A stretch of DNA of 64,000 bases, from the NCBI RefSeq assembly GCF_034479635.1, contig NZ_CP140153.1, positions 1,433,501-1,497,500 of the forward strand, in the 5' to 3' direction. The stretch is from Guyparkeria halophila. Its GTDB lineage: Bacteria > Pseudomonadota > Gammaproteobacteria > Halothiobacillales > Halothiobacillaceae. The number at the start of each line of letters is the position of its first letter. The stretch's first letter is position 1. Positions 1-64,000 of this stretch are shown piece by piece. The notes below the pieces were generated by a model. That model saw only the letters and a list, made by a program, of their open reading frames with translations, searched no databases and had not been told where the DNA came from. The position numbers and the translations under genes are program-made.

Positions 1-1224
1 CGCTCGATGGGCGCTCACGGTGTGACGTTCGCCGAGCCGAAGATCGACCTCGACAAGCTGCGCGGCTTCAAGGACAGCACCATCCAGAAGCTGACCGGCG
101 GCCTCGAGGCCCTCGCCAAGCAGCGCAACGTACAGATCGTGCGCGGCTACGGCCGCTTTATCGACCCGCACCACGTGAAGGTGGTCGACGACGAAGGCAA
201 CGAGACAGTGGTGCGGTACGAGCATTCGGTCGTCGCCGCCGGCTCGCAGCCGGTGAAGTTGCCCTTCATCCCGCACGACGATCCGCGGGTGATGGACTCG
301 ACCGATGCGCTCGAACTCGAGGAAGTGCCGGGCAAGATGCTGGTGATCGGCGGCGGCATCATCGGGCTGGAGATGGCCCAGGTCTACGATTCGCTCGGCG
401 CGGAAATCTCGGTGGTCGAGCTGGCCGACACCATCATCCCCGGGGCCGACAAGGATCTGACCCGCCCGCTCTTGAAGATCCTCAAGAAGCGCTACAAGGA
501 CATCTTCCTCGGCGCCAAGGTGACCAACGTCGAGGCCAAGAAGGACGGGCTGCACGTCACCTTCGAAGGCAAGAAGACGCCGGAAACGGCTGTTTTCGAT
601 CGGATTCTTGTCGCGGTCGGTCGGTCACCGAACGGCAAGAAGATCGATGCCGAAAAAGCCGGCGTCTCGGTGGACGATCGCGGCTTTATCGCCGTCGACG
701 AGCGGATGCGGACCAACGTCGAGCACATCCACGCCATCGGCGACGTGGTGGGCCAGCCGATGCTGGCGCACAAGGCGGTTCACGAGGGCAAGGTGGCCGC
801 CGAGGTCATCTGCGGCCTGCCGTCGGCGTTCACGCCGATGGGCATCCCCAGCGTCGCCTATACCGACCCGGAAGTCGCCTGGGCGGGCAAGACCGAAGAC
901 GAGCTCAAGGCCGAGGGTATCGAGTACGAGAAGGGCGCGTTCCCCTGGGCCGCCTCGGGCCGGTCGCTGAGCCTCGGCCGCGACGAAGGACTCACCAAGG
1001 CCCTGTTCTGCAAACAGACCCATCGTCTGCTGGGTGCGGGCATCGTCGGGCCCAATGCCGGCGAACTGATCGCGGAAGCGATGCTGGGGATCGAGATGGG
1101 CGCCGATATGGCCGACATTGGCCTGACCATCCACCCCCACCCCACCCTCTCGGAGACACTTGGGTTCGCCGCCGAGATGGCCGAAGGCACGATCACGGAT
1201 TTGCTACCGCCCAAGAAACGCTGA
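1..1224 (+). CDS. lpdA: Dihydrolipoyl dehydrogenase (E3), 3' part
   Basis: C-terminal 407 residues of the FAD-linked E3 that reoxidises dihydrolipoamide in 2-oxoacid dehydrogenase complexes. The reading frame is open to the first base, so the gene starts upstream. About 65 residues of the usual ~474 are missing, including the FAD-binding GxGxxG and the redox CxxxxC. Visible are the NAD-binding GGGIIGLE, the second FAD motif (HAIGDVVGQPMLAHKA) and the dimer-interface catalytic signature HPHPTLSE near the C-terminus. The substrate complex cannot be told because any E1/E2 genes lie outside the window. The next gene starts 27 bases on, so co-transcription is possible. Confidence 0.95.
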   Translation, partial: RSMGAHGVTFAEPKIDLDKLRGFKDSTIQKLTGGLEALAKQRNVQIVRGYGRFIDPHHVKVVDDEGNETVVRYEHSVVAAGSQPVKLPFIPHDDPRVMDSTDALELEEVPGKMLVIGGGIIGLEMAQVYDSLGAEISVVELADTIIPGADKDLTRPLLKILKKRYKDIFLGAKVTNVEAKKDGLHVTFEGKKTPETAVFDRILVAVGRSPNGKKIDAEKAGVSVDDRGFIAVDERMRTNVEHIHAIGDVVGQPMLAHKAVHEGKVAAEVICGLPSAFTPMGIPSVAYTDPEVAWAGKTEDELKAEGIEYEKGAFPWAASGRSLSLGRDEGLTKALFCKQTHRLLGAGIVGPNAGELIAEAMLGIEMGADMADIGLTIHPHPTLSETLGFAAEMAEGTITDLLPPKKR

Positions 1225-1251
1225 TCCAGCGCCGGCAAAGGGAGGTCGCCA

Positions 1252-2037
1252 GTGGAGTACTTGTTGTTCGCCATCCTCGGGATGGTCGGTGGCGTCGCGG
1301 CCGGCCTGCTCGGCATTGGTGGCGGGCTGATCATGGTGCCCGTGCTGCTGATGATCTTTCCGACCATCGGGATCAGCGGCCCCCATCTGGTGCATATCGC
1401 CATCGGCACCTCGCTGGCGGCGATCGTGTTTGCCTCGATCACCTCCGTCTACAGCCATCACCGGCACGGGGGCGTCCTCTGGGGCGTGTTCGCCCGGTTT
1501 GCGCCGGGGATGGCGCTCGGGGCGATACTGGGCTCGACCGTGGCGCACCACCTGCCCGGTGAGGTACTCAAGATCGTCTTCGGGGTACTCGAGATTGCCG
1601 TCGCCCTGCAGATGGCGTTCGGCAGGACGCCACCGGCCAGCCGACAGCTCCCGGGCATCGTTCCACTCACCGGGGTATCGAGCACCTTCGGGGCGATCGC
1701 GTCGATCATGGGCATGGGGGGCGGCGCGATGACGACCCCCTTCTTCCTCTACTGCAATATCACCGCCCGTAACGCCATTGCCACCAGTGCCTCATTGACC
1801 CTGCCAACCGCGTTGTTCGGCGCGGCGGGTTACGTCGTCAGCGGCTGGGCGATCGACGGTCTTCCGGACATGACGGCCGGCTATGTCTATCTGCCGGCAC
1901 TGGCCGGAATCGCCGTATTCTCGGTGCTTTTCGCCCCCATCGGTGCCAAACTCGCGCAGATACTGCCCGCCCTGGCACTCAAACGCATCTTCGCCTTCGT
2001 GCTGATGGGGCTGGGCATTCACATGATTCTTTCCTGA
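1252..2037 (+). CDS. TauE/SafE (TSUP) family membrane exporter
   Basis: Protein of 261 residues that is almost entirely hydrophobic, with about eight probable membrane helices. It shows the internal duplication of the TSUP/DUF81 family: a glycine-rich motif near the N-terminus (GLLGIGGGLIMVP) is echoed near residue 155 (SIMGMGGGAMTTP). Family members export sulfite, sulfoacetate or other sulfur/carbon anions; the substrate here cannot be inferred. The start is GTG at 1252, preceded by GGAGGT at 1241-1246. It follows lpdA closely on the same strand. Confidence 0.85.
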   Translation: MEYLLFAILGMVGGVAAGLLGIGGGLIMVPVLLMIFPTIGISGPHLVHIAIGTSLAAIVFASITSVYSHHRHGGVLWGVFARFAPGMALGAILGSTVAHHLPGEVLKIVFGVLEIAVALQMAFGRTPPASRQLPGIVPLTGVSSTFGAIASIMGMGGGAMTTPFFLYCNITARNAIATSASLTLPTALFGAAGYVVSGWAIDGLPDMTAGYVYLPALAGIAVFSVLFAPIGAKLAQILPALALKRIFAFVLMGLGIHMILS

Positions 2038-2100
2038 TCCCGAGTTGTTCCGGGTCCGATCCCGATCCGCTTTCGACCTCAGTCCTTCGGGGGCATCTGC

Positions 2101-2595
2101 ATGACACGCAAGAAACGCATCGCGGTCTATCCGGGCACTTTCGATCCGATCACCTACGGTCATGTCGATCTGGCGCAACGGGCCGCCCGGCTGTTCGACG
2201 AGGTGATCGTTGCGGTGGCCGGTGATTCGAGCAAGCACACCCTCTTTTCGCTGGAAAGGCGTCGGGCGCTGGCCGAACAGGCCATCGACGATGACACGGG
2301 CAGCATTCGCGTGGATTCGTTCGATGGCCTGCTGGTGGACTTTGCGGCCGAGGTGGGTGCCACCGCCCTGGTGCGAGGGCTGCGCGCCGTGAGTGACTTC
2401 GAGTATGAGATCCAGCTCGCTGCGATCAACCGACGGCTGAACAGCGAACTCGAGACCGTGTTCCTTTCCCCGGCCGAGGACCTCGGCTTCATCTCGTCGA
2501 GTATCGTGCGCGAACTGGCCCGATTGGGAGGCGACGTCACCGACTTCGTCCCGCCCGCCGTGGTGCAGGCTCTCAAGGAACCCCGGCGAGAATAG
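2101..2595 (+). CDS. coaD: Phosphopantetheine adenylyltransferase
   Basis: 164 residues, the usual size. It adenylylates 4'-phosphopantetheine to dephospho-CoA, the penultimate step of CoA synthesis. The nucleotidyltransferase signature is intact at the N-terminus: YPGTFDPITYGH contains the T/HxGH-type motif. The C-terminal ISSSIVREL matches the conserved ISSTxVR element. ATG start with a G-rich Shine-Dalgarno stretch just upstream. It precedes a ferredoxin gene, a common pairing in Gammaproteobacteria. Confidence 0.96.
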   Translation: MTRKKRIAVYPGTFDPITYGHVDLAQRAARLFDEVIVAVAGDSSKHTLFSLERRRALAEQAIDDDTGSIRVDSFDGLLVDFAAEVGATALVRGLRAVSDFEYEIQLAAINRRLNSELETVFLSPAEDLGFISSSIVRELARLGGDVTDFVPPAVVQALKEPRRE

Positions 2596-2644
2596 CGACG
2601 CACGTCGGCCTGATTTCCACCCATGGGGATGCGCCGGGAAATGA

Positions 2645-2995
<351 letters not shown>

Positions 2996-3020
2996 GGCCC
3001 GGCAAGCCTCGAGCCCAAGC

Positions 3021-3052
3021 AAAAAGCCCGCCGAGCATTCGGCGGGCTTTTT
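3021..3052. terminator. Bidirectional intrinsic terminator
   Basis: Perfect 14-bp stem (3021-3034 with 3039-3052) around a GCAT loop, with five A at one end and five T at the other. It can terminate both the rightward ferredoxin gene and the leftward serS/acyl-carrier-protein transcript. Confidence 0.92.
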
Positions 3053-3080
3053 ACGTTCTGGGCCCCCAGAACGGCCGACC

Positions 3081-5168
<2,088 letters not shown>

Positions 5169-5172
<4 letters not shown>

Positions 5173-8100
5173 GCAACGCACTCCTGATGCAGGTCCTGAA
5201 GCCGGTTGACGGTGACCGGCTGGTGCAGATATTTCAACGCCAGCGCCATCGCCTCGGCCCCCGCCAAGGTGGTGAAGTACGGGATGCGGTAATGCAGCGC
5301 CTCACGCCGGATCTCGTAGGAATCGCTACGCGATTGCTGGCTGTTCGAGGTGGTGTTCACGATCATCGCGATCTCGCGGTTCTTGATCATGTCGACCACG
5401 TTGGGCCGGCCTTCGGTCACCTTGTTGACCATGGTCACGGCCAGGCCGTTCTCGTCGAGAAAACGTGCCGTGCCACGCGTGGCGACCAGGGAGAAGCCCC
5501 ACTCCACCAACGCCTTGGCCACTGGCAGCATCCCCTTGTAGTCCTGCTTGCGCACAGAAATAAACGCCGTACCCGACAGCGGCAGGGAGTTGCTTGCCCC
5601 GGCCTGAGCCTTGGCGAAGGCCTCGCCGAATTCGCGGCCGACCCCCATGACCTCGCCGGTGGACTTCATCTCCGGGCCGAGCAGCGGGTCGACGCCGGCG
5701 AACTTGATGAACGGGAACACCGCCTCCTTGACCGAGTAGAACGGCGGAATACGCTCGGCGGTGATCCCCTGGCGCTTGAGGCTGACACCGGCCATCGTGC
5801 GGGCGGCTACCTGCGCCAACGGCACGCCGACCGCCTTCGAGACGAACGGCACGGTCCGAGACGCGCGTGGGTTGACCTCGATGATGAAGATCTCGTCGCC
5901 CTGGATCGCGACCTGGGTGTTCATCAGGCCGACGACGTTCAGCTCGCGCGCCATGGCCTTGATCTGTTCGCGGACACGATCCTGCACGGACCGCGGCACC
6001 GTGTACGGCGGCAGCGAGCAGGCCGAATCACCCGAGTGCACACCGGCCATCTCGATGTGTTCCATCAGACCGCCGATCACCACGTCCTCGCCATCACAGA
6101 CGGCGTCAATATCCATCTCGGTGGCGTCATCGAGGAACCGATCGAGCAGGACCGGCGACTCGTTGGAGACCTTGACCGCATCGCGGATATAGCGCTTGAG
6201 GCCGTCCTCGTCGTGGACGATCTCCATCGCGCGGCCACCCAGCACGTAGGAGGGGCGCACCACCAGCGGGTAGCCGATCTCGGCCGCCAGGTGAATGGCC
6301 TGGTCGGCCGATTTGGCGGTGCGGTTGGGCGGCTGCTTGAGATCCAGCTTGTGGATCATGTCCTGGAACCGCTCGCGGTCCTCGGCGCGATCAATCGCAT
6401 CCGGCGTGGTGCCGATGATCGGTGCACCGGCCTTTTCCAGATCGCGTGCCAGCTTGAGCGGCGTCTGACCGCCGAACTGCACCACGACGCCACGCGGCTG
6501 CTCGATCTCGATGATCTCGAGCACGTCCTCGAGCGTCAGGGACTCGAAGTACAGCCGGTCGGAGATGTCGTAGTCGGTCGAGACCGTCTCGGGGTTGCAG
6601 TTGACCATGATGGTCTCGTAACCGTCCTCGCGCAGGGCGAGCGCGGCGTGAACGCAGCAATAGTCGAACTCGATCCCCTGACCGATGCGGTTGGGCCCGC
6701 CGCCCAGGATCATGATCTTGTCGCGATTGGACGGCTCGGCCTCGCAGAACGGCTCGTAGGTCGAGTACATGTAGGCCGTGGAGGTCGGGAACTCCGCCGC
6801 ACAGGTATCGACCCGCTTGTAGACCGGGCGCACACCCAGGGCGTGGCGGTGCTTGCGCACGGTGCTTTCGGTCTCGTCGAGCAGCTTGGCCAGCCGCGCG
6901 TCCGAGAAACCCAGACGCTTGAGCTGGTACATCTGCCCGGTGCCCATTTCCTTGAGCCGCCCGCCACGCAGTGATTCCTCGGTCCGCACCAGGTGTTCGA
7001 TCTGCCGGAGGAACCACGGATCGATGAACGAGTGACGGTGAATGCGCTCGAGGTCGAAGCCATGGCGGAAGGCGTCGGCGACATACCAGAGCCGATCGGC
7101 ACCCGGCGAGTGCAGCTCGCGCACCAGCCGATCCTCGATGTCGTCGTCGGACAGGCTGCCTTCCAGCACCTCGTCCAGGCCGTCCCGCCCGATTTCCAGG
7201 CCACGCAGCCCCTTCTGCAGGGATTCGCTGAACGTCCGGCCGATCGACATCACCTCGCCTACCGACTTCATCTGCGTCGTGAGGCGGTCGTTGGCCGCCG
7301 GGAACTTCTCGAAGGTGAAACGCGGGATCTTGGTGACCACGTAGTCGATGGTCGGCTCGAACGAGGCCGGGGTCGCGCCACTGGTGATGTCGTTCTTCAA
7401 CTCGTCGAGCGTGTAGCCGATGGCGAGCTTGGCGGCGACCTTGGCGATCGGGAAACCGGTGGCCTTGGAAGCGAGCGCGGACGAACGCGACACCCGCGGA
7501 TTCATCTCGATGACGATCATGTCGCCGTTCGCCGGGTTGACCGCGAACTGCACGTTCGAGCCACCGGTTTCCACCCCGATCTTGCGCAGCACCGCGAGCG
7601 AGGCGTTGCGCATCACCTGATATTCCTTGTCGGTCAGGGTCTGTGCCGGGGCGACCGTGATCGAGTCACCCGTGTGCACGCCCATCGGATCAAGGTTCTC
7701 GATCGAGCAGATGATGATGGAGTTGTCGTTCTTGTCGCGCACGACCTCCATCTCGTATTCCTTCCAGCCGAGCACCGACTGTTCGATCAACAACTCGTTG
7801 GTCGGCGAGAGGTCCAGCCCGCGACGAACCAGTTCCTCGTATTCCTCGCGGTTGTAGGCGATGCCGCCCCCGGTGCCGCCCATGGTGAACGACGGGCGAA
7901 TGATCGCCGGAAAGCCGATCTCGACCTGCGCGGCTACCGCGGCATCGAAGGTATGCACCACGGTCGAGAGCGGGGTCGACAGGCCGATCTCGGTCATCGC
8001 GTCCTTGAAGCGGTCGCGGTCCTCGGCCATGTCGATGGCGTCCTGGCTCGCGCCGATCAGCTCGCAGCCGAACCGGTCGAGCACGCCGTGCCGGTAGAGA

Positions 8101-8402
8101 TCCAATGCGCAGTTGAGCGCGGTCTGACCGCCCATGGTCGGCAGGACGGCATCCGGCCGCTCCTTTTCGATGATGGCACCGACGGCCTCCCAGGTGATCG
8201 GCTCGATGTAGGTCGCATCGGCCATCTCCGGGTCGGTCATGATGGTCGCCGGGTTCGAGTTGATCAGGATGACCCGCAGGCCCTCCTCGCGCAGCGCCTT
8301 GCAGGCCTGGGCACCGGAATAGTCGAACTCGCAGGCCTGACCGATCACGATCGGCCCCGCGCCGATGATCAACACACTTTGAATATCGTTTCTCTTTGGC
8401 AT
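5169..8402 (-). CDS. carB: Carbamoyl-phosphate synthase, large subunit
   Basis: 1077 residues, full length. It has two homologous ATP-grasp halves that make carboxyphosphate and then carbamoyl phosphate from ammonia delivered by CarA. The C-terminal MGS-like allosteric domain covers roughly the last 140 residues. Visible are the N-terminal GxG ([16 protein letters not shown]) and its repeat in the second half ([16 protein letters not shown]), and paired ATP-grasp motifs ([17 protein letters not shown] and [16 protein letters not shown]). It is separated from carA by 54 bases and overlaps greA by four. Confidence 0.99.
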
Positions 8403-8456
8403 GCTCGACTCACCTGCCAGCCGCGGCTGGGCAGTTGGTTGTTCTGGAAAGGCGGC

Positions 8457-9611
8457 TCAGCGACGGGCGTCGATGCTCTCGACGAACTGATCGAACAGCA
8501 GGTCGAGGTCATGCGGCCCGGGACTCGCCTCGGGGTGGCCCTGGAAGCTGAAGGCCGGACAGTCGGTACGACGGATGCCCTGCAGGCTGCCGTCGAACAG
8601 AGACCGATGCGTGGCCTCGAGATGGGCCGGCAGGCTGTCCTCCTCGACCGCGAAGCCGTGGTTCTGGCTGGAGATCAGCACACGCTTGCTGGCGATATCC
8701 TGGACCGGGTGGTTCGCACCATGGTGGCCGAACTTCATCTTGCTGGTCTTCGCACCGCTGGCCAGTGCCAGCAGCTGGTGCCCCAGGCAGATGCCGAACA
8801 GGGGGATGCCGGTCTCGAGAACGCGCTCGATGTCACCGATCGCCTTGGTGCAGGCGGCCGGATCGCCGGGGCCATTGCCGACCAGGATGCCGTCGGGCTT
8901 GGCCGCCAACAGCTCATCGACCGGCGTATCGGCCGGGAACAGCGTGATGCGGCAACCGCGATCGACCAGTTTTCTGAGGATGTTCTGCTTGAAGCCGTAG
9001 TCGTAGGCGACGACGTGCCGGGATGGTTCGGGACGGGCCGAGCCATCCACCCACCAGGAGCCCTCGGCCCATTCGCGCACCGCTCGGGTGCCGACTTCGG
9101 GGATCAGGTCCATGCCGGCCAGCCCCGCGAAGGCCTGTGCCTTCTCGACCGCGGCGGTCGCGTCAAGATCGTCGCCGGCCACGATGCAGCCCTTCATGGC
9201 CCCCTGGTCGCGCAGGCGCCGTGTCAGCTCACGGGTGTCGATCTCGGCGATGGCGACCACGCCATGCTCGCGGCAGTACGTTTCGAGAGACTGTTCGCCG
9301 CGCCAGGAACTCATCTGGCCGGAATCGCGGACCACGAGACCGGCGACGTGTACCGCGTCGGATTCGGCGTCTTCGGCATTGGTGCCGACATTGCCGATGT
9401 GCGGGTACGTGAGGGTCACGATCTGACGGCAGTAGGACGGGTCCGTGAGAATCTCCTGATAGCCCGTCATCGCGGTGTTGAACACCACCTCGCCCACCGA
9501 CTCGCCATCGGCCCCGATGGAGGTGCCGTAAAAAACGCTCCCGTCTTCAAGAGCCAGGAGCGCCGTGTTGGCCGGGAGCCCGGTGTTCGCGTCTGAGACC
9601 GTGCTATCCAA
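8457..9611 (-). CDS. carA: Carbamoyl-phosphate synthase, small (glutaminase) subunit
   Basis: Glutamine amidotransferase subunit supplying ammonia to CarB. The class I GATase nucleophile is in [14 protein letters not shown], with the His/Glu of the triad in [11 protein letters not shown] near the C-terminus. The frame stays open far upstream, but family alignment and a GGGGGAAAG ribosome site favour a TTG start at 9611, giving 384 residues (E. coli 382). A start further upstream would swallow the promoter and leader hairpin described separately. Confidence 0.95.
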
Positions 9612-9676
9612 GAACTTTCCCCCACAGAATTGTCGTGTCGCCCCGCCCGAGTTGGCGCTGGCCGCCGAGGCAGCCG

Positions 9677-9698
9677 GCGCCCCTCGGTTTCGGGGCGC
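9677..9698 (-). promoter_or_regulatory. Hairpin at the 5' end of the carA leader
   Basis: Perfect 7-bp stem GCGCCCC/GGGGCGC (9692-9698 with 9677-9683) around an 8-base loop. It sits at the transcription start predicted from the upstream -10 box (about 9693), about 66-86 bases before the carA TTG start. It could stabilise the message 5' end or be regulatory; no known riboswitch is recognised. Confidence 0.5.
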
Positions 9699-9699
9699 A

Positions 9700-9729
9700 A
9701 TTATGACTGAAACGCCCCGATGCTGTCCA
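9700..9729 (-). promoter_or_regulatory. Predicted sigma-70 promoter of carAB
   Basis: Read on the minus strand: -35 TGGACA (9729-9724), 18-base spacer, -10 CATAAT (9705-9700). Five of six bases match consensus in each box. The spacer overlaps one arm of an 11-bp inverted repeat, AACGCCCCGAT/ATCGGGGCGTT (9711-9721 with 9746-9756), which may terminate dapB transcription or bind a regulator. Confidence 0.65.
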
Positions 9730-9789
9730 CGGCACAAGGCGTCTGATCGGGGCGTTCACCGAGCCACCCTCACCCGGTTTGCCGCCAAA

Positions 9790-10626
<837 letters not shown>

Positions 10627-10681
10627 TTAGGTTGCGATGGGTTCTGGTTGCGAATGCGGCGAAGTCTACCAACCCGCATGG

Positions 10682-11227
10682 TTAGAGCTTGAAAAAGCCG
10701 GCCCGATAGTGGGACAGCTCGGCCACCGACCCCCGAATGTCGTCCATTGCCTGGTGATTGGAGTTCTTGCGGTAACCGGCCAACACCTCGGGCTGCCAGC
10801 GGCGTGCCAGTTCCTTGATGGTGGAGACATCGAGGTTGCGGTAGTGGAAATACGCCTCCAGCTCCGGCATCAACCGGGCAAGAAAGCGCCGATCCTGGCA
10901 AATGCTGTTGCCGCACATCGGCGACTTCCCTTCCGGGACGTACTGGCGGAGAAAGTCCAGCGTTCGGGTCTCGCCGCAACGCAGGTCACAGTCGCTTTGC
11001 CGCACGCGTTCGATCAGCCCGCTCTGACCATGCACCCGCTGGTTCCACTCGTCCATACCGGCGAGTTTCGCCTCGGGCTGGTGAATGGCGACCACCGGTC
11101 CCTCGGCAAGCACGTTCAGGTGCTTGTCGGTCACCAGGGTGGCAATCTCGATAATGGTGTCTCGGACCGGATCGAGCCCGGTCATCTCGAGATCGATCCA
11201 GATCAGATTGTCTTCCGGGGCGTGCAT
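10682..11227 (-). CDS. orn: Oligoribonuclease
   Basis: 181 residues. DEDDh 3'-5' exoribonuclease that degrades 2-5 nt RNA (and pGpG) to mononucleotides. Exo I motif [10 protein letters not shown] is near residue 12, and the last motif, [11 protein letters not shown], carries the His and Asp. ATG start preceded by AGGAGAGAG. First gene of the leftward block; divergent from mgtE. Confidence 0.97.
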
Positions 11228-11421
11228 GGACTCTCTCCTTTTGATGGCAACCGTGGCAAGCGAGGCGCCGAGAAGCCTAGCACGTCAATGCAAGCGCGCA
11301 GGCGCGCTGCACCCATTCCACCCTGCCCGCAGGCCGATGGTGTCCGCTATACTGGCCGCCGGTTCATCCATCCTCGATGGCAGGCACCACCTACCATCGA
11401 ATTGTCCGGATTTCGCCCTTC

Positions 11422-12855
11422 ATGCCCGAACTCACTGACATTGATCGCCAGGAAGAGCTTGATTCGCTGATCCACGAGATCCGCGACACGCTCTCCGAGG
11501 AGACGAGAACCGGTCTGGGCAGCGAGGAAGGGGAAGGATTCGCCCCCCTGTCGGATCTGGCCAAGCATGATCTGGCGCAGCTGGCGCAAAAGATCGAACG
11601 ACTCCATGCCGCCGACGTGGCCAAGGTGCTCGAATCCCTGCCGCAGGACGAGCGCCTGGTCATCTGGGATCTGGTTCACTCCGATCGCGACGGCGAGGTG
11701 TTGCTCGAGGTCTCGGATTCGGTCCGGGACACCCTGATCGAGGTGATGGACCGCGAGGAGATCCTCAACGCCGCCTCCACGCTCGATACCGACGAACTCG
11801 CCGACCTGGCCCCCGATCTCCCCGAAGGAATGATGCAGGACGTCTTCACCGCCCTGCCAATCGACGATCGCGAGAAGCTGCGCTTCGTCATGTCCTACGA
11901 CGAGGACACCATCGGCGCGCTGATGGACTTCGACCTGGTCACCGTACGGGGCGACGTCACCATCGAGGTCGCCCTTCGCTACCTGCGGCGGATGGATTCC
12001 CTGCCCGATCACACCGACAAGCTGTTCGTCACCGATCGCGACGGCTTGTTCGAGGGCGTGATCCATTTGAAAACACTGCTGCTCAACGACCCGGAAACCG
12101 TGGTGGCCGACGTGATGGAAGCCGATGCGGTGCGATTTCACCCCGAGGACAAGGCGCGTGATGGCGCGGATGCCTTCGAGCGTTACGACCTGGTCAGTGC
12201 CCCGGTGGTCGACGAGGTCGACCGATTGGTCGGCCGGGTCACGATCGACGCGGTGGTCGACTTCATTCGCGAGTCTTCCGACGAGGAGCGACTCTCCCAG
12301 GTGGGCCTGAGCGAGGAAGAGGACATCTTCGCCCCAGTGCGCAAGTCGGTGAAGAACCGTGCCCCCTGGCTGGCCGTGAATCTCGTCACCGCGATCGTCG
12401 CCGCCCAGGTCATTGGCCTGTTCGAGGGCTCGATCCAGGAGCTGGTGGCGCTGGCCGTCCTGATGCCGATCGTTGCCGGCATGGGCGGTAACGTCGGCAA
12501 CCAGACCATCACCATGATCGTGCGGGAACTGGCTTTCCGGAAGCTCGGTGGCGGCGATATCCGCCTGCTCTACGGCAAGGAGCTCAAGGTCGCGTTGATC
12601 AACGGCATCGTCTGGGGCGGGATCCTCGGCCTGGTCACCTTCCTGATGTACCAGAATCCCGGGGTGTCCGCGGTCATGGTCGCGGCGGTAAGCCTCAACT
12701 TCCTGAGTGCGGCGTTCTTCGGTGTCACGATCCCCATCCTGCGCACCCGAATGGGCCGCGACCCGGCGCTGGGCAGCGCGGTGATGATCACGGCGATTAC
12801 CGACTCGGGCGGTTTCTTCATCTTCCTGGGGCTCGCCACCCTCTTCCTGCTCTGA
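11422..12855 (+). CDS. mgtE: MgtE-type magnesium channel/transporter
   Basis: 477 residues from the ATG at 11422; an in-frame ATG at 11377 would add 15 residues, and neither has a convincing ribosome site. Order: N-terminal superhelical MgtE domain, tandem CBS pair (about residues 140-260) that senses cytosolic Mg2+, then five membrane helices from about residue 325. The pore-lining conserved segment GMGGNVGNQTITMIVRELAF is present. A TATACT (-10-like) lies at 11348-11353, without a clear -35. The leader is too short for a classical Mg2+ riboswitch. Confidence 0.93.
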   Translation: MPELTDIDRQEELDSLIHEIRDTLSEETRTGLGSEEGEGFAPLSDLAKHDLAQLAQKIERLHAADVAKVLESLPQDERLVIWDLVHSDRDGEVLLEVSDSVRDTLIEVMDREEILNAASTLDTDELADLAPDLPEGMMQDVFTALPIDDREKLRFVMSYDEDTIGALMDFDLVTVRGDVTIEVALRYLRRMDSLPDHTDKLFVTDRDGLFEGVIHLKTLLLNDPETVVADVMEADAVRFHPEDKARDGADAFERYDLVSAPVVDEVDRLVGRVTIDAVVDFIRESSDEERLSQVGLSEEEDIFAPVRKSVKNRAPWLAVNLVTAIVAAQVIGLFEGSIQELVALAVLMPIVAGMGGNVGNQTITMIVRELAFRKLGGGDIRLLYGKELKVALINGIVWGGILGLVTFLMYQNPGVSAVMVAAVSLNFLSAAFFGVTIPILRTRMGRDPALGSAVMITAITDSGGFFIFLGLATLFLL

Positions 12856-12961
12856 GCGAGGCCGGGTATTTCATGACATCCACGCCCCGTCGCTTGCCGC
12901 CTGTCCACCGGATATCCTGCGCGATCATCACGCCGATACATGAAACGTCGGGGCTAGCGGC

Positions 12962-13927
12962 ATGACGCGGAAGATTCGTCTGAGCAAGCAGCAACAACGC
13001 CACATCGACCGCCGACGGCGAGTCGACGACCAGACGGATACCTCGCTGGCCCCCGGAATCGTGGTGACCCATCACGGTCACGACCTGCTGATCGAGGACA
13101 GCGATCACCAACTCCACCGCGGTCGGGCCCGACGGACAGTAGGTCGCCTGACCACCGGCGATCGCATCCGCTGGCATTGTGACGAGCAGGGCAACGTGAT
13201 GATCGAGCAGCGCGAGGATCGTCGCAACCTGCTGATCCGTCCCGATGCCTACGGCAAGAAGAAAATGATGGCCGCCAACATCGATCAGGTGCTGGTCATC
13301 ACCTCGGTGCTGCCCTGGATGAATCCCGACGTGGTCGAACGCACCCTGGTGGCCGTTTTTGCCCTGCCGGCCACGCCGGTGATCGTGCTCAACAAGGCCG
13401 ACCTCCTGCCCGGTCTGGCAGCCGACGAGCGCCGCGCCATCGAGGGAAACATCGCCCTGTGGGAATCGCTGGGGTTCGAGGTCATTCGCACCTCGGTGAA
13501 GTCCGGCGAGGGCATCGAGCTGCTGCGTGCCCGGCTCCACGAGCAGGTCACGCTGATGGTGGGGTTGTCCGGGGTGGGCAAAACGTCCTTGTCACGGGAG
13601 GTCACCCCCAGTGCCGATCAGGCGGCCATCGGCGAAATATCGACGTTCAACCGCGAAGGCACCCACACCACGCGCGCCAGCACGCTCTACCGGTTTCCGG
13701 ATGGCGACGGCGGGCTGATCGACGCCCCCGGTGTGCGGGATTTCCCGGTCGAGGAGGTGCCCTCAACCGCGCTGGAAGACGGCTTCCCCGAGATACACGC
13801 CGCCTCGGCTTACTGCCGTTTCAATGACTGTCGTCACATCAACGAACCCGGGTGCGCGGTGCGGGCGGCCGTGGCCGACGGCGACATCCTCGAACGCCGG
13901 CTCGAGCAGTATCAGGCAATGCGCTAG
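12962..13927 (+). CDS. rsgA: Ribosome small-subunit GTPase RsgA
   Basis: 321 residues. GTPase that matures the 30S subunit. The circular permutation typical of the family is visible: G4 (LNKADLLPG) precedes G1 (GLSGVGKTSL), then G3 (DAPG). The N-terminal OB fold precedes the GTPase, and the C-terminal zinc site shows C...C-H...C (YCRFNDCRHINEPGC). The protein ends quickly after the zinc domain: its stop codon TAG (13925-13927) lies inside the left arm of a long inverted-repeat element, so the original C-terminus may have been altered. Confidence 0.96.
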   Translation: MTRKIRLSKQQQRHIDRRRRVDDQTDTSLAPGIVVTHHGHDLLIEDSDHQLHRGRARRTVGRLTTGDRIRWHCDEQGNVMIEQREDRRNLLIRPDAYGKKKMMAANIDQVLVITSVLPWMNPDVVERTLVAVFALPATPVIVLNKADLLPGLAADERRAIEGNIALWESLGFEVIRTSVKSGEGIELLRARLHEQVTLMVGLSGVGKTSLSREVTPSADQAAIGEISTFNREGTHTTRASTLYRFPDGDGGLIDAPGVRDFPVEEVPSTALEDGFPEIHAASAYCRFNDCRHINEPGCAVRAAVADGDILERRLEQYQAMR

Positions 13928-14188
13928 GAAACCGCTGCACGATTCGATGGCGCCTCTGGCTGGCGGGTTTGTTCGCAATCAAGGCGCCGTGCCGAAGGCG
14001 GGCTCATTGCCCGGCGAGGGTCGGCAACGCCGAGTGCGGGCAAACCCGCGAGCCCCATTCGGGCGGGCCGCCAAGGACCCATTTGCGGCGTTGCACTCCT
14101 TGTGAAGGCCCCTGCGGCGAACTGCGCCTTGCAACTGGGCCCTTGGCGGCCCGCAGAGACGCTATCGAATCGTGCAGCGGTTCCCCAG
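13924..14188. repeat. Inverted-repeat (MITE/REP-like) element of 265 bp
   Basis: The outer arms, 13924-13952 and 14160-14188, are inverted repeats matching at 26 of 29 bases. A second inner inverted pair, 14065-14086 and 14131-14152, matches at 20 of 22, so the whole can fold into a long nested hairpin. It contains no credible gene. The left arm supplies the rsgA stop codon. No clear target-site duplication is seen. It accounts for most of the 360-base gap between rsgA and hinT. Confidence 0.75.
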
Positions 14189-14200
14189 GTGAACGGCTGA

Positions 14201-14265
14201 ACCCAGGGCGGTTACCCAGGGCGGTTACCCAAGGCGATTACCTAGGGCAATTGCCCAGGGCGGTT
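14201..14265. repeat. 13-bp tandem repeat, five units
   Basis: Five consecutive 13-base units: ACCCAGGGCGGTT twice, then ACCCAAGGCGATT, ACCTAGGGCAATT and GCCCAGGGCGGTT. A decayed sixth may follow. It begins 12 bases after the inverted-repeat element, whose right end contains a similar GCGGTTCCCCAGG, so the array may have expanded from the element border. It ends 22 bases from the hinT stop. Confidence 0.9.
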
Positions 14266-14287
14266 ACTGAACTCAGGCCGGTTCGGT

Positions 14288-14632
14288 TCAGCCCGGGGGC
14301 CACTGCATCGCGCGCCCGCCGAGCAGGTGCAGGTGTAGGTGATAGACCTCCTGCCCGCCGTCACGATTGCAGTTGAACACCGTGCGATAGCCCGACTCGT
14401 CGATCCCTTCCTGGGCGGCAAGCTCGCGGGCGACGACGAACAGTTCGCCCACCAGCGGCGCATCCTCGGGCGAGATGTCGTTGATCGTCGGAATGGCCTT
14501 TTTCGGGATGATCAGCACATGCACCGGCGCCTGGGGATTGATGTCGCGAAAGGCCAGTATCCGGTCGTTCTCGAACACGATATCCGCCGGAATCTCGCGA
14601 TTGATGATCTTGCTGAAGATGGTCTCGCTCAC
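14288..14632 (-). CDS. hinT: HIT-family purine nucleoside phosphoramidase
   Basis: 114 residues from GTG at 14632, chosen because GGAGG lies seven bases upstream; an in-frame ATG at 14650 would include that ribosome site. The histidine-triad active site is HLHLHLLGG near the C-terminus (HxHxHxx). Members hydrolyse AMP-lysine and similar phosphoramidates. Convergent with rsgA across the repeat region. Confidence 0.94.
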   Translation of the reverse strand: MSETIFSKIINREIPADIVFENDRILAFRDINPQAPVHVLIIPKKAIPTINDISPEDAPLVGELFVVARELAAQEGIDESGYRTVFNCNRDGGQEVYHLHLHLLGGRAMQWPPG

Positions 14633-14844
14633 GATCGAGCCTCCGTACATGAATTCCCGCCCAGCTTAGCCTAACTTCAAGGCTCCCCGGCGCGGCATCC
14701 CGGTGCCGGCGGGATGCCCAGATTGCTGGCGAGCGTATTCATTAGTACACTACCTTTTCCGCGGCTGCCATTGCCGGTGCCCGCCGGATTAACGTGCTTC
14801 TACCCATGGCAGGCCCAACCTGTCGCCGACACGGTACTTCACCC

Positions 14845-15999
14845 ATGTCCTCGATCTGCGCCCTTCCCGCTCTCACGGCTCGCCGACTGGTCGCGGCGGT
14901 GGTTCCAGCCGCCCTGCTGTTGGTCACCAGCCTACCCGCCACGGCACAGCAGGGTAACCAGCCACCTCCCAAGGTGCCGGTCATCCAGATCGAGCCGAGC
15001 AGTGCCTCCGTTTACAAGGAATACACCGGTCAAACCGAGGCCAATCGCTTTGTCGAAGTCCGGGCCCAGGTGAACGGCATTCTCGAATCCCGAGATTACG
15101 TCGAAGGCGCCCGGGTAGCGACAGGGGACGCGCTCTTTCAGATCGACGACCGTCCCTTCCGCGCCGCCGTCAACGAGGCCGAGGCCGACCTGAGCTCGGC
15201 GCGGGCAACATTGGCCGCTGCACAGCGCGACTGGCGCCGGATCAACTCCCTGTTCGATCGCGGCGTGGCCAGCGAGAAGCAGCGGGATGACGCCCGTTCG
15301 GCGCTTGAAACCGCGCAGGCCGCCGTCCAGGTGGCCGAGGCACAACTGGAATCGGCGCAGATTGACCTGGACTACACCTCGGTCTCGGCCCCCATTCCGG
15401 GCATCACCAGCCGCCGCGCCGTCGATCCGGGCAACCTGATCAGCGTCGGCGACCGGCTGGTCAGCATCGAGGAAATCGACCCGATCCAGGTCACGCTCTC
15501 CTACCCGGTTGACGATCCGTTCGCCGAAACGGCGGCACTCAACCCATCCCCCGAGCGAACTACGCCGGCCGAGATCGCCGGCATCACCGGCCCCGACGGC
15601 GAAACCATCACCGGCAATCTCGACTATCGTTCGGCGAGCATCGAACGCGGCACCAATTCGATCGAGCTGCGCGGCGTATTCGACAACCCCGGGGATGTCC
15701 TGCGGCCGAACCGTTATGTCCGGGTGCGCCTGAAGGTCGATGAGGTCCAGGACGCGGTGATCATCCCGGAAACCGCCATCGGCACCGGGGCAGAGCCCAA
15801 CAGCACCGTGGTCTACGTCATTGACGACGAGAACAAGGCCTCCCAGCGTCGCGTGACGCTCGGCCCGATGAGCGAGCAGGGACGCATCATTCGTTCCGGC
15901 CTCGAACCGGGCGACCGGTTGGTGATCGACGGCCTGCTAAAAGTGCGCCCGGGTGCGCCGGTCGACCCGCAAGACCCGAGTGAAAACAACGGCGACTGA
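14845..15999 (+). CDS. RND efflux periplasmic adaptor (AcrA/MexE-like)
   Basis: 384 residues from the ATG at 14845, which places a signal peptide at the very N-terminus (hydrophobic LVAAVVPAALLLVTSLPATA, cleavage before QQG). In-frame ATGs at 14794 and 14809 are less likely. It shows the lipoyl/barrel-sandwich halves (VEVRAQVNGILESRDYVEGA and SAPIPGITSRRAVDPGNLI) flanking an alpha-hairpin (about residues 95-165), then beta-barrel and membrane-proximal domains. No lipobox cysteine, so it is probably a soluble periplasmic adaptor. It pairs with the permease 82 bases downstream. Confidence 0.93.
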   Translation: MSSICALPALTARRLVAAVVPAALLLVTSLPATAQQGNQPPPKVPVIQIEPSSASVYKEYTGQTEANRFVEVRAQVNGILESRDYVEGARVATGDALFQIDDRPFRAAVNEAEADLSSARATLAAAQRDWRRINSLFDRGVASEKQRDDARSALETAQAAVQVAEAQLESAQIDLDYTSVSAPIPGITSRRAVDPGNLISVGDRLVSIEEIDPIQVTLSYPVDDPFAETAALNPSPERTTPAEIAGITGPDGETITGNLDYRSASIERGTNSIELRGVFDNPGDVLRPNRYVRVRLKVDEVQDAVIIPETAIGTGAEPNSTVVYVIDDENKASQRRVTLGPMSEQGRIIRSGLEPGDRLVIDGLLKVRPGAPVDPQDPSENNGD

Positions 16000-16081
16000 T
16001 CGTCTCCCGCCTCCCGTTGAAACCTACCCGGAAACCTACCCGCCCGTGACGCCCTCGTAACGAGGGCATCGGAGATCACCG

Positions 16082-19000
16082 ATGTTTTCCAAGTTCTTCA
16101 TTGACCGCCCGATCTTCTCCACCGTGCTGGCGATCGTGATCATGATCGCCGGTGGGGCCGCGTTCACCGGGCTGCCCGTCGAGCAATATCCGGAGATCGT
16201 GCCGCCCGAGGTCGAGGTGAGCGCGACCTATGCCGGTGCCGATGCGGGCACCCTGGCCGAGTCCGTCGCCGCGCCGCTGGAGCAGGCCATCAACGGCGTC
16301 GACGACATGCTCTACATGACGTCGGGCAGCTCGGATGCGGGCACGATGAACCTGTCGGTGACCTTCGCCACCGGCACCGACCCGGACCAGGCGACCATCG
16401 ACGTCAACAACCGGGTACAGCGCGCCCTGCCCCAACTGCCGCAGGAAGTGCGTGACCAAGGCGTGGTGGTGAACAAGAAGAGCAGCTCGCTGCTGATGGT
16501 GATCACGCTGATCTCCGAGAACGAGCAGTTCGACACCAAGTTCCTGAGCAACTACGGCCTGATCAACATCCTCGACTCGCTCAAGCGGGTCCCCGGCATC
16601 GGCGATGCGCGCCTGTTCGGTGCGCAGGACTACTCCATCCGGGTCTGGTTCGACCCAGCGAAACTGGCCCACTTCAATCTCACCCAGGATGATATCGCCG
16701 CGGCGATCCGCGAACAGAACGCCCAGTTTGCCGCTGGCAAGTTCAATGACTCGCCCAACAAGGAGGGCGAGGCGTTCACCTACACCATCACCTCGCAGGG
16801 GCGCTTTTCCGACGTCGAGGAGTTCCAGAACATCATCCTCGCCTCGTCCGAGGATGGGGGCACGCTGCGCCTGAGCGACGTGGCGGAGGTCGAACTCGGG
16901 TCACAGCGCTACGGTTTCAACGCCACCTACAACGGCGCGCCCACCGTACCGATGGGGATCTATCTCGCCCCGGGCGCCAACGCGCTGGAGACGGTCGCCG
17001 AGGTGCGCGAGCGGATGGCCGAGCTCTCCGAGCGATTCCCGGGCGACATGGACTACAAGATCCCGCTGGACACCACCGACTTCGTCCGCATCTCGATCAA
17101 GGAAGTCCTCAAGGTATTCGTCGAGGCGCTGATCCTGGTCACGCTGGTGATCTTCATCTTCCTGCAGAAACCGCGCGCGACCATCGTGCCGCTGATCGCC
17201 ATTCCGGTCGCCCTGATCGGCGCCCTGGCGGGTCTGTTTCTCACCGGCATGTCGATCAACCTGCTGACGCTGTTCGGCTTCGTGCTGGCGATCGGCATCG
17301 TGGTGGACGATGCGATCATCGTGATCGAAAACGTCGAGCGTCTGATGCGCGAGGAAGGCCTCAAGGCCCGCGAGGCATCGATCAAGGCGATGGAACAGGT
17401 TACCGGACCGATCGTCGCCACCACTCTGGTGTTGCTGGCGGTGTTCGTCCCGGTCGCCTTCATCCCCGGGCTTGCCGGCGAAATGTATCGCCAGTTCGCG
17501 GTGGCCCTGTCGATCTCGGTGGTGCTGTCCGGCGTGGTCGCCCTGACGCTCACCCCATCGATGACCGCCCTGCTCCTCAAGAACCACAAGGACAAGGAGC
17601 CGGTCCTGCCGTTCCGCTTGTTCAACCGGGGCTTCGACGCCTTCCGCAATGGCTACATGAAGCTGGTCCACTTCTTCCTGGTGGCCTGGCCCGTGGGTCT
17701 TTTGATCTTCGCCGGTGTCGTGATCGCCGCCGTGGTCATGTTCCGCAGTACACCGACCGGTCTCGTTCCCGAGGAGGATCCGGGCTACTTCATCTCCACG
17801 TTGAATCTCGACCCGGCGGCAAGCCTCTCGCGCACGGGTGAAGTGCGGGACGAGTACTCGGCGATGATCCGCGAAAACCCGGATGTGCAGATGCAGGTGG
17901 CCTTCGCCGGCTTCGATCTGCTGGCCGGGACCCAGCGCCCCTACAAGGGCGTGGCCTTTACGCGGCTGAATGACTGGTCGGAACGACCCGACGCTGACCA
18001 GAGCGTCCAGGCGACGGTCAAGAAGGCCATGGGGGCGGCAACCCAGATTGAGGAAGGTTTCATCATGGCGTTCACGCCGCCGCCCATCCGGGGCATGTCG
18101 ACCACGGGCGGCTTCGAGGCCTATCTCCAGCAGCGCGGCTCGGCCGATGTCAAGGCACTCGCCGAGGCCGCCAATGCCCTGGTCGCCGCGGCCAACAAGC
18201 GACCGGAACTGGCCGGGGTGCGCACCACCTTCGTCGACAATACGCCGCAGTTCCGCATGGACGTGGACCGCGAGCAGGCCTACGCCCTGGACGTGCCGGT
18301 CGCGGCCGTGTTCCGCACCATGCAGGGCACCTTCGGCACCCGTTACATCAACGACTTCACGCTGTTCGGGCGCAATTTCCAGGTCAATATGGCCGCGGAT
18401 GCGCAATTCCGTGCCGACCCGCAGGACCTGGAAAACGTCTTCGTGCGCAGTGGCGATCAACAGCTGGTACCGATCAGCTCGGTGGTGACACTGACCCGCA
18501 CCACCGGCGCGGACGTGATCGACCGCTTCAATATCTTCCCGGCGGCCAAGATCATGGGCAGTGCCGCGGAGGGTTACTCGTCGGGCCAGGCGCTGATCGC
18601 CATGCAGGAGGTCATCGACCAGGCACTCGGTGGCGGTGACTACACCCTGGGCTGGGTCGGCTCGGCCTTCCAGGAGCTCTCCAGCGGCTCGGCCGGTGCC
18701 ATTGCCTTCCTGTTGGGCGTGATCATGGTGTTCCTGATTCTCGCCGCACAGTACGAGCGCTGGTCCCTGCCCTTCGCCGTGATCACCGCGGTGCCATTCG
18801 CCGTGCTGGGGGCCCTGATTGCGATCTGGATGCGCGGTCTCAACATCGACATCTACTTCCAGGTCGGCATGCTGGTGCTGATCGCGATGTCGGCGAAGAA
18901 CGCCATCCTGGTGGTCGAATTCGCCGCCAAGATGCACAGCGAGGACGGCCTGTCGATCAAGGAGGCAGCGCTCAAGGCGGCCCGTATCCGCTTCCGCCCG

Positions 19001-19213
19001 GTGATCATGACCTCGATGGCCTTCATCCTGGGCGTGTTGCCGCTCGCGCTGGCAACCGGCGCCGGCGAGGCGGCGCGCAATTCGCTCGGCACGCCGATCG
19101 TGGGCGGGATGATCCTGGCGACCTACGTGGCGATCCTGTTCATCCCGATGTTCTTCGAATTGCTGCAGACGGGCAGTGAAAAGCTGTTCCGCCGCAAGCA
19201 GGCATCCGCCTGA
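16082..19213 (+). CDS. RND multidrug efflux permease (HAE-1 family)
   Basis: 1043 residues, the size of AcrB/MexF. Proton-driven inner-membrane pump. N-terminal FFIDRPIFSTVLAI is typical; the TM4 proton-relay acids are in VVDDAIIVIENVERL, and the TM10 lysine in SAKNAILVVEFAAK. Twelve membrane helices with two large periplasmic loops are evident. HAE-1 rather than heavy-metal type, judged from the TM4 sequence. No outer-membrane factor or regulator gene is nearby, so it presumably uses a TolC encoded elsewhere. Confidence 0.95.
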   Translation: MFSKFFIDRPIFSTVLAIVIMIAGGAAFTGLPVEQYPEIVPPEVEVSATYAGADAGTLAESVAAPLEQAINGVDDMLYMTSGSSDAGTMNLSVTFATGTDPDQATIDVNNRVQRALPQLPQEVRDQGVVVNKKSSSLLMVITLISENEQFDTKFLSNYGLINILDSLKRVPGIGDARLFGAQDYSIRVWFDPAKLAHFNLTQDDIAAAIREQNAQFAAGKFNDSPNKEGEAFTYTITSQGRFSDVEEFQNIILASSEDGGTLRLSDVAEVELGSQRYGFNATYNGAPTVPMGIYLAPGANALETVAEVRERMAELSERFPGDMDYKIPLDTTDFVRISIKEVLKVFVEALILVTLVIFIFLQKPRATIVPLIAIPVALIGALAGLFLTGMSINLLTLFGFVLAIGIVVDDAIIVIENVERLMREEGLKAREASIKAMEQVTGPIVATTLVLLAVFVPVAFIPGLAGEMYRQFAVALSISVVLSGVVALTLTPSMTALLLKNHKDKEPVLPFRLFNRGFDAFRNGYMKLVHFFLVAWPVGLLIFAGVVIAAVVMFRSTPTGLVPEEDPGYFISTLNLDPAASLSRTGEVRDEYSAMIRENPDVQMQVAFAGFDLLAGTQRPYKGVAFTRLNDWSERPDADQSVQATVKKAMGAATQIEEGFIMAFTPPPIRGMSTTGGFEAYLQQRGSADVKALAEAANALVAAANKRPELAGVRTTFVDNTPQFRMDVDREQAYALDVPVAAVFRTMQGTFGTRYINDFTLFGRNFQVNMAADAQFRADPQDLENVFVRSGDQQLVPISSVVTLTRTTGADVIDRFNIFPAAKIMGSAAEGYSSGQALIAMQEVIDQALGGGDYTLGWVGSAFQELSSGSAGAIAFLLGVIMVFLILAAQYERWSLPFAVITAVPFAVLGALIAIWMRGLNIDIYFQVGMLVLIAMSAKNAILVVEFAAKMHSEDGLSIKEAALKAARIRFRPVIMTSMAFILGVLPLALATGAGEAARNSLGTPIVGGMILATYVAILFIPMFFELLQTGSEKLFRRKQASA

Positions 19214-19228
19214 CGGCCCTGACGCGTG

Positions 19229-19747
19229 ATGAAGGCCACCGATCACGACACTTGGATGCCCCTCGGTCATCGGGATGACTCGGGAAGTGGCCATCTCTGG
19301 GTGCGGCTGGCATTCACCCACGGGATGCTGACCCGCATGCAGGTGGAAGAAGCCCCGGTCGACGAGCGGAGGGTCCGTGATGTCTTGCCCACCGAGTACG
19401 CCGACGTCGGCGAGCTCCTGAACCACTGGGACAAGGGGATCGACAACCCGTTCGACTGGACCACACACCCCGGTTTCCCACCCGTGGGGACCACCTTCCA
19501 GCGCGCCGTCTGGTCGGCATTGTGCCGGGTGCCATGGGGCGAGTCGGTGGGCTATGGTGAGCTTGCCCGGCGGGTGGGACGACCGGGTGCGGCCCGGGCC
19601 GTGGGCCAGGCCGTGGGGGCCAACCCCTGGGCACCCCTGATCCCGTGTCACCGGGTGCTCGCGGCCAATCAGGGGTTGGGCGGGTACGCGCAGGGCACGC
19701 GTATCAAGTCACGCCTGCTGGCGCTCGAGGGAACGGCCTACCGCTGA
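19229..19747 (+). CDS. ogt: Methylated-DNA-[protein]-cysteine S-methyltransferase
   Basis: 172 residues from the ATG at 19229 (a GTG at 19226 is adjacent). Suicidal repair of O6-alkylguanine. The acceptor cysteine is in PCHRV, followed by the GGYAQG segment; the DNA-binding helix region is TFQRAVWSALCRVPWGESVGYGE. No AraC/Ada regulatory domain is present. It starts 15 bases after the RND permease and is convergent with rarA. Confidence 0.95.
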   Translation: MKATDHDTWMPLGHRDDSGSGHLWVRLAFTHGMLTRMQVEEAPVDERRVRDVLPTEYADVGELLNHWDKGIDNPFDWTTHPGFPPVGTTFQRAVWSALCRVPWGESVGYGELARRVGRPGAARAVGQAVGANPWAPLIPCHRVLAANQGLGGYAQGTRIKSRLLALEGTAYR

Positions 19748-19768
19748 GATTGGGATCGGCGACCCGCT

Positions 19769-21187
19769 CTACCCTGACGGGAGGTCGGATTCAGGCGTCC
19801 GCTTCTCCGGCGCCTGCGCATCGAGCTCGCCCCAGTACCGCATGCGCTCGGCGATGCTGCGCTCCAGGCCCCGCTCCACCGGCGCGTAGAACCGCGTACC
19901 GACCAACCCATCGGGCAGGTAGGTCTCGCCGGCGGCATAGGCCTCCGGCTCGTCGTGGGCATAGCGATACCCTTTTCCCCAACCCTCGCGCTCCATCAGG
20001 GCGGTGGGCGCGTTGCGCAGGTGCATGGGCACGGGGTCGGTGCCGCGTTGCTTGACCGTGGCCAGTATCGCCTTGTGCGCGGTGTACACCGCATTGCTCT
20101 TGGGGGCGACGGCCAGATACATGGCCGCCTGGGTCAGCATCAACTCGCCTTCGGGCACACCGAGACGATCGAATGCCGTCCAGGCATCCAGCGCCATGGT
20201 CAGGGCCCGCGGATCGGCGTTGCCGATATCCTCGGAGGCAATGCGCACCAGTCGACGGGCGAGATAGGACGGATCGGCCCCGCCATCGAGCATGCGCAAC
20301 AACCAGTACGCCCCGGCATCCGGGTTCGAGCCGCGGATCGCCTTGTGCATCGCCGATATCTGGTCGTAGAACTCGTCCCCGCCCTGGTCGAAACGTCGTG
20401 GTGACTGGCTCAGAAGCGACTCGAGCGTCTCCTCACCCACCTCGCGGGCGGTGCCGTCGGCTCGGTCGCCGGCGAGTTGCGCGGCCAGTTCCAACAAGGT
20501 GAGCAGGCGTCGCGCGTCGCCGTCGGCCGCGGCGACCAGCCGATCGGCGATGGCGGACTCCATCACCAAAGGCGGCCCGCCGGTGGTCTCGCGCACGCCC
20601 TGCGGGTGCGTCAACGCCCGGTCGAGCAAGGCATGCATCGCCGCATCGTCCAGCGGTTGCAGACGATAGACCCGCAAGCGCGAGAGCAACGCGTTGTTCA
20701 ACGAGAAGGAGGGATTCTCGGTGGTCGCGCCAACCAGGACCAGCACGCCCCGCTCCACCGACGGCAGCAGTTGGTCCTGTTGCGACTTGTTGAATCGATG
20801 GATCTCGTCGAGAAAGAGGACGGTGAGACGCCCCGACGACTGCCGGCGTTCGCGGGCGCCCTGTATGACCGCCCGCAGCTCACGCACCCCCGCCTCGACC
20901 GCCGACATGTAGACGATTTCCGCCTGCAGGCGCTCGGCGTAGAGGCCGGCCAGCGTGGTCTTGCCCACGCCTGGAGGCCCCCAGAGCAGGCAGGAATGCG
21001 CCTGGCGCTTTTCCATCGCCACCCGCAACGGCGCCGTTTCGCCCACCACGCGCACCTGCCCGGCAAATTCATCGACATGGCTGGGGCGCAGACGGTCGGC
21101 CAGCGGCCGATAGACCGAGCTAGGTTCGCCGCGAGGCTCCCCTTCCTCGGTGCCGAACAGATCGTCTTGCGGGCTCAACTTGTCCAC
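19769..21187 (-). CDS. rarA: Replication-associated recombination ATPase RarA (MgsA)
   Basis: 472 residues. AAA+ ATPase acting at stalled replication forks. Walker A WGPPGVGKTTLA, Walker B LFLDEIHRFNKSQQD, sensor-1 GATTENPSF; C-terminal tetramerisation domain (ASEDIGNADPRALTMA, HLRNAPTALM). The listed start is GTG at 21187, but GGAGG abuts it. A TTG three codons later (21178) would have ideal spacing, so the true start may be there. It lies 45 bases after lolA in the usual ftsK-lolA-rarA order. Confidence 0.96.
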   Translation of the reverse strand: MDKLSPQDDLFGTEEGEPRGEPSSVYRPLADRLRPSHVDEFAGQVRVVGETAPLRVAMEKRQAHSCLLWGPPGVGKTTLAGLYAERLQAEIVYMSAVEAGVRELRAVIQGARERRQSSGRLTVLFLDEIHRFNKSQQDQLLPSVERGVLVLVGATTENPSFSLNNALLSRLRVYRLQPLDDAAMHALLDRALTHPQGVRETTGGPPLVMESAIADRLVAAADGDARRLLTLLELAAQLAGDRADGTAREVGEETLESLLSQSPRRFDQGGDEFYDQISAMHKAIRGSNPDAGAYWLLRMLDGGADPSYLARRLVRIASEDIGNADPRALTMALDAWTAFDRLGVPEGELMLTQAAMYLAVAPKSNAVYTAHKAILATVKQRGTDPVPMHLRNAPTALMEREGWGKGYRYAHDEPEAYAAGETYLPDGLVGTRFYAPVERGLERSIAERMRYWGELDAQAPEKRTPESDLPSG

Positions 21188-21232
21188 CCTCCGATCTCCT
21201 GCCTGACGATAACGGTGACGATCACGCCAGTC

Positions 21233-21901
21233 TCACTGGATGCCCGGTGGTTCGCGCGCCTCGACCACATCCACGCCCTCGGGGGCCTCGAACCGGAAGG
21301 TCGATTCGTCGACTGGCTGGTTGAAACGGCGGGACTCGAATGACACCCGGGTGGTTTGATCGAGCTGATCGACAAAGCGCATCTCACGGATGCCCCGCTC
21401 GTCGACACCCAACAGCACCTCGCGGAAATCGCCCTGCTCGTCGCGGGGGCGCAACGCGAACCAGTCGAGGCCGCCCTCGCTTTCGAGGTGGCGAACGTGA
21501 AAGAGCTCGGTGACGGGGCGCTCGCCGGTCAGGATCGCGATGGGTGCACCGTCGGTCGCCGACAAGGGCGAGCGGCTGGCCTGCCGCAGATCGGGTTCGT
21601 AGACCCAGAGCGTCCCGTCGTTCGCGATCAGTTCCTGCACGTACGGGGTTTCGTATCGCCAGAAGAACTGGCCCGGGCGCTTGAGCACGAACGTCCCCGA
21701 CGATTGACGACGCACCTGTCCCTTCGCGTCACGACGCTCCTGAACGAAATCCGCCGCCAACGTCTCGATGTCGGTCAGCTGTTTGACCAGCGCATCGACA
21801 TCGTCCGATGGCGCGGCCTCGGCCAACGGTGAAAACAGAACGGCGGTCAGAAAGGCCAATGCCACAAGAATGCCGCCGGTACGAAAAGATTGTCTGCTCA
21901 T
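21233..21901 (-). CDS. lolA: Outer-membrane lipoprotein carrier protein
   Basis: 222 residues. Periplasmic chaperone that ferries lipoproteins from LolCDE to LolB. The signal peptide is at residues 1-29 (cleavage after LAEA). The mature part shows family hallmarks such as LAADFVQERRDAKG, SSGTFVLKRPGQFFWRYE and DGTLWVYEPDL. Preceded by ftsK with a 98-base gap and followed by rarA. Confidence 0.95.
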   Translation of the reverse strand: MSRQSFRTGGILVALAFLTAVLFSPLAEAAPSDDVDALVKQLTDIETLAADFVQERRDAKGQVRRQSSGTFVLKRPGQFFWRYETPYVQELIANDGTLWVYEPDLRQASRSPLSATDGAPIAILTGERPVTELFHVRHLESEGGLDWFALRPRDEQGDFREVLLGVDERGIREMRFVDQLDQTTRVSFESRRFNQPVDESTFRFEAPEGVDVVEAREPPGIQ

Positions 21902-21999
21902 GAATCACCAGCTGGTGGGTGGGACCGGTTCGACGCCCGGCGGCCGGGCAGGTTCCGGCCCGTCGATGCAAATCGGCGCGAACCGGGGCGAATGGAGAC

Positions 22000-24336
22000 C
22001 TATTTCGGCGGCGGAGGCGCGATCACCTCGCGGCTGCCGTTGGACCCCAGCGCACCGACAACACCGTCGGCCTCCATCTGCTCGACCAGCCGCGCCGAGC
22101 GGTTGTAGCCGATCTTGAGGCGGCGCTGGACGTAGGAAATCGATGCCTTGCGCGACTCGGTGACGATCGCCACCGCCTGATCGTACAACTCGTCGATCTC
22201 CTCGCCATCGGCCCGCACCGGCTTTTCCCCTGGCAGGGTCACGTTGGCGGCGGTGTCCTCCGAGAGCACCTCATCAAGGTACTCGGGCTCACCCAGGGTC
22301 TTGAGTGCCTCGACCACGCGATGCACCTCTTCGTCGCCGACGAAGGCCCCGTGAACCCGCATCGGCATGCCGCTGCCCGGCGGGAGGTACAGCATGTCAC
22401 CGTGGCCCAGCAGCTGCTCGGCGCCCATCTGGTCGAGAATGGTGCGGGAATCCACCTTGGAGGACACCTGGAAGGCGATGCGCGTGGGGATGTTGGCCTT
22501 GATCAGGCCGGTAATCACATCCACCGAGGGCCTCTGGGTCGCGAGGATCAGGTGGATGCCGGCGGCGCGGGCCTTCTGCGCCAGGCGCGCGATCAATTCC
22601 TCCACCTTCTTGCCGACCACCATCATCATGTCGGCAAACTCGTCCACCACGATCACCAGATACGGCATCGGCTCGAGCGTCGGCGGCGGCAGGTCGGGGT
22701 CGAAGGCCTGGGCGTGGTCGTAGAAGGGGTCCTTGATCGGCTCGCCGCGTGCAATCGCCTCGCGGATCTTCTCGTTCGCCCCGGCAATATTGCGCACGCC
22801 CAGCCTCGCCATCAGGCGGTAGCGTCGCTCCATCTCGCCCACGGCCCAGCGAAGCGCATTGGATGCCTCCTTCATGTCGGTAACCACCGGCGCCAACAGG
22901 TGGCCGATGCCCTCGTAGACCGACAATTCCAGCATCTTCGGGTCAATCAGGATCAGACGCACTTCATCGGCGGTCGCCTTGTAGAGCAGGCTCAGGATCA
23001 TGGCATTGACCCCGACCGACTTGCCCGAGCCGGTGGTGCCCGCCACCAGCAGGTGCGGCATGCGGCCCAGATCGGCCATGATCGGTTCACCACCGATGTC
23101 CTTGCCCAACGCCACGGTCAGCGGCGAGCGCGCCTCCCGGTAGCGGCGGGATTCGAGCAGTTCCCGCAGGGCGATGATTTCCCGTGCCGTGTTCGGGATT
23201 TCCAGCCCCACCGTGGACTTGCCCGGGATCACCTCGACCACGCGGACCGAGACGATCGACAGGGCACGAGCCAAGTCCTTGGCCAGATTCGAGATCTGGC
23301 TGACCTTGACCCCCGGGGCCGGCTGTAGTTCGAAGCGGGTGATCACGGGACCGGGATGCGCGGCCACCACGTCAACGGCCACGCCGAACTCGGACAGTCG
23401 CGCCTCGATGACCTCCGACATGTGTTGGAGGTCACCCTTGTCAAAGCCGCTGCTTTGCTGCACCGGCCGATCCAGCAGCTCGAGGATGGGCTTGCCATCG
23501 GCCGTACCGAGCTCCGGCTGCGGCGGCGTGCCCGATTTCCTCTTTGTGGGGGTGACCGATGTCGCGGGGGTCGATCTCGGTGCTGGTGTGCTCTTGGCCC
23601 GGGGCTTGGGCTTGTTTTCCGCCGGCGGCGTTTTCTTCCGACGCTGCTCGACCTCTTCATAGCTCGCGCCGACTTCCGGGATCGGCGCCGGTCCCGGTCG
23701 ACGGGACAGGGGCAATCGAGCCACGATCCATTTGGCGATTGCCCGTGCCCCGTTGACCAGACGCAGCAACGTCGCCCCGATCAGATCGAACAGGGCGAAC
23801 CAGGAAAGCCCCGTGGTGGCGGAAACGCCGAGCATCATGAGCCCAAGCAGGACCAGGGTGCTGCCAAGCGCCCCCAGCAGGCGGACCATGCCCTCGGCAA
23901 GCACGAGCCCCAGCACACCGCCGGCGGAGAGACCGCTGGGAGCGGCCAACGGCTCATGGTTGATCGATGCGAGCACGCTCACGCAAAGCACCAGCAGCAA
24001 CACGCCCAGCCACTGAATGGCAAACGGCAGGTCGGCCCAGGGGTTGCCCTGCCGTGCACGACGGAAGGTACGCCACAACAGCGGCAACAGGGCCGGCACC
24101 AGCATGTAGGCACCGAAGCCGACCAGGTAGCGCGCGCCGTCTGCCACCCAGGCCCCGACCAGCCCGGCCGCGTTGCGCACTTCCCCAGCGCCGGTAACGC
24201 TGAAGGCGGGATCAGCCGGGTGGTAGCTGAGCAATGCGAGCAGATAGACGCCCAGCAATAGCGCCACCACCAGCAACGCCAACTCCAACAGGGCAAGCTG
24301 GGGACGGAAGATCGCGGGCTTGGTCATTCCGGGCAT
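22000..24336 (-). CDS. ftsK: DNA translocase FtsK
   Basis: 778 residues. Septum-anchored motor for chromosome dimer resolution. There are four to five N-terminal membrane helices (about 1-200), then a short Pro/Lys-rich linker (about 215-275), much shorter than in E. coli. The RecA-like motor has Walker [18 protein letters not shown] and Walker [15 protein letters not shown]. The C-terminal winged-helix gamma domain ([20 protein letters not shown]) reads KOPS sites. First gene of the ftsK-lolA-rarA set; divergent from msrB. Confidence 0.97.
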
Positions 24337-24471
24337 CTTGGGCCGCCTATCCTTAATATGCTCAACAGGTTACTCGCGTTTCTTTGAGTGAAGGATCGAG
24401 TCGGGATCATAGCAAGCCGACAACAGCGGTGCCAAGTGCCATACCTCCCGACAACACACCCGATCCCGTTT

Positions 24472-24498
24472 GACAACCGATCGGTTCGACTATCATGG
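24472..24498 (+). promoter_or_regulatory. Possible msrB promoter
   Basis: TTGACA at 24472-24477 and TATCAT at 24493-24498, with a short 15-base spacer, 49 bases before the msrB ATG. The -35 is a perfect match; the short spacing makes the call tentative. Confidence 0.4.
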
Positions 24499-24546
24499 TC
24501 GGGCACGACCAACCATCCAACTACCGACAAGCAACCGGAACGCATC

Positions 24547-24948
24547 ATGAGCAACGAACCCGACCTCTGGCGCGAGACGCTTAGCGAAGAACAGTACCGT
24601 ATTTGCCGCCTTGGCGGCACGGAGGCCCCTTGGTCCGGCGCCCTTAACGACGAAAAGCGCCCGGGGCGCTTCGACTGTGTCTGCTGTGGGCGTTCTTTGT
24701 TCGTTAGCGATGCCAAGTTCGATTCTGGCTCCGGCTGGCCCAGCTTCTTCCAGCCTGCCAGTGCCGAGGCGCTCATTACCCGCAGCGACACCAGTCACGG
24801 CATGACCCGCACCGAAGTGCTCTGCGCCGGCTGCAACGCGCACCTCGGTCATGTGTTCGAGGACGGTCCGCAGCCGAGCGGCCTGCGTTATTGCATCAAC
24901 AGCGTCTGCCTGGATTTCGTCCCGACCGACGAACAGCCCGCTACTTGA
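24547..24948 (+). CDS. msrB: Peptide-methionine (R)-S-oxide reductase
   Basis: 133 residues from the ATG at 24547; the frame is open upstream, but that part does not resemble MsrB. Zinc-binding pairs are CVCCG and [12 protein letters not shown], the substrate motif is [10 protein letters not shown], and the catalytic cysteine is in [11 protein letters not shown]. Cytoplasmic, since there is no signal peptide. Its last eight bases overlap the convergent sspB 3' end. Confidence 0.96.
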
Positions 24949-25489
24949 CGACCCGAAGACTGGGGCCGCCCTTGCCACCACCCGACGGTGGTGGATCGTC
25001 GTCAGGGCCATCGCCATCTGACCCGGCGTCCGAGCCGCTCGCCGACGGGTCATCACTCTCCTTGTCCGCTGCTCCATCTTCGCCACCCGGCACGGCTCGC
25101 AACTGAGGGCGACCCTTGCTGCCCGACTTGGGCGCCGGCGTCCCCTCAAGGTCCTCGTCGGACTGCGGGAACGTCTCTTCCGGCTCGTCCGGGAAGGTCG
25201 CCCCCTGCCCCGAGTCACGATCAACGATCGCACGTACCGCATGCATGGGGACGAACACCCGTTCGGGCTGCCCGCCGAAACGGGCCTCAAACGAGATGCC
25301 CACGCGATCCATGTGGAAGTCACGCACCGCCGAAGGACTGATGTTGAGCTGGATGTGACCGTCCTCGACGAACTGAGTCGGGACCATCACTTCCTCGGCA
25401 TCGGCATTCACGACCAGGTGGGGCGTGTGCCCCTGGTCGAGAATCCAGTCGTAGAAAGCGGGAACGAGGTAGGGACGCTTCGAGAGCAT
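24941..25489 (-). CDS. sspB: ClpXP adaptor SspB
   Basis: 182 residues. The folded N-terminal domain (1-95) delivers ssrA-tagged peptides. A flexible acidic tail ends in the ClpX-binding XB peptide GGPSLRVVK (174-182). Unusually, a second XB-like segment, KGRPQLRAV, occurs at 125-133 within the tail, 49 residues upstream. The tail between them is Asp/Ser/Gly-rich. It lies downstream of sspA after a 162-base gap, the common order after the bc1 operon. Confidence 0.95.
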
Positions 25490-25651
25490 TAAGAGACCTC
25501 TGCGCGAATGGAATGGCGATTCGGCGTAGTTTGCTCGACGCTGATGCCGGTCACCCCGTTACGAGACAAACGGGCACCAGCAATGCCCGGCTCAATAGGC
25601 GAACGTGTGGACGATCAACGCCGGGACACGGTCCATGGAAAGACGCTTGCG

Positions 25652-26275
25652 TCAGCCGCGCATCTCGCGTTCGACTTCGGTGAGGCTCGCCTGGAACGTG
25701 GGTCGGCTGAACACACGATCCATGTAGTCCTGGATGGGCTTGGCGCCCGGTCCGGTCAGCTCGATGCCGTATTTCGGCAAGTACCACAGCAACGCGGCCA
25801 GGGTCACGTCCGCCAGGGAGAACTCCTCGCTCATGAAGAACGGCATGGCCGAAAAGATCGGTGCCGCGGACAACAGCTCTTCCTTGAGTTGCTTGCGGGC
25901 CCGGGCAACAGTCTTCTCGCCGCGCTCGAACTCCGGCAGCAGGCCATACCAGTCCTTTTCAATCCGGTAGAGCGCGGTACGCACCTTTGCCCGGCTGACC
26001 GGGTCGACCGGCATCAGCGGCGGGTGCGGGAAGCGCTCGTCCAAGTACTCCATGATGACGCGGGCATTGGTCAACACGAGGTCGCGATCGGCCAGCACCG
26101 GGACCGTGCCTTCCGGCGACAGGTCGTGAAAGTCTTCCGGCGGCTCCTGTTCGGACAGGTCGATGATCTCGGCGGTCAGCTCCTTCTCCGCGAGAACAAT
26201 GCGGGTGCGGTGGCAGTCCGGTGAGTCCGGGCTGGTGAACAAGGTCATGACCGAACGACGATTGACGGTCGCCAT
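25652..26275 (-). CDS. sspA: Stringent starvation protein A (GST fold)
   Basis: 207 residues. RNA-polymerase-associated protein with a glutathione S-transferase fold lacking transferase activity. N-terminal thioredoxin-like part MTLFTSPDSPDCHRTRIVL; then EGTVPVLADRDLVLTNARVIMEYLDERFPHPP holds the cis-Pro and dimer region; the C-terminal helical domain includes the surface segment used for sigma-70 contact in the family. It starts 110 bases after petC; a terminator lies in that gap. Confidence 0.95.
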   Translation of the reverse strand: MATVNRRSVMTLFTSPDSPDCHRTRIVLAEKELTAEIIDLSEQEPPEDFHDLSPEGTVPVLADRDLVLTNARVIMEYLDERFPHPPLMPVDPVSRAKVRTALYRIEKDWYGLLPEFERGEKTVARARKQLKEELLSAAPIFSAMPFFMSEEFSLADVTLAALLWYLPKYGIELTGPGAKPIQDYMDRVFSRPTFQASLTEVEREMRG

Positions 26276-26316
26276 TGGCGCCTCCCATGGTGCAATGGTT
26301 AAAACGGCATGATAAC

Positions 26317-26341
26317 AAAAACCCGGCCTCGGGGCCGGGTT
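26317..26341 (-). terminator. Intrinsic terminator after petABC
   Basis: Nine-bp stem AACCCGGCC/GGCCGGGTT with a 4-base loop (26320-26341), followed on the minus strand by a T run. It separates the bc1 operon from sspAB, whose transcription may rely on read-through or on a promoter in the short gap. Confidence 0.85.
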
Positions 26342-26385
26342 GATCGGGGGTTGGCGCGTCTAACGAGCCGCTCGTTGGCGCCGGT

Positions 26386-27135
26386 TCAGTGCTTGATGTC
26401 GCGCCAATATTCCTTCTTCAGCAAATACATCACCAACGTGAAGATAAACAGGAACGCCAGCACGTACGGCCCGTAATGTGCACGCAGTAACGCGGCCGGC
26501 TCCGCCATGTAAACCATGTACGCGGTCAGATCGCGCATCTTCTGTTCGAACTCTTCCTCCGAAAGCGTGCCGGGCCGCTCCGGTGATTCGAGCCCAACCA
26601 GACGGCGCTTGGCATCCTCGCCCTCACCCTCGGTTTCGTAGACCGGTTGCTTGAGGCCCTGCTCGGCGGCCAGCACGTGCGGCATGCTCACCAGCGGGAA
26701 TACCGCATTGTTGACGCCCCACAACGTGTCGGGATCCTCGTAGAACGTGGTGAGGTAGGTATACATCCAGTCCGCGCCGTGTACTCGCGCCGAGAGGGTC
26801 AAATCCGGCGGCACGATACCGAAGGTTTGTTGAGCGTACTCTGCCGGCATGTTGGTCTCGATGACGTCGCCCGGCTTGCTGGACTCATCGGGCATCAGCA
26901 CGGCCAACTGCTCGTCGGAAAGTCCAAGGTCCTCGCCGATGCGACCAAAACGCATCATCTTGGCACTGTGGCACGACGCACAGCTGTCCATGAACGTCTG
27001 TGCCCCTCGATAGAGCGATGCCTTGTCGCTCAGGTCAACCTCGGCATCCGCGAGCGGATAATTGCTGCTGGCCGCCTTCGCATTGGGCGTTGCGATCAAG
27101 CCAATCAGAAACATTAGAAAGGTGATACGAATCAT
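26386..27135 (-). CDS. petC: Cytochrome c1 of the bc1 complex
   Basis: 249 residues. Haem c subunit passing electrons from the Rieske centre to a soluble cytochrome c. Cleavable signal peptide at 1-21; haem site CASCH at residues 52-56; the SMPHVL segment supplies the likely axial Met. A C-terminal membrane anchor is at about 222-241, ending in a short cytoplasmic tail. The start ATG overlaps the petB stop (ATGA). Confidence 0.96.
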   Translation of the reverse strand: MIRITFLMFLIGLIATPNAKAASSNYPLADAEVDLSDKASLYRGAQTFMDSCASCHSAKMMRFGRIGEDLGLSDEQLAVLMPDESSKPGDVIETNMPAEYAQQTFGIVPPDLTLSARVHGADWMYTYLTTFYEDPDTLWGVNNAVFPLVSMPHVLAAEQGLKQPVYETEGEGEDAKRRLVGLESPERPGTLSEEEFEQKMRDLTAYMVYMAEPAALLRAHYGPYVLAFLFIFTLVMYLLKKEYWRDIKH

Positions 27136-28343
27136 TGCAGATGCTCCGGCACGGCCTTGGTACGTTCATGACGGCTGATGAAATACAGCGCGATGAAGAA
27201 GCCGAAATACACGGCCGACAGCAGCTGGGAACCCAGCGTGCCAAGCGTGGTCGGCGGCTGGGTACCCAGGTACCCAAGTCCGATGAACGCCGCAGCGAAC
27301 GCGAACAGGTTGACCTTGAACGCCGTCGAGCGGTAGCGGATCGATCGAGTGCGATTGCGGTCGATCCATGGCAGCACGAACAGGATCAGGATTGCCACCG
27401 TCATGGCCAGCACGCCCAGGAATTTGTCCGGGACAGCGCGCAGGATCGCGTAGTGCGGCGCGAAGTACCACACCGGGGCGATGTGCTCAGGGGTCTTGAG
27501 CGGATCCGCCGGAATGAAGTTCGGATGCTCGAGGAACAGGCCACCGCCATCGGGCCAGTAGAACAGCACGACGGCGAAGATGAACATGAACACGCCCAGA
27601 CCGAAGAGATCCTTGACGGTGTAGTAGGGATGGAACGGGATGCCGTCGACCGGCTTGCCGGTCTCGTCCTTGTGCTCCTTGATGTCGATGCCATCGGGGT
27701 TGTTCGAACCGACTTCATGCAGCGCCATGATGTGACCGCCGATCAGGAACAGCAGCACCAGCGGCAGGGCGATCACGTGCAGGGCGAAGAACCGGTTCAG
27801 GGTCGCATCGGAGATGACGTAGTCGCCCCGAATCCACAGCGCCAGGTCGGGACCAATCACCGGAACCGAGCTGAACAGGGAGATGATCACCTGCGCGCCC
27901 CAGAAGGACATCTGCCCCCAAGGCAGCAGGTACCCCATGAACGCCTCTGCCATCAGCACCAGCAGAATCAGGACCCCGAAGATCCAGATCAACTCGCGCG
28001 GCTTCTTGTAACTGCCGTACATCATCCCCCGGAAGATGTGCAGGTAGACGGCAAGGAAGAAGAACGAGGCACCGGTGGAGTGCAGGTAGCGGAGCAACCA
28101 GCCCCACTCCACATCGCGCATGATGTACTCAACCGAGGCGAAGGCATTTTCCGCCGAGGGCTTGTAGCTCATCGTCAGCCAGATGCCGGTGACGATCTGC
28201 AGGACAAACACGACCAACAGCAGCGAGCCGAAGTAGTACCAGAAGTTGAAGTTGTGGGGGACGTAGTACTTTGCCAGGTGCGCATTCCAGAAATGCGACA
28301 CCGGCAGGCGGTCGTCCACCCATTTTCCCAGGGACTTGATCAT
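27132..28343 (-). CDS. petB: Cytochrome b of the bc1 complex
   Basis: 403 residues, eight membrane helices. It binds two b haems (histidines in RYLHSTGASFFFLAVYLHIFRG and FALHVIALPLVLLFLIGGH) and the quinone at Qo and Qi. The Qo motif usually written PEWY reads PVWY here (IAPVWYFAPHYAILR), a variant I recall from some beta/gamma lineages. Overlaps petA and petC by four bases each, indicating translational coupling. Confidence 0.97.
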   Translation of the reverse strand: MIKSLGKWVDDRLPVSHFWNAHLAKYYVPHNFNFWYYFGSLLLVVFVLQIVTGIWLTMSYKPSAENAFASVEYIMRDVEWGWLLRYLHSTGASFFFLAVYLHIFRGMMYGSYKKPRELIWIFGVLILLVLMAEAFMGYLLPWGQMSFWGAQVIISLFSSVPVIGPDLALWIRGDYVISDATLNRFFALHVIALPLVLLFLIGGHIMALHEVGSNNPDGIDIKEHKDETGKPVDGIPFHPYYTVKDLFGLGVFMFIFAVVLFYWPDGGGLFLEHPNFIPADPLKTPEHIAPVWYFAPHYAILRAVPDKFLGVLAMTVAILILFVLPWIDRNRTRSIRYRSTAFKVNLFAFAAAFIGLGYLGTQPPTTLGTLGSQLLSAVYFGFFIALYFISRHERTKAVPEHLQ

Positions 28344-28945
28344 GCTGCCTCCTCCTCGGTACCGCCGACACGAACGATATCGCCGCTGACATAGACGTAC
28401 GGCGGCACTTCCAGGTTCGTCGGTGCCGGCACGCCTTTGTAGACCCGCCCGGAGATATCGAACTTCGAGCCATGACAGGGGCAGAAGAAACCGCCTTTCC
28501 AGTCGTCACCCAGGTCGTCGGGCGCCACTTCCGGTCGATAGGTGGGCGCGCAACCCAGATGGGTGCAGATGCCGACCACCACGAGGTAACGCTTGTGTTC
28601 CTCGCGGGCCCGATAGATGTTGGCGGCGAATGGCGGCTGCTGCTCCACCACACGCGAATCGGGATCCTGGACCTCATCGTTGAGCTCGGGCAGGGACTCG
28701 AGCATGCGATCCGTGCGGTGCACCAGATAAACGGGCTTGCCGCGCCAAGACACGGTGGTCATCTGCCCGGGGGAGAGCTTGCCGATATTCACGTCCACCG
28801 GCGCGCCGGCGGCCTGGGCCTTGGCACTGGGCTGGAAGGAACTCAAGAACGGCACGGCGGCAAAGCCGACGCCCACCGCGCCAACCGCCGTCGCCGCGCC
28901 GGTCAGAAACCGGCGCCTTGCCGGGTTGGAGGGAGAATCAGCCAT
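28340..28945 (-). CDS. petA: Rieske iron-sulfur subunit of the bc1 complex
   Basis: 201 residues. Tat-type N-terminus NPARRRFLTGAATAVG leads into the single membrane helix. The [2Fe-2S] ligands are in CTHLGC and CPCHGS, about 20 residues apart. First gene of petABC; the promoter is probably in the 274-base gap to the Nif3-like gene. Confidence 0.97.
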   Translation of the reverse strand: MADSPSNPARRRFLTGAATAVGAVGVGFAAVPFLSSFQPSAKAQAAGAPVDVNIGKLSPGQMTTVSWRGKPVYLVHRTDRMLESLPELNDEVQDPDSRVVEQQPPFAANIYRAREEHKRYLVVVGICTHLGCAPTYRPEVAPDDLGDDWKGGFFCPCHGSKFDISGRVYKGVPAPTNLEVPPYVYVSGDIVRVGGTEEEAA

Positions 28946-29060
28946 TGTTACGTCGTACTCCTGGATGGTTGTCCGTCAATCGATCACGACCGGAAAGCAA
29001 TTCCGCGTCGCTCGTGTTGTTGGCGAGCCTTGTCGGCCTCCCTGCACCCGGCGAAGAACA

Positions 29061-29078
29061 CCCGGAACGTATTCCGGG
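29061..29078. promoter_or_regulatory. Palindromic hairpin in the petA leader
   Basis: Perfect 7-bp stem CCCGGAA/TTCCGGG with a CGTA loop, about 115 bases before petA. Two further short palindromes built on GATGC/GCATC lie upstream, at 29097-29109 and 29138-29149, the latter inside the predicted promoter spacer. Function unknown; they could be protein-binding sites or leader structure. Confidence 0.4.
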
Positions 29079-29130
29079 GGCGCCATGGGCATCACCGATG
29101 CGAAGCATCTGCCATTTTTACGGCCGGGGT

Positions 29131-29158
29131 AGTTTAAGCATCTCGATGCGACCGTCAA
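29131..29158 (-). promoter_or_regulatory. Predicted promoter of petABC
   Basis: Minus strand: TTGACG (29158-29153), 16-base spacer, TAAACT (29136-29131). Five and four matches to consensus. It implies a leader of about 180 bases before petA. Confidence 0.5.
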
Positions 29159-29219
29159 ACAAGCGGGGCTAATACCTCGGGATAGACTTTTATTAGCTTG
29201 GGAAACCAGTTGGGTCGTT

Positions 29220-29978
29220 TCAGACCGGGTTGGGAATATTGACAAACCGGTGCTCGATACCGAATTCCGCGGCAATACGCTCGCCCAGCAAACGCACACC
29301 CCCCGTTTCGGTGGCGTGGTGTCCGGCGGCGATATAGGTCACGCCGGACTCGCGCGCCATGTGCGTGGTGCGCTCGGAGATCTCGCCGGAGATGAAGGCA
29401 TCCAAGCCGAGCTCGATGGCCTCGCCCAGCATGTCCTGCGCCCCGCCAGTACAAAGCCCGATGCGTCGAATCGGTCGATCGGTCGGTCCGACGACCAGCG
29501 GTTCGCGCCCCAGGTGATCGGCAATGCGGGCGCCGAGCTCGCTGCCGGTCGCCGGCTCTTCGAGTCGCCCGGCGACCGCAAGCTGCTGATGGCCGAAACG
29601 CTCGGTCACGTTCACACCAAGGAGACCGGCCAGCCAGGCGTTGTTGCCGATCTCGACGTGACCGTCGAGAGGAAGGTGGTAGCCGATCAGGTTGATATCA
29701 TGGGCCAGCAGGGTCGCGATGCGCCGGCGCTTCATCCCGGTGATGACCTCCGGCTCGTTCTTCCAGAAGTAGCCGTGATGGACAAGCACTGCATCCGCGT
29801 TGGCCTCGACGGCGGCATCGAGCAGATCCTGACAGGCCGTCACCCCGGTGATCAGTCGGCGAATCTCGCCACGCCCCTCGACCTGCAGGCCGTTCGGCGC
29901 GTAGTCGCGGTAGGTTTCGGGCTCGAGCAACCGCTCACAATAGGCAAGCAACTCGCGGATATCGACCGTCTCGGACAT
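29220..29978 (-). CDS. Nif3-like dinuclear metal centre protein (YbgI family)
   Basis: 252 residues from the ATG at 29978, preceded by GGAGGAGCGCCC. The open frame upstream to 30140 is unlikely to be coding. Metal-ligand motifs are HHGYFW (about residue 67), HLPLD (about 101) and AGHHATE with a Glu near the C-terminus. The family forms hexameric toroids; E. coli YbgI (247 residues) is structurally known, but its biochemical role is debated (proposed GTP-cyclohydrolase-I-type or metal-storage roles). Not part of the bc1 operon, judging by the promoter gap. Confidence 0.93.
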   Translation of the reverse strand: MSETVDIRELLAYCERLLEPETYRDYAPNGLQVEGRGEIRRLITGVTACQDLLDAAVEANADAVLVHHGYFWKNEPEVITGMKRRRIATLLAHDINLIGYHLPLDGHVEIGNNAWLAGLLGVNVTERFGHQQLAVAGRLEEPATGSELGARIADHLGREPLVVGPTDRPIRRIGLCTGGAQDMLGEAIELGLDAFISGEISERTTHMARESGVTYIAAGHHATETGGVRLLGERIAAEFGIEHRFVNIPNPV

Positions 29979-30266
29979 GGGCGCTCCTCCTGTCGTGACC
30001 ATGGTGCCGGGCGAAACCCTAGCCCGGATATTCCATGAAGTCCACGCGCCCACGCCTGTCTCCTGACCGCACGCGGCTTTTTCTTCGGTCGGCCGTATTC
30101 CCTGATACGGCCCTCGCTCGGGAAAACCTCTTTCGGCCAATATGTTGCACGATCGTTACGCGGGTTCATGACATCTCCGGGCCAGCTTGTTTGGCGACGC
30201 CGTGGCTTGGCGCCCTCTCAACCGCGTGTTCCAATGGCCGAGTACCTGCCCAGGAGCTTTTCGGCC

Positions 30267-31550
30267 ATGACCAGCCGCCCCACGGCATCCCTGCTGTCGC
30301 GCCGTTTTCTACCGTATTTCTTCACCCAGGCGCTGGGGGCATTCAACGACAACGCGTTCCGCTTCTCGGTGATGTTCCTGATCACCTACGAGATCGGCAG
30401 CGCTCACGACGGCAATATCGACGTGCTGATGAATCTGGCGGCGGGGCTGTTCATCCTGCCCGGGTTGCTGTTCTCGCCGATGGCAGGCCACTGGGCCGAC
30501 CGCCTGGATCAGGCAAAACTGGCCCGCATACTCAAGTGGACCGAACTGGGACTGATGTTGATCGCCGCCCTGGCCTTCTGGTGGCAAAGCATCACCTTGT
30601 TGATGGCCCTGGTGTTCCTGATGGGCGCGCAATCGGCCTGGTTCGGCCCACTCAAGTACGCAATCGTGCCCCGCCATCTGCCGGCAGGCATGCTGATGCG
30701 TGCCAACGGCTGGGTCACGGCGAGCACCTTCACCGCGATTTTGCTGGGCACCCTGACCGGCGGGCTGCTTACTGCCACCGGTGAGCGCGCTACCCTGATC
30801 GCGAGCCTGCTGGTGATCGGCGTGGCGGTGGCGGGACTGATAGCCGCTCGCTTTATCCCCCCTGCCCCGCCACCGGGGCGGCTGCCGGATCATGCGGGAC
30901 CACTGAAAAGCTGGACCACGACCTGGCGACTCCTGCAGACCCAGGCAACCAGCCTGCGCCAGTCGATGTGGCTGATCAGCTGGTTCTGGTTCGTGGGCGC
31001 GGGGTATCTCACCCAGTTTCCACGCTTTGCCGAGGACGTGCTCGAATTGCCGGCGGACGGGGCAACCGGGCTGCTGGCCCTGTTTGCCCTGAGCATCGGG
31101 GCCGGCGGATTGCTGGTGGGCTATCTGGGTGGCCGTCGCCCGCCACGCGCGCTGGCCCCGTTTGCCGCGCTGGGGGTTGGCTTGGTCGCGATCGACTGGT
31201 ATTTCGTCGCCTCGGCGCCATCTCCGCTGCTATGGCGAGTCGGGGTGGACATCGCGCTGACCGGTGCGTTGGCAGGCGTACTGGTCGTCCCGTTGTACAG
31301 CCATTTGCAGCGGGCCTCGCGGCCGTCGCAACGCGCCCGCCTGATTGCGGCACTCAACGTGCAGAACGCCCTGGCGATGGTGGTCAGCAGCCTGCTGGCA
31401 ATTTTCCTGTTCGCGGCGCTCGACATCGGCCTGCCGACCTTCTTCCTGCTCTTCGGGGGCAGTGGATTGCTGGTGGCCGCTACGGTCTGGTGGCGCTGGC
31501 AAGGACTGCTCCCGAATCGACCGCAAGGCGATAACCCCGAGCATCGGTAG
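30267..31550 (+). CDS. MFS transporter, LplT-like
   Basis: 427 residues, about 12 membrane helices. The N-terminal FFTQALGAFNDNAFRFS is characteristic of the lysophospholipid transporter LplT and the MFS part of LplT-Aas proteins, which return lysophospholipids to the inner leaflet for reacylation. No acyltransferase (Aas) gene follows, so substrate assignment is by family only. Start ATG at 30267 chosen for AGGAG ten bases upstream; in-frame ATGs at 30168 and 30234 are less well placed. Its 3' end is 4 bases from the convergent imuB stop. Confidence 0.85.
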   Translation: MTSRPTASLLSRRFLPYFFTQALGAFNDNAFRFSVMFLITYEIGSAHDGNIDVLMNLAAGLFILPGLLFSPMAGHWADRLDQAKLARILKWTELGLMLIAALAFWWQSITLLMALVFLMGAQSAWFGPLKYAIVPRHLPAGMLMRANGWVTASTFTAILLGTLTGGLLTATGERATLIASLLVIGVAVAGLIAARFIPPAPPPGRLPDHAGPLKSWTTTWRLLQTQATSLRQSMWLISWFWFVGAGYLTQFPRFAEDVLELPADGATGLLALFALSIGAGGLLVGYLGGRRPPRALAPFAALGVGLVAIDWYFVASAPSPLLWRVGVDIALTGALAGVLVVPLYSHLQRASRPSQRARLIAALNVQNALAMVVSSLLAIFLFAALDIGLPTFFLLFGGSGLLVAATVWWRWQGLLPNRPQGDNPEHR

Positions 31551-31554
31551 CCCC

Positions 31555-33150
31555 TCAATCGTCGAGGCCAATCACCTGCCAATCGCCTCCGGCGCATTCC
31601 CGGCGCAGGCAGACCGCGCGACCACCAGTCAGTTCACCGGCACAGTAGTCGGCCGATTCCTCGGCCGTCGTCCACCAGCCGGTCTCGACGCGCTCGGCCT
31701 CCCCATGATGATGCACGGGCGCATCAGGGCGCCGTGGTTTCTCGAGCCACCATAACGGCCGAAACGCCCCGGGTGATGTCCCGGGCAATGTCCCGAGTGA
31801 TGCCCCACGTGATAGCCCGGGTAACGACGAGTCCCCCGCCGGCTCGGCCACCTTCGCGCGTGATGACTTGTCCTGAGGCGAGGTCAGGGGCTGCAGGCGG
31901 GAGCGGCGCATGGGAACCAGATGGGAGGCATCCTGCACCCGGCTGACGGCCTCTCGGCCCAGCCGGGCCTGCAGGCGCTGAAAGAGGGCCCGCTCATCGC
32001 GTCCACGCTCCTCGGCATCGGCAAACAGGCTGCCCTGCCCCGGTCGGGGCGCGACAAAATGCTCGGCTTCCACCCCCAAGCGGGTCACCGGCGCCAATAC
32101 CCCGGCCGACTCCAGCCGTAGGCGCAATTGTGCCAGCCAGAGGGGTTCGTCCCGGCCGGGCTCGGCGGTTGCCACCTCCAGCCGAGTCGACGGTCGGTCC
32201 TCATGGGCGAGCCACACCACGAAATCCGCCACCGCGAGTTGCCGACGACGCAGGAAGTCGCTCAGCCCCACCAGCGGCCCACGGGCCAGCAGCAACAGGC
32301 GATCGACCTGGCTGGCCGGATCCCACAGGCTTACCTCCCGGGCATAGCGGGCCGGCGGCACCAGGTCGGCCAGCGGCCAGTCCCGTTCGGCGAACAGACG
32401 ATCCAGATCGGCCAGCAGTAATGGATCGGCACGCATCCCCAGGCCATCACGCGGCAGGCGGCGCACCTCGCCCAGTCGCCGCAGCCCCAGCTCGGCAAAG
32501 CGATCGATCCAGGCAGCCGGCCAGTCGACCAGCGCCAGGGACAACTGGCTGACGGCCGCCAACTGCTCCCGGGCACAACAAAGCCACGGGGCCTCGTCAT
32601 CCACCGCGGCCGCCAGCGCCCAGGCGACGCGCGGATGCGGGGCCCCCGCGGCCTGCACCACCAGGTGCCACGGTTGCAATGCCTCGAGCAGCCGGGACAC
32701 CAATGCCTCGAGCCCGCCGAACAGTGCCGCGCTGCCACCGATCTCCAGCAGCAACCCCGCCCCGGCCTCCCCGCCGGGTTGCACCGGTGGTGGGCGGCTG
32801 ACGCGCGAGGTGTACGTCAGCGCCCACTCGCCCCATTCGGCCAGCCAATCCTCCACACTGCGTTGCTCGAGCGTCAGGCATCGCAGCGGGGGCGTATCCA
32901 TCGAGGCATGCGCCCGGTGACGGGAGCGCGCCCCGGCCAGACTCTGGCCGATCTCGATACCCAATCCGGCTGCCGCGTGGTTGATCGCCATCACCCGGCT
33001 GCCGCGACCACCGCCATCCAGGAGCACTGCGGGCGGACGGTCATGACGCTCTTCTTCGGGGCAACGACATTCGAACCAGGCCTCCGGGAAGCGCAGTGCC
33101 AGCCAATAGGGCTCGTGTCGTAACGACCGGGGTGTGGACTCGATGGGCAT
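31555..33150 (-). CDS. imuB: ImuB, polymerase-like mutasome hub protein
   Basis: 531 residues from the ATG at 33150. Y-family polymerase homologue that has lost the catalytic acids at its N-terminus (WLALRFPEAWFECR), as ImuB proteins do; it acts as a hub for the error-prone polymerase ImuC/DnaE2 and the beta clamp. QGSLF at 372-376 fits the clamp-binding pentapeptide. The C-terminal ImuB signature RVETGWW precedes the end. Residues about 442-461 form a tetrapeptide repeat with Gly every fourth position. Transcribed from the LexA-box region shared with lexA; dnaE2 is not in the window. Confidence 0.9.
   Translation of the reverse strand: MPIESTPRSLRHEPYWLALRFPEAWFECRCPEEERHDRPPAVLLDGGGRGSRVMAINHAAAGLGIEIGQSLAGARSRHRAHASMDTPPLRCLTLEQRSVEDWLAEWGEWALTYTSRVSRPPPVQPGGEAGAGLLLEIGGSAALFGGLEALVSRLLEALQPWHLVVQAAGAPHPRVAWALAAAVDDEAPWLCCAREQLAAVSQLSLALVDWPAAWIDRFAELGLRRLGEVRRLPRDGLGMRADPLLLADLDRLFAERDWPLADLVPPARYAREVSLWDPASQVDRLLLLARGPLVGLSDFLRRRQLAVADFVVWLAHEDRPSTRLEVATAEPGRDEPLWLAQLRLRLESAGVLAPVTRLGVEAEHFVAPRPGQGSLFADAEERGRDERALFQRLQARLGREAVSRVQDASHLVPMRRSRLQPLTSPQDKSSRAKVAEPAGDSSLPGLSRGASLGTLPGTSPGAFRPLWWLEKPRRPDAPVHHHGEAERVETGWWTTAEESADYCAGELTGGRAVCLRRECAGGDWQVIGLDD
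31771..31830 (-). repeat. 12-bp degenerate tandem repeat inside imuB
   Basis: About five 12-base units beginning GGGTGATGTCCC on the plus strand, in frame with imuB, encoding a linker of xxxG tetrapeptides (SLPG, LSRG, ASLG, TLPG, TSPG). Units differ at several positions. Confidence 0.75.
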
Positions 33151-33169
33151 GACGGACTCCGGGCGTGAA

Positions 33170-33189
33170 TACTGTAATTTTTTACAGTA
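33170..33189. promoter_or_regulatory. lexA box: LexA operator (SOS box) shared by lexA and imuB
   Basis: Twenty-base site with CTGT-N8-ACAG core: TACTGTAA, four T, TTACAGTA, a perfect 8+8 palindrome matching the E. coli-type LexA consensus. It lies 19 bases from the imuB start and 33 bases from the lexA start. TATACT at 33188-33193 overlaps its right edge and may be the lexA -10. One box can repress both divergent promoters. Confidence 0.93.
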
Positions 33190-33222
33190 TACTTTGTCAC
33201 ACACACTTGCCATGCCCATGCC

Positions 33223-33846
33223 ATGACCGAATCGACTACACCGCGTCCGCTTACGCCCCGCCAGGCCGAGATCCTGGCGTTCATCCGCGACACCATCCAC
33301 GAGACCGGCATGCCGCCAACCCGGGCGGAGATAAACGCCGCCCTCGGTTTCCGTTCGCCCAATGCCGCGGAAAGCCATCTCAAGGCGCTGGCGAAAAAAG
33401 GGGTCATCGAATTGATGGGAGGGCGCTCAAGGGGCATTCGCCTGCCCGACGACTCCCACCGCGACGAGCTGGCCGTGATCGGCCGAATCGCGGCGGGCAG
33501 TCCGATCCTGGCGGCCGAACACGTCGAGTCCCAGGTGCCCGTCAACCCGGCCCTGTTTCGTCCTCGCGCTGACTACCTGCTGCGCGTGCGCGGGATGAGC
33601 ATGCGCGATGCGGGGATCATGGACGGCGACCTGCTCGCGGTGCATCGCACCGAGGAAGTCAGCAACGGCCAGATCGTGGTGGCCCGCCTGGCCGACGAGG
33701 TCACCGTCAAGCGCTACCGACGCCGCGGCGCGAAGGTCTGGTTGATTCCGGAGAACACCGAGATGACGCCGATCGAGGTCGATCTGCGACGCGAAGAATT
33801 GATCGTCGAGGGCCGCGTGGTCGGCGTGCTGCGAACATTCGACTGA
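33223..33846 (+). CDS. lexA: SOS repressor LexA
   Basis: 207 residues. N-terminal winged helix ([16 protein letters not shown]...[13 protein letters not shown]), then the self-cleaving peptidase domain. Cleavage site AAG-SP (Ala-Gly bond in IAAGSPI, near residue 91), nucleophile Ser in RGMSMRD and general-base Lys in VTVKRY. ATG start at 33223. Autoregulated through the box at 33170-33189. Followed by imuA 76 bases downstream. Confidence 0.97.
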
Positions 33847-33858
33847 TGACACGAGCCC

Positions 33859-33883
33859 GGCGTCTCGACCACATCGAGACGCC
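33859..33883 (+). promoter_or_regulatory. Hairpin between lexA and imuA
   Basis: Perfect 10-bp stem GGCGTCTCGA/TCGAGACGCC with a 5-base loop. No T run follows, so it is not a standard intrinsic terminator; it may attenuate imuA relative to lexA or protect the lexA 3' end. Confidence 0.55.
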
Positions 33884-33922
33884 ATGAGACACGACCACCC
33901 GCACTAGGAGGATCGGCACATC

Positions 33923-34744
33923 ATGGCAGCACACGCCATCGGGGGGAACGACGTCGCCGAGCTGTTGGCCCGTCACGACATCTGGCGTGGCCGACAGACC
34001 CGCCCGCCCGAGTCGAGCGCCGCGCCCTGCCCCAGCGGCTGGTCGGCACTCGACGAATTGCTGGGCGGTGGCTGGCCAAGCGAGGGGTTGGTGGAGCTTT
34101 ATGCCGGTCGAGCCGCCAGAGGGATCTGGCGGCGCCCCTGCGAGCGACTCGACACGACACCTCTGAAACCGCATCAGGACTGGTTCCAGTCGTCACTGGG
34201 CCATGGCACCACGACCCTGCTGATGCCCTGGCTGCATCGACAAACCCGCACGGGACGCGTGGCGCTGATCAACCCCCCAGCGCTTCCCTGTGCCGAGCGC
34301 TGGCAACGCGAGGGGGTGCGACTCGACAACCTGCTCGTCATCCAGCCGCACAACCTGCGTGAACTGGGTTGGGCGACCGAGGAAGTCCTCCAGTCCGGCG
34401 TCTATCCGCTGGTCGTCGCCTGGCTGCCCCCGCTGGGTTTCGCCCTGCGACGACGGCTCAAGCTGGCCGCCGAAACGGGCGGCGGATGCCTGGTCACTCC
34501 CTACCCGCTCGGCGCCGAGATGACAGCCGGAACTGCCATGAGCGCTCCCTCAAGTCCGGCTTGGGCGCAACTGGTCGTCCACCGACGGACTCAAGGCCTC
34601 AGCGTGCGGCGGCTCAAACCGTTTCACCCCCGCGAAGTGCACCTCGAACTGGATGCCGGGGGCATTGAATCGGCACCTCCCGACACTCCCGGTACAACAG
34701 GCGCCGCCCCCTTGAGACTGGTTAGGTTCCTTAGCGACCGGTAG
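33923..34744 (+). CDS. imuA: ImuA, RecA-like mutasome protein
   Basis: 273 residues. RecA-fold partner of ImuB in damage-induced mutagenesis. Visible: SGWSALDELLGGGWPSEGLVELY, the RecA-like entry strand, then a divergent segment (GRAARGIW) where RecA has Walker A, so ATP binding by the standard motif is doubtful. An insertion of about 30 residues precedes the next core strand (TTTLLMPWL). Conserved ImuA-like features continue with GRVALINPPALPCAERW and the late LRLVRFLSDR end. ATG preceded by AGGAGG. The 3' end overlaps the convergent protease gene by 14 bases. Confidence 0.85.
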   Translation: MAAHAIGGNDVAELLARHDIWRGRQTRPPESSAAPCPSGWSALDELLGGGWPSEGLVELYAGRAARGIWRRPCERLDTTPLKPHQDWFQSSLGHGTTTLLMPWLHRQTRTGRVALINPPALPCAERWQREGVRLDNLLVIQPHNLRELGWATEEVLQSGVYPLVVAWLPPLGFALRRRLKLAAETGGGCLVTPYPLGAEMTAGTAMSAPSSPAWAQLVVHRRTQGLSVRRLKPFHPREVHLELDAGGIESAPPDTPGTTGAAPLRLVRFLSDR

Positions 34745-35513
34745 CCCGCCGATACTCGGGCATCACCCGCGGGATGGCGCGCTCGAGCGCCTGGATGCGA
34801 CTGCCGCTGTCCGGGTGGGTGCTGAGCCACTCCGGGCCGCCACCGCCGCCATTCGCCTGCATCTTGCGCCACAGGCTGACGGCCGCACGCGGGTCGTAAC
34901 CGGCCCTCGCGGCCAGCAACAGTCCGACCTCGTCGGCCTCGAGTTCCATTCGCCGACTGAACGGCAGGTCGATGGCCACGGTGGCGACCTGTTGTGCCAT
35001 CGCCGCCGTCTGACTATCCAGACCGCCCAGGGCCGAGGCCACCGACAACCCCATCTGCTGAGTCATCGCCATCGACATCTTCTCGCGCGTGTGACCCGAC
35101 AACGCGTGGGCCACCTCATGGGCGATCACCTGCGCCAACTCGTCATCGGTGGGCCGGAGCTTGTTGAGCATGCCGGTATTGATGCCCACCTTGCCGCCCG
35201 CCATCGCGAAGGCGTTGATGCTGTCATCGCGGAACACGCGGCTTTCCCATCGCCAATCCGATGCCTGCGGATAGACACGCACCGCCTGCGGCACGATGCG
35301 CTGCGTGATGCGTTGTACCCGCTGGCTGGCCGGGTCGGACGCCGGCAACGTCGACTTCTCGCGCGCCATCTGGGTATAGGCCTGGTAGGCCATCTGATTG
35401 GCCTGGCCTTCGGGCATGATCATCAGCTGGCTGCGCCCCGTGACCGGATGCGTCGCGCAACCGGCCACCACGAGCGACAGGCCCAGCACTGAAACGACAA
35501 ACGGCAAACGCAT
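34731..35513 (-). CDS. M48-family lipoprotein metalloprotease (LoiP/YggG-like)
   Basis: 260 residues from the ATG at 35513. Lipoprotein signal with lipobox VVAGC (Cys19). The zinc-binding HEVAH is at 132-136, with the third ligand in ELEADEVG; the C-terminal WLSTHPDSGSRI is typical of M48C. Periplasmic quality-control protease, probably anchored to the outer membrane since Ala and Thr, not Asp, follow the lipid Cys. The frame upstream of 35513 runs through the HDOD terminator and is not coding. Confidence 0.92.
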   Translation of the reverse strand: MRLPFVVSVLGLSLVVAGCATHPVTGRSQLMIMPEGQANQMAYQAYTQMAREKSTLPASDPASQRVQRITQRIVPQAVRVYPQASDWRWESRVFRDDSINAFAMAGGKVGINTGMLNKLRPTDDELAQVIAHEVAHALSGHTREKMSMAMTQQMGLSVASALGGLDSQTAAMAQQVATVAIDLPFSRRMELEADEVGLLLAARAGYDPRAAVSLWRKMQANGGGGGPEWLSTHPDSGSRIQALERAIPRVMPEYRRATGR

Positions 35514-35551
35514 CACAACTACCCTCTTCAAACCGGCTGACCTGTAAAGAA

Positions 35552-35579
35552 AACCCCGGTCTTCAAGAAGACCGGGGTT
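35552..35579 (-). terminator. Intrinsic terminator after the HDOD gene
   Basis: Perfect 13-bp inverted repeat AACCCCGGTCTTC/GAAGACCGGGGTT, followed on the minus strand by TTTTCTTT. It lies between the HDOD gene and the lipoprotein protease gene. Confidence 0.88.
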
Positions 35580-35605
35580 GGCGATATGGGTTCCCATTTC
35601 GCATG

Positions 35606-36415
35606 TCATCCACCTAAGGCGCGAATCGCCTCGTCGAGCTCGTCATCGATCATGCTGGACTCGAGGTCCACGCCCAGCTTTTTGGCGGCCATGATCGGCC
35701 GATCGTCGGGCGTACGACTGATGCCACGCGCCTGGGCAATCGCACAGATCACCACATCGCTGTAGTTCGGATCACCGTCGTGCTGATAGCCCAGATCCCC
35801 ACAGTGCTCGATCACCTCGGCGAACATGTCGGGGAAATCCCAGGCCTTGACGATATTCCCCCCCAGCCGCGACTGCAGGCTCTCGACCAGCTCGTTGAGC
35901 ACGGCCGGCGCATCCTGCAGCTTGGGGATGTCTTCGGCCACCACGATTACCGGGATGCCACCAACGCTGTGCAACAGGCCGGCGAGCAGCGCCTGGTCGG
36001 CATCCAGTTTGGTATGCCGACGGGCAATGTGATTCGCCAGTGCCGCGACCTGCGTGGAAAAGGCCCAATGGTCACGCATGATCCGCTTGATCATGGCCGT
36101 CTTGGCAGTGAACAACTGCTTGGCCGACAGCGAGACAATCAGCTGGCTGACCGTGCGCATCCCCAACCGCGAGACGATCTGGTTGAGGTTGTCGATGTGC
36201 TGCGCCCCGCGATAAAGGGGGCTGTTTGCCACCTGGATCAATCGAGCGGCGATCGCCGGGTCCTGCGAGATCACCTCGACCAGATCGCTCGCCGAGCTGT
36301 TCGGGTCATCGATGATCCGGCGGGCCCGCAAGGCCACATCGGGCAGCACGGGCAACGAGATCCCCTTGTCGCGAATCTTGTTGATGATCGCCTGTTCAAG
36401 TGCCGGATTGGCCAC
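35606..36415 (-). CDS. HDOD-domain signalling protein
   Basis: 269 residues from GTG at 36415, chosen because CAGGGAG lies upstream and because the in-frame ATG at 36466 sits beyond the ettA terminator. The HDOD fold (non-catalytic HD relative) spans residues 15-210: LPVLPDVALRARRIIDDPNSS, then ISQDPAIAARLIQVANSPLY, then LLAGLLHSVGG. There is no attached GGDEF, EAL or receiver domain. Members act in regulatory networks such as motility or c-di-GMP signalling; the role here is unknown. Confidence 0.88.
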   Translation of the reverse strand: MANPALEQAIINKIRDKGISLPVLPDVALRARRIIDDPNSSASDLVEVISQDPAIAARLIQVANSPLYRGAQHIDNLNQIVSRLGMRTVSQLIVSLSAKQLFTAKTAMIKRIMRDHWAFSTQVAALANHIARRHTKLDADQALLAGLLHSVGGIPVIVVAEDIPKLQDAPAVLNELVESLQSRLGGNIVKAWDFPDMFAEVIEHCGDLGYQHDGDPNYSDVVICAIAQARGISRTPDDRPIMAAKKLGVDLESSMIDDELDEAIRALGG

Positions 36416-36430
36416 GTTCTCTACTCCCTG

Positions 36431-36464
36431 AAAAACGCCGTGCGCCCCCTCGAGGGCGCCCGGC
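36431..36464 (-). terminator. Intrinsic terminator after ettA
   Basis: On the minus strand, GCCGGGCGCCC pairs with GGGGCGCACGGC around a short loop, with one mismatch, and GTTTTT follows. It marks the end of the ettA transcript, eight bases after its stop. Confidence 0.75.
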
Positions 36465-36472
36465 AATCAAAG

Positions 36473-38140
<1,668 letters not shown>

Positions 38141-38231
38141 AGATTCCGAGACGTTGTGTTGTTGCAAACGAAATGAAGCGGCACTATCCCGCAAGATAGC
38201 GACCGCGTTTGATCACAAGGATACCAGCACT

Positions 38232-40109
38232 GTGCCGCGACTTGATGCCCCCTGCCCGACAACCCGTCACGCCTGGCCTCACCGGTGGGTTCCGATAGCG
38301 GTTAGGGAAACCCGGGGCTTGCGCCGACTGGTCGGCTTCTGGGCCGTGCTCGTGTTTGCCGCGACCGTTCTGGGCGCTCCTGCCCACGCCGCCTCCGAGC
38401 CCGAACTGCACGTGCTGATCGATGTATCCGGCTCGATGAAAAAGACCGATCCCGAGAACCTGCGCGAACCGGCCCTGCGGCTGCTCGGGGACCTGGTGCC
38501 CGAGGAAAGCCGCGTCCGACTCGATCTATTCGGCAATCGCATCAGCGAGGTCCTGCCCGCCTCGCTTGCCACCCCGGAAACCAAAAAGGCGATGCGTGCC
38601 GCCGCCGCGCAAATCCGCTCAAACGAGCCCTTCACCGATATCCCGGCGGCGCTCGAGGCCGCCAACCGCGACTGGGCCGAGAACACCGAACGCAACATCA
38701 TCCTGCTCTCCGATGGCAAGGTGGATATCTCTCCGGACGAGGCCGTCAACCAACGAGCGACAACCCGCCTGCGCGATACCGTCATCCCCGCACTGGTCGG
38801 TGCCGAGGTCCAGGTGCATACCGTGGCCCTCTCGGCTGCCGCCGACGAGTCGATTCTCACGGAAATCGCCGAGCGGACCGGCGGCCTCGCGCTCAGTGCG
38901 CGCAGTAATGAGGACTTGCAGCGCGTATTCCTCGCCCTGTTCGAAGCGACCGCCCCGCGTACGGGGGTGCCTCTGGTGGAGAACCGTTTTCGCGTCGACG
39001 ACACCATCAGCGAGCTGACGCTGGTGGTCTTCCGGGAAACCGATGCCGAGCCCACCCGCATACAGATCCCGGACGGCGGGGAAATCGACGTCGAGACCGC
39101 CAGCGCGCTGGCCGACTGGCGCTGGGATGACAGCGCCGGTCGGGACCTGATCACGATCAGCAATCCACCGTCCGGCAGCTGGCGCATTCTTGCCGCCGAG
39201 GATCCGGACAACCGCGCCCTGGTGATCACCGACCTCAAGCTTGCCATGCCGGGCCTGCCCAGCCGTGTATTCCCCGGCGAGGCGATCGAGGGTGGGCTGC
39301 TACTGACCAACCGTGGCGAACCGATCGTCGAACCACGTCTGACAAAGGACCTTCAGGCACAGGTCGACGTCAACGACCCACAAGAAACGGTAATCGAGTC
39401 GATCGAGCTCAACGATATCGGCGCCGATCCTGACGTACTCGGCGGCGATAGCCGCTACGATTTCCGCCTGCGGCTCGACGGCGAATCGGGGATCTACACG
39501 CTCGAAGGCCGGGCAAGCGGTCCGACCTTCGAGCGAGTGATCCGCAAGAAGATCGCGCTGGCTCGCAACCTCCCCTTCGCCGCCCGTGTGGTCCGTCCTC
39601 ACCTGGCGGCCCGCGGAGGCAATGGCGGTGGCAACGCCGACGGTAACGTCGACACGCGTGGACCAGCCGCCAGGCTGATCATCGAACAGGACGTGGCCCT
39701 GCTCGATCCGAGCGCCTCGCGACTCGTTGCGCAAGTCAATTGCGAAACCGGGCAGCCCACCCGGATCGAGGCATCGTTGTTGGAGGCCACCAACCGGATC
39801 GAACTGCCCCACCGCGATGGCAACGACTGCCGGGTAACCGGAACCATCCGTGGTGAGACCGACGATGGCCGCGAGGTGAGCTTGCCACTCGATCAACCCA
39901 TCCCGGCACCGTCGATCGATACGCCAGCCGATGAACCCACCGCGGACGACGAGCCGAGCGAGTCCACGGCCACCGATCGGGAAGGCAACCCGCTTATCGC
40001 GGTGCTGATCGGCCTCGGCGGACTGACGCTCCTTGGTCTGCTGGGCTGGGCCTGGCGACTGGTTACCCGGCGACAGCGTCGCCAACTGATTGAGGCTGCG
40101 CGGAACTGA
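38232..40109 (+). CDS. Membrane-anchored von Willebrand A domain protein
   Basis: 625 residues from GTG at 38232 (AAGGA ten bases upstream); a later TTG would give a shorter signal peptide, so the start is uncertain. A hydrophobic signal segment ends in APAHA. The vWA domain follows with a complete MIDAS: DVSGS (64-68), Thr135 in PFTDI and Asp161 in LLSDGK. Then beta-rich regions of unknown fold, an Asp/Glu/Pro-rich stretch, and one membrane helix near 586-607 with a short basic cytoplasmic tail. So the domain faces the periplasm. Probably co-transcribed with the next gene, 47 bases on. Function unknown. Confidence 0.82.
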   Translation: MPRLDAPCPTTRHAWPHRWVPIAVRETRGLRRLVGFWAVLVFAATVLGAPAHAASEPELHVLIDVSGSMKKTDPENLREPALRLLGDLVPEESRVRLDLFGNRISEVLPASLATPETKKAMRAAAAQIRSNEPFTDIPAALEAANRDWAENTERNIILLSDGKVDISPDEAVNQRATTRLRDTVIPALVGAEVQVHTVALSAAADESILTEIAERTGGLALSARSNEDLQRVFLALFEATAPRTGVPLVENRFRVDDTISELTLVVFRETDAEPTRIQIPDGGEIDVETASALADWRWDDSAGRDLITISNPPSGSWRILAAEDPDNRALVITDLKLAMPGLPSRVFPGEAIEGGLLLTNRGEPIVEPRLTKDLQAQVDVNDPQETVIESIELNDIGADPDVLGGDSRYDFRLRLDGESGIYTLEGRASGPTFERVIRKKIALARNLPFAARVVRPHLAARGGNGGGNADGNVDTRGPAARLIIEQDVALLDPSASRLVAQVNCETGQPTRIEASLLEATNRIELPHRDGNDCRVTGTIRGETDDGREVSLPLDQPIPAPSIDTPADEPTADDEPSESTATDREGNPLIAVLIGLGGLTLLGLLGWAWRLVTRRQRRQLIEAARN

Positions 40110-40156
40110 ACCCGCCGACCATCACGCACAATCGACACATCACGGAACACGGACAC

Positions 40157-41704
40157 ATGCTCGATTACTTCCTGAGCTCAGACTGGGCCATTATCGCCAC
40201 CGAATTACTGGCGGGATTCATCGTGATCTCACTGGTGCTCGCCATCCTGGTGTGGCGGGGACAGCGACGGCATACCGGGGCCGCCGAACGCCTGCTGGAC
40301 GATCGCGACCCGATCATGCGCGCCTCCGAAGAAATGCTCGAACGCCAGATTCATCGCACCTGGCCCGAACTCACGGTCGGTGACGAGCAGCGCGAGAGCT
40401 ATGCCGAACGCAGCCTCGATGCAATCGAGGCCATGGTCGAACCCTGGCTTGAGCCCAAGCGATACGAACTGGCGGCGGTCGCGCGGCGATTCCTGCAAGT
40501 GCGCCAGGCCGACCTGGACCAGCTGTTGACCCTCGCCCGCGCCCACGCCGAACAAAGTGCCGGCGACGACCCTCGCCTGGGTGAACTCGAACACGACGTC
40601 AAGGAACTGCGCGAACAACGTGACCGACAGGCCAAGCACCTCGCCGAAAGCCTGGAAACCGTCAACGTCATGGTTCGTGAATACGGCCGCAAGTTCGATT
40701 ACAACGACGAACCGCATGTCGCTACCGTGCTCAAGGCCATCGTCATGATCCAGGAAATGGATGCGGGAGCCGACTGTGAGACCGCCAAACATCGTGCCGA
40801 CGAGGTATTCAGCGAGGATCTGGTCGCCAGCGCCTCGCCGCCGGTAGACGAGAGCGACGCCTCTGTCCCTACGGGGGAGGACAGCACGGACGCCGCGACC
40901 GACCAACCGGCCGACCAACCGGCCGAAGAAACCGAGTCGGACACTGACACCCCCGCCCTCTCCGCCGAAGACGAGATGGCCGCCGCCATGGCAGCCGAAG
41001 GCGTGTCGAACGAGAAGACCGACGCCATGCAGGCCGCGGCACAGCAGCTCGAGGAGCAAGCCACCACCGTCGCTGCTTCCCAGGAAGAGGCCACCCGGCC
41101 GGACTCGGCAGACCACAGCGAAGCCGACGGTCGGCCCGCACAACCGACCAGCGACGAGACGGATGCCGAAACCGAAGAGCGGGCCGTTGACGCCACGGTC
41201 GAGCAGCAGGATGCCTCGCCGGATACCGGCGATATCGACCAACTGATCGAATCGGCCGCCCAGGCCCAACCCGAGACGATCAACACCCCGAACGCCGACG
41301 TGACCGCTCAGGCCGACAAGACCGCTCAGACCGACGAGACGGAAACGACCGGGGGCGCCGAGGAAAGTGTCACGCCGTCGGGTGGAGACGAACTCAAGCA
41401 GGAGCAGGCGCCCCCTTCGGCTCCCGATAGCGCAGACGAGGAGGTCGCCAGCGCCCAGCCCGCTGAGCCCGAGAGGCAGGACGAATCCGAATCAGCCGAG
41501 CCGACCGAAGCCCGGCAAGAGCAAAGCCGCGAGGAGGAGCAGGAAGAAGGTGAGAACGGCGTGATCGATCTCGATGACGTCGAAATCCCCAAGGAAGATG
41601 AAAAGGACAAGGAAGACGGCAAGGATGAGGAATTCGATCTCGACGACATCGATGCCCTCCTTGATGCCGAGATTGCCCGCAAACACGGCCAGGGCAGCGA
41701 GTAA
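40157..41704 (+). CDS. Acidic membrane-linked protein of unknown function
   Basis: Not recognised. 515 residues. One N-terminal membrane helix (about 9-33) followed by a basic WRGQRRH stretch predicts a cytoplasmic body. A helical, partly coiled-coil part spans about 40-200 (ERQIHRTWPEL, LEHDVKELREQRDRQAKHLAE); residues 215-485 are low-complexity and rich in Glu, Asp, Ala, Thr and Gln. The C-terminus ends in an ordered-looking peptide LDDIDALLDAEIA (495-507), similar to the CheY-binding peptide of FliM; a weaker copy, DIDQLI, is at 359-364. It pairs with the vWA gene. Confidence 0.75.
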   Translation: MLDYFLSSDWAIIATELLAGFIVISLVLAILVWRGQRRHTGAAERLLDDRDPIMRASEEMLERQIHRTWPELTVGDEQRESYAERSLDAIEAMVEPWLEPKRYELAAVARRFLQVRQADLDQLLTLARAHAEQSAGDDPRLGELEHDVKELREQRDRQAKHLAESLETVNVMVREYGRKFDYNDEPHVATVLKAIVMIQEMDAGADCETAKHRADEVFSEDLVASASPPVDESDASVPTGEDSTDAATDQPADQPAEETESDTDTPALSAEDEMAAAMAAEGVSNEKTDAMQAAAQQLEEQATTVAASQEEATRPDSADHSEADGRPAQPTSDETDAETEERAVDATVEQQDASPDTGDIDQLIESAAQAQPETINTPNADVTAQADKTAQTDETETTGGAEESVTPSGGDELKQEQAPPSAPDSADEEVASAQPAEPERQDESESAEPTEARQEQSREEEQEEGENGVIDLDDVEIPKEDEKDKEDGKDEEFDLDDIDALLDAEIARKHGQGSE

Positions 41705-41708
41705 TCAC

Positions 41709-41734
41709 GAAAAAACCCCGGAGAGTATCCGGGG
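41709..41734 (-). terminator. Intrinsic terminator after the peroxiredoxin gene
   Basis: Seven-bp stem CCCCGGA/TCCGGGG, 5-base loop, followed on the minus strand by TTTTTT. It lies between the convergent acidic-protein and peroxiredoxin genes; rightward it has no T run. Confidence 0.8.
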
Positions 41735-41764
41735 TCGTCGCAATCGGGTCTTGGCGGTGCCTTC

Positions 41765-42427
41765 TTAGAGGGACTTCTCGCAGAAGTACCAGTCCTTGCA
41801 CTCGTAGCCTTCGCTCAGGCGCTTTTCCGCCTCCTCGGTGGTGTTCGGCGGCGGCACGATCACCTTGTCACCCGGCTTCCACCCCTCGGGCGTCGCCACA
41901 CCGTGCTCGGTCGACGTCTGCAGGGAATCGACCAGGCGGAGGATCTCGTCGATCGAACGACCATTGGTCTTCGGGTAATAGAGCATTGCCCGCAGGTTGC
42001 CGTTGGGATCGATGATGAAGGTCGCCCGGACCGCCGACGTATCGGATACCCCCGGGTGCACCATGCCGTAGGCATTGGATACCTTCATCGAAATATCCTC
42101 GATGATCGGGAACGGAATCGTCTGGCCGAACTTGTCCTTGATGTTCTGAACCCAGGCCAGGTGCGAGTGGATGCTGTCGATCGACAGGCCCAGCAGGTCG
42201 CAGTTGCGCTCCTGGAAGGCGTCGAAGGCACGGGCGAACGCCGTGAACTCGGTGGTGCAGACCGGGGTGAAATCCGCCGGATGCGAGAACAGCACCAGCC
42301 AGCGGCCTTCGTAATCCGACAGTTGCTTGATCCCGTGGGTGGTATTCGCCTTGAAATCGGGCGCCCGCTCATTGAGACGCGGCATGGCGAGTGTCGGTTG
42401 TTGCTCTTGGTTCTGTGCATCAGTCAT
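41765..42427 (-). CDS. Peroxiredoxin, Prx6/1-Cys-like family
   Basis: 220 residues from the ATG at 42427, preceded by GGAGGAATCTGCC. Peroxidatic Cys in the motif FTPVCTTEF, after the HPADF loop. The C-terminal arm carries two more cysteines (ECKDWYFCEKSL), as in the long Prx6-type enzymes of archaea and some bacteria, so a resolving disulfide is possible. It reduces H2O2 or organic peroxides; the reductant is unknown. A palindrome with OxyR half-site spacing lies about 120 bases upstream. Confidence 0.95.
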   Translation of the reverse strand: MTDAQNQEQQPTLAMPRLNERAPDFKANTTHGIKQLSDYEGRWLVLFSHPADFTPVCTTEFTAFARAFDAFQERNCDLLGLSIDSIHSHLAWVQNIKDKFGQTIPFPIIEDISMKVSNAYGMVHPGVSDTSAVRATFIIDPNGNLRAMLYYPKTNGRSIDEILRLVDSLQTSTEHGVATPEGWKPGDKVIVPPPNTTEEAEKRLSEGYECKDWYFCEKSL

Positions 42428-42545
42428 GGCAGATTCCTCCATCTTTAAAGACTGTTGGGGATGCACCGGCCGGGCTCACCCGACCGACATGAGCAACTTT
42501 AGTTATGCTGCATTACTTTTACTAATGATTAATGGCGCAATGTTT

Positions 42546-42562
42546 GATAGAAGAAAACTATC
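42546..42562. promoter_or_regulatory. OxyR-like palindrome upstream of the peroxiredoxin gene
   Basis: GATAG-N7-CTATC, matching the ATAG-N7-CTAT spacing of an OxyR half operator, in an AT-rich patch (42491-42570) that contrasts with the GC-rich surroundings. Only one palindrome is present rather than the two expected for a full OxyR tetramer site. It lies just before the murB stop, 119 bases from the peroxiredoxin ATG. Confidence 0.45.
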
Positions 42563-42567
42563 ACTCC

Positions 42568-43677
42568 TTACGACACGCTAACGCACTCCGGCTCAACCAC
42601 CAGGCGAATACCGGTCACGTCTTCCACCCGATCGCGCACCGACTCGGCAAAGCGGAGGAATTCCGCGCCGGTCGCGCCGCCGTGATGCTCGATCACCAGG
42701 GCATGGCGTAATGACACCGCAACCGCCCCCTCGCGATGCCCCTTCAGTCCCGCCGCCTCGATCAGCCAGCCGGCGGGGATCTTCACCCCACCGGGAACAT
42801 CGAACCGGGGCATGTCCGGCCAACGTCCCGACAGGCGATCGGCCACCTCGACGGTCACGATCGGATTGTGAAAGAAACTCCCGGCGCTACCGGGCCAGCC
42901 ACGGCGCCAGTCGGGCAGCTTGGTACGGCGAACCGAGGTGATCAGTGCCGCATACTCCGACGGTGACATGGTCGAGCGCGCCCGACCGCTCTGCGCACTC
43001 CAGTCGCGCACGGCCTCGTCCACCCCCGGATAGGCGACCGGCGGCCAGTCAGCCGGTGGCGTTGTCGACAGAGACAGCCCCACCCGCAGGATCAGCCAGC
43101 GTCCCGGCTCGCGCTTGAAGCGACTGTGGCGATAGGAAAAATCACAGGCATCACGCGCAAATCGCTCGACGCGCCGTTCCCGGCGGTCCCAGGCCTCGAC
43201 CCAACGCGTGCGCTCGGCGATTTCCGTTCCGTAGGCCCCGACGTTCTGCATGGGGGCCGCGCCGACCGTGCCGGGGATCTCGGCAAGTGCCTCCAGACCG
43301 AACCAGCCGCTCTCGGCCGTGGCGCGCACGAGGGCATCCAGCCCCATGCCCGCCTCCACGGACAAGTCGATCGTGTCCGCATCCGTGGGCTCGATTGACC
43401 AGCCGCACGCGGCGATCATCACGGTCTGGGAAATTCGGGGCGTGGCGAAGACGACGTTCGAGCCGCCCGCGGCGACCCGGGTGGCGCGATCGGCGAGCCA
43501 GTCCGCGACCACGGGCGTGGTCAAGGTACGCTCGGAGACGTCATTGAGGACCAGCATGCGCTCGCCCCAGGCCGGCAAGCGCAGCGTATTCGGCAAGGGG
43601 GCGTCTTCGACCCACTCAAAGGCCGGCCGTTTGGCGGTATCTGTCACCTGCTGCGTCCCCACGCTGGTCGATTTCAT
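42568..43677 (-). CDS. murB: UDP-N-acetylenolpyruvoylglucosamine reductase
   Basis: 369 residues. FAD enzyme making UDP-MurNAc. FAD-binding segments VAAGGSNVVF and GLEALAEIPGTVGAAPMQNVGAYG; catalytic Arg region SYRHSRFK; Ser proton donor in GSAGSFFHNP; C-terminal Glu segment. This is the longer type I form, like E. coli MurB (342). Its ATG overlaps the stop of the upstream glycosyltransferase-like gene. Confidence 0.96.
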   Translation of the reverse strand: MKSTSVGTQQVTDTAKRPAFEWVEDAPLPNTLRLPAWGERMLVLNDVSERTLTTPVVADWLADRATRVAAGGSNVVFATPRISQTVMIAACGWSIEPTDADTIDLSVEAGMGLDALVRATAESGWFGLEALAEIPGTVGAAPMQNVGAYGTEIAERTRWVEAWDRRERRVERFARDACDFSYRHSRFKREPGRWLILRVGLSLSTTPPADWPPVAYPGVDEAVRDWSAQSGRARSTMSPSEYAALITSVRRTKLPDWRRGWPGSAGSFFHNPIVTVEVADRLSGRWPDMPRFDVPGGVKIPAGWLIEAAGLKGHREGAVAVSLRHALVIEHHGGATGAEFLRFAESVRDRVEDVTGIRLVVEPECVSVS

Positions 43678-44642
43678 GACCGCTCGGGAGTGACCTCGAC
43701 GCCTTCCGGGCTGGCGGGTGGTTCTTCCGGCAGTTCGATCGGCGCCTTGCCCTGGGTGATGACCTGGATGATCGATTCCACCACGATCTCCGCCTGGTTC
43801 ATCGGCGGGTGATCGACATTGATCAGTTTCTGCCGCGAGCGGCGCGTGGTGATCACGCCCTCGTGCTTGGCCTCGCCATCACGACAGACGCACACCCCGG
43901 GAATGCCGAGGGCGGCCGCGAGCCAGCCGCAACGGTTGTTCCCGACCAGCACGTAACGGCTCTGCGTCAGCCGGCGTTGCCATTCCTCCATGTCGGCGGG
44001 AGGATGGGCCGAGACATCATCCAGGCTCACCCCGGTTTCGCCGAGACGGCGTCGGATCAACTCGATGCCCGCTGCGTCGAACGGCAGAGCACGGGTGTCG
44101 ACCAACAGGTCCGTGACCACCGGCTCGGCCTCGATCGACAGCCCGTAATCCGGGTTGAGATCGTGCAGCGAATACTCCAGTACCGCCGCGAACAGCACGC
44201 GCACGGCCTGCACCCGATGCAGGTCGTCCGGCACCGGGTATTGCGAATCGTAGGGTTGCCGCCTCGGCAGGCGACCCTTGGTGGGCCGGGCGATACCCAC
44301 CGAGGTGGCGGGGACCCGCTTTGCCATCGCCAGGGTCTCGGGGCGACCGAACGGGTCGATCACGTACTCGACCTGTTCCAATTGCGGGTGCGCACGCAAG
44401 GCCTCTTTCCATGCCCGACCCGCGCGCCAGCCGGCCGGCGTCCAGCGCGAGGCGAGCAGCGTCGTACCGTCGAACACCAGGACCTCGTCCACGTCGGGGT
44501 GACGGCGGAACCAGCCGGCCGCCTCGGGGCCGGTGATCACACTGAATTTCAGTCCCGGCCGGGCGCGGACCGCATCGGTCAGGGCGGGGAAGGTGGGGAT
44601 GACCTCGTCCGGGAGGTCAGGGGCGACAATCGCAATACGCAT
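43674..44642 (-). CDS. Glycosyltransferase family 9-like protein
   Basis: 322 residues from the ATG at 44642. The two-domain GT-B pattern resembles LPS heptosyltransferases: N-terminal MRIAIVAPDLPDEVIPTFPAL in place of the usual MRILIVR..GD, a middle TSVGIARP segment, and a C-terminal YVLVGNNRCGWLAAALGIPGVCV region where GT9 proteins have GPSHLAAALG-type sequence. The similarity is moderate, so donor and acceptor cannot be named. Four-base overlap with murB suggests a cell-envelope role. Divergent from metG. Confidence 0.55.
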   Translation of the reverse strand: MRIAIVAPDLPDEVIPTFPALTDAVRARPGLKFSVITGPEAAGWFRRHPDVDEVLVFDGTTLLASRWTPAGWRAGRAWKEALRAHPQLEQVEYVIDPFGRPETLAMAKRVPATSVGIARPTKGRLPRRQPYDSQYPVPDDLHRVQAVRVLFAAVLEYSLHDLNPDYGLSIEAEPVVTDLLVDTRALPFDAAGIELIRRRLGETGVSLDDVSAHPPADMEEWQRRLTQSRYVLVGNNRCGWLAAALGIPGVCVCRDGEAKHEGVITTRRSRQKLINVDHPPMNQAEIVVESIIQVITQGKAPIELPEEPPASPEGVEVTPERS

Positions 44643-44830
44643 GCACTCAGGCGTCCTGACGAAAATGGGCGGGTTTTCGGTGACACGGCACCGGAATCTG
44701 GCAACGTCGCTGCATGCTAAACTGCCGCGCCCTGAATAACCAATCGCCACCAATGCCGCCGCCGGGGCGCGCCCTTCGAGGCTGCCGCCTACCGGTCCGA
44801 CAACCCCAACTATCAAGACAGCGCTCTCGC

Positions 44831-46885
44831 ATGGACAAACAACGCCGGATTCTCGTTACCTCTGCCCTGCCCTATGCCAACGGTCCCTTGCACCTCGGTC
44901 ACATCATCGAGACGATCCAAACCGACATCTGGGTGCGGGCGCAGAAGCTCTTCGGCAACGAGTGCCGCTACGTCTGTGCCGACGACACCCACGGCACACC
45001 GATCATGCTGCGCGCCAAGCAGGAGGGCATGACGCCCGAGGAGCTGATCGCCAAGATCCATCAGCTCCACGAGGCCGACTTCCAGGGCTTCGGCATCGGT
45101 TTCGATAACTTCGGCTCCACGCACACCGACGACAACCGCCGCATGGCCGAGGAGATCTTCGGCAAGCTCGACGCGGCCGGGCTGATCAGTCGCAAGACCA
45201 TCAAGCAGGCCTTCGACGAGATCGAACAGATGTTCCTGCCGGACCGCTTCATCAAGGGCACCTGTCCCAAGTGCGGTGCCGACGACCAGTACGGTGACAA
45301 CTGCGAGGCCTGCGGCGCGACCTATTCGCCCACCGAGCTCAAGCACCCGAAGTCGGTACTCTCTGGAACCACCCCGGTCGAGCGTGACTCCGAGCACTAC
45401 TTCTTCGACCTGCCCAAGATCGGCGACCGCCTCAAGACCTGGCTCGACCAGGCCGAGGTCCAGCCGTCGATCAAGGCCAAGCTCAACGAGTGGTTCGAAT
45501 CCGGCCTGCAGTCGTGGGACATCTCGCGCGATGCGCCCTACTTCGGTTTCGAGATCCCGGGCGCCCCGGGCAAGTTCTTCTACGTCTGGCTGGATGCGCC
45601 GATCGGCTACATCGGTTCGTTCATCGAGCTGGCGCGTCGCGAAGGGCTCTCGTTTGACGAATTCTGGAGCAAGGATGCCGACACCGAGCTGGTGCACTTT
45701 ATCGGCAAGGACATCGCCTACTTCCACACCCTGTTCTGGCCCGCGACCCTGATGGGCTCCGGCATGCGTACGCCGAATGCCATCCACGCCCACGGCTTTC
45801 TCACCCTCAACGGCGAGAAGATGAGCAAGTCGCGCGGGACCTTCATCAAGGCCAAGACCTACCTCGAACATCTCGACCCCGAGGCGCTGCGCTACTACTT
45901 CGCCGCCAAGCTCGGTTCGGGCATCGACGACATCGACCTCAACCTCGAGGACTTCCGTTATCGCGTCAACGCGGATCTGGTCGGCAAGGTGGTCAATATC
46001 GCCAGTCGCTGCGCGGGCTTCATCAAGAAGCACTTCGACGGTCGGTTGGCCGCCCAACTCGAACGCCCCGAACTCCATCGCGAGATGACGGATGCGTCCG
46101 CCGGCATCGCCCAGCGCTACGAGCGCCGCGAATACAGCGCAGCGATGCGCGAGATCATGGCGCTGGCCGACCGGGCCAACCAGTACATCGACGAGCGCAA
46201 GCCGTGGGTACTGGCCAAGGACGAGGCCACCCGCGACGAGGTCCAGGCGATCTGCACGGATGGGATCAACGCCTTCGCCGTGCTGATGACCTACCTCTCG
46301 CCGGTGTTGCCCACGCTTGCCGCCAAGGCGGCCGAGTTCCTCAACATCGAGTCGCTGACCTGGCAGGGGTTGGATCAACCGCTGCTTGACCACCCGGTCA
46401 ACAAGTTCAAGCCGATGATGCAACGCGTCGAGGAATCGTCCCTGGAGGCACTGCTCGAGGCGGCCAAGCAGGACGCGGCCGAGGAAGCCAAGACCAAGGC
46501 CGGGGCCGACAAGAACAAGCCCGCCGCCGAAAAGCGCGAGATCGCACCGATCGCGGAAACCATCGACATCGACCAGTTCGCCGCCGTCGACCTGCGCATC
46601 GCCAAGATCCTCGAGGCCGATCATGTCGAGGGCGCGGACAAGTTGCTGCGTCTATCGCTGGATATCGGCGAGGAAAAGCCCCGCCAGGTGTTCGCGGGCA
46701 TCAAGGCCGCGTATGACCCGGCCACCCTCGTGGGGCGTCACACCGTCATGGTCGCCAATCTGGCCCCGCGCAAGATGAAGTTCGGCCTTTCCGAAGGCAT
46801 GGTGCTGGCGGCGGGTTCCGGTGGCTCGGACCTGCATATCCTCTCGCCCGACGACGGTGCGACGCCGGGCACGCGGGTGAAGTAG
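44831..46885 (+). CDS. metG: Methionyl-tRNA synthetase
   Basis: 684 residues from the ATG at 44831. Class I synthetase: HIGH-type motif in [16 protein letters not shown] in [11 protein letters not shown], knuckle zinc cysteines in [18 protein letters not shown]. The C-terminal EMAP-II-like tRNA-binding domain ([20 protein letters not shown]) gives the dimeric form. Upstream frame to 44714 is non-homologous. Two tRNA-fMet genes follow directly, so the enzyme and its substrate tRNA are neighbours. Confidence 0.98.
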
Positions 46886-46917
46886 CAACGGTTGTGTGAC
46901 CCGGGGCCGGATTTGTG

Positions 46918-46923
46918 TATAAT
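46918..46923 (+). promoter_or_regulatory. -10 box of the first tRNA-fMet gene
   Basis: Perfect TATAAT. The only -35-like sequences, around 46892-46900 (TTGTGT, TGTGAC), are weak. The box ends seven bases before the mature tRNA 5' end, so the predicted start point falls on tRNA position 1. The discriminator is GC-rich, as in stringently controlled stable-RNA promoters. Confidence 0.65.
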
Positions 46924-46929
46924 GCGTCT

Positions 46930-47006
<77 letters not shown>

Positions 47007-47012
47007 AATTCG

Positions 47013-47045
47013 AAAAAGCCCCGGGGCCTCGCCTCGGGGCTTTTT
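47013..47045 (+). terminator. Terminator after tRNA-fMet copy 1
   Basis: Eleven-bp stem AAAAAGCCCCG/CGGGGCTTTTT with an 11-base loop, starting six bases after the CCA end. Confidence 0.9.
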
Positions 47046-47122
47046 GCTGGGCGGCGGTCGTTGCCTGGCTCCCCGGTATCGATTGTCAGAGACGGATTTT
47101 GTCGACACCGTCCAATCATCCC

Positions 47123-47150
47123 TTGACAGCCCAACGCCGCTGCGTACAAT
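47123..47150 (+). promoter_or_regulatory. Promoter of the second tRNA-fMet gene
   Basis: TTGACA (47123-47128), 16-base spacer, TACAAT (47145-47150), followed by a GC-rich discriminator. Predicted leader about nine bases before the tRNA. Confidence 0.85.
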
Positions 47151-47165
47151 GCGCGCCATACCAGA

Positions 47166-47242
<77 letters not shown>

Positions 47243-47248
47243 GACAGG

Positions 47249-47281
47249 AAAAGCCCCGAGGCATTGCCCTCGGGGCTTTTT
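47249..47281. terminator. Terminator after tRNA-fMet copy 2
   Basis: Thirteen-bp stem AAAAGCCCCGAGG/CCTCGGGGCTTTT followed by T. The A run on the other side lets it also stop the leftward RND operon that ends at 47294. Confidence 0.9.
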
Positions 47282-47293
47282 GTTTGTGCCGTC

Positions 47294-50200
47294 TCAGGCC
47301 GTCGGCGAGCGCCGCCGCTGGGCGATCCCGAGCACGCTCGCTGTCAGGGCCGGCAAAAAGGTCAGGGTGACGATGGTCGCGCCCAGCAGCCCGAACATCA
47401 CGATCGCCCCGACCCCGCGATAAAGCTCGGTGCCCTCGCCCGGGATCAGCACCAGCGGCGAGAGCCCGCTGATGGTGGTCAGCGTGGTCATCACGATGGG
47501 CCGCAGCCGCACCGCGACGGCATCCATCACCGCCTCGACCGCGTCACGTCCCTCGGCGAAACTGCGCCGGGCCTGTTCGACCAGCAGGATCGGATTGTTG
47601 ACCACCGTGCCCATCAGGATCAGAAAGCCGAGCATGGTGATCATGTCGAACGGTTGGCTGATCGCCTTCAGACCGATGACGGGCAGCAAGCCACCCACCA
47701 GGTTCATCAACGCCAGCCCGGCAATGCCCCCGGCGATGCCGAGGGGAATCGCGGTCATGATCAGCAACGGGTAGCGCCAGTGGGTGAAGATGGCGACCAG
47801 GAGCAGGTAGATGATCGCCAAGGCGATCACGAAATTGCCGGAGAGCGCCTTCCGGGTCGCGTTTAGCTGGTCTGACGCACCCGAGATGGACAGGCTGACA
47901 CCGGCAGGAATCTCGCCCGCGGCGCGCATCTCGCCAACCAACGCCTCGCGCACCCGCTCGACCCCCGCCTCCAGGGCGACGGAATCCGGCGGGATGATGT
48001 CGAGTGTCACCATCCGTTTGCCATCGACCCGACGCACGATGCTGGTATCGACGCGGGTCTCGATGCGCGCCACCGATGACAGCGGCAGGCTGGCGCCCTG
48101 CGGGCTTTTCAGCAGGATCTCGTCGAGTCGTGCCAGACGCGGATCGCGTCCGCCCGCCCCGTAGAGGTAGATATCGATCTTGTCGTCGTCGAGAAAGAAA
48201 TCATCCACGTAGGCCCCTTCCGTCAGGGCCGAGACGGAAAACCCGATCGCCTCCATGCTCAAACCCAGTTCGGCGGCCCGGTCCCAGTCCGGGCGGATCT
48301 CGACCAATGGCTGGGCGAGTTCAAGTGTCGACGGGCGTGTCTGGATACGGGGGTTGTCGAAGATCACCTCGGCCCGTTCATAGGCACGATTCGCCACTTG
48401 ATAAATATCCGCCAGATCGGCCCCGGCGATGTCGAGCGAGATGCTGCGCGTACCCCCGTCGTTGCTGGAAATGATCGAGCCCTTGGCCGCAAACGCCCGC
48501 ATCCCCGGATACTGCTCGTAGAACCGGGTGATCTCGTTCATCAGCGCGTCGATATGGTCGGGGTCGATCGTCTCGGAGATCACCCGGATCTGGGTGGGCT
48601 GGACCTGCATGACCAGGTTGCGCAGCGGCGGCACGGGGGTGTCGCCACGCTCGAAGGCCCCCGGGTCGGCGTCGACCGCCGGCAGAAGATGGGCCTCGAC
48701 CTCCTCGGCGATGCGCGCCATCTCGTCGAGGTTGTAGCCCGGCGGCGCGTTCATCACCGCGAAGGTCTTGGGCTCTTCCCCCTCCGGCAGGTATTCGGCG
48801 GGCGGGGTGAGAAACGCGACAATCGACACGCTCAGCGCCAGCACCACGGCCATGGTGACCCCGCGCCGCAGCCGTGACCCGATCATGCCGCGCACCGCGG
48901 CTTGGATGGCCCTGCCCCATGCCGGGGTTCCGCCCCCCTCCTGGCCCGAGCGACCGAAATCCAGGCGCGCGCTGAGGGTCGGAATCAGCATCACCGCCAC
49001 CAGCATCGAGGCCATGATCGCCGCGGCGATCGCGATGGCCACATCCGAGTACAACTGGCCCGCCTCTTCCTGGATGAAGAGAATCGGCAGAAACACCAGG
49101 ACCGTGGTCGCCGTCGAGGCCAGCACCGCCGGCCAGACCTCACGTACGCCCTCGACGGCGGATTCCAGCCGGGCCATGCCCCGGCGACGCAATCGTTCGA
49201 TGTTCTCCAGCACCACGATGCTGTTGTCCACGGTCATGCCGATGGCAAAGGCCACTCCGGCGAGCGAGATCACGTTGATGGTCCGCCCCGTGACCAGCAG
49301 CCCCAGAAACGCGGCGATCGCGCACAACGGGATGCCGATGACACCGACCAGGGTCGCGCGGGTCGAGCGCAGGAACAGGAACAGGACCAGGGTCGCAAAC
49401 GCCGCCCCGAGACCCATGTTCACCCAGACGTTCTGAATCGAGGCCTCGACGTAGCGCGCATCGTCGGTGTTGAGCTCCAGGATCATCCCGGCCGGCTCGA
49501 GCACCTCCTGGTTGATGCGCTCGACCTCGCCGATCATGGCGTACTTGATGTCGATGACATTCGAGCCACTCTCGCGACGCACCTGCAGACCGATCACCTT
49601 CTGGCCGTTGGTGAAGGCAAGCGCCCGCTGACGCGACCCACCCTGCTCGACCTCCGCCACGTCGCCCAGCCGGATCACGGCATCGCCCCGCCGGGTGATC
49701 ACCAGTTGCTCGAGCTCCTCGGCGCTGGCGAAACGGCCCACGGTGCGCAGCAGATACCGTCGTTTGCCCGCATCCACCTCCCCGCCCGAGATGTCCTGGT
49801 TGCGCGCGCGAATGGCATCACGCAGATCGATCAGGGTCAGTCCGCGGCGCGCCAGCTGGCGTTCGTCGACGTGGATCTGCATCTGCCGTTCGGCGCCGCC
49901 GCGCATGGTGACCTCCGAGACCCCGGGCACACTTTCCATGCGCGGGCGGACCTCGTCGTAGACGAAATCGCGCATCAGATCGATGTCCAGACCACGCGGG
50001 TTGTCCGGCAGCGTCGCGACCCGGAAGTACATGAAGGCATTGGAGGAAAACGAGGTGGCCGCGATGCGCGGTTCGTCGACATTGCGCGGGTAATCGGGCA
50101 CCTGGCTCAGCGCATTGTTGACCTCGATCAGCGCCTCGGTGATATCGGTGCCGAAGGGAAACTCGAGCTCGATCTCCGCCGCATCGCTGGTGGCGGTGGC

Positions 50201-50437
50201 GTTGAGCTCCGCCAACCCGGGGATATTGCGCAGGTAACGTTCCTGCTCGATCAGGATGTCCTTCTCGATGTCCTGGGGCGTGGCACCGGGCCAGCGGGTC
50301 TCGACGGTGATGGTGCGCACATCGAGATCCGGGATCATCTGCACCGGTATGCGCCATGCGGCGACCGCCCCGAGGATGGCAATGATCAGGGTGATGACGG
50401 TGACCAGCGTGCCGTGACGGACAACCGCAGCGAACAT
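47294..50437 (-). CDS. RND efflux permease, second system
   Basis: 1047 residues with the RND layout: N-terminal helix (VRHGTLVTVITLIIAILGA), two periplasmic loops and twelve membrane helices. TM4 acid in GMTVDNSIVVLENIERL has one Asp followed by Asn, unlike the DD of the pump at 16082. The later NNPILLVEQARRSF replaces the usual KN-ILLVEFA. These features place it in the broader MexK/TriC/HAE-like group rather than classical AcrB; proton relay residues differ and the substrate is unknown. Overlaps the adaptor gene (TGATG). Confidence 0.9.
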   Translation of the reverse strand: MFAAVVRHGTLVTVITLIIAILGAVAAWRIPVQMIPDLDVRTITVETRWPGATPQDIEKDILIEQERYLRNIPGLAELNATATSDAAEIELEFPFGTDITEALIEVNNALSQVPDYPRNVDEPRIAATSFSSNAFMYFRVATLPDNPRGLDIDLMRDFVYDEVRPRMESVPGVSEVTMRGGAERQMQIHVDERQLARRGLTLIDLRDAIRARNQDISGGEVDAGKRRYLLRTVGRFASAEELEQLVITRRGDAVIRLGDVAEVEQGGSRQRALAFTNGQKVIGLQVRRESGSNVIDIKYAMIGEVERINQEVLEPAGMILELNTDDARYVEASIQNVWVNMGLGAAFATLVLFLFLRSTRATLVGVIGIPLCAIAAFLGLLVTGRTINVISLAGVAFAIGMTVDNSIVVLENIERLRRRGMARLESAVEGVREVWPAVLASTATTVLVFLPILFIQEEAGQLYSDVAIAIAAAIMASMLVAVMLIPTLSARLDFGRSGQEGGGTPAWGRAIQAAVRGMIGSRLRRGVTMAVVLALSVSIVAFLTPPAEYLPEGEEPKTFAVMNAPPGYNLDEMARIAEEVEAHLLPAVDADPGAFERGDTPVPPLRNLVMQVQPTQIRVISETIDPDHIDALMNEITRFYEQYPGMRAFAAKGSIISSNDGGTRSISLDIAGADLADIYQVANRAYERAEVIFDNPRIQTRPSTLELAQPLVEIRPDWDRAAELGLSMEAIGFSVSALTEGAYVDDFFLDDDKIDIYLYGAGGRDPRLARLDEILLKSPQGASLPLSSVARIETRVDTSIVRRVDGKRMVTLDIIPPDSVALEAGVERVREALVGEMRAAGEIPAGVSLSISGASDQLNATRKALSGNFVIALAIIYLLLVAIFTHWRYPLLIMTAIPLGIAGGIAGLALMNLVGGLLPVIGLKAISQPFDMITMLGFLILMGTVVNNPILLVEQARRSFAEGRDAVEAVMDAVAVRLRPIVMTTLTTISGLSPLVLIPGEGTELYRGVGAIVMFGLLGATIVTLTFLPALTASVLGIAQRRRSPTA

Positions 50438-51546
50438 CAGTTGCCCCCCGCCTCGGCATCGTCGTCACCCACACGCACCGCCATGCCCACCTCCAGCGCC
50501 TCGTTGCCGCGCACGACCACCTGGGCACCCGGATCGAGACCCGCCGTGACCACCACGCGGTCATCAAATCCCGGCGCCAGTTCGACCTGGCGCTCGGCCA
50601 CGGTCTGCCCGGCACCGTCGTCGAGCACCCACACCGTCGTGCGCCCATCCGGATAACGCTGCACGGCATCACGCGCGACGGTCAGGCCTTCACGCCCCGT
50701 CGGCAATCGCAAGCGCCCTTCCACCGCCATCCCGGGCAGCAACGCCTTGCCCTCGGTCACCTGTCCCCGCAGCAAAAAGGTCCTCGAGGTCGGATCGGTC
50801 ACCGGCACCACGGTGGCAATCTCGGCAGACTGCCAGTCCATGGACGAGCCATCGACGCGATAGTCGAGCTCGGCGCCCTCGCCCAGCAACGGGTAATACC
50901 GCTGAGGGACGGGATAATCGAGGCGCAGCGCCTCCCGATCGACCAGGTTGACCAATGCCTCGCCCGGGGCGACCCATTCACCCCGTTCTGCGTGCCGTTC
51001 GGTGACCACGCCGTCAAACGGGGCCAGCAGCCGGTGACGATCCAGCCGTGCCCGCCCGCTGTCGAGATTGGCGGTGAGCCGCGCCACGCGCGCCTCCGCC
51101 TGCCGGACCGTGCTGGCCCGGGCCTGAACCTCTGTTTCCGGGATATTGCGACCGGCCCCGACCGATCGGGCCTCATCGAGACGACGAGCCGCTTCCCGAC
51201 GTGCCGCGACCGCCTCGCGCCGTTCGGCCTCGAGGCTGCTCACCGACAATCGCTCGAGTTCGTCATCCAGTTCGAACAGTGGCGTGCCGGCTGCGACCCG
51301 ATCGCCGGTTTCCACCAGCACGGCCTCGACCAGGCCGGCAATTTCCACCGACAACGCGGCCGAGTGCAGGCTGCTCACCGTGCCGTCAAGTGGTACCACC
51401 GCGATGATCTCGCTCGGCGTGGCCGTTTCGGTCACCACGCGGGGCCCCTCGGCCGCCCCGGCGGGGACAGACAGGAAAAGGGCCCCCGCCATCGCCCAAC
51501 CAAGGGCATGATCAACGGCACGGGGCAAACGAGTGCAAGGATTCAT
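50437..51546 (-). CDS. RND periplasmic adaptor, second system
   Basis: 369 residues. Signal peptide at about 1-32 (GWAMAGALFLSVPAGAA). Lipoyl halves (VEIAGLVEAVLVETGDRVAAGTPLF cut by an alpha hairpin at about 95-165, then RLLAPFDGVVTERHAERGEWV), then beta-barrel and membrane-proximal domains (VAERQVELAPGFDDRVVV). It couples the permease to an outer-membrane channel; none is encoded nearby. First gene of a two-gene leftward operon; its upstream region is shared with divergent prlC. Confidence 0.92.
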   Translation of the reverse strand: MNPCTRLPRAVDHALGWAMAGALFLSVPAGAAEGPRVVTETATPSEIIAVVPLDGTVSSLHSAALSVEIAGLVEAVLVETGDRVAAGTPLFELDDELERLSVSSLEAERREAVAARREAARRLDEARSVGAGRNIPETEVQARASTVRQAEARVARLTANLDSGRARLDRHRLLAPFDGVVTERHAERGEWVAPGEALVNLVDREALRLDYPVPQRYYPLLGEGAELDYRVDGSSMDWQSAEIATVVPVTDPTSRTFLLRGQVTEGKALLPGMAVEGRLRLPTGREGLTVARDAVQRYPDGRTTVWVLDDGAGQTVAERQVELAPGFDDRVVVTAGLDPGAQVVVRGNEALEVGMAVRVGDDDAEAGGN

Positions 51547-51731
51547 TTCGCTAGCGGGTCCAATGTGGGAACAGAGTTGTTTCCGCCTTCAATGGAGGCG
51601 GACGGCATGGATTCACGCAAACGCATTCAGCGTAGTCGCATACCCCACCACATGCCACGCAGCGGCCGGCCGAACAGGCAAAAATGCTAATCTGAGCGAC
51701 CAATCGCTCAACCATTCGTCGAGAGTCACGC

Positions 51732-53792
51732 ATGTCCAATCCCTTGCTGGATACCCCGGATCTTCCCGCCTTTGATCGCATCCTGCCGGAGCATGTCGAG
51801 CCGGCCATCGACCGCATTCTCAGCGAGAACCGGGCCGCCATTGCCGAGCGCCTGGACCAGGGCGCGCCGTTCAGCTGGGAGAACTTCGCCGCCCCGATGG
51901 AGGCGCTGGAAGACCGGATCGACCGTGCCTGGTCTCCCGTCAGCCACCTCAATGCGGTCGTCAACACCCCGGAGCTCCGCGCCGCCTACGAGGCCTGCCT
52001 GCCCAAGTTGTCCGACTACTCGACCGATCTTGGCCAGAACGAGGCGCTGTTCGCGGCCTACCGCGAGGTCAGCGAGCGAGCCGACTTCGAGACGCTTTCG
52101 GTTGCCCAGCGCCGCGTGGTGGAAAACGCGATCCGCGATTTCCGGCTCGCCGGCGTCGATCTCGAGCCGGCCGACAAGGCACGGTTCAAGGCGCTCAAGA
52201 GCGAGCTGTCCCAACTGAGCACGCGCTTTGCGAACAACCTCCTGGACGCCACGAATGCCTGGTCGCTGAACATCGCGGACGAGACACGCCTGGCCGGATT
52301 GCCGGCATCATCGCGTGCCCTGTTCCGCGAGGCAGCCGAGCGCGCCGAGGGCACCGGTTGGCGCATCACGCTCGACATGCCGAGCTTCATCGCCGTCATG
52401 ACCCATGCCGAGGACCGCGACCTGCGCGAGACGCTCTACGAGGCATTCGTCACGCGCGCCTCCGATGTCGGCCCGCATGCCGGTCAATGGGACAACGGGC
52501 CGGTCATGGATCGCATCCTCGCCATCCGCCACGAACTGGCGCAGTTGCTCGGTTTCGACAATTACGCCCAGCGTTCGCTGGAAACCAAGATGGCCACCAA
52601 CCCGACCGAGGTGCTCGAATTCCTGCAGGAGTTGGCCCAACAGGCCGTCCCCAAGGCTCGCCAGGAACTGGCCGACCTGCAGGCATTCGCCCGGCAAATC
52701 GATGGCCCCGAGACCTTGAAGCCCTGGGACCTGGCCTTCTTCGGGGAGAAGCTGCGCGAGGCCCGTTTCGCGATCTCCCAGGAGCAATTGAAGCCCTATT
52801 TCCCCGCCGATCGGGTGGTCGAAGGGCTGTTTACCGTGGTCGGGCGTCTTTTCGGCATCCGGGTGCGCGAACGCGACGACGTGCCCACCTGGCACCCCGA
52901 TGTGCGTTTCTTTGCGATCGAGGACCACGATGGCAACCCGAGGGGCCGCTTCTACCTCGACCTCTACGCCCGGGCGCACAAGCGGGGTGGCGCCTGGATG
53001 GCCGGGGCGATCCAGCGGCGCCGGCTACCCGACGGGAGCATCCAGCAGCCGGCTGCCTTCCTTACCTGCAATTTCACTCCGCCGGTGGGCGATGATCCCG
53101 CGCTGCTGACCCACGACGAGGTCACCACACTGTTCCACGAGTTCGGCCATGGCTTGCATCACCTGCTGACCCAGGTGGACGCCGCCAGCGTATCGGGGAT
53201 CAGCGGGGTCGCCTGGGATGCGGTGGAGCTGCCCAGCCAGTTCCTAGAGAACTGGTGCTGGGAGCGCGAGGCGCTCGACCTGTTCGCCCACCACTACCAA
53301 ACCGGTGAGCCGCTGCCGGCCGAGTTGTTCGATCGCCTGCGTGCCGCGCGCCAGTTCCAGGCCGGCATGCAGATGGTCCGCCAACTGGAGTTCTCGCTGT
53401 TCGACCTGCTGCTGCACCAGGACTTCGACCCGGCCACGGGGGCCCGTATCCAGGAAACGCTCGATCAGGTACGCCAGTCGGTGGCCGTGATCCAGCCGCC
53501 GGCCTACAACCGCTTCCAGCACGGATTCGCGCATATCTTTGCCGGTGGCTACGCGGCCGGTTACTACAGTTACAAGTGGGCCGAGGTCCTCTCCGCGGAT
53601 GCCTGGTCACGCTTCGAGGAAGACGGGGTGTTCAACGAGCGCGCCGGATCGGATTTCCTCGTCCATATCCTCGAACGCGGCGGCAGTGAAGACCCGATGG
53701 CCCTGTTCAAGGCCTTCCGCGGCCGGGAGCCGAGCATCGAACCGTTGCTCAAACAACACGGGATCGCCACCTCCGAGGGGGCGACACGATGA
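51732..53792 (+). CDS. prlC: Oligopeptidase A (M3 family)
   Basis: 686 residues (E. coli 680). Cytosolic zinc peptidase degrading peptides, including cleaved signal peptides. The active site HEFGHGLHHLL carries the HExxH-type motif (here HEFGH) with the downstream Glu in AWDAVELPSQFLENW. ATG start at 51732. Its stop overlaps the permease gene start (ATGA). Confidence 0.97.
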   Translation: MSNPLLDTPDLPAFDRILPEHVEPAIDRILSENRAAIAERLDQGAPFSWENFAAPMEALEDRIDRAWSPVSHLNAVVNTPELRAAYEACLPKLSDYSTDLGQNEALFAAYREVSERADFETLSVAQRRVVENAIRDFRLAGVDLEPADKARFKALKSELSQLSTRFANNLLDATNAWSLNIADETRLAGLPASSRALFREAAERAEGTGWRITLDMPSFIAVMTHAEDRDLRETLYEAFVTRASDVGPHAGQWDNGPVMDRILAIRHELAQLLGFDNYAQRSLETKMATNPTEVLEFLQELAQQAVPKARQELADLQAFARQIDGPETLKPWDLAFFGEKLREARFAISQEQLKPYFPADRVVEGLFTVVGRLFGIRVRERDDVPTWHPDVRFFAIEDHDGNPRGRFYLDLYARAHKRGGAWMAGAIQRRRLPDGSIQQPAAFLTCNFTPPVGDDPALLTHDEVTTLFHEFGHGLHHLLTQVDAASVSGISGVAWDAVELPSQFLENWCWEREALDLFAHHYQTGEPLPAELFDRLRAARQFQAGMQMVRQLEFSLFDLLLHQDFDPATGARIQETLDQVRQSVAVIQPPAYNRFQHGFAHIFAGGYAAGYYSYKWAEVLSADAWSRFEEDGVFNERAGSDFLVHILERGGSEDPMALFKAFRGREPSIEPLLKQHGIATSEGATR

Positions 53793-54865
53793 CGCCGGAT
53801 GCCTGCCAAACGTACAAGCCGAGCGCCCTGACCTGGCTTGTCGGGGCGGCGGCCGTGTTCATCCTGCTCGCCGGGCTCAAGACCGTCAGCCACATCGTGA
53901 CCCCGTTCCTGTTGGCGGCCTTTCTCGCGATTATCAGCGCGCCGCCGATGGCCTGGATGCAGCGTCGTGGTGTCCCGGGTCTGGTAGCGATCCTGTTCCT
54001 GTTCTCGCTGGTGGGCATCGCCTTTTTCCTGCTCTTCCTCGCGCTGCAGGGAGCGGCCGAGAGTCTGGCAACGCAGGCACCCGCGTACCAGGCCAAGCTC
54101 GTCGGCTGGCTCGAGCAGATCCGCACGATGCTCGCCGAACGCGGTGCACCGCCCGAACTACTGCCGGCGCAGATCCCATTGCCGGCGACCAGCACCATCA
54201 CCGGCACGGCCACGGGTATCGCGACTGGCCTGGGCCAGTTCACGGCCAGTACCCTGCTCGTCCTGCTGGCCTTCATGTTCCTGCTGCTGGAGGAACGCAC
54301 CCTGGCGGACAAGCTTGCCGCGGCATTTCCGGGTCGCCGCCGGGCGCGCGTGCGTACTCGGCGTTTCCTGCGCTCGGTCTACCGTTACCTGCTGATCAAG
54401 ACCGGCGCCAGTGTGCTCACCGGGCTGCTGGTGGGGGCAGGCTTGAGTTGGCTGGGTATCGATTTCGCCATTCTCTGGGGCATCCTTGCCGGGCTGCTCA
54501 ACTTCATTCCCACGATCGGCTCGTTCATCGCCGCGATACCCGCCCTGCTGGTCACGGTAGTCAGCGGGTCACCGCTGGATATCCTGCTGGTCGGTACGTT
54601 GTACCTGGTGGTAAACATCAGTATCGGCAGCATCCTCGAGCCACGACTGCTCGGCCGCACCCTGGGCCTGTCACCGGTCATCGTGCTGATTTCGCTGCTG
54701 GTCTGGGGTTGGGTGTTCGGGCCAATCGGGATGCTCCTGGCCGTACCCCTGACCATGATCGCCAAGCTCGCCCTGGATTCCAGCCCGCAAACCCGTTGGG
54801 CAGGCATCCTGTTGAGTGACCGCGTTCGTCGCCAACCCCTTGCCGCGACCCGCCCCGATGACTGA
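53789..54865 (+). CDS. AI-2E/PerM-family membrane permease
   Basis: 358 residues. About eight membrane helices in the PerM/YhhT/YdiK pattern: two near the N-terminus, a periplasmic amphipathic stretch, and a C-terminal block with GILAGLLNFIPTIGSFIAAIPALL and LEPRLLGRTLGLSPVIVLISLLVWGW. Members have been linked to autoinducer-2 or Na+/H+ exchange, but the function is family-dependent. It overlaps prlC by four bases and the methyltransferase gene by eight. Confidence 0.9.
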   Translation: MTPDACQTYKPSALTWLVGAAAVFILLAGLKTVSHIVTPFLLAAFLAIISAPPMAWMQRRGVPGLVAILFLFSLVGIAFFLLFLALQGAAESLATQAPAYQAKLVGWLEQIRTMLAERGAPPELLPAQIPLPATSTITGTATGIATGLGQFTASTLLVLLAFMFLLLEERTLADKLAAAFPGRRRARVRTRRFLRSVYRYLLIKTGASVLTGLLVGAGLSWLGIDFAILWGILAGLLNFIPTIGSFIAAIPALLVTVVSGSPLDILLVGTLYLVVNISIGSILEPRLLGRTLGLSPVIVLISLLVWGWVFGPIGMLLAVPLTMIAKLALDSSPQTRWAGILLSDRVRRQPLAATRPDD

Positions 54866-55565
54866 GCCGGATGAGGCGACGCCCACTCAGGCCGACAGCG
54901 CCTTCGACACATCGGGAAGCCCGTCGCGGCCGGTGACCTCGAGCCAGACGGCACCGCACGAGGACCTTGAGCGACAATTGCGACGCCACGCGCGACGCCC
55001 CTTCGCCAAACCGATTGCCGCCTACAACCGCGAGGCATTCGATCGGGTGGCCACCCAGCTGGCATCAACCGAGCGCCCCCTGATCCTGGATTCGGGCTGC
55101 GGCACGGGCGACAGCAGTCGACTGCTCGCCTACCGCCATCCGGATCACTGGGTCGTGGGCGTGGACCGATCCGCCGACCGGTTATCACGACAACGCACGG
55201 ACACCCCGGCAAACTGCCTGCTGGTAAGGGCGGATCTGGTCGATTTCTGGCGGCTGGCCCATGAGCACGGATGGAGGCCCGCCCGGCACTACCTGCTCTA
55301 TCCCAACCCGGAACCCAAGCCCCGGCATCTCAAGCGGCGGTTTCATGCCCACCCGGTTTTCCCCGCCTTTGTCGCCCTGGGAGGGCGAATCGAGTCGCGC
55401 AGCAACTGGCGGATCTATCTGGAGGAGCTGGCGCAGGCCTTGGCGTTCCATGGACGGGCGTGCCACATCGAGTCCGTTCCGGCCGACGAGCCGGCCATGA
55501 CGCTATTCGAGCGCAAATACCAGGCAAGTGGTCAATCGTTATGGCGATTGATCAGTATCGATTAA
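54858..55565 (+). CDS. TrmB-like SAM-dependent methyltransferase
   Basis: 235 residues from the ATG at 54858 (an in-frame ATG at 54816 lies inside the permease gene). About 45 low-complexity residues, then a Rossmann methyltransferase core with LDSGCGTGDSS as the SAM loop. The tRNA m7G46 enzyme signature FPDPWPKxRHxKRR reads YPNPEPKPRHLKRR here, so it belongs to the Methyltransf_4 group but departs at the proposed catalytic Asp. It may be a paralogue of TrmB with another target. Confidence 0.75.
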   Translation: MTEPDEATPTQADSAFDTSGSPSRPVTSSQTAPHEDLERQLRRHARRPFAKPIAAYNREAFDRVATQLASTERPLILDSGCGTGDSSRLLAYRHPDHWVVGVDRSADRLSRQRTDTPANCLLVRADLVDFWRLAHEHGWRPARHYLLYPNPEPKPRHLKRRFHAHPVFPAFVALGGRIESRSNWRIYLEELAQALAFHGRACHIESVPADEPAMTLFERKYQASGQSLWRLISID

Positions 55566-55867
55566 TAAAGCCTTCCATTACGCACAAATGCCGGCACCTC
55601 ATCTCCGATGTCATCAGCCACGCAATTTATGCGCAAATCTGCCTTTTCTATAGGCCGGCACGTTTGACAAGGCCGCTACCCTGTCCCGAGGCAGTCTCGA
55701 CATGGCCCCGAATTCGCAGAGCTGCTGGCCTGTGCCTATACTCGGCCTGTCTTTGTGCCCCGCTGCCAAAAGCGAATCAATTTAATGGCACGGGCCGTCC
55801 ATAAACGTTTCGTCCATGAAACGGGGCCGCAACCCTATTCATGGGAATTCCAGGAGGAGCCGATCGC
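55566..55867. other. 302-base intergenic region upstream of the stress-protein gene
   Basis: No credible small gene. Lower in GC than its flanks. It contains an isolated TTGACA (55663-55668) without a matching -10 and a better promoter candidate near 55713-55742, listed separately. The octamer GCCGGCAC occurs twice. Confidence 0.6.
55713..55742 (+). promoter_or_regulatory. Possible promoter for the stress protein and BCCT genes
   Basis: TTCGCA (55713-55718), 18-base spacer, TATACT (55737-55742); four and five matches to consensus. Implies a leader of about 120 bases. Confidence 0.45.
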
Positions 55868-56284
55868 ATGTTTAACTCGATAATGGTCCCGGTGGATCTC
55901 GCGCATCTCGATGCGCTGGAAAAACCATTGACGGTGGCAGCCGACATGGCCCGTCACTACAACGCCCAGCTTTGTTACGTGGGCGTCACCACCTCTCAGC
56001 CGAGTTCCGTTGCCAGGACGCCCGAGGAGTACGAGCAGAAGCTCAAGACGTTCGCCCAGGAACACGCTCCGGATAACGGGCATCAGCCGACCGCTCGTGT
56101 CTACAACAGCCACGATCCGGTGACCGATCTCGACGACATCCTGCTCAAGGCGATTGACGACGTGGGCGCCGATCTTGTGGTGATGGGCACGCACCTGCCG
56201 CATCACATCGACGCGATCATGCCGGCCAATGGCAGCAAGGTCGCCGCGCACTCGGACGTCTCGGTCTTTCTCGTTCGGCCCTGA
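55868..56284 (+). CDS. Universal stress protein (UspA family)
   Basis: 138 residues from the ATG at 55868, preceded by AGGAGG. Single Usp domain: FNSIMVPVDLAHL at the start; the ATP-loop region G-2x-G-9x-G(S/T) appears only as MGTHLPHHIDAIMPANGSKVAAHSDVSVFLV, where the glycines are partly replaced, so nucleotide binding is uncertain. It sits 57 bases before an osmolyte transporter, echoing the TeaD stress protein that regulates the ectoine transporter TeaABC in Halomonas. Confidence 0.92.
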   Translation: MFNSIMVPVDLAHLDALEKPLTVAADMARHYNAQLCYVGVTTSQPSSVARTPEEYEQKLKTFAQEHAPDNGHQPTARVYNSHDPVTDLDDILLKAIDDVGADLVVMGTHLPHHIDAIMPANGSKVAAHSDVSVFLVRP

Positions 56285-56341
56285 TCACCGAACGACCGAA
56301 ACGAACGAACTGGTCAACCTGAAATCGACGGAGAGACACAC

Positions 56342-58006
56342 GTGGACAACAAACCCGACAATTCCCCGGACACCCATGAAGAGTCCGTCGGCGTTCCGGC
56401 GCCGGAAGGGGCCGCCAACCTGATCGATACCGATTACAAGATCGGCCAGGACAACTACCAGGCAAGCCCGATGGGCGTGAACATCGACCTCCACGGTGCG
56501 GTGTTCAGCTTCTCATCCCTGGTGGTTCTGGCCTTCGTGATCCTGACCCTCGCGCTGCCCGATCAGGCAGCCTCCTGGTTTGACGGCGCCAAGAACTGGA
56601 TCAACGCGAACATGAGCTGGTTCCTGATCGGCGCGGCCAACGTGTTCGTGATCCTGTGCCTGGCGCTCATCGTCTCCCCGCTCGGCAAAGTCCGTATCGG
56701 CGGGGCCAAGGCCAAACCGGACTTCAGCTACCTGGGCTGGTTCTCGATGCTGTTCGCCGCCGGCATGGGCGTCGGCCTGATGTTCTACGGCGTTTCCGAA
56801 CCCATGTCGCACTACGGCACGGCCCTGGGCGGCATCAGCATGGGCGAGGATGGCGCTCGGACCGACTGGGCCCCGCTCGGCGCGGCCGCCGACAATCCCG
56901 CCGCTGCCTATAGCCTTGGCATGGCCGCCACCATCTTCCACTGGGGTCTGCACCCCTGGGCGATCTACGCGATCGTGGCACTGTCGCTGGCCATCTTTGC
57001 CTACAACAAGGGCCTGCCGCTGACGGTCCGCTCGATGTTCTACCCGCTCCTGGGTGAGCGCATCTGGGGCTGGCCGGGGCATCTCATCGACATTCTGGCC
57101 GTATTCGCGACGCTGTTCGGGCTGGCAACCTCGTTGGGTATCGGTGCCCAGCAGGCAGCCGCCGGGCTGAACCATTTGTTCGACGTGCCGGGAGGAAACA
57201 CGACGCTGGTGCTGCTGATCTCCGCGATCACCGCGGTAGCGATCGTTTCCATCGTGCTGGGTGTCGACAAGGGCGTTAAGCGCCTGTCGGAGATGAACAT
57301 GGTGCTGGCGTTCCTGTTGCTGATGTTCGTGATCTTCGTCGGCCCGACGCTCTTGATCGCGACCGGCTTCTTCAAGAACCTCGGCTCCTACTTCGTCGAA
57401 CTGCCGTTCCTGTCCAACCCGTTCGGGCGCGAGGACGCAAACTTCAGCCAGGGCTGGACCACGTTCTACTGGGCCTGGTGGATCAGCTGGTCGCCGTTCG
57501 TCGGCATGTTCATCGCACGGGTTTCCCGTGGCCGCTCGGTGCGTGAATTCCTCACCGCCGTGCTGCTGGTACCGTCCACTGTGTCCGTACTCTGGATGAC
57601 GGCGTTCGGCACCACGGCCATCGAGCAGATGAAGAACGGCTTTGAAGGGGCCACGAACGCCGACCTGCCGGTCAAGCTGTTCGAGGTACTGAGCCAGATG
57701 CCGCTTGCCGAAATCACCTCGTTCATCGCCATCGTCTTGGTGATTGTGTTCTTCGTGACCTCGTCGGACTCCGGTTCGCTGGTCATCGACACCATCACCG
57801 CCGGTGGCAAGATCGATGCGCCGAAGCCGCAGCGTGTGTTCTGGGGCGTGATCGAGGGCGCCATCGCCATCGCCCTGCTCGTGGGTGGCGGTCTCGCAGC
57901 GCTTCAATCGGCCGCCGTGGCAGCCGGGCTACCGTTCACGGTGGTTCTGCTGGTGGGTTGTTATGCAATCGTGAAGGGGCTGATGAGCGAACCCCGCGGC
58001 AAATAA
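56342..58006 (+). CDS. BCCT-family glycine betaine/ectoine-type transporter
   Basis: 554 residues from GTG at 56342 with GGAGAG upstream. Twelve membrane helices after a hydrophilic N-terminus of about 50 residues. GMGVGLMFYGVSEP has Gly at the position that is Gly in Na+-coupled BetP and Asp in H+-coupled BetT, favouring Na+ symport. The TM8 aromatic box FYWAWWISWSPFVG is intact. The C-terminal tail is very short, so BetP-style osmosensing by a long tail is unlikely. Confidence 0.93.
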   Translation: MDNKPDNSPDTHEESVGVPAPEGAANLIDTDYKIGQDNYQASPMGVNIDLHGAVFSFSSLVVLAFVILTLALPDQAASWFDGAKNWINANMSWFLIGAANVFVILCLALIVSPLGKVRIGGAKAKPDFSYLGWFSMLFAAGMGVGLMFYGVSEPMSHYGTALGGISMGEDGARTDWAPLGAAADNPAAAYSLGMAATIFHWGLHPWAIYAIVALSLAIFAYNKGLPLTVRSMFYPLLGERIWGWPGHLIDILAVFATLFGLATSLGIGAQQAAAGLNHLFDVPGGNTTLVLLISAITAVAIVSIVLGVDKGVKRLSEMNMVLAFLLLMFVIFVGPTLLIATGFFKNLGSYFVELPFLSNPFGREDANFSQGWTTFYWAWWISWSPFVGMFIARVSRGRSVREFLTAVLLVPSTVSVLWMTAFGTTAIEQMKNGFEGATNADLPVKLFEVLSQMPLAEITSFIAIVLVIVFFVTSSDSGSLVIDTITAGGKIDAPKPQRVFWGVIEGAIAIALLVGGGLAALQSAAVAAGLPFTVVLLVGCYAIVKGLMSEPRGK

Positions 58007-58070
58007 TGAGCTGAGAGGCTCTGATTGACGGTGGGCCTGGACTCACCGTCATCCCATCAGCTCACACAGC

Positions 58071-58097
58071 AAAGGCGGCCAATCGGCCGCCTTTTTT
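58071..58097 (+). terminator. Terminator after the BCCT gene
   Basis: AAAGGCGGCC, loop AATC, GGCCGCC, then six T: a strong intrinsic terminator 65 bases after the BCCT stop. Confidence 0.92.
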
Positions 58098-58134
58098 CGT
58101 GGTCAGATGAAAATGCTCTCGGCCTGACCGCGCG

Positions 58135-58860
58135 TCACTCCCAGAGCTCGCCCACGGGCGTGTCGGGAGAGTAATGCCGGGCAATCTGTGCCTGTAGCAA
58201 TTCGGCCGTTGCCAGGGCATCCACCTTGGCGTGGTGGGCCGAGTAGGCCGGCAGGCCGTAACGTGTCCGGCTATCCGGCAGCCGGACCGATGTGTGCGAT
58301 CCCAAAAGCATCCCCTTGAGACGATTCCACCCGCCCTGGCGAACCTGGCGGGCCTCGATGCTCATGGTGTCGATCAACGGAAACAGACAGCGTTCACCAC
58401 GCCGTGCGACCACGGCCGCATCCAGGAACGGCCGTTCGATTCCACGGAAGTGAACCACGACCACGTTCCCCGCGAGGGCAGCCAGCACCTCGTCGAGCAC
58501 CTCGTCCAGATCCGGCGCCTGGGCGACCTCGGCATGCGTGATGCGGTGGAACCGGATCGAGGCTTCATCGAGGGGCCGTGGCGGTTTGACCACCCAGTAA
58601 CGACCGGCCGAGGGACGGATTCGGGCCAGATCAAACGGCACCATGCCGATTGAGATGATGGCATGACGATGGACGTCCATGCCGGTCGTCTCGAAATCCA
58701 GCGCGATCAGGGGCACGTCGCGCAACGGGGTATCCGGGGCCGGCACCCCCGCGCCGTAGAACGCGCGCAGGGCCGAATCACGGCTGCGTCCGGCCTGGTC
58801 GGCAAAAAACGCCGCCCAAGTCGCTTCATCCGATTGTTGACAGGACATGGCCAGGCTCAC
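58135..58860 (-). CDS. DnaQ-like DEDDh 3'-5' exonuclease
   Basis: 241 residues. Exo I IALDFETTGMD (about residue 53), Exo II in VVVVHFRGIERPFLDAA, Exo III with His and Asp in YSAHHAKVDALATAELL: a complete DEDDh set, related to the epsilon proofreading subunit but not DnaQ itself. An N-terminal helical extension of about 45 residues precedes it. It overlaps the cNMP/CBS/nucleotidyltransferase gene by four bases, a pairing seen in many Gammaproteobacteria. Confidence 0.9.
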   Translation of the reverse strand: MSLAMSCQQSDEATWAAFFADQAGRSRDSALRAFYGAGVPAPDTPLRDVPLIALDFETTGMDVHRHAIISIGMVPFDLARIRPSAGRYWVVKPPRPLDEASIRFHRITHAEVAQAPDLDEVLDEVLAALAGNVVVVHFRGIERPFLDAAVVARRGERCLFPLIDTMSIEARQVRQGGWNRLKGMLLGSHTSVRLPDSRTRYGLPAYSAHHAKVDALATAELLQAQIARHYSPDTPVGELWE

Positions 58861-60755
58861 CGTGTCGGCATCGGGTAGCGGAAACGCAGGAATTTCTGGG
58901 CGTTGCTCAGCACCTGGAAAGCATCCTTGAGGTTGTGGCGCTCGCCATCCGAGACGTTCTCCGGCTCGATGTTGTTGTCCGGGGCGTGGTGGTGCTTGAG
59001 GTCATACGCCTGGTGGCGGATACGCACCATGGAGATGAATTCCAACGCGTAGCGGAGCTTGTCCGCCTGCCCTGCCGGCAGCGTGTTCGCCCTGACGATG
59101 TCGTCGAGGCGGTCGAACGAGGTCTGCGAGCGCGAACCAACCGCCAGAGCGTGGACCCGGATGACGTCGACCAGTGGCGCGGTGCCACGTCGTTTGAGAT
59201 TGATGGAGTTGTTGTGCTGACCGTCCTTTTCCATGACGAAAGTGCGAAAGAAGCCCAGCGGCGGCGTGCGATTGAGCGCATTACGCGCCAGGGCGGCCAG
59301 AAACAACGGGCTTTGGCTGGCGCGTTGCGCGACCAGATCCTGCAGCTGTTCGACAAAGCGCTCCTCCCCGTGCACGGCCTCGAGATCGAAGAAGATTGAA
59401 CTGTGCAGCAGTTTTTCGGGATCGGGCTGATCGATCCACCCTTCGAAGTAGCGCCGCCAGACCGAGAGCGGTTGGCGCCATTTCTGATTGGTGCCCATGA
59501 TCCCGCCGTTGCAATAGGGATAACCGCAGGCATGCAGGCCGTCGCTTACCCGCTTGGCCAGTGCCACGAACCAGGCATCGTGCTGTTCGGGGTCGAAGGA
59601 GTCGTCCAGGATCAGCGCGTTGTCCTGGTCCGTCGCGATGGTCTGATCGTTTCGCGCCATCGAGCCATTGACCATGAAGCAATACGGCACCGGCGGCGGG
59701 CCCAACTCGGCCTCGGCCAGTTCGATCAACCGTCGGATCAGGCTGCGTCCGATACTGGACATCGCCTGACCGATCATCTGCGAGGTCGCCCCGTCGTCCA
59801 CCAACCGCACGAAGGCCGCCCGCACATCCGGCATCAACCGGGACAGCCCCTTGACCGACCCCTGGTTGAAGATATTACTGACCAGATACAAGCTGCTGTG
59901 CGTCTCGTAACGTACGATATCCGACAGGTGCACCACGCCCACCGGTCGACGGCGGTGCAGTACCGGCAGGTGATGGACGTTGTTGCGCAGCATCGCAAGC
60001 ATGGCCTCATAGACCGACTCATCCGACTGGATGGTGATCAACCGGTCGTGCTTAATCTCGGTCAGCGGCGTTTCCCCGGATAGCCCGGCCGCCAGTACCC
60101 GACCGCGCAGGTCCTGATCCGTCAGGATGCCAGTCAGCCGCCAATGGCCGTGCTCCTCGCCGGCAAAAGCACGCTCGTCATCTGGTTCCGCGCGAGACAA
60201 CAACAGGATCGACGAGACATGATGCTCGGTCATCAGCCGGGCCGCCTCATGCACCGTGGCGGTTTCCTCGATGTTGACCGGGCTTCGAGTCAGCAGTCGA
60301 CGCACCCGACTGACCATCAGGTCGTTCTCGCGCTCGTTCTGTTCCACCGTGGACTGCAGGCGCGGACCGGACAGCTCGACGAAATCGGCGAACTGGTCGT
60401 CTTCCTCGCACAATTGATCGAACACTTCCGCCGGGATCAGGTAGAGCAGCGTGTCCTCGATGGCGCGCACCGGGAACCGCACCCGGCGATTGTGCAGCAG
60501 GCCGGTGTGGCCGAAGATATCGCCCTCGCCGATCCGGTTGTACAACTCGCCGTTGTGCCGATAGACCTCGACCGCGCCACTGCGGATGTAGCGCAGCGTG
60601 TCGATCGGTTCGCCGTACTCCTGAATCATGGAGCCGTCACGGTAATAGGCCACGTCCGTGCGGGCGGCGATCTGGTCAAGCCACTTCCGGTCAAGCCGAT
60701 CGAACGGCGGGTAGTGACGCAAGTGTTCACTGATTTCCTGGACTTCCGCTTCCAT
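58857..60755 (-). CDS. cNMP-binding/CBS/DUF294 nucleotidyltransferase protein
   Basis: 632 residues. Order: cyclic-nucleotide-binding-type domain (about 15-130, with IRSGAVEVYR and GEGDIFGHTGLLHNRRVRFPVRA), two CBS motifs (about 155-285), then a DUF294 nucleotidyltransferase-like domain (GSMARNDQTIATDQDNALI, where GS and D-x-D are intact but the usual GSEGR reads GSMAR), and a DUF294 C-terminal helical domain. It resembles the GlnD-like uridylyltransferase fold. Its substrate is unknown; its position next to transporter genes suggests regulation of a symporter. Confidence 0.9.
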   Translation of the reverse strand: MEAEVQEISEHLRHYPPFDRLDRKWLDQIAARTDVAYYRDGSMIQEYGEPIDTLRYIRSGAVEVYRHNGELYNRIGEGDIFGHTGLLHNRRVRFPVRAIEDTLLYLIPAEVFDQLCEEDDQFADFVELSGPRLQSTVEQNERENDLMVSRVRRLLTRSPVNIEETATVHEAARLMTEHHVSSILLLSRAEPDDERAFAGEEHGHWRLTGILTDQDLRGRVLAAGLSGETPLTEIKHDRLITIQSDESVYEAMLAMLRNNVHHLPVLHRRRPVGVVHLSDIVRYETHSSLYLVSNIFNQGSVKGLSRLMPDVRAAFVRLVDDGATSQMIGQAMSSIGRSLIRRLIELAEAELGPPPVPYCFMVNGSMARNDQTIATDQDNALILDDSFDPEQHDAWFVALAKRVSDGLHACGYPYCNGGIMGTNQKWRQPLSVWRRYFEGWIDQPDPEKLLHSSIFFDLEAVHGEERFVEQLQDLVAQRASQSPLFLAALARNALNRTPPLGFFRTFVMEKDGQHNNSINLKRRGTAPLVDVIRVHALAVGSRSQTSFDRLDDIVRANTLPAGQADKLRYALEFISMVRIRHQAYDLKHHHAPDNNIEPENVSDGERHNLKDAFQVLSNAQKFLRFRYPMPTR

Positions 60756-60830
60756 CTACTGCCTCTGCCGGTTGGGTACGTGGCATCACAAGCGCACTCC
60801 GATGCGCCCCCTGCCCCGAGAGGTTGGCAC

Positions 60831-60856
60831 AAAAAAGGCGGGCTTTCGCCCGCCTT
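60831..60856 (-). terminator. Terminator after the porin gene
   Basis: Nine-bp stem AAGGCGGGC/GCCCGCCTT around a GAAA tetraloop, then T run on the minus strand, 24 bases after the porin stop. Confidence 0.92.
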
Positions 60857-60879
60857 GGTAACACTCAATTTCTCAAACG

Positions 60880-62184
60880 TCAGAAATAATAGCCGACGTT
60901 GATGTTAAACACGGTGTTGCTCTCACCGTCGCCAGTCATGCTACCGCCAACGAACGGCTGGTTGCGGCCGTTGATGATGTCGAAGTACGTGTACAGACCG
61001 CCGGCAGACACTGCCATGCCGGTGACGTTCATGTAGGTATCCTCGAAATCGTTGTTCTTGTCATAGATCAGGCTGTAGTCGTTGTAGAACGTCAACGAGG
61101 AAACCGGACCCCATTCAACCGGGAGCGTATAGGCCAGGTTGGCCGTAATCGCCTTAGCGGACAGCGGCCCGGTAAACAAGCCCGCGTAGTAGCCGTAGTT
61201 CATGAACTGAGCATTCGGATCATCCAGATCGTATTCCCAGTCGGTGTACTGCAGTTGCAGATTCCAGCGCTCGTAGTCCGCCACCAAGTGGGCTGCTGCC
61301 GCATAATAGTCGCCGTCTCCGCCGGAGTTTGCTCCATCCAACTGCCCATATTTCAGCGAGGCGCCCGGCTTGAGAGTGAGCTTGTCGCCAACCTTGTAAT
61401 CATACTCAGCGCGGGCTGCCAACGTATTTACGGTTTGAGAATCTCGAGCCCCGTCCACCGCGTCGATGGCATCAGCATCGTCATAGTCGTAGCCCACAAT
61501 ATTCGCGGAATAGGATTCGAGGCTGGAACCACCACGCTCGTCATTCTTCATCAACGCCAAGTCGAAGCGCCAATCACCCGGCGTGTAGGTGGTGCCCACA
61601 CCGAAATCGTAGTTGTCCTCCAGGCCTACGTAATAAAGCGAGGAGAAATAGAAGTTGTGGGAGTTGTATGGCAATACGCCGAACGGCACCTGGAAGATAC
61701 CCGCCCGTGCCATCAAGTCATCGGTGAACTCGTAACCAACCCAGGCGTGGTGAATCACCGACATGTACTCGTACCAACGCCATTCAGCGGACAGGATCAC
61801 GTCGTTGATCTCGCCGTCGAAGTTCAAACGGAAGGTATCGAACGCCAGGTCGCCGCCACGGTCCTTGCCCGCGCTATCGTTGTCAGCCACGGTGTAGTTG
61901 AACCGCACTGCACCACCGACATTGATATCCGGCTTGGCGGCTTCCGCCTTTTCTTCGGCCTTGGCGACCTTCTCGGCCTGCTCCGACTGCGTCTGCTCGA
62001 TCTGATCGTTGCGCGCGCGCTCTTTCTCCAACTCGCCCTGCAGGTTCTCGACGCGCTGCTTGAGTGCCTCGAGCTCCTGCATGATGCGTTCGGCGCTGGC
62101 GTCGCCGGTGGCCGCCATACCGGAAAGCGGCGACGTTCCCAGCGCCACGCCGATGGAGATTGCCAATAACTGCTTCTTCATCAT
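60880..62184 (-). CDS. Coiled-coil outer-membrane porin
   Basis: 434 residues (tandem ATGs at 62184 and 62181; GAGGGA ribosome site). Signal peptide (cleavage after SGMA). Residues about 30-85 form a coiled coil rich in Glu/Lys/Gln, then a beta-barrel with many alternating aromatic strands, ending in the BAM-recognised terminal Phe (NVGYYF). It resembles phosphate-selective or general porins with an N-terminal helical trimer bundle. Substrate unknown. Codon and base composition are less GC-rich in the middle of the gene (about 61240-61560) than around it. Confidence 0.85.
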   Translation of the reverse strand: MMKKQLLAISIGVALGTSPLSGMAATGDASAERIMQELEALKQRVENLQGELEKERARNDQIEQTQSEQAEKVAKAEEKAEAAKPDINVGGAVRFNYTVADNDSAGKDRGGDLAFDTFRLNFDGEINDVILSAEWRWYEYMSVIHHAWVGYEFTDDLMARAGIFQVPFGVLPYNSHNFYFSSLYYVGLEDNYDFGVGTTYTPGDWRFDLALMKNDERGGSSLESYSANIVGYDYDDADAIDAVDGARDSQTVNTLAARAEYDYKVGDKLTLKPGASLKYGQLDGANSGGDGDYYAAAAHLVADYERWNLQLQYTDWEYDLDDPNAQFMNYGYYAGLFTGPLSAKAITANLAYTLPVEWGPVSSLTFYNDYSLIYDKNNDFEDTYMNVTGMAVSAGGLYTYFDIINGRNQPFVGGSMTGDGESNTVFNINVGYYF

Positions 62185-62299
62185 CGATCCCTCTTTCTTC
62201 GTTGTTTATCAACGGCTCTGATCGTTTTATTTTGTGGCCGTGGCCACGTTAACACGGGGTGCAAGCCCCTGAATCCGACGCTCACAGGAGCAGCCGACG

Positions 62300-63298
62300 T
62301 CACTTCCCATCTTCTGCTGCGCGATCCGGTGCACACGGGTCCGGCCGGGACACGGCCGGCATGATCAGTCGCAGGTCGAACGCGTCGTCCGCCCCCGGGG
62401 GATCACTCAGATGGTTTAGCGGCACCATGCCGACGGACAACACCTCCGGACGCCTCTTCTCGGCGACCCGTGCCAGCCAGTAGCCAACACCCCGGTCAAG
62501 TCGCGCGTGCTGATTGCCCATCACGGCGACGATCTGGTGGGCGGGAAAGGATTCCCGCGCGGCCATGATCGCTTCGGCCATCAACACATCGCGTGCCACC
62601 TGCGCCCGAACCATGCGGCTCGACATGGCGGGCGGAATCGCCTGGCAATGCGATTGCTCGAGGACCTCGACCAGCCCACGCTGCTGTGCATCCGGCAAGG
62701 ACAATGTCGGGGCAATCGAATCGATCCATGCCCGTGCGTCGGCGTCCAGTTCGTCCCGCCAACCGGCATCATCTGCAATCGCCACCGCCATGGCCTTCTC
62801 TCGCGACAGGTTCAATGGCCAAAGCGGCACCCCGTGCTCCGTTGCCCAGTCAAACAACGGGCCGTAGTGTTGCCATCCCCACCCCTCGAAATCGAAGCCG
62901 CCCGCGTGGGCTCGTGCTCGACCGTTCTCGAAACGCCCGGCGTTTAGCCGATCGATCCTGCCCCCACCACCACGATCGAGCTGCTCGAGGGCAAGCACAA
63001 GCGGACCATCGAAGGCATCGAACAGCTCGACCTGGCGCCGATGGATGGCCTCGGAATCATGCACCTCCCCCAGCAGAATCACCGGGGCATCACGCAGGCG
63101 ATCCAGCGCCTGGTCATTGGTCACGGCATGACCGCGGGCATCCCACCAGCTACCGACAAGCGGGGCGGTCTCAGCCCGAGCGGTGGAGATCACCAGCAAA
63201 ACGGCAAGTCCGCCCAGCAGACCACCGATTCCGGGCAGCGTCCGACCATGCCGAACCACCAACGGAGTCATTTTGTTCGGGGATGCCATCGGGTCCAT
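62300..63298 (-). CDS. ChaN-family (DUF399) haem/iron-linked protein
   Basis: 332 residues from the ATG at 63298; AAGGAG lies 14 bases upstream, and ATGs at 63289 and 63271 are alternatives. A hydrophobic segment ending in STARA follows, giving a signal peptide. ChaN hallmarks: VILLGEVHDSEAIHRRQ, LALEQLDR, WGWQHYGPLFDWATEHGVPLWPLNLSRE and late VAVMGNQHARLDRGVGYWL. In the family, ChaN dimers bind haem pairs, and TIKI-type protease relationship has been proposed. No lipobox Cys is seen, so it is likely periplasmic rather than lipidated. Confidence 0.85.
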   Translation of the reverse strand: MDPMASPNKMTPLVVRHGRTLPGIGGLLGGLAVLLVISTARAETAPLVGSWWDARGHAVTNDQALDRLRDAPVILLGEVHDSEAIHRRQVELFDAFDGPLVLALEQLDRGGGGRIDRLNAGRFENGRARAHAGGFDFEGWGWQHYGPLFDWATEHGVPLWPLNLSREKAMAVAIADDAGWRDELDADARAWIDSIAPTLSLPDAQQRGLVEVLEQSHCQAIPPAMSSRMVRAQVARDVLMAEAIMAARESFPAHQIVAVMGNQHARLDRGVGYWLARVAEKRRPEVLSVGMVPLNHLSDPPGADDAFDLRLIMPAVSRPDPCAPDRAAEDGK

Positions 63299-63739
63299 GC
63301 GTGACAGGTCGACTCCTTCTAGCTGGGGCATACGGTGGGCGGCCAAACCCGGGATGAACCGGAGCTTAGTAAAACGAGGGCGATTTGCCTCCCGCTCAAA
63401 ACTCCATGCTGGTTGAAGGCGGTGGCGCCCGATACACGACCTCGATGGCTTCGAACGCTTGCTTGCCCTCCCAGACCCCCGTTTGATGCGCGTTTCCCAT
63501 CGCCAGACGGGCATGGCGAACGCCACTGACCCGGGCTAGCGACCTCCCGTCAGAGTGATGGAAAACACTGCTTGCGTTCACGCCCGAATCGTTTACTGTC
63601 AATCCAATGAAGGGCCCGGCCCCTGCCCAGCACAAGTTTGGTGAGGCGAGCTGGTTACCTTCATCCGACCGGGGTGGATGCGTGCTGAACACCCCGTCCG
63701 GTCGCCAGATCAGCACGGTTTTGAGAGTTTGTTTTCGAG
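63299..63739. other. 441-base region between ChaN and RRM genes
   Basis: No gene I would support. The ChaN frame remains open upstream to 63526, but that part lacks homology and is basic low-complexity. The right half probably holds the promoter and structured leader of the RRM gene; a weak TTGCGT/TACTGT pair with 16-base spacing lies at about 63571-63598. Confidence 0.5.
63667..63717 (+). promoter_or_regulatory. Possible pseudoknot in the RRM-gene leader
   Basis: Stem A: CGGGGTG (63670-63676) with CACCCCG (63690-63696), extendable by GAC/GTC outside a bulge. Its loop contains CGTGCTGA (63681-63688), which is perfectly complementary to TCAGCACG (63710-63717) downstream. The two pairings form an H-type pseudoknot or alternative structure ending 22 bases before the start codon. 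Confidence 0.5.
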
Positions 63740-64000
63740 ATGATCAATATTTACGTGGGCAACCTGCCCTACTCCCAGGATGACCAGGGCCTCCAGGCCG
63801 CCTTCGAAGCCTTCGGCGAAGTCAAATCCGCCAAGGTGATCAAGGACATGGCTACCGGTCGTTCCAAGGGCTTCGGTTTTGTCGAGATGACCGACAAGGC
63901 CGCCGGCGAACAGGCCATCGAAGCGCTTAACGATACCGACATGGACGGCCGCACCGTTCGTGTCAACGAAGCGCGTCCGCGCGAGCGTAGCAACGATCGC
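63740..64000 (+). CDS. RRM-type RNA-binding protein, 5' part
   Basis: 87 residues before the window ends. Single RNA recognition motif: RNP2 IYVGNLP at residues 4-10, RNP1 KGFGFVEM near residue 44, beta-alpha-beta order complete by residue 80, then an Arg-rich start (NEARPRERSNDR) of what is probably a Gly/Arg-rich tail. Single-RRM proteins of this type in proteobacteria and cyanobacteria are often cold-induced RNA chaperones. ATG at 63740; the ribosome site is weak (GAGAG 12 bases up), which with the leader structure suggests translational control. Confidence 0.93.
   Translation, partial: MINIYVGNLPYSQDDQGLQAAFEAFGEVKSAKVIKDMATGRSKGFGFVEMTDKAAGEQAIEALNDTDMDGRTVRVNEARPRERSNDR

Follow-up and report, generated by a model that had tools for sequence, protein, structure and literature searches.

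MotW (VC2232) of V. cholerae is a polar, HubP-dependent motility regulator, which is required for normal tumbling and speed (PMC8789113). FipA (DUF2802) has a short N-terminus, one membrane helix and a cytoplasmic coiled coil, and is conserved with FlhF/FlhG (PMC11620751). CheY binds the EIDAL motif of FliM (PMC6946799), and FlhG binds the FliM N-terminus (PMC12826062, PMC11236974). Here we analyzed a gene pair in a 64,000-nucleotide stretch of the Guyparkeria halophila genome (the window). As an earlier note on this DNA had placed them, the two genes lie on the + strand with an intergenic gap of 47 bases. Their features are as follows.

38232..40109, + strand: vWA gene (protein 1), 625 amino acids from GTG (ORF reading)
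38319..38390, + strand: signal peptide, residues about 30-53, cleavage expected after APAHA (sequence; AF2 helix 31-47)
38397..38951, + strand: vWA domain, residues 56-240, complete MIDAS (Pfam PF00092, 4.2e-9; AF2; structure match; conserved columns)
38985..39245, + strand: Ig-like beta-sandwich domain 1, residues 252-338 (AF2 secondary structure, blocks of pLDDT 93-98; TIGR03503 match 246-457)
39282..39593, + strand: Ig-like domain 2, residues 351-454, with a DxGxxxDxxxxDGxY-type region (AF2)
39672..39902, + strand: Ig-like domain 3, residues 481-557 (AF2)
39990..40061, + strand: C-terminal membrane helix, residues about 587-610, followed by a basic cytoplasmic tail (sequence; AF2 helix 587-624)
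40157..41704, + strand: acidic partner gene (protein 2), 515 amino acids (ORF reading)
40184..40255, + strand: N-terminal membrane helix, residues about 10-33 (sequence; AF2 helix 8-48)
40202..40204, + strand: Glu16, near-invariant acidic residue within the membrane helix (alignments)
40304..40825, + strand: helical and coiled-coil domain, residues 50-223, in which an EY motif (E175) is conserved (alignment; AF2)
40835..41701, + strand: acidic low-complexity cytoplasmic tail, residues 227-515 (sequence)
41231..41248, + strand: second, weaker FliM-like motif DIDQLI, residues 359-364 (motif reading)
41645..41662, + strand: DIDALL motif, residues 497-502, resembling the FliM N-terminus (motif reading)

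The signal peptide, complete MIDAS and C-terminal membrane helix that had been read in protein 1 were confirmed by the sequence, Pfam (VWA, 4.2e-9) and the AF2 model. The start is uncertain because residues 1-30 have a low pLDDT (44-49) and the signal peptide would be cleaner with translation from the in-frame TTG at 38319. The MIDAS is formed by D64-x-S66-x-S68, T135 and D161; D161 never varies across the 36 rows of alignment A1, and the remaining four residues are conserved in at least 90%. The alignment of protein 1 relatives (A5) excludes locus L190, in which the MIDAS pattern was not found, and lineage L135 retains the partner although its vWA region has no MIDAS residues. The vWA fold aligns with 4fx5 (VIA-align Z 26.5, rmsd 1.8 over 190 residues). 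This domain filled the match lists of the fold searches with protein 1, and hence these searches are silent on the nearest fold of the Ig-like domains. The NCBIfam model TIGR03503 matches residues 246-457 with 100.4 bits (E 1e-28), below its curated cut-off of 305.6 bits; it also matches 36/36 rows of alignment A1 at E up to 0.001, and residues 232-478 are homologous to a TIGR03503 protein above the cut-off (E 6e-24). The part of protein 1 that follows the vWA domain is related to TIGR03503, though divergent, and comprises three Ig-like domains and a membrane helix. Thus, the periplasmic vWA domain of the earlier note stands, but the periplasmic part is not a vWA domain alone: it also has three Ig-like domains of the TIGR03503/MotW type. 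For the second of these, choice_anch_X was matched by 18/36 relatives. CLCA-type proteins share the order of a vWA domain followed by beta-sandwich domains (TIGR00868 hCaCC was matched by 13/36 relatives); in contrast to them, protein 1 is bacterial, has no CLCA protease domain, and possesses a membrane helix and a cytoplasmic tail.

Protein 1 shares with MotW/TIGR03503 the signal peptide, the three Ig-like periplasmic domains, the single C-proximal membrane helix and the basic cytoplasmic tail, and differs from it in the extra vWA domain with a complete MIDAS ahead of the Ig-like region. TIGR03503 proteins without a vWA domain share the architecture of MotW and its position beside dnaQ/rnhA, which points to VC2232 being a TIGR03503 gene. 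The vWA-less genes sit behind dnaQ, whose signature was found beside 13/14 of them; the rnhA signature was found in 9/14 of the loci. The vWA gene of the window has no such MotW-type adjacency and is divergent from an ettA-like gene. Judged by their sequences, the neighbors of the pair look like a divergent ettA, murB, and genes for a peroxiredoxin and an HDOD protein. We rejected a fixed link to ettA since, among 60 loci, this arrangement is confined to Halothiobacillaceae and L134. The partner was present at 125/135 vWA-bearing loci and at 0/15 vWA-less loci (redundant loci; among the 15, L263 is a weak test with only 367 bases behind the gene, and the candidate partner at L259 fails the partner profile). 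Because MotW-type loci have no acidic membrane partner, the MotW phenotypes speak for protein 1 only. Literature searches, with most subscription journals and preprints outside their coverage, found nothing on a vWA-bearing MotW, on the acidic partner, on TIGR03503, on a vWA domain in a flagellar, chemotaxis or FliM context (operon, periplasmic), on VC2233 with dnaQ, or on the FliN N-terminal region with CheY.

In protein 2, the sequence and the AF2 model bore out the N-terminal membrane helix, the coiled coil and the long acidic tail. Basic residues follow the N-terminal helix, and therefore the body is expected to be cytoplasmic (positive-inside rule). The part up to about residue 223 is all-helical or coiled coil (AF2 pLDDT 85.9), and the acidic tail comprises about 290 residues and ends ...DLDDIDALLDAEIARKHGQGSE. 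The Glu16 column is conserved in at least 90% of the rows in alignments of 42 and 67 rows, and an intramembrane Glu of this type occurs in 85 of the 89 non-redundant partners. As had been said of the acidic protein, it belongs to no named family searched: protein 2 had no NCBIfam or Pfam match at E up to 1 and no PADLOC match at E up to 0.01, and a known family for the partner was rejected on these searches. A known fold was likewise rejected, as Foldseek gave no match with E of 0.001 or below. A profile search of the PDB gave one match below 0.001, the designed protein 9dm3 (2.1e-4); the remaining matches were weak, many of them to coiled coils. An anti-phage defence system was rejected, as neither protein matched a PADLOC family (E up to 0.01). 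The short N-terminus, single membrane helix and cytoplasmic coiled coil are shared with FipA; however, protein 2 has no DUF2802 match (Pfam, E up to 1), and differs in its long acidic tail and its periplasmic vWA mate. With HubP/FimV, protein 2 shares a membrane anchor and a long acidic cytoplasmic region in polar flagellates, but it has no LysM or FimV domain match (Pfam, NCBIfam, E up to 1).

Homologues of the two genes occur together in most loci examined, which answers the co-occurrence check proposed in the earlier note. The gene that immediately follows the vWA gene is the partner in 48/53 and 71/76 testable loci of two samples, which overlap in species (e.g. L132 and L206). The 53 loci are 60 minus L070 and L072-L074 (no vWA match), L071 (spurious), L106 (no vWA) and L119 (contig end); three false partners were removed (L057, L063 and L121, the last having a true partner at a larger gap). 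The second sample is the best 80 of at least 234 relatives, minus L146, L194, L208 and L209 (at or near contig ends); in it L156 and L168 were counted as partnered by profile match only. The pair recurs over many gammaproteobacterial families, in shuffled neighborhoods. Because it recurs in most families examined, the pairing of the vWA gene with the acidic gene is not chance. The gap within the pair is at most 50 bp in 72 of the 75 measured cases, and the genes overlap in 45/75. Partnerless vWA loci number 5/53 in the first sample (L057, L063, L114, L130 and L145) and 5/76 in the second (L185, L211, L222, L223 and L225), and in 7 of these 10 an acidic tail sits on the vWA protein itself. From these sequences, it appears that the tail can move between subunits, as expected of one complex; like the test of partner against vWA domain, this observation uses redundant rows.

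The tail of protein 2 carries, at residues 497-502, the EIDAL/DIDALL core within an exposed terminal or disordered region. In the same genome, FliM begins ...ILSQDEIDALLNG and FliN ...DDDWAAAMAEQ. For the motif sets, 123 partners were reduced to 89 non-redundant ones, and 77 partner tails over 220 amino acids were combined with 14 vWA tails to give 91 tails. In an unbiased motif search of these 91 tails, DIDALL ranked first: it was found in 15 tails and never in 20 set shuffles. With patterns that were fixed after some tails had been seen, a broader FliM-type motif was found in 22/91 tails (shuffle mean 0.6) and a FliN-type motif in 17/91 (shuffle mean 0.3). One or the other was present in 39/91 tails, and 52/91 had neither by the patterns used. 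Tails in many lineages carry one to six motif copies. The two types never occurred in one tail (0/91, p 0.009), but shared descent confounds this value, as the FliN-type rows appear to come mostly from a single clade. In 21 genomes, chosen mostly for tails with a motif, patterns found the FliM peptide in 15 and the FliN peptide in 14; wherever both were read in one genome, the tail peptides agree with its FliM and FliN. The DIDALL of the tail resembles the EIDALL core of FliM, and tails of other lineages resemble FliN with D(D/E)xWAxAL/MxEQ. In contrast to FliM and FliN, no FliM or SPOA domain was found in protein 2, and the peptide, often in several copies, lies in an acidic tail anchored to the membrane. 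Another protein of the own genome (L292), unrelated and presumably an anti-sigma factor, contains DIDALL-type peptides as well.

The TIGR03503-like gene is associated with flagella. FliM or FlhF was found in 75/78 genomes with the gene and in 72/196 without it (Fisher 8e-22). At the family level, to which the counts were corrected for kinship, a flagellar marker was present in 49/49 families with the gene versus 46/122 without; among genomes of at least 1.8 Mb, the gene occurred in 75/145 flagellated and 3/86 non-flagellated ones. In 50 further pair-bearing genomes, drawn from the 80 named loci, FliM was found in 47 and FliG in 2 of the remaining 3. FliG is also missing in two incomplete genomes (G034 and G211), which were counted as flagellated by FliM or FlhF. 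Because 46/95 flagellated families in the sample do not have the TIGR03503-like gene, it is accessory. Within FliM-positive genomes, FlhF did not differ significantly (70/73 vs 62/69, p 0.2), and therefore polar and other flagellation are inseparable here. In one genome (G107, in all likelihood identical with G410), the pair persists although FliM, FlhF and FliG gave no match; this non-flagellated genome has a shorter tail without the DIDALL stretch, which is present in its flagellated family-mate. A place in flagellar operons was rejected by comparison of the own FliM, FliN, FlhA, FlhB, FlhF and others with 160 neighborhood loci: eight own flagellar-operon proteins had no relative there at E 1e-8 save three weak FlhF matches (1e-9), which are probably other SRP-type GTPases.

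The pair, its domain order, the motifs and their enrichment, the relocation of the tail and the co-occurrence with flagella can all be read from sequence. Our leading interpretation, which we hold with moderate confidence, is that the two genes encode a MotW-type inner-membrane complex at the flagellar pole, the tail of which is a docking site for CheY~P or FlhG as proteins that read the C-ring peptides. Protein 1, a vWA-bearing MotW (TIGR03503) relative, would use its periplasmic vWA and three Ig-like domains to read or bind something at the cell pole, for which the landmark HubP/FimV, the wall and the flagellar basal body are candidates. Homology to MotW suggests the polar location. Protein 2 would join protein 1 in the membrane as one physical complex, probably via the intramembrane Glu16, and send its coiled coil and long acidic tail into the cytoplasm. 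The tail peptides would copy the N-terminal docking peptide of FliM (EIDALL) or FliN (DDxWAxAM/LxEQ) and bind CheY or FlhG. By concentrating or titrating CheY~P, or FlhG as the regulator of flagellar number, close to the motor, the tail may modulate switching, speed or the assembly of flagella. The envelope-to-cytoplasm device of the earlier note survives in that the pair should span the inner membrane, with a tail that swaps subunits; the device probably belongs to the polar flagellum and chemotaxis rather than being a general wall sensor. More tentatively, we propose a membrane-spanning complex of polar flagellates for signalling or scaffolding, undescribed by the searches named here, in which multivalent FliM/FliN mimics on a membrane tail would hold CheY~P/FlhG under a metal-dependent periplasmic MIDAS sensor, and in which lineages alternate the type of mimic and can move the tail between subunits. 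This unannotated, widespread gene pair, linked here to the polar flagellum, offers a handle in the short peptides copied from the C-ring. If the reading is true, CheY~P or FlhG would gain a second, membrane-bound docking site outside the motor that is tied to the periplasm, which would be relevant to the control of flagellar number, switching and speed in polar flagellates. It is also a possible reason why MotW, an Ig-domain protein almost without a cytoplasmic part, affects the motor, and MotW may be a stripped remnant of the two-subunit complex.

A rather unlikely alternative is that the pair acts within the HubP/FimV network to organize type IV pili, chemoreceptor arrays or the wall at the pole; the flagellar link would then be coincidental, as polar flagellates have such networks, and the tail motifs would bind another partner. 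FimV was found in 17/18 pair-bearing genomes searched, the own genome has a FimV gene, and MotW depends on HubP (PMC8789113). However, the strict FliM-type motif was found in 0/16 FimV/HubP proteins from genomes with the pair, where shuffling gives 0.1. A PilQ match (every match with E of 0.001 or below was counted, so other secretins may be included) is no such marker, as it does not separate carriers (77/78) from non-carriers (185/196). The agreement of the tail peptides with FliM and FliN of the same genomes also argues against this alternative.

It is unlikely that the pair is a generic envelope-stress or wall-integrity sensor of BatA/B-like vWA type, in which the acidic tail is a mere spacer and the motifs and the flagellar link are by-products of shared ancestry. 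BatB 3ibs and 4jdu are among the many structures that the vWA fold matches, the association counts are tree-corrected no further than the family level, and 52 tails carry no motif. Against this, the motif counts are far above composition-preserving shuffles, and the association persists at the family level and in size-matched genomes. Among the neighboring ORFs of the window, read by eye, no MoxR-type ATPase or protease was recognised, in agreement with the earlier note, and no second Bat gene beside the vWA gene. As in BatA/BatB and other vWA-MoxR systems, a vWA domain is tethered to the inner membrane, and 5/36 protein 1 relatives match an NCBIfam BatA model; the domain order differs, with three Ig-like domains. 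The check for conserved further neighbors gave no third gene common to most loci, the next commonest ORF cluster being present in 14/60, and a BatA/B-MoxR type was rejected for want of this gene and of a recognised ATPase.

That the vWA protein acts alone like MotW, with the acidic protein an unrelated neighbor kept by chance, is very improbable: partnerless vWA loci do exist, but the frequent gene overlap, the tie of the partner to the vWA domain and the acidic tail on the vWA protein itself in most partnerless loci all speak against it. At L130, a partnerless locus that was read for its neighbors, an adjoining CheV-like gene is among those listed.

The gene pair was read from the window as two open reading frames:

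38232-40109, + strand, gene of protein 1, the vWA protein
40157-41704, + strand, gene of protein 2, its partner, an acidic membrane protein

From the sequence, we take the flanking genes to be ettA-like (divergent) on one side and peroxiredoxin-like (convergent) on the other. The genome (2.45 Mb) is that of assembly GCF_034479635.1. Sequence and Pfam show that protein 1 carries a signal peptide, a vWA domain whose MIDAS is complete and, towards the C-terminus, a membrane helix. In an AlphaFold2 model (input alignment of 66 rows; mean pLDDT 87.8), the vWA domain at residues 56-240 is followed by beta-sandwich domains at 252-338, 351-454 and 481-557 and a helix at 587-624. The NCBIfam model TIGR03503 matches protein 1 at E 1e-28, below the model cut-off. 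Among 36 aligned relatives of protein 1, TIGR00868, a calcium-activated chloride channel model, is matched by 13 and the choice-of-anchor X domain by 18. Protein 2 has a membrane helix at its N-terminus, then a region of helices and coiled coil (pLDDT 85.9) and lastly an acidic tail. The earlier note had called this protein unrecognised and, indeed, it had no family match in NCBIfam or Pfam, and its relatives gave only scattered matches. One aligned partner gives matches to the XerC/XerD models of tyrosine recombinases (best E 3.8e-7).

Protein 1 was matched in 36 of 57 genomes (own genome counted), some matches being weak and confined to the vWA part, and protein 2 in 24 of the 57 (own counted). 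Named relatives, among the best 80 of 234, show 85-86% protein identity. The earlier note had asked whether the two genes co-occur as neighbours. They do: the partner was directly adjacent in 48/53, 71/76 and 6/6 testable vWA-bearing loci of three samples, although samples of loci overlap. Across many families, the product of the next same-strand gene has a membrane helix close to its N-terminus and, in most cases, a long acidic region in the cytoplasm, and the two genes share a 4-base overlap in 24 of 75 measured loci. Nearly all partners (85/89, non-redundant) have a Glu midway along the membrane helix, and Glu16 reaches at least 90% in two partner alignments. The remaining neighbours vary between loci. 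The HDOD-like and ettA-like genes (window 35606-38194) stay beside the pair in Halothiobacillaceae and at locus L134, and this arrangement was absent from the other loci compared in the 60-locus sample. A terminator-like hairpin at 41714-41736 (- strand) most likely serves the convergent peroxiredoxin-like gene; sites of this kind are no more frequent than the shuffle mean. One pair-bearing contig (L186), whose genome has FliM, is titled as a Klebsiella pneumoniae MAG and is probably mislabelled.

TIGR03503-like genes were found in 78 of 274 sampled Gammaproteobacteria. The proteins above the cut-off that were examined are about 420-500 aa long and have no vWA domain. A partner was found in none of 15 such vWA-less loci (14 from one sample plus L106), of which L263 has only 367 bases behind the gene and L259 has a candidate that fails the partner profile. 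Therefore, the vWA domain and the partner are either both there or both missing. Where the vWA domain is missing, the TIGR03503 gene directly follows dnaQ (signature in 13/14), and rnhA is on the far side wherever its signature was found (9/14). Because VC2234 is rnhA, according to PMC6606805, the V. cholerae gene VC2232, which encodes MotW, is very probably the TIGR03503 gene, judged by its dnaQ/rnhA position and by architecture. PMC8789113 describes MotW as having a signal peptide, three Ig-like periplasmic domains, a single membrane helix close to the C-terminus and a tail that is short and basic, and as being placed at the pole through HubP; cells without it tumble less often and swim more slowly, and the flagellum is still formed. 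FipA and FimV are treated in PMC11620751 and PMC12918733, respectively. Of 18 pair-bearing genomes searched for FimV, 17 have it.

The 274 genomes were scored for FliM and for FlhF over the cut-off, and all counts were made without a tree. FliM or FlhF was found in 75/78 genomes with a TIGR03503-like gene versus 72/196 without it. By family, all 49 gene-bearing families had a flagellated member in the sample, as compared with 46 of the 122 others. When only genomes of 1.8 Mb or more are compared, 75/145 flagellated ones have the gene versus 3/86 non-flagellated ones. A PilQ match did not separate the groups (77/78 versus 185/196). In 50 further pair-bearing genomes, FliM was found in 47 and FliG in two of the remaining three. 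The three exceptions among the 274 genomes are as follows. Genome G225, without FliM or FlhF, is 64% complete and has a flagellated congener. In G124, where FliM, FlhF and FliG had no match, the vWA gene (L331, G124:C71:1-6000) is split in two frames near the vWA/Ig-like border, either by decay or by sequencing error. Genome G107 has an intact pair though FliM, FlhF and FliG were unmatched; the DIDALL stretch of the flagellated family-mate G231 is missing from its tail, which is shorter. The pair genes lie outside flagellar operons in the 160 loci compared.

The tails carry motifs like those of FliM and FliN. In an unbiased count of 6-residue patterns, DIDALL ranked first, with 15/91 tails. 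The next pattern unrelated to it, SW..AF, occurred in 9/91 tails, and neither arose when the set was shuffled 20 times. Wider patterns, fixed after some tails had been read, were found in 22/91 tails for the FliM-like type (shuffle mean 0.6, maximum 5 tails) and 17/91 for the FliN-like type (mean 0.3, maximum 2). No tail of the 91 had both types, and 52 had neither. The own FliM reads EADILSQDEIDALLNGVDEG, the own FliN KSTDDDWAAAMAEQGDT and the window tail EEFDLDDIDALLDAEIAR. In G243, FliN has EEDPWSEAMDEQ versus DDPWADALSEQ in the tail; in G158, where the vWA protein bears the tail, FliN has DDWAAAMEESGD versus ADAWAEALDEAGD. The strict FliM-type motif, the only type covered by this control, was absent from 16 FimV/HubP proteins of pair-bearing genomes (0.1 expected by shuffling). 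A DNA pattern for the motif occurred five times in the own genome and its reversed control once, and it fails to catch the own FliM, probably owing to the FliM codons. A 233-aa protein of the own genome (L292:1820-2521; C1:1321319-1322020) carries EIDALLADIDG close to the N-terminus and a single hydrophobic stretch; it has no Pfam match, and we assume that it resembles an RseA-type anti-sigma factor. Because this anti-sigma-like protein bears EIDALL, the core is not exclusive to flagellar proteins.

In 19 of 135 loci (redundant rows), the vWA protein has a cytoplasmic tail of its own, 60 residues or longer, with 22-41% Asp+Glu. The partner is missing (7) or at most 220 aa long (9) in 16 of these 19, as against 9 of 104 other loci (rows likewise redundant). 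Because vWA-tailed loci mostly have a short or missing partner, the tail is mostly on either one subunit or the other, and we infer from the sequences that it is a part of the complex. At L130:6428-8845, the vWA protein bears its own acidic tail and the partner is absent; the downstream gene is presumably CheV-like, judged by its sequence.

We propose that the pair may be the full form, and MotW a reduced form, of the same complex. The vWA and Ig-like domains would form a periplasmic head, two helices with the buried Glu would form the membrane part, and on the cytoplasmic side a coiled coil would be followed by the tail with its C-ring docking peptides. CheY binds the EIDAL motif of FliM (PMC6946799). 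According to PMC12826062 and PMC11236974, the FliM N-terminus mediates the interaction of FlhG with FliM/N, and FlrA uses the same FlhG site. The simplest consequence would be a second place, apart from the C-ring, where CheY~P or FlhG is kept close to the pole. Metal binding is not always needed, because the vWA protein at L135:6740-8566, without MIDAS residues in the alignment, keeps its partner and DIDAIL/DIDALI motifs.

Elsewhere in the window, behind metG and 159 bases apart, are two tRNA genes, which are possibly a tandem duplication:

46930-47006, tRNA-Met (CAT)
47166-47242, tRNA-Met (CAT)
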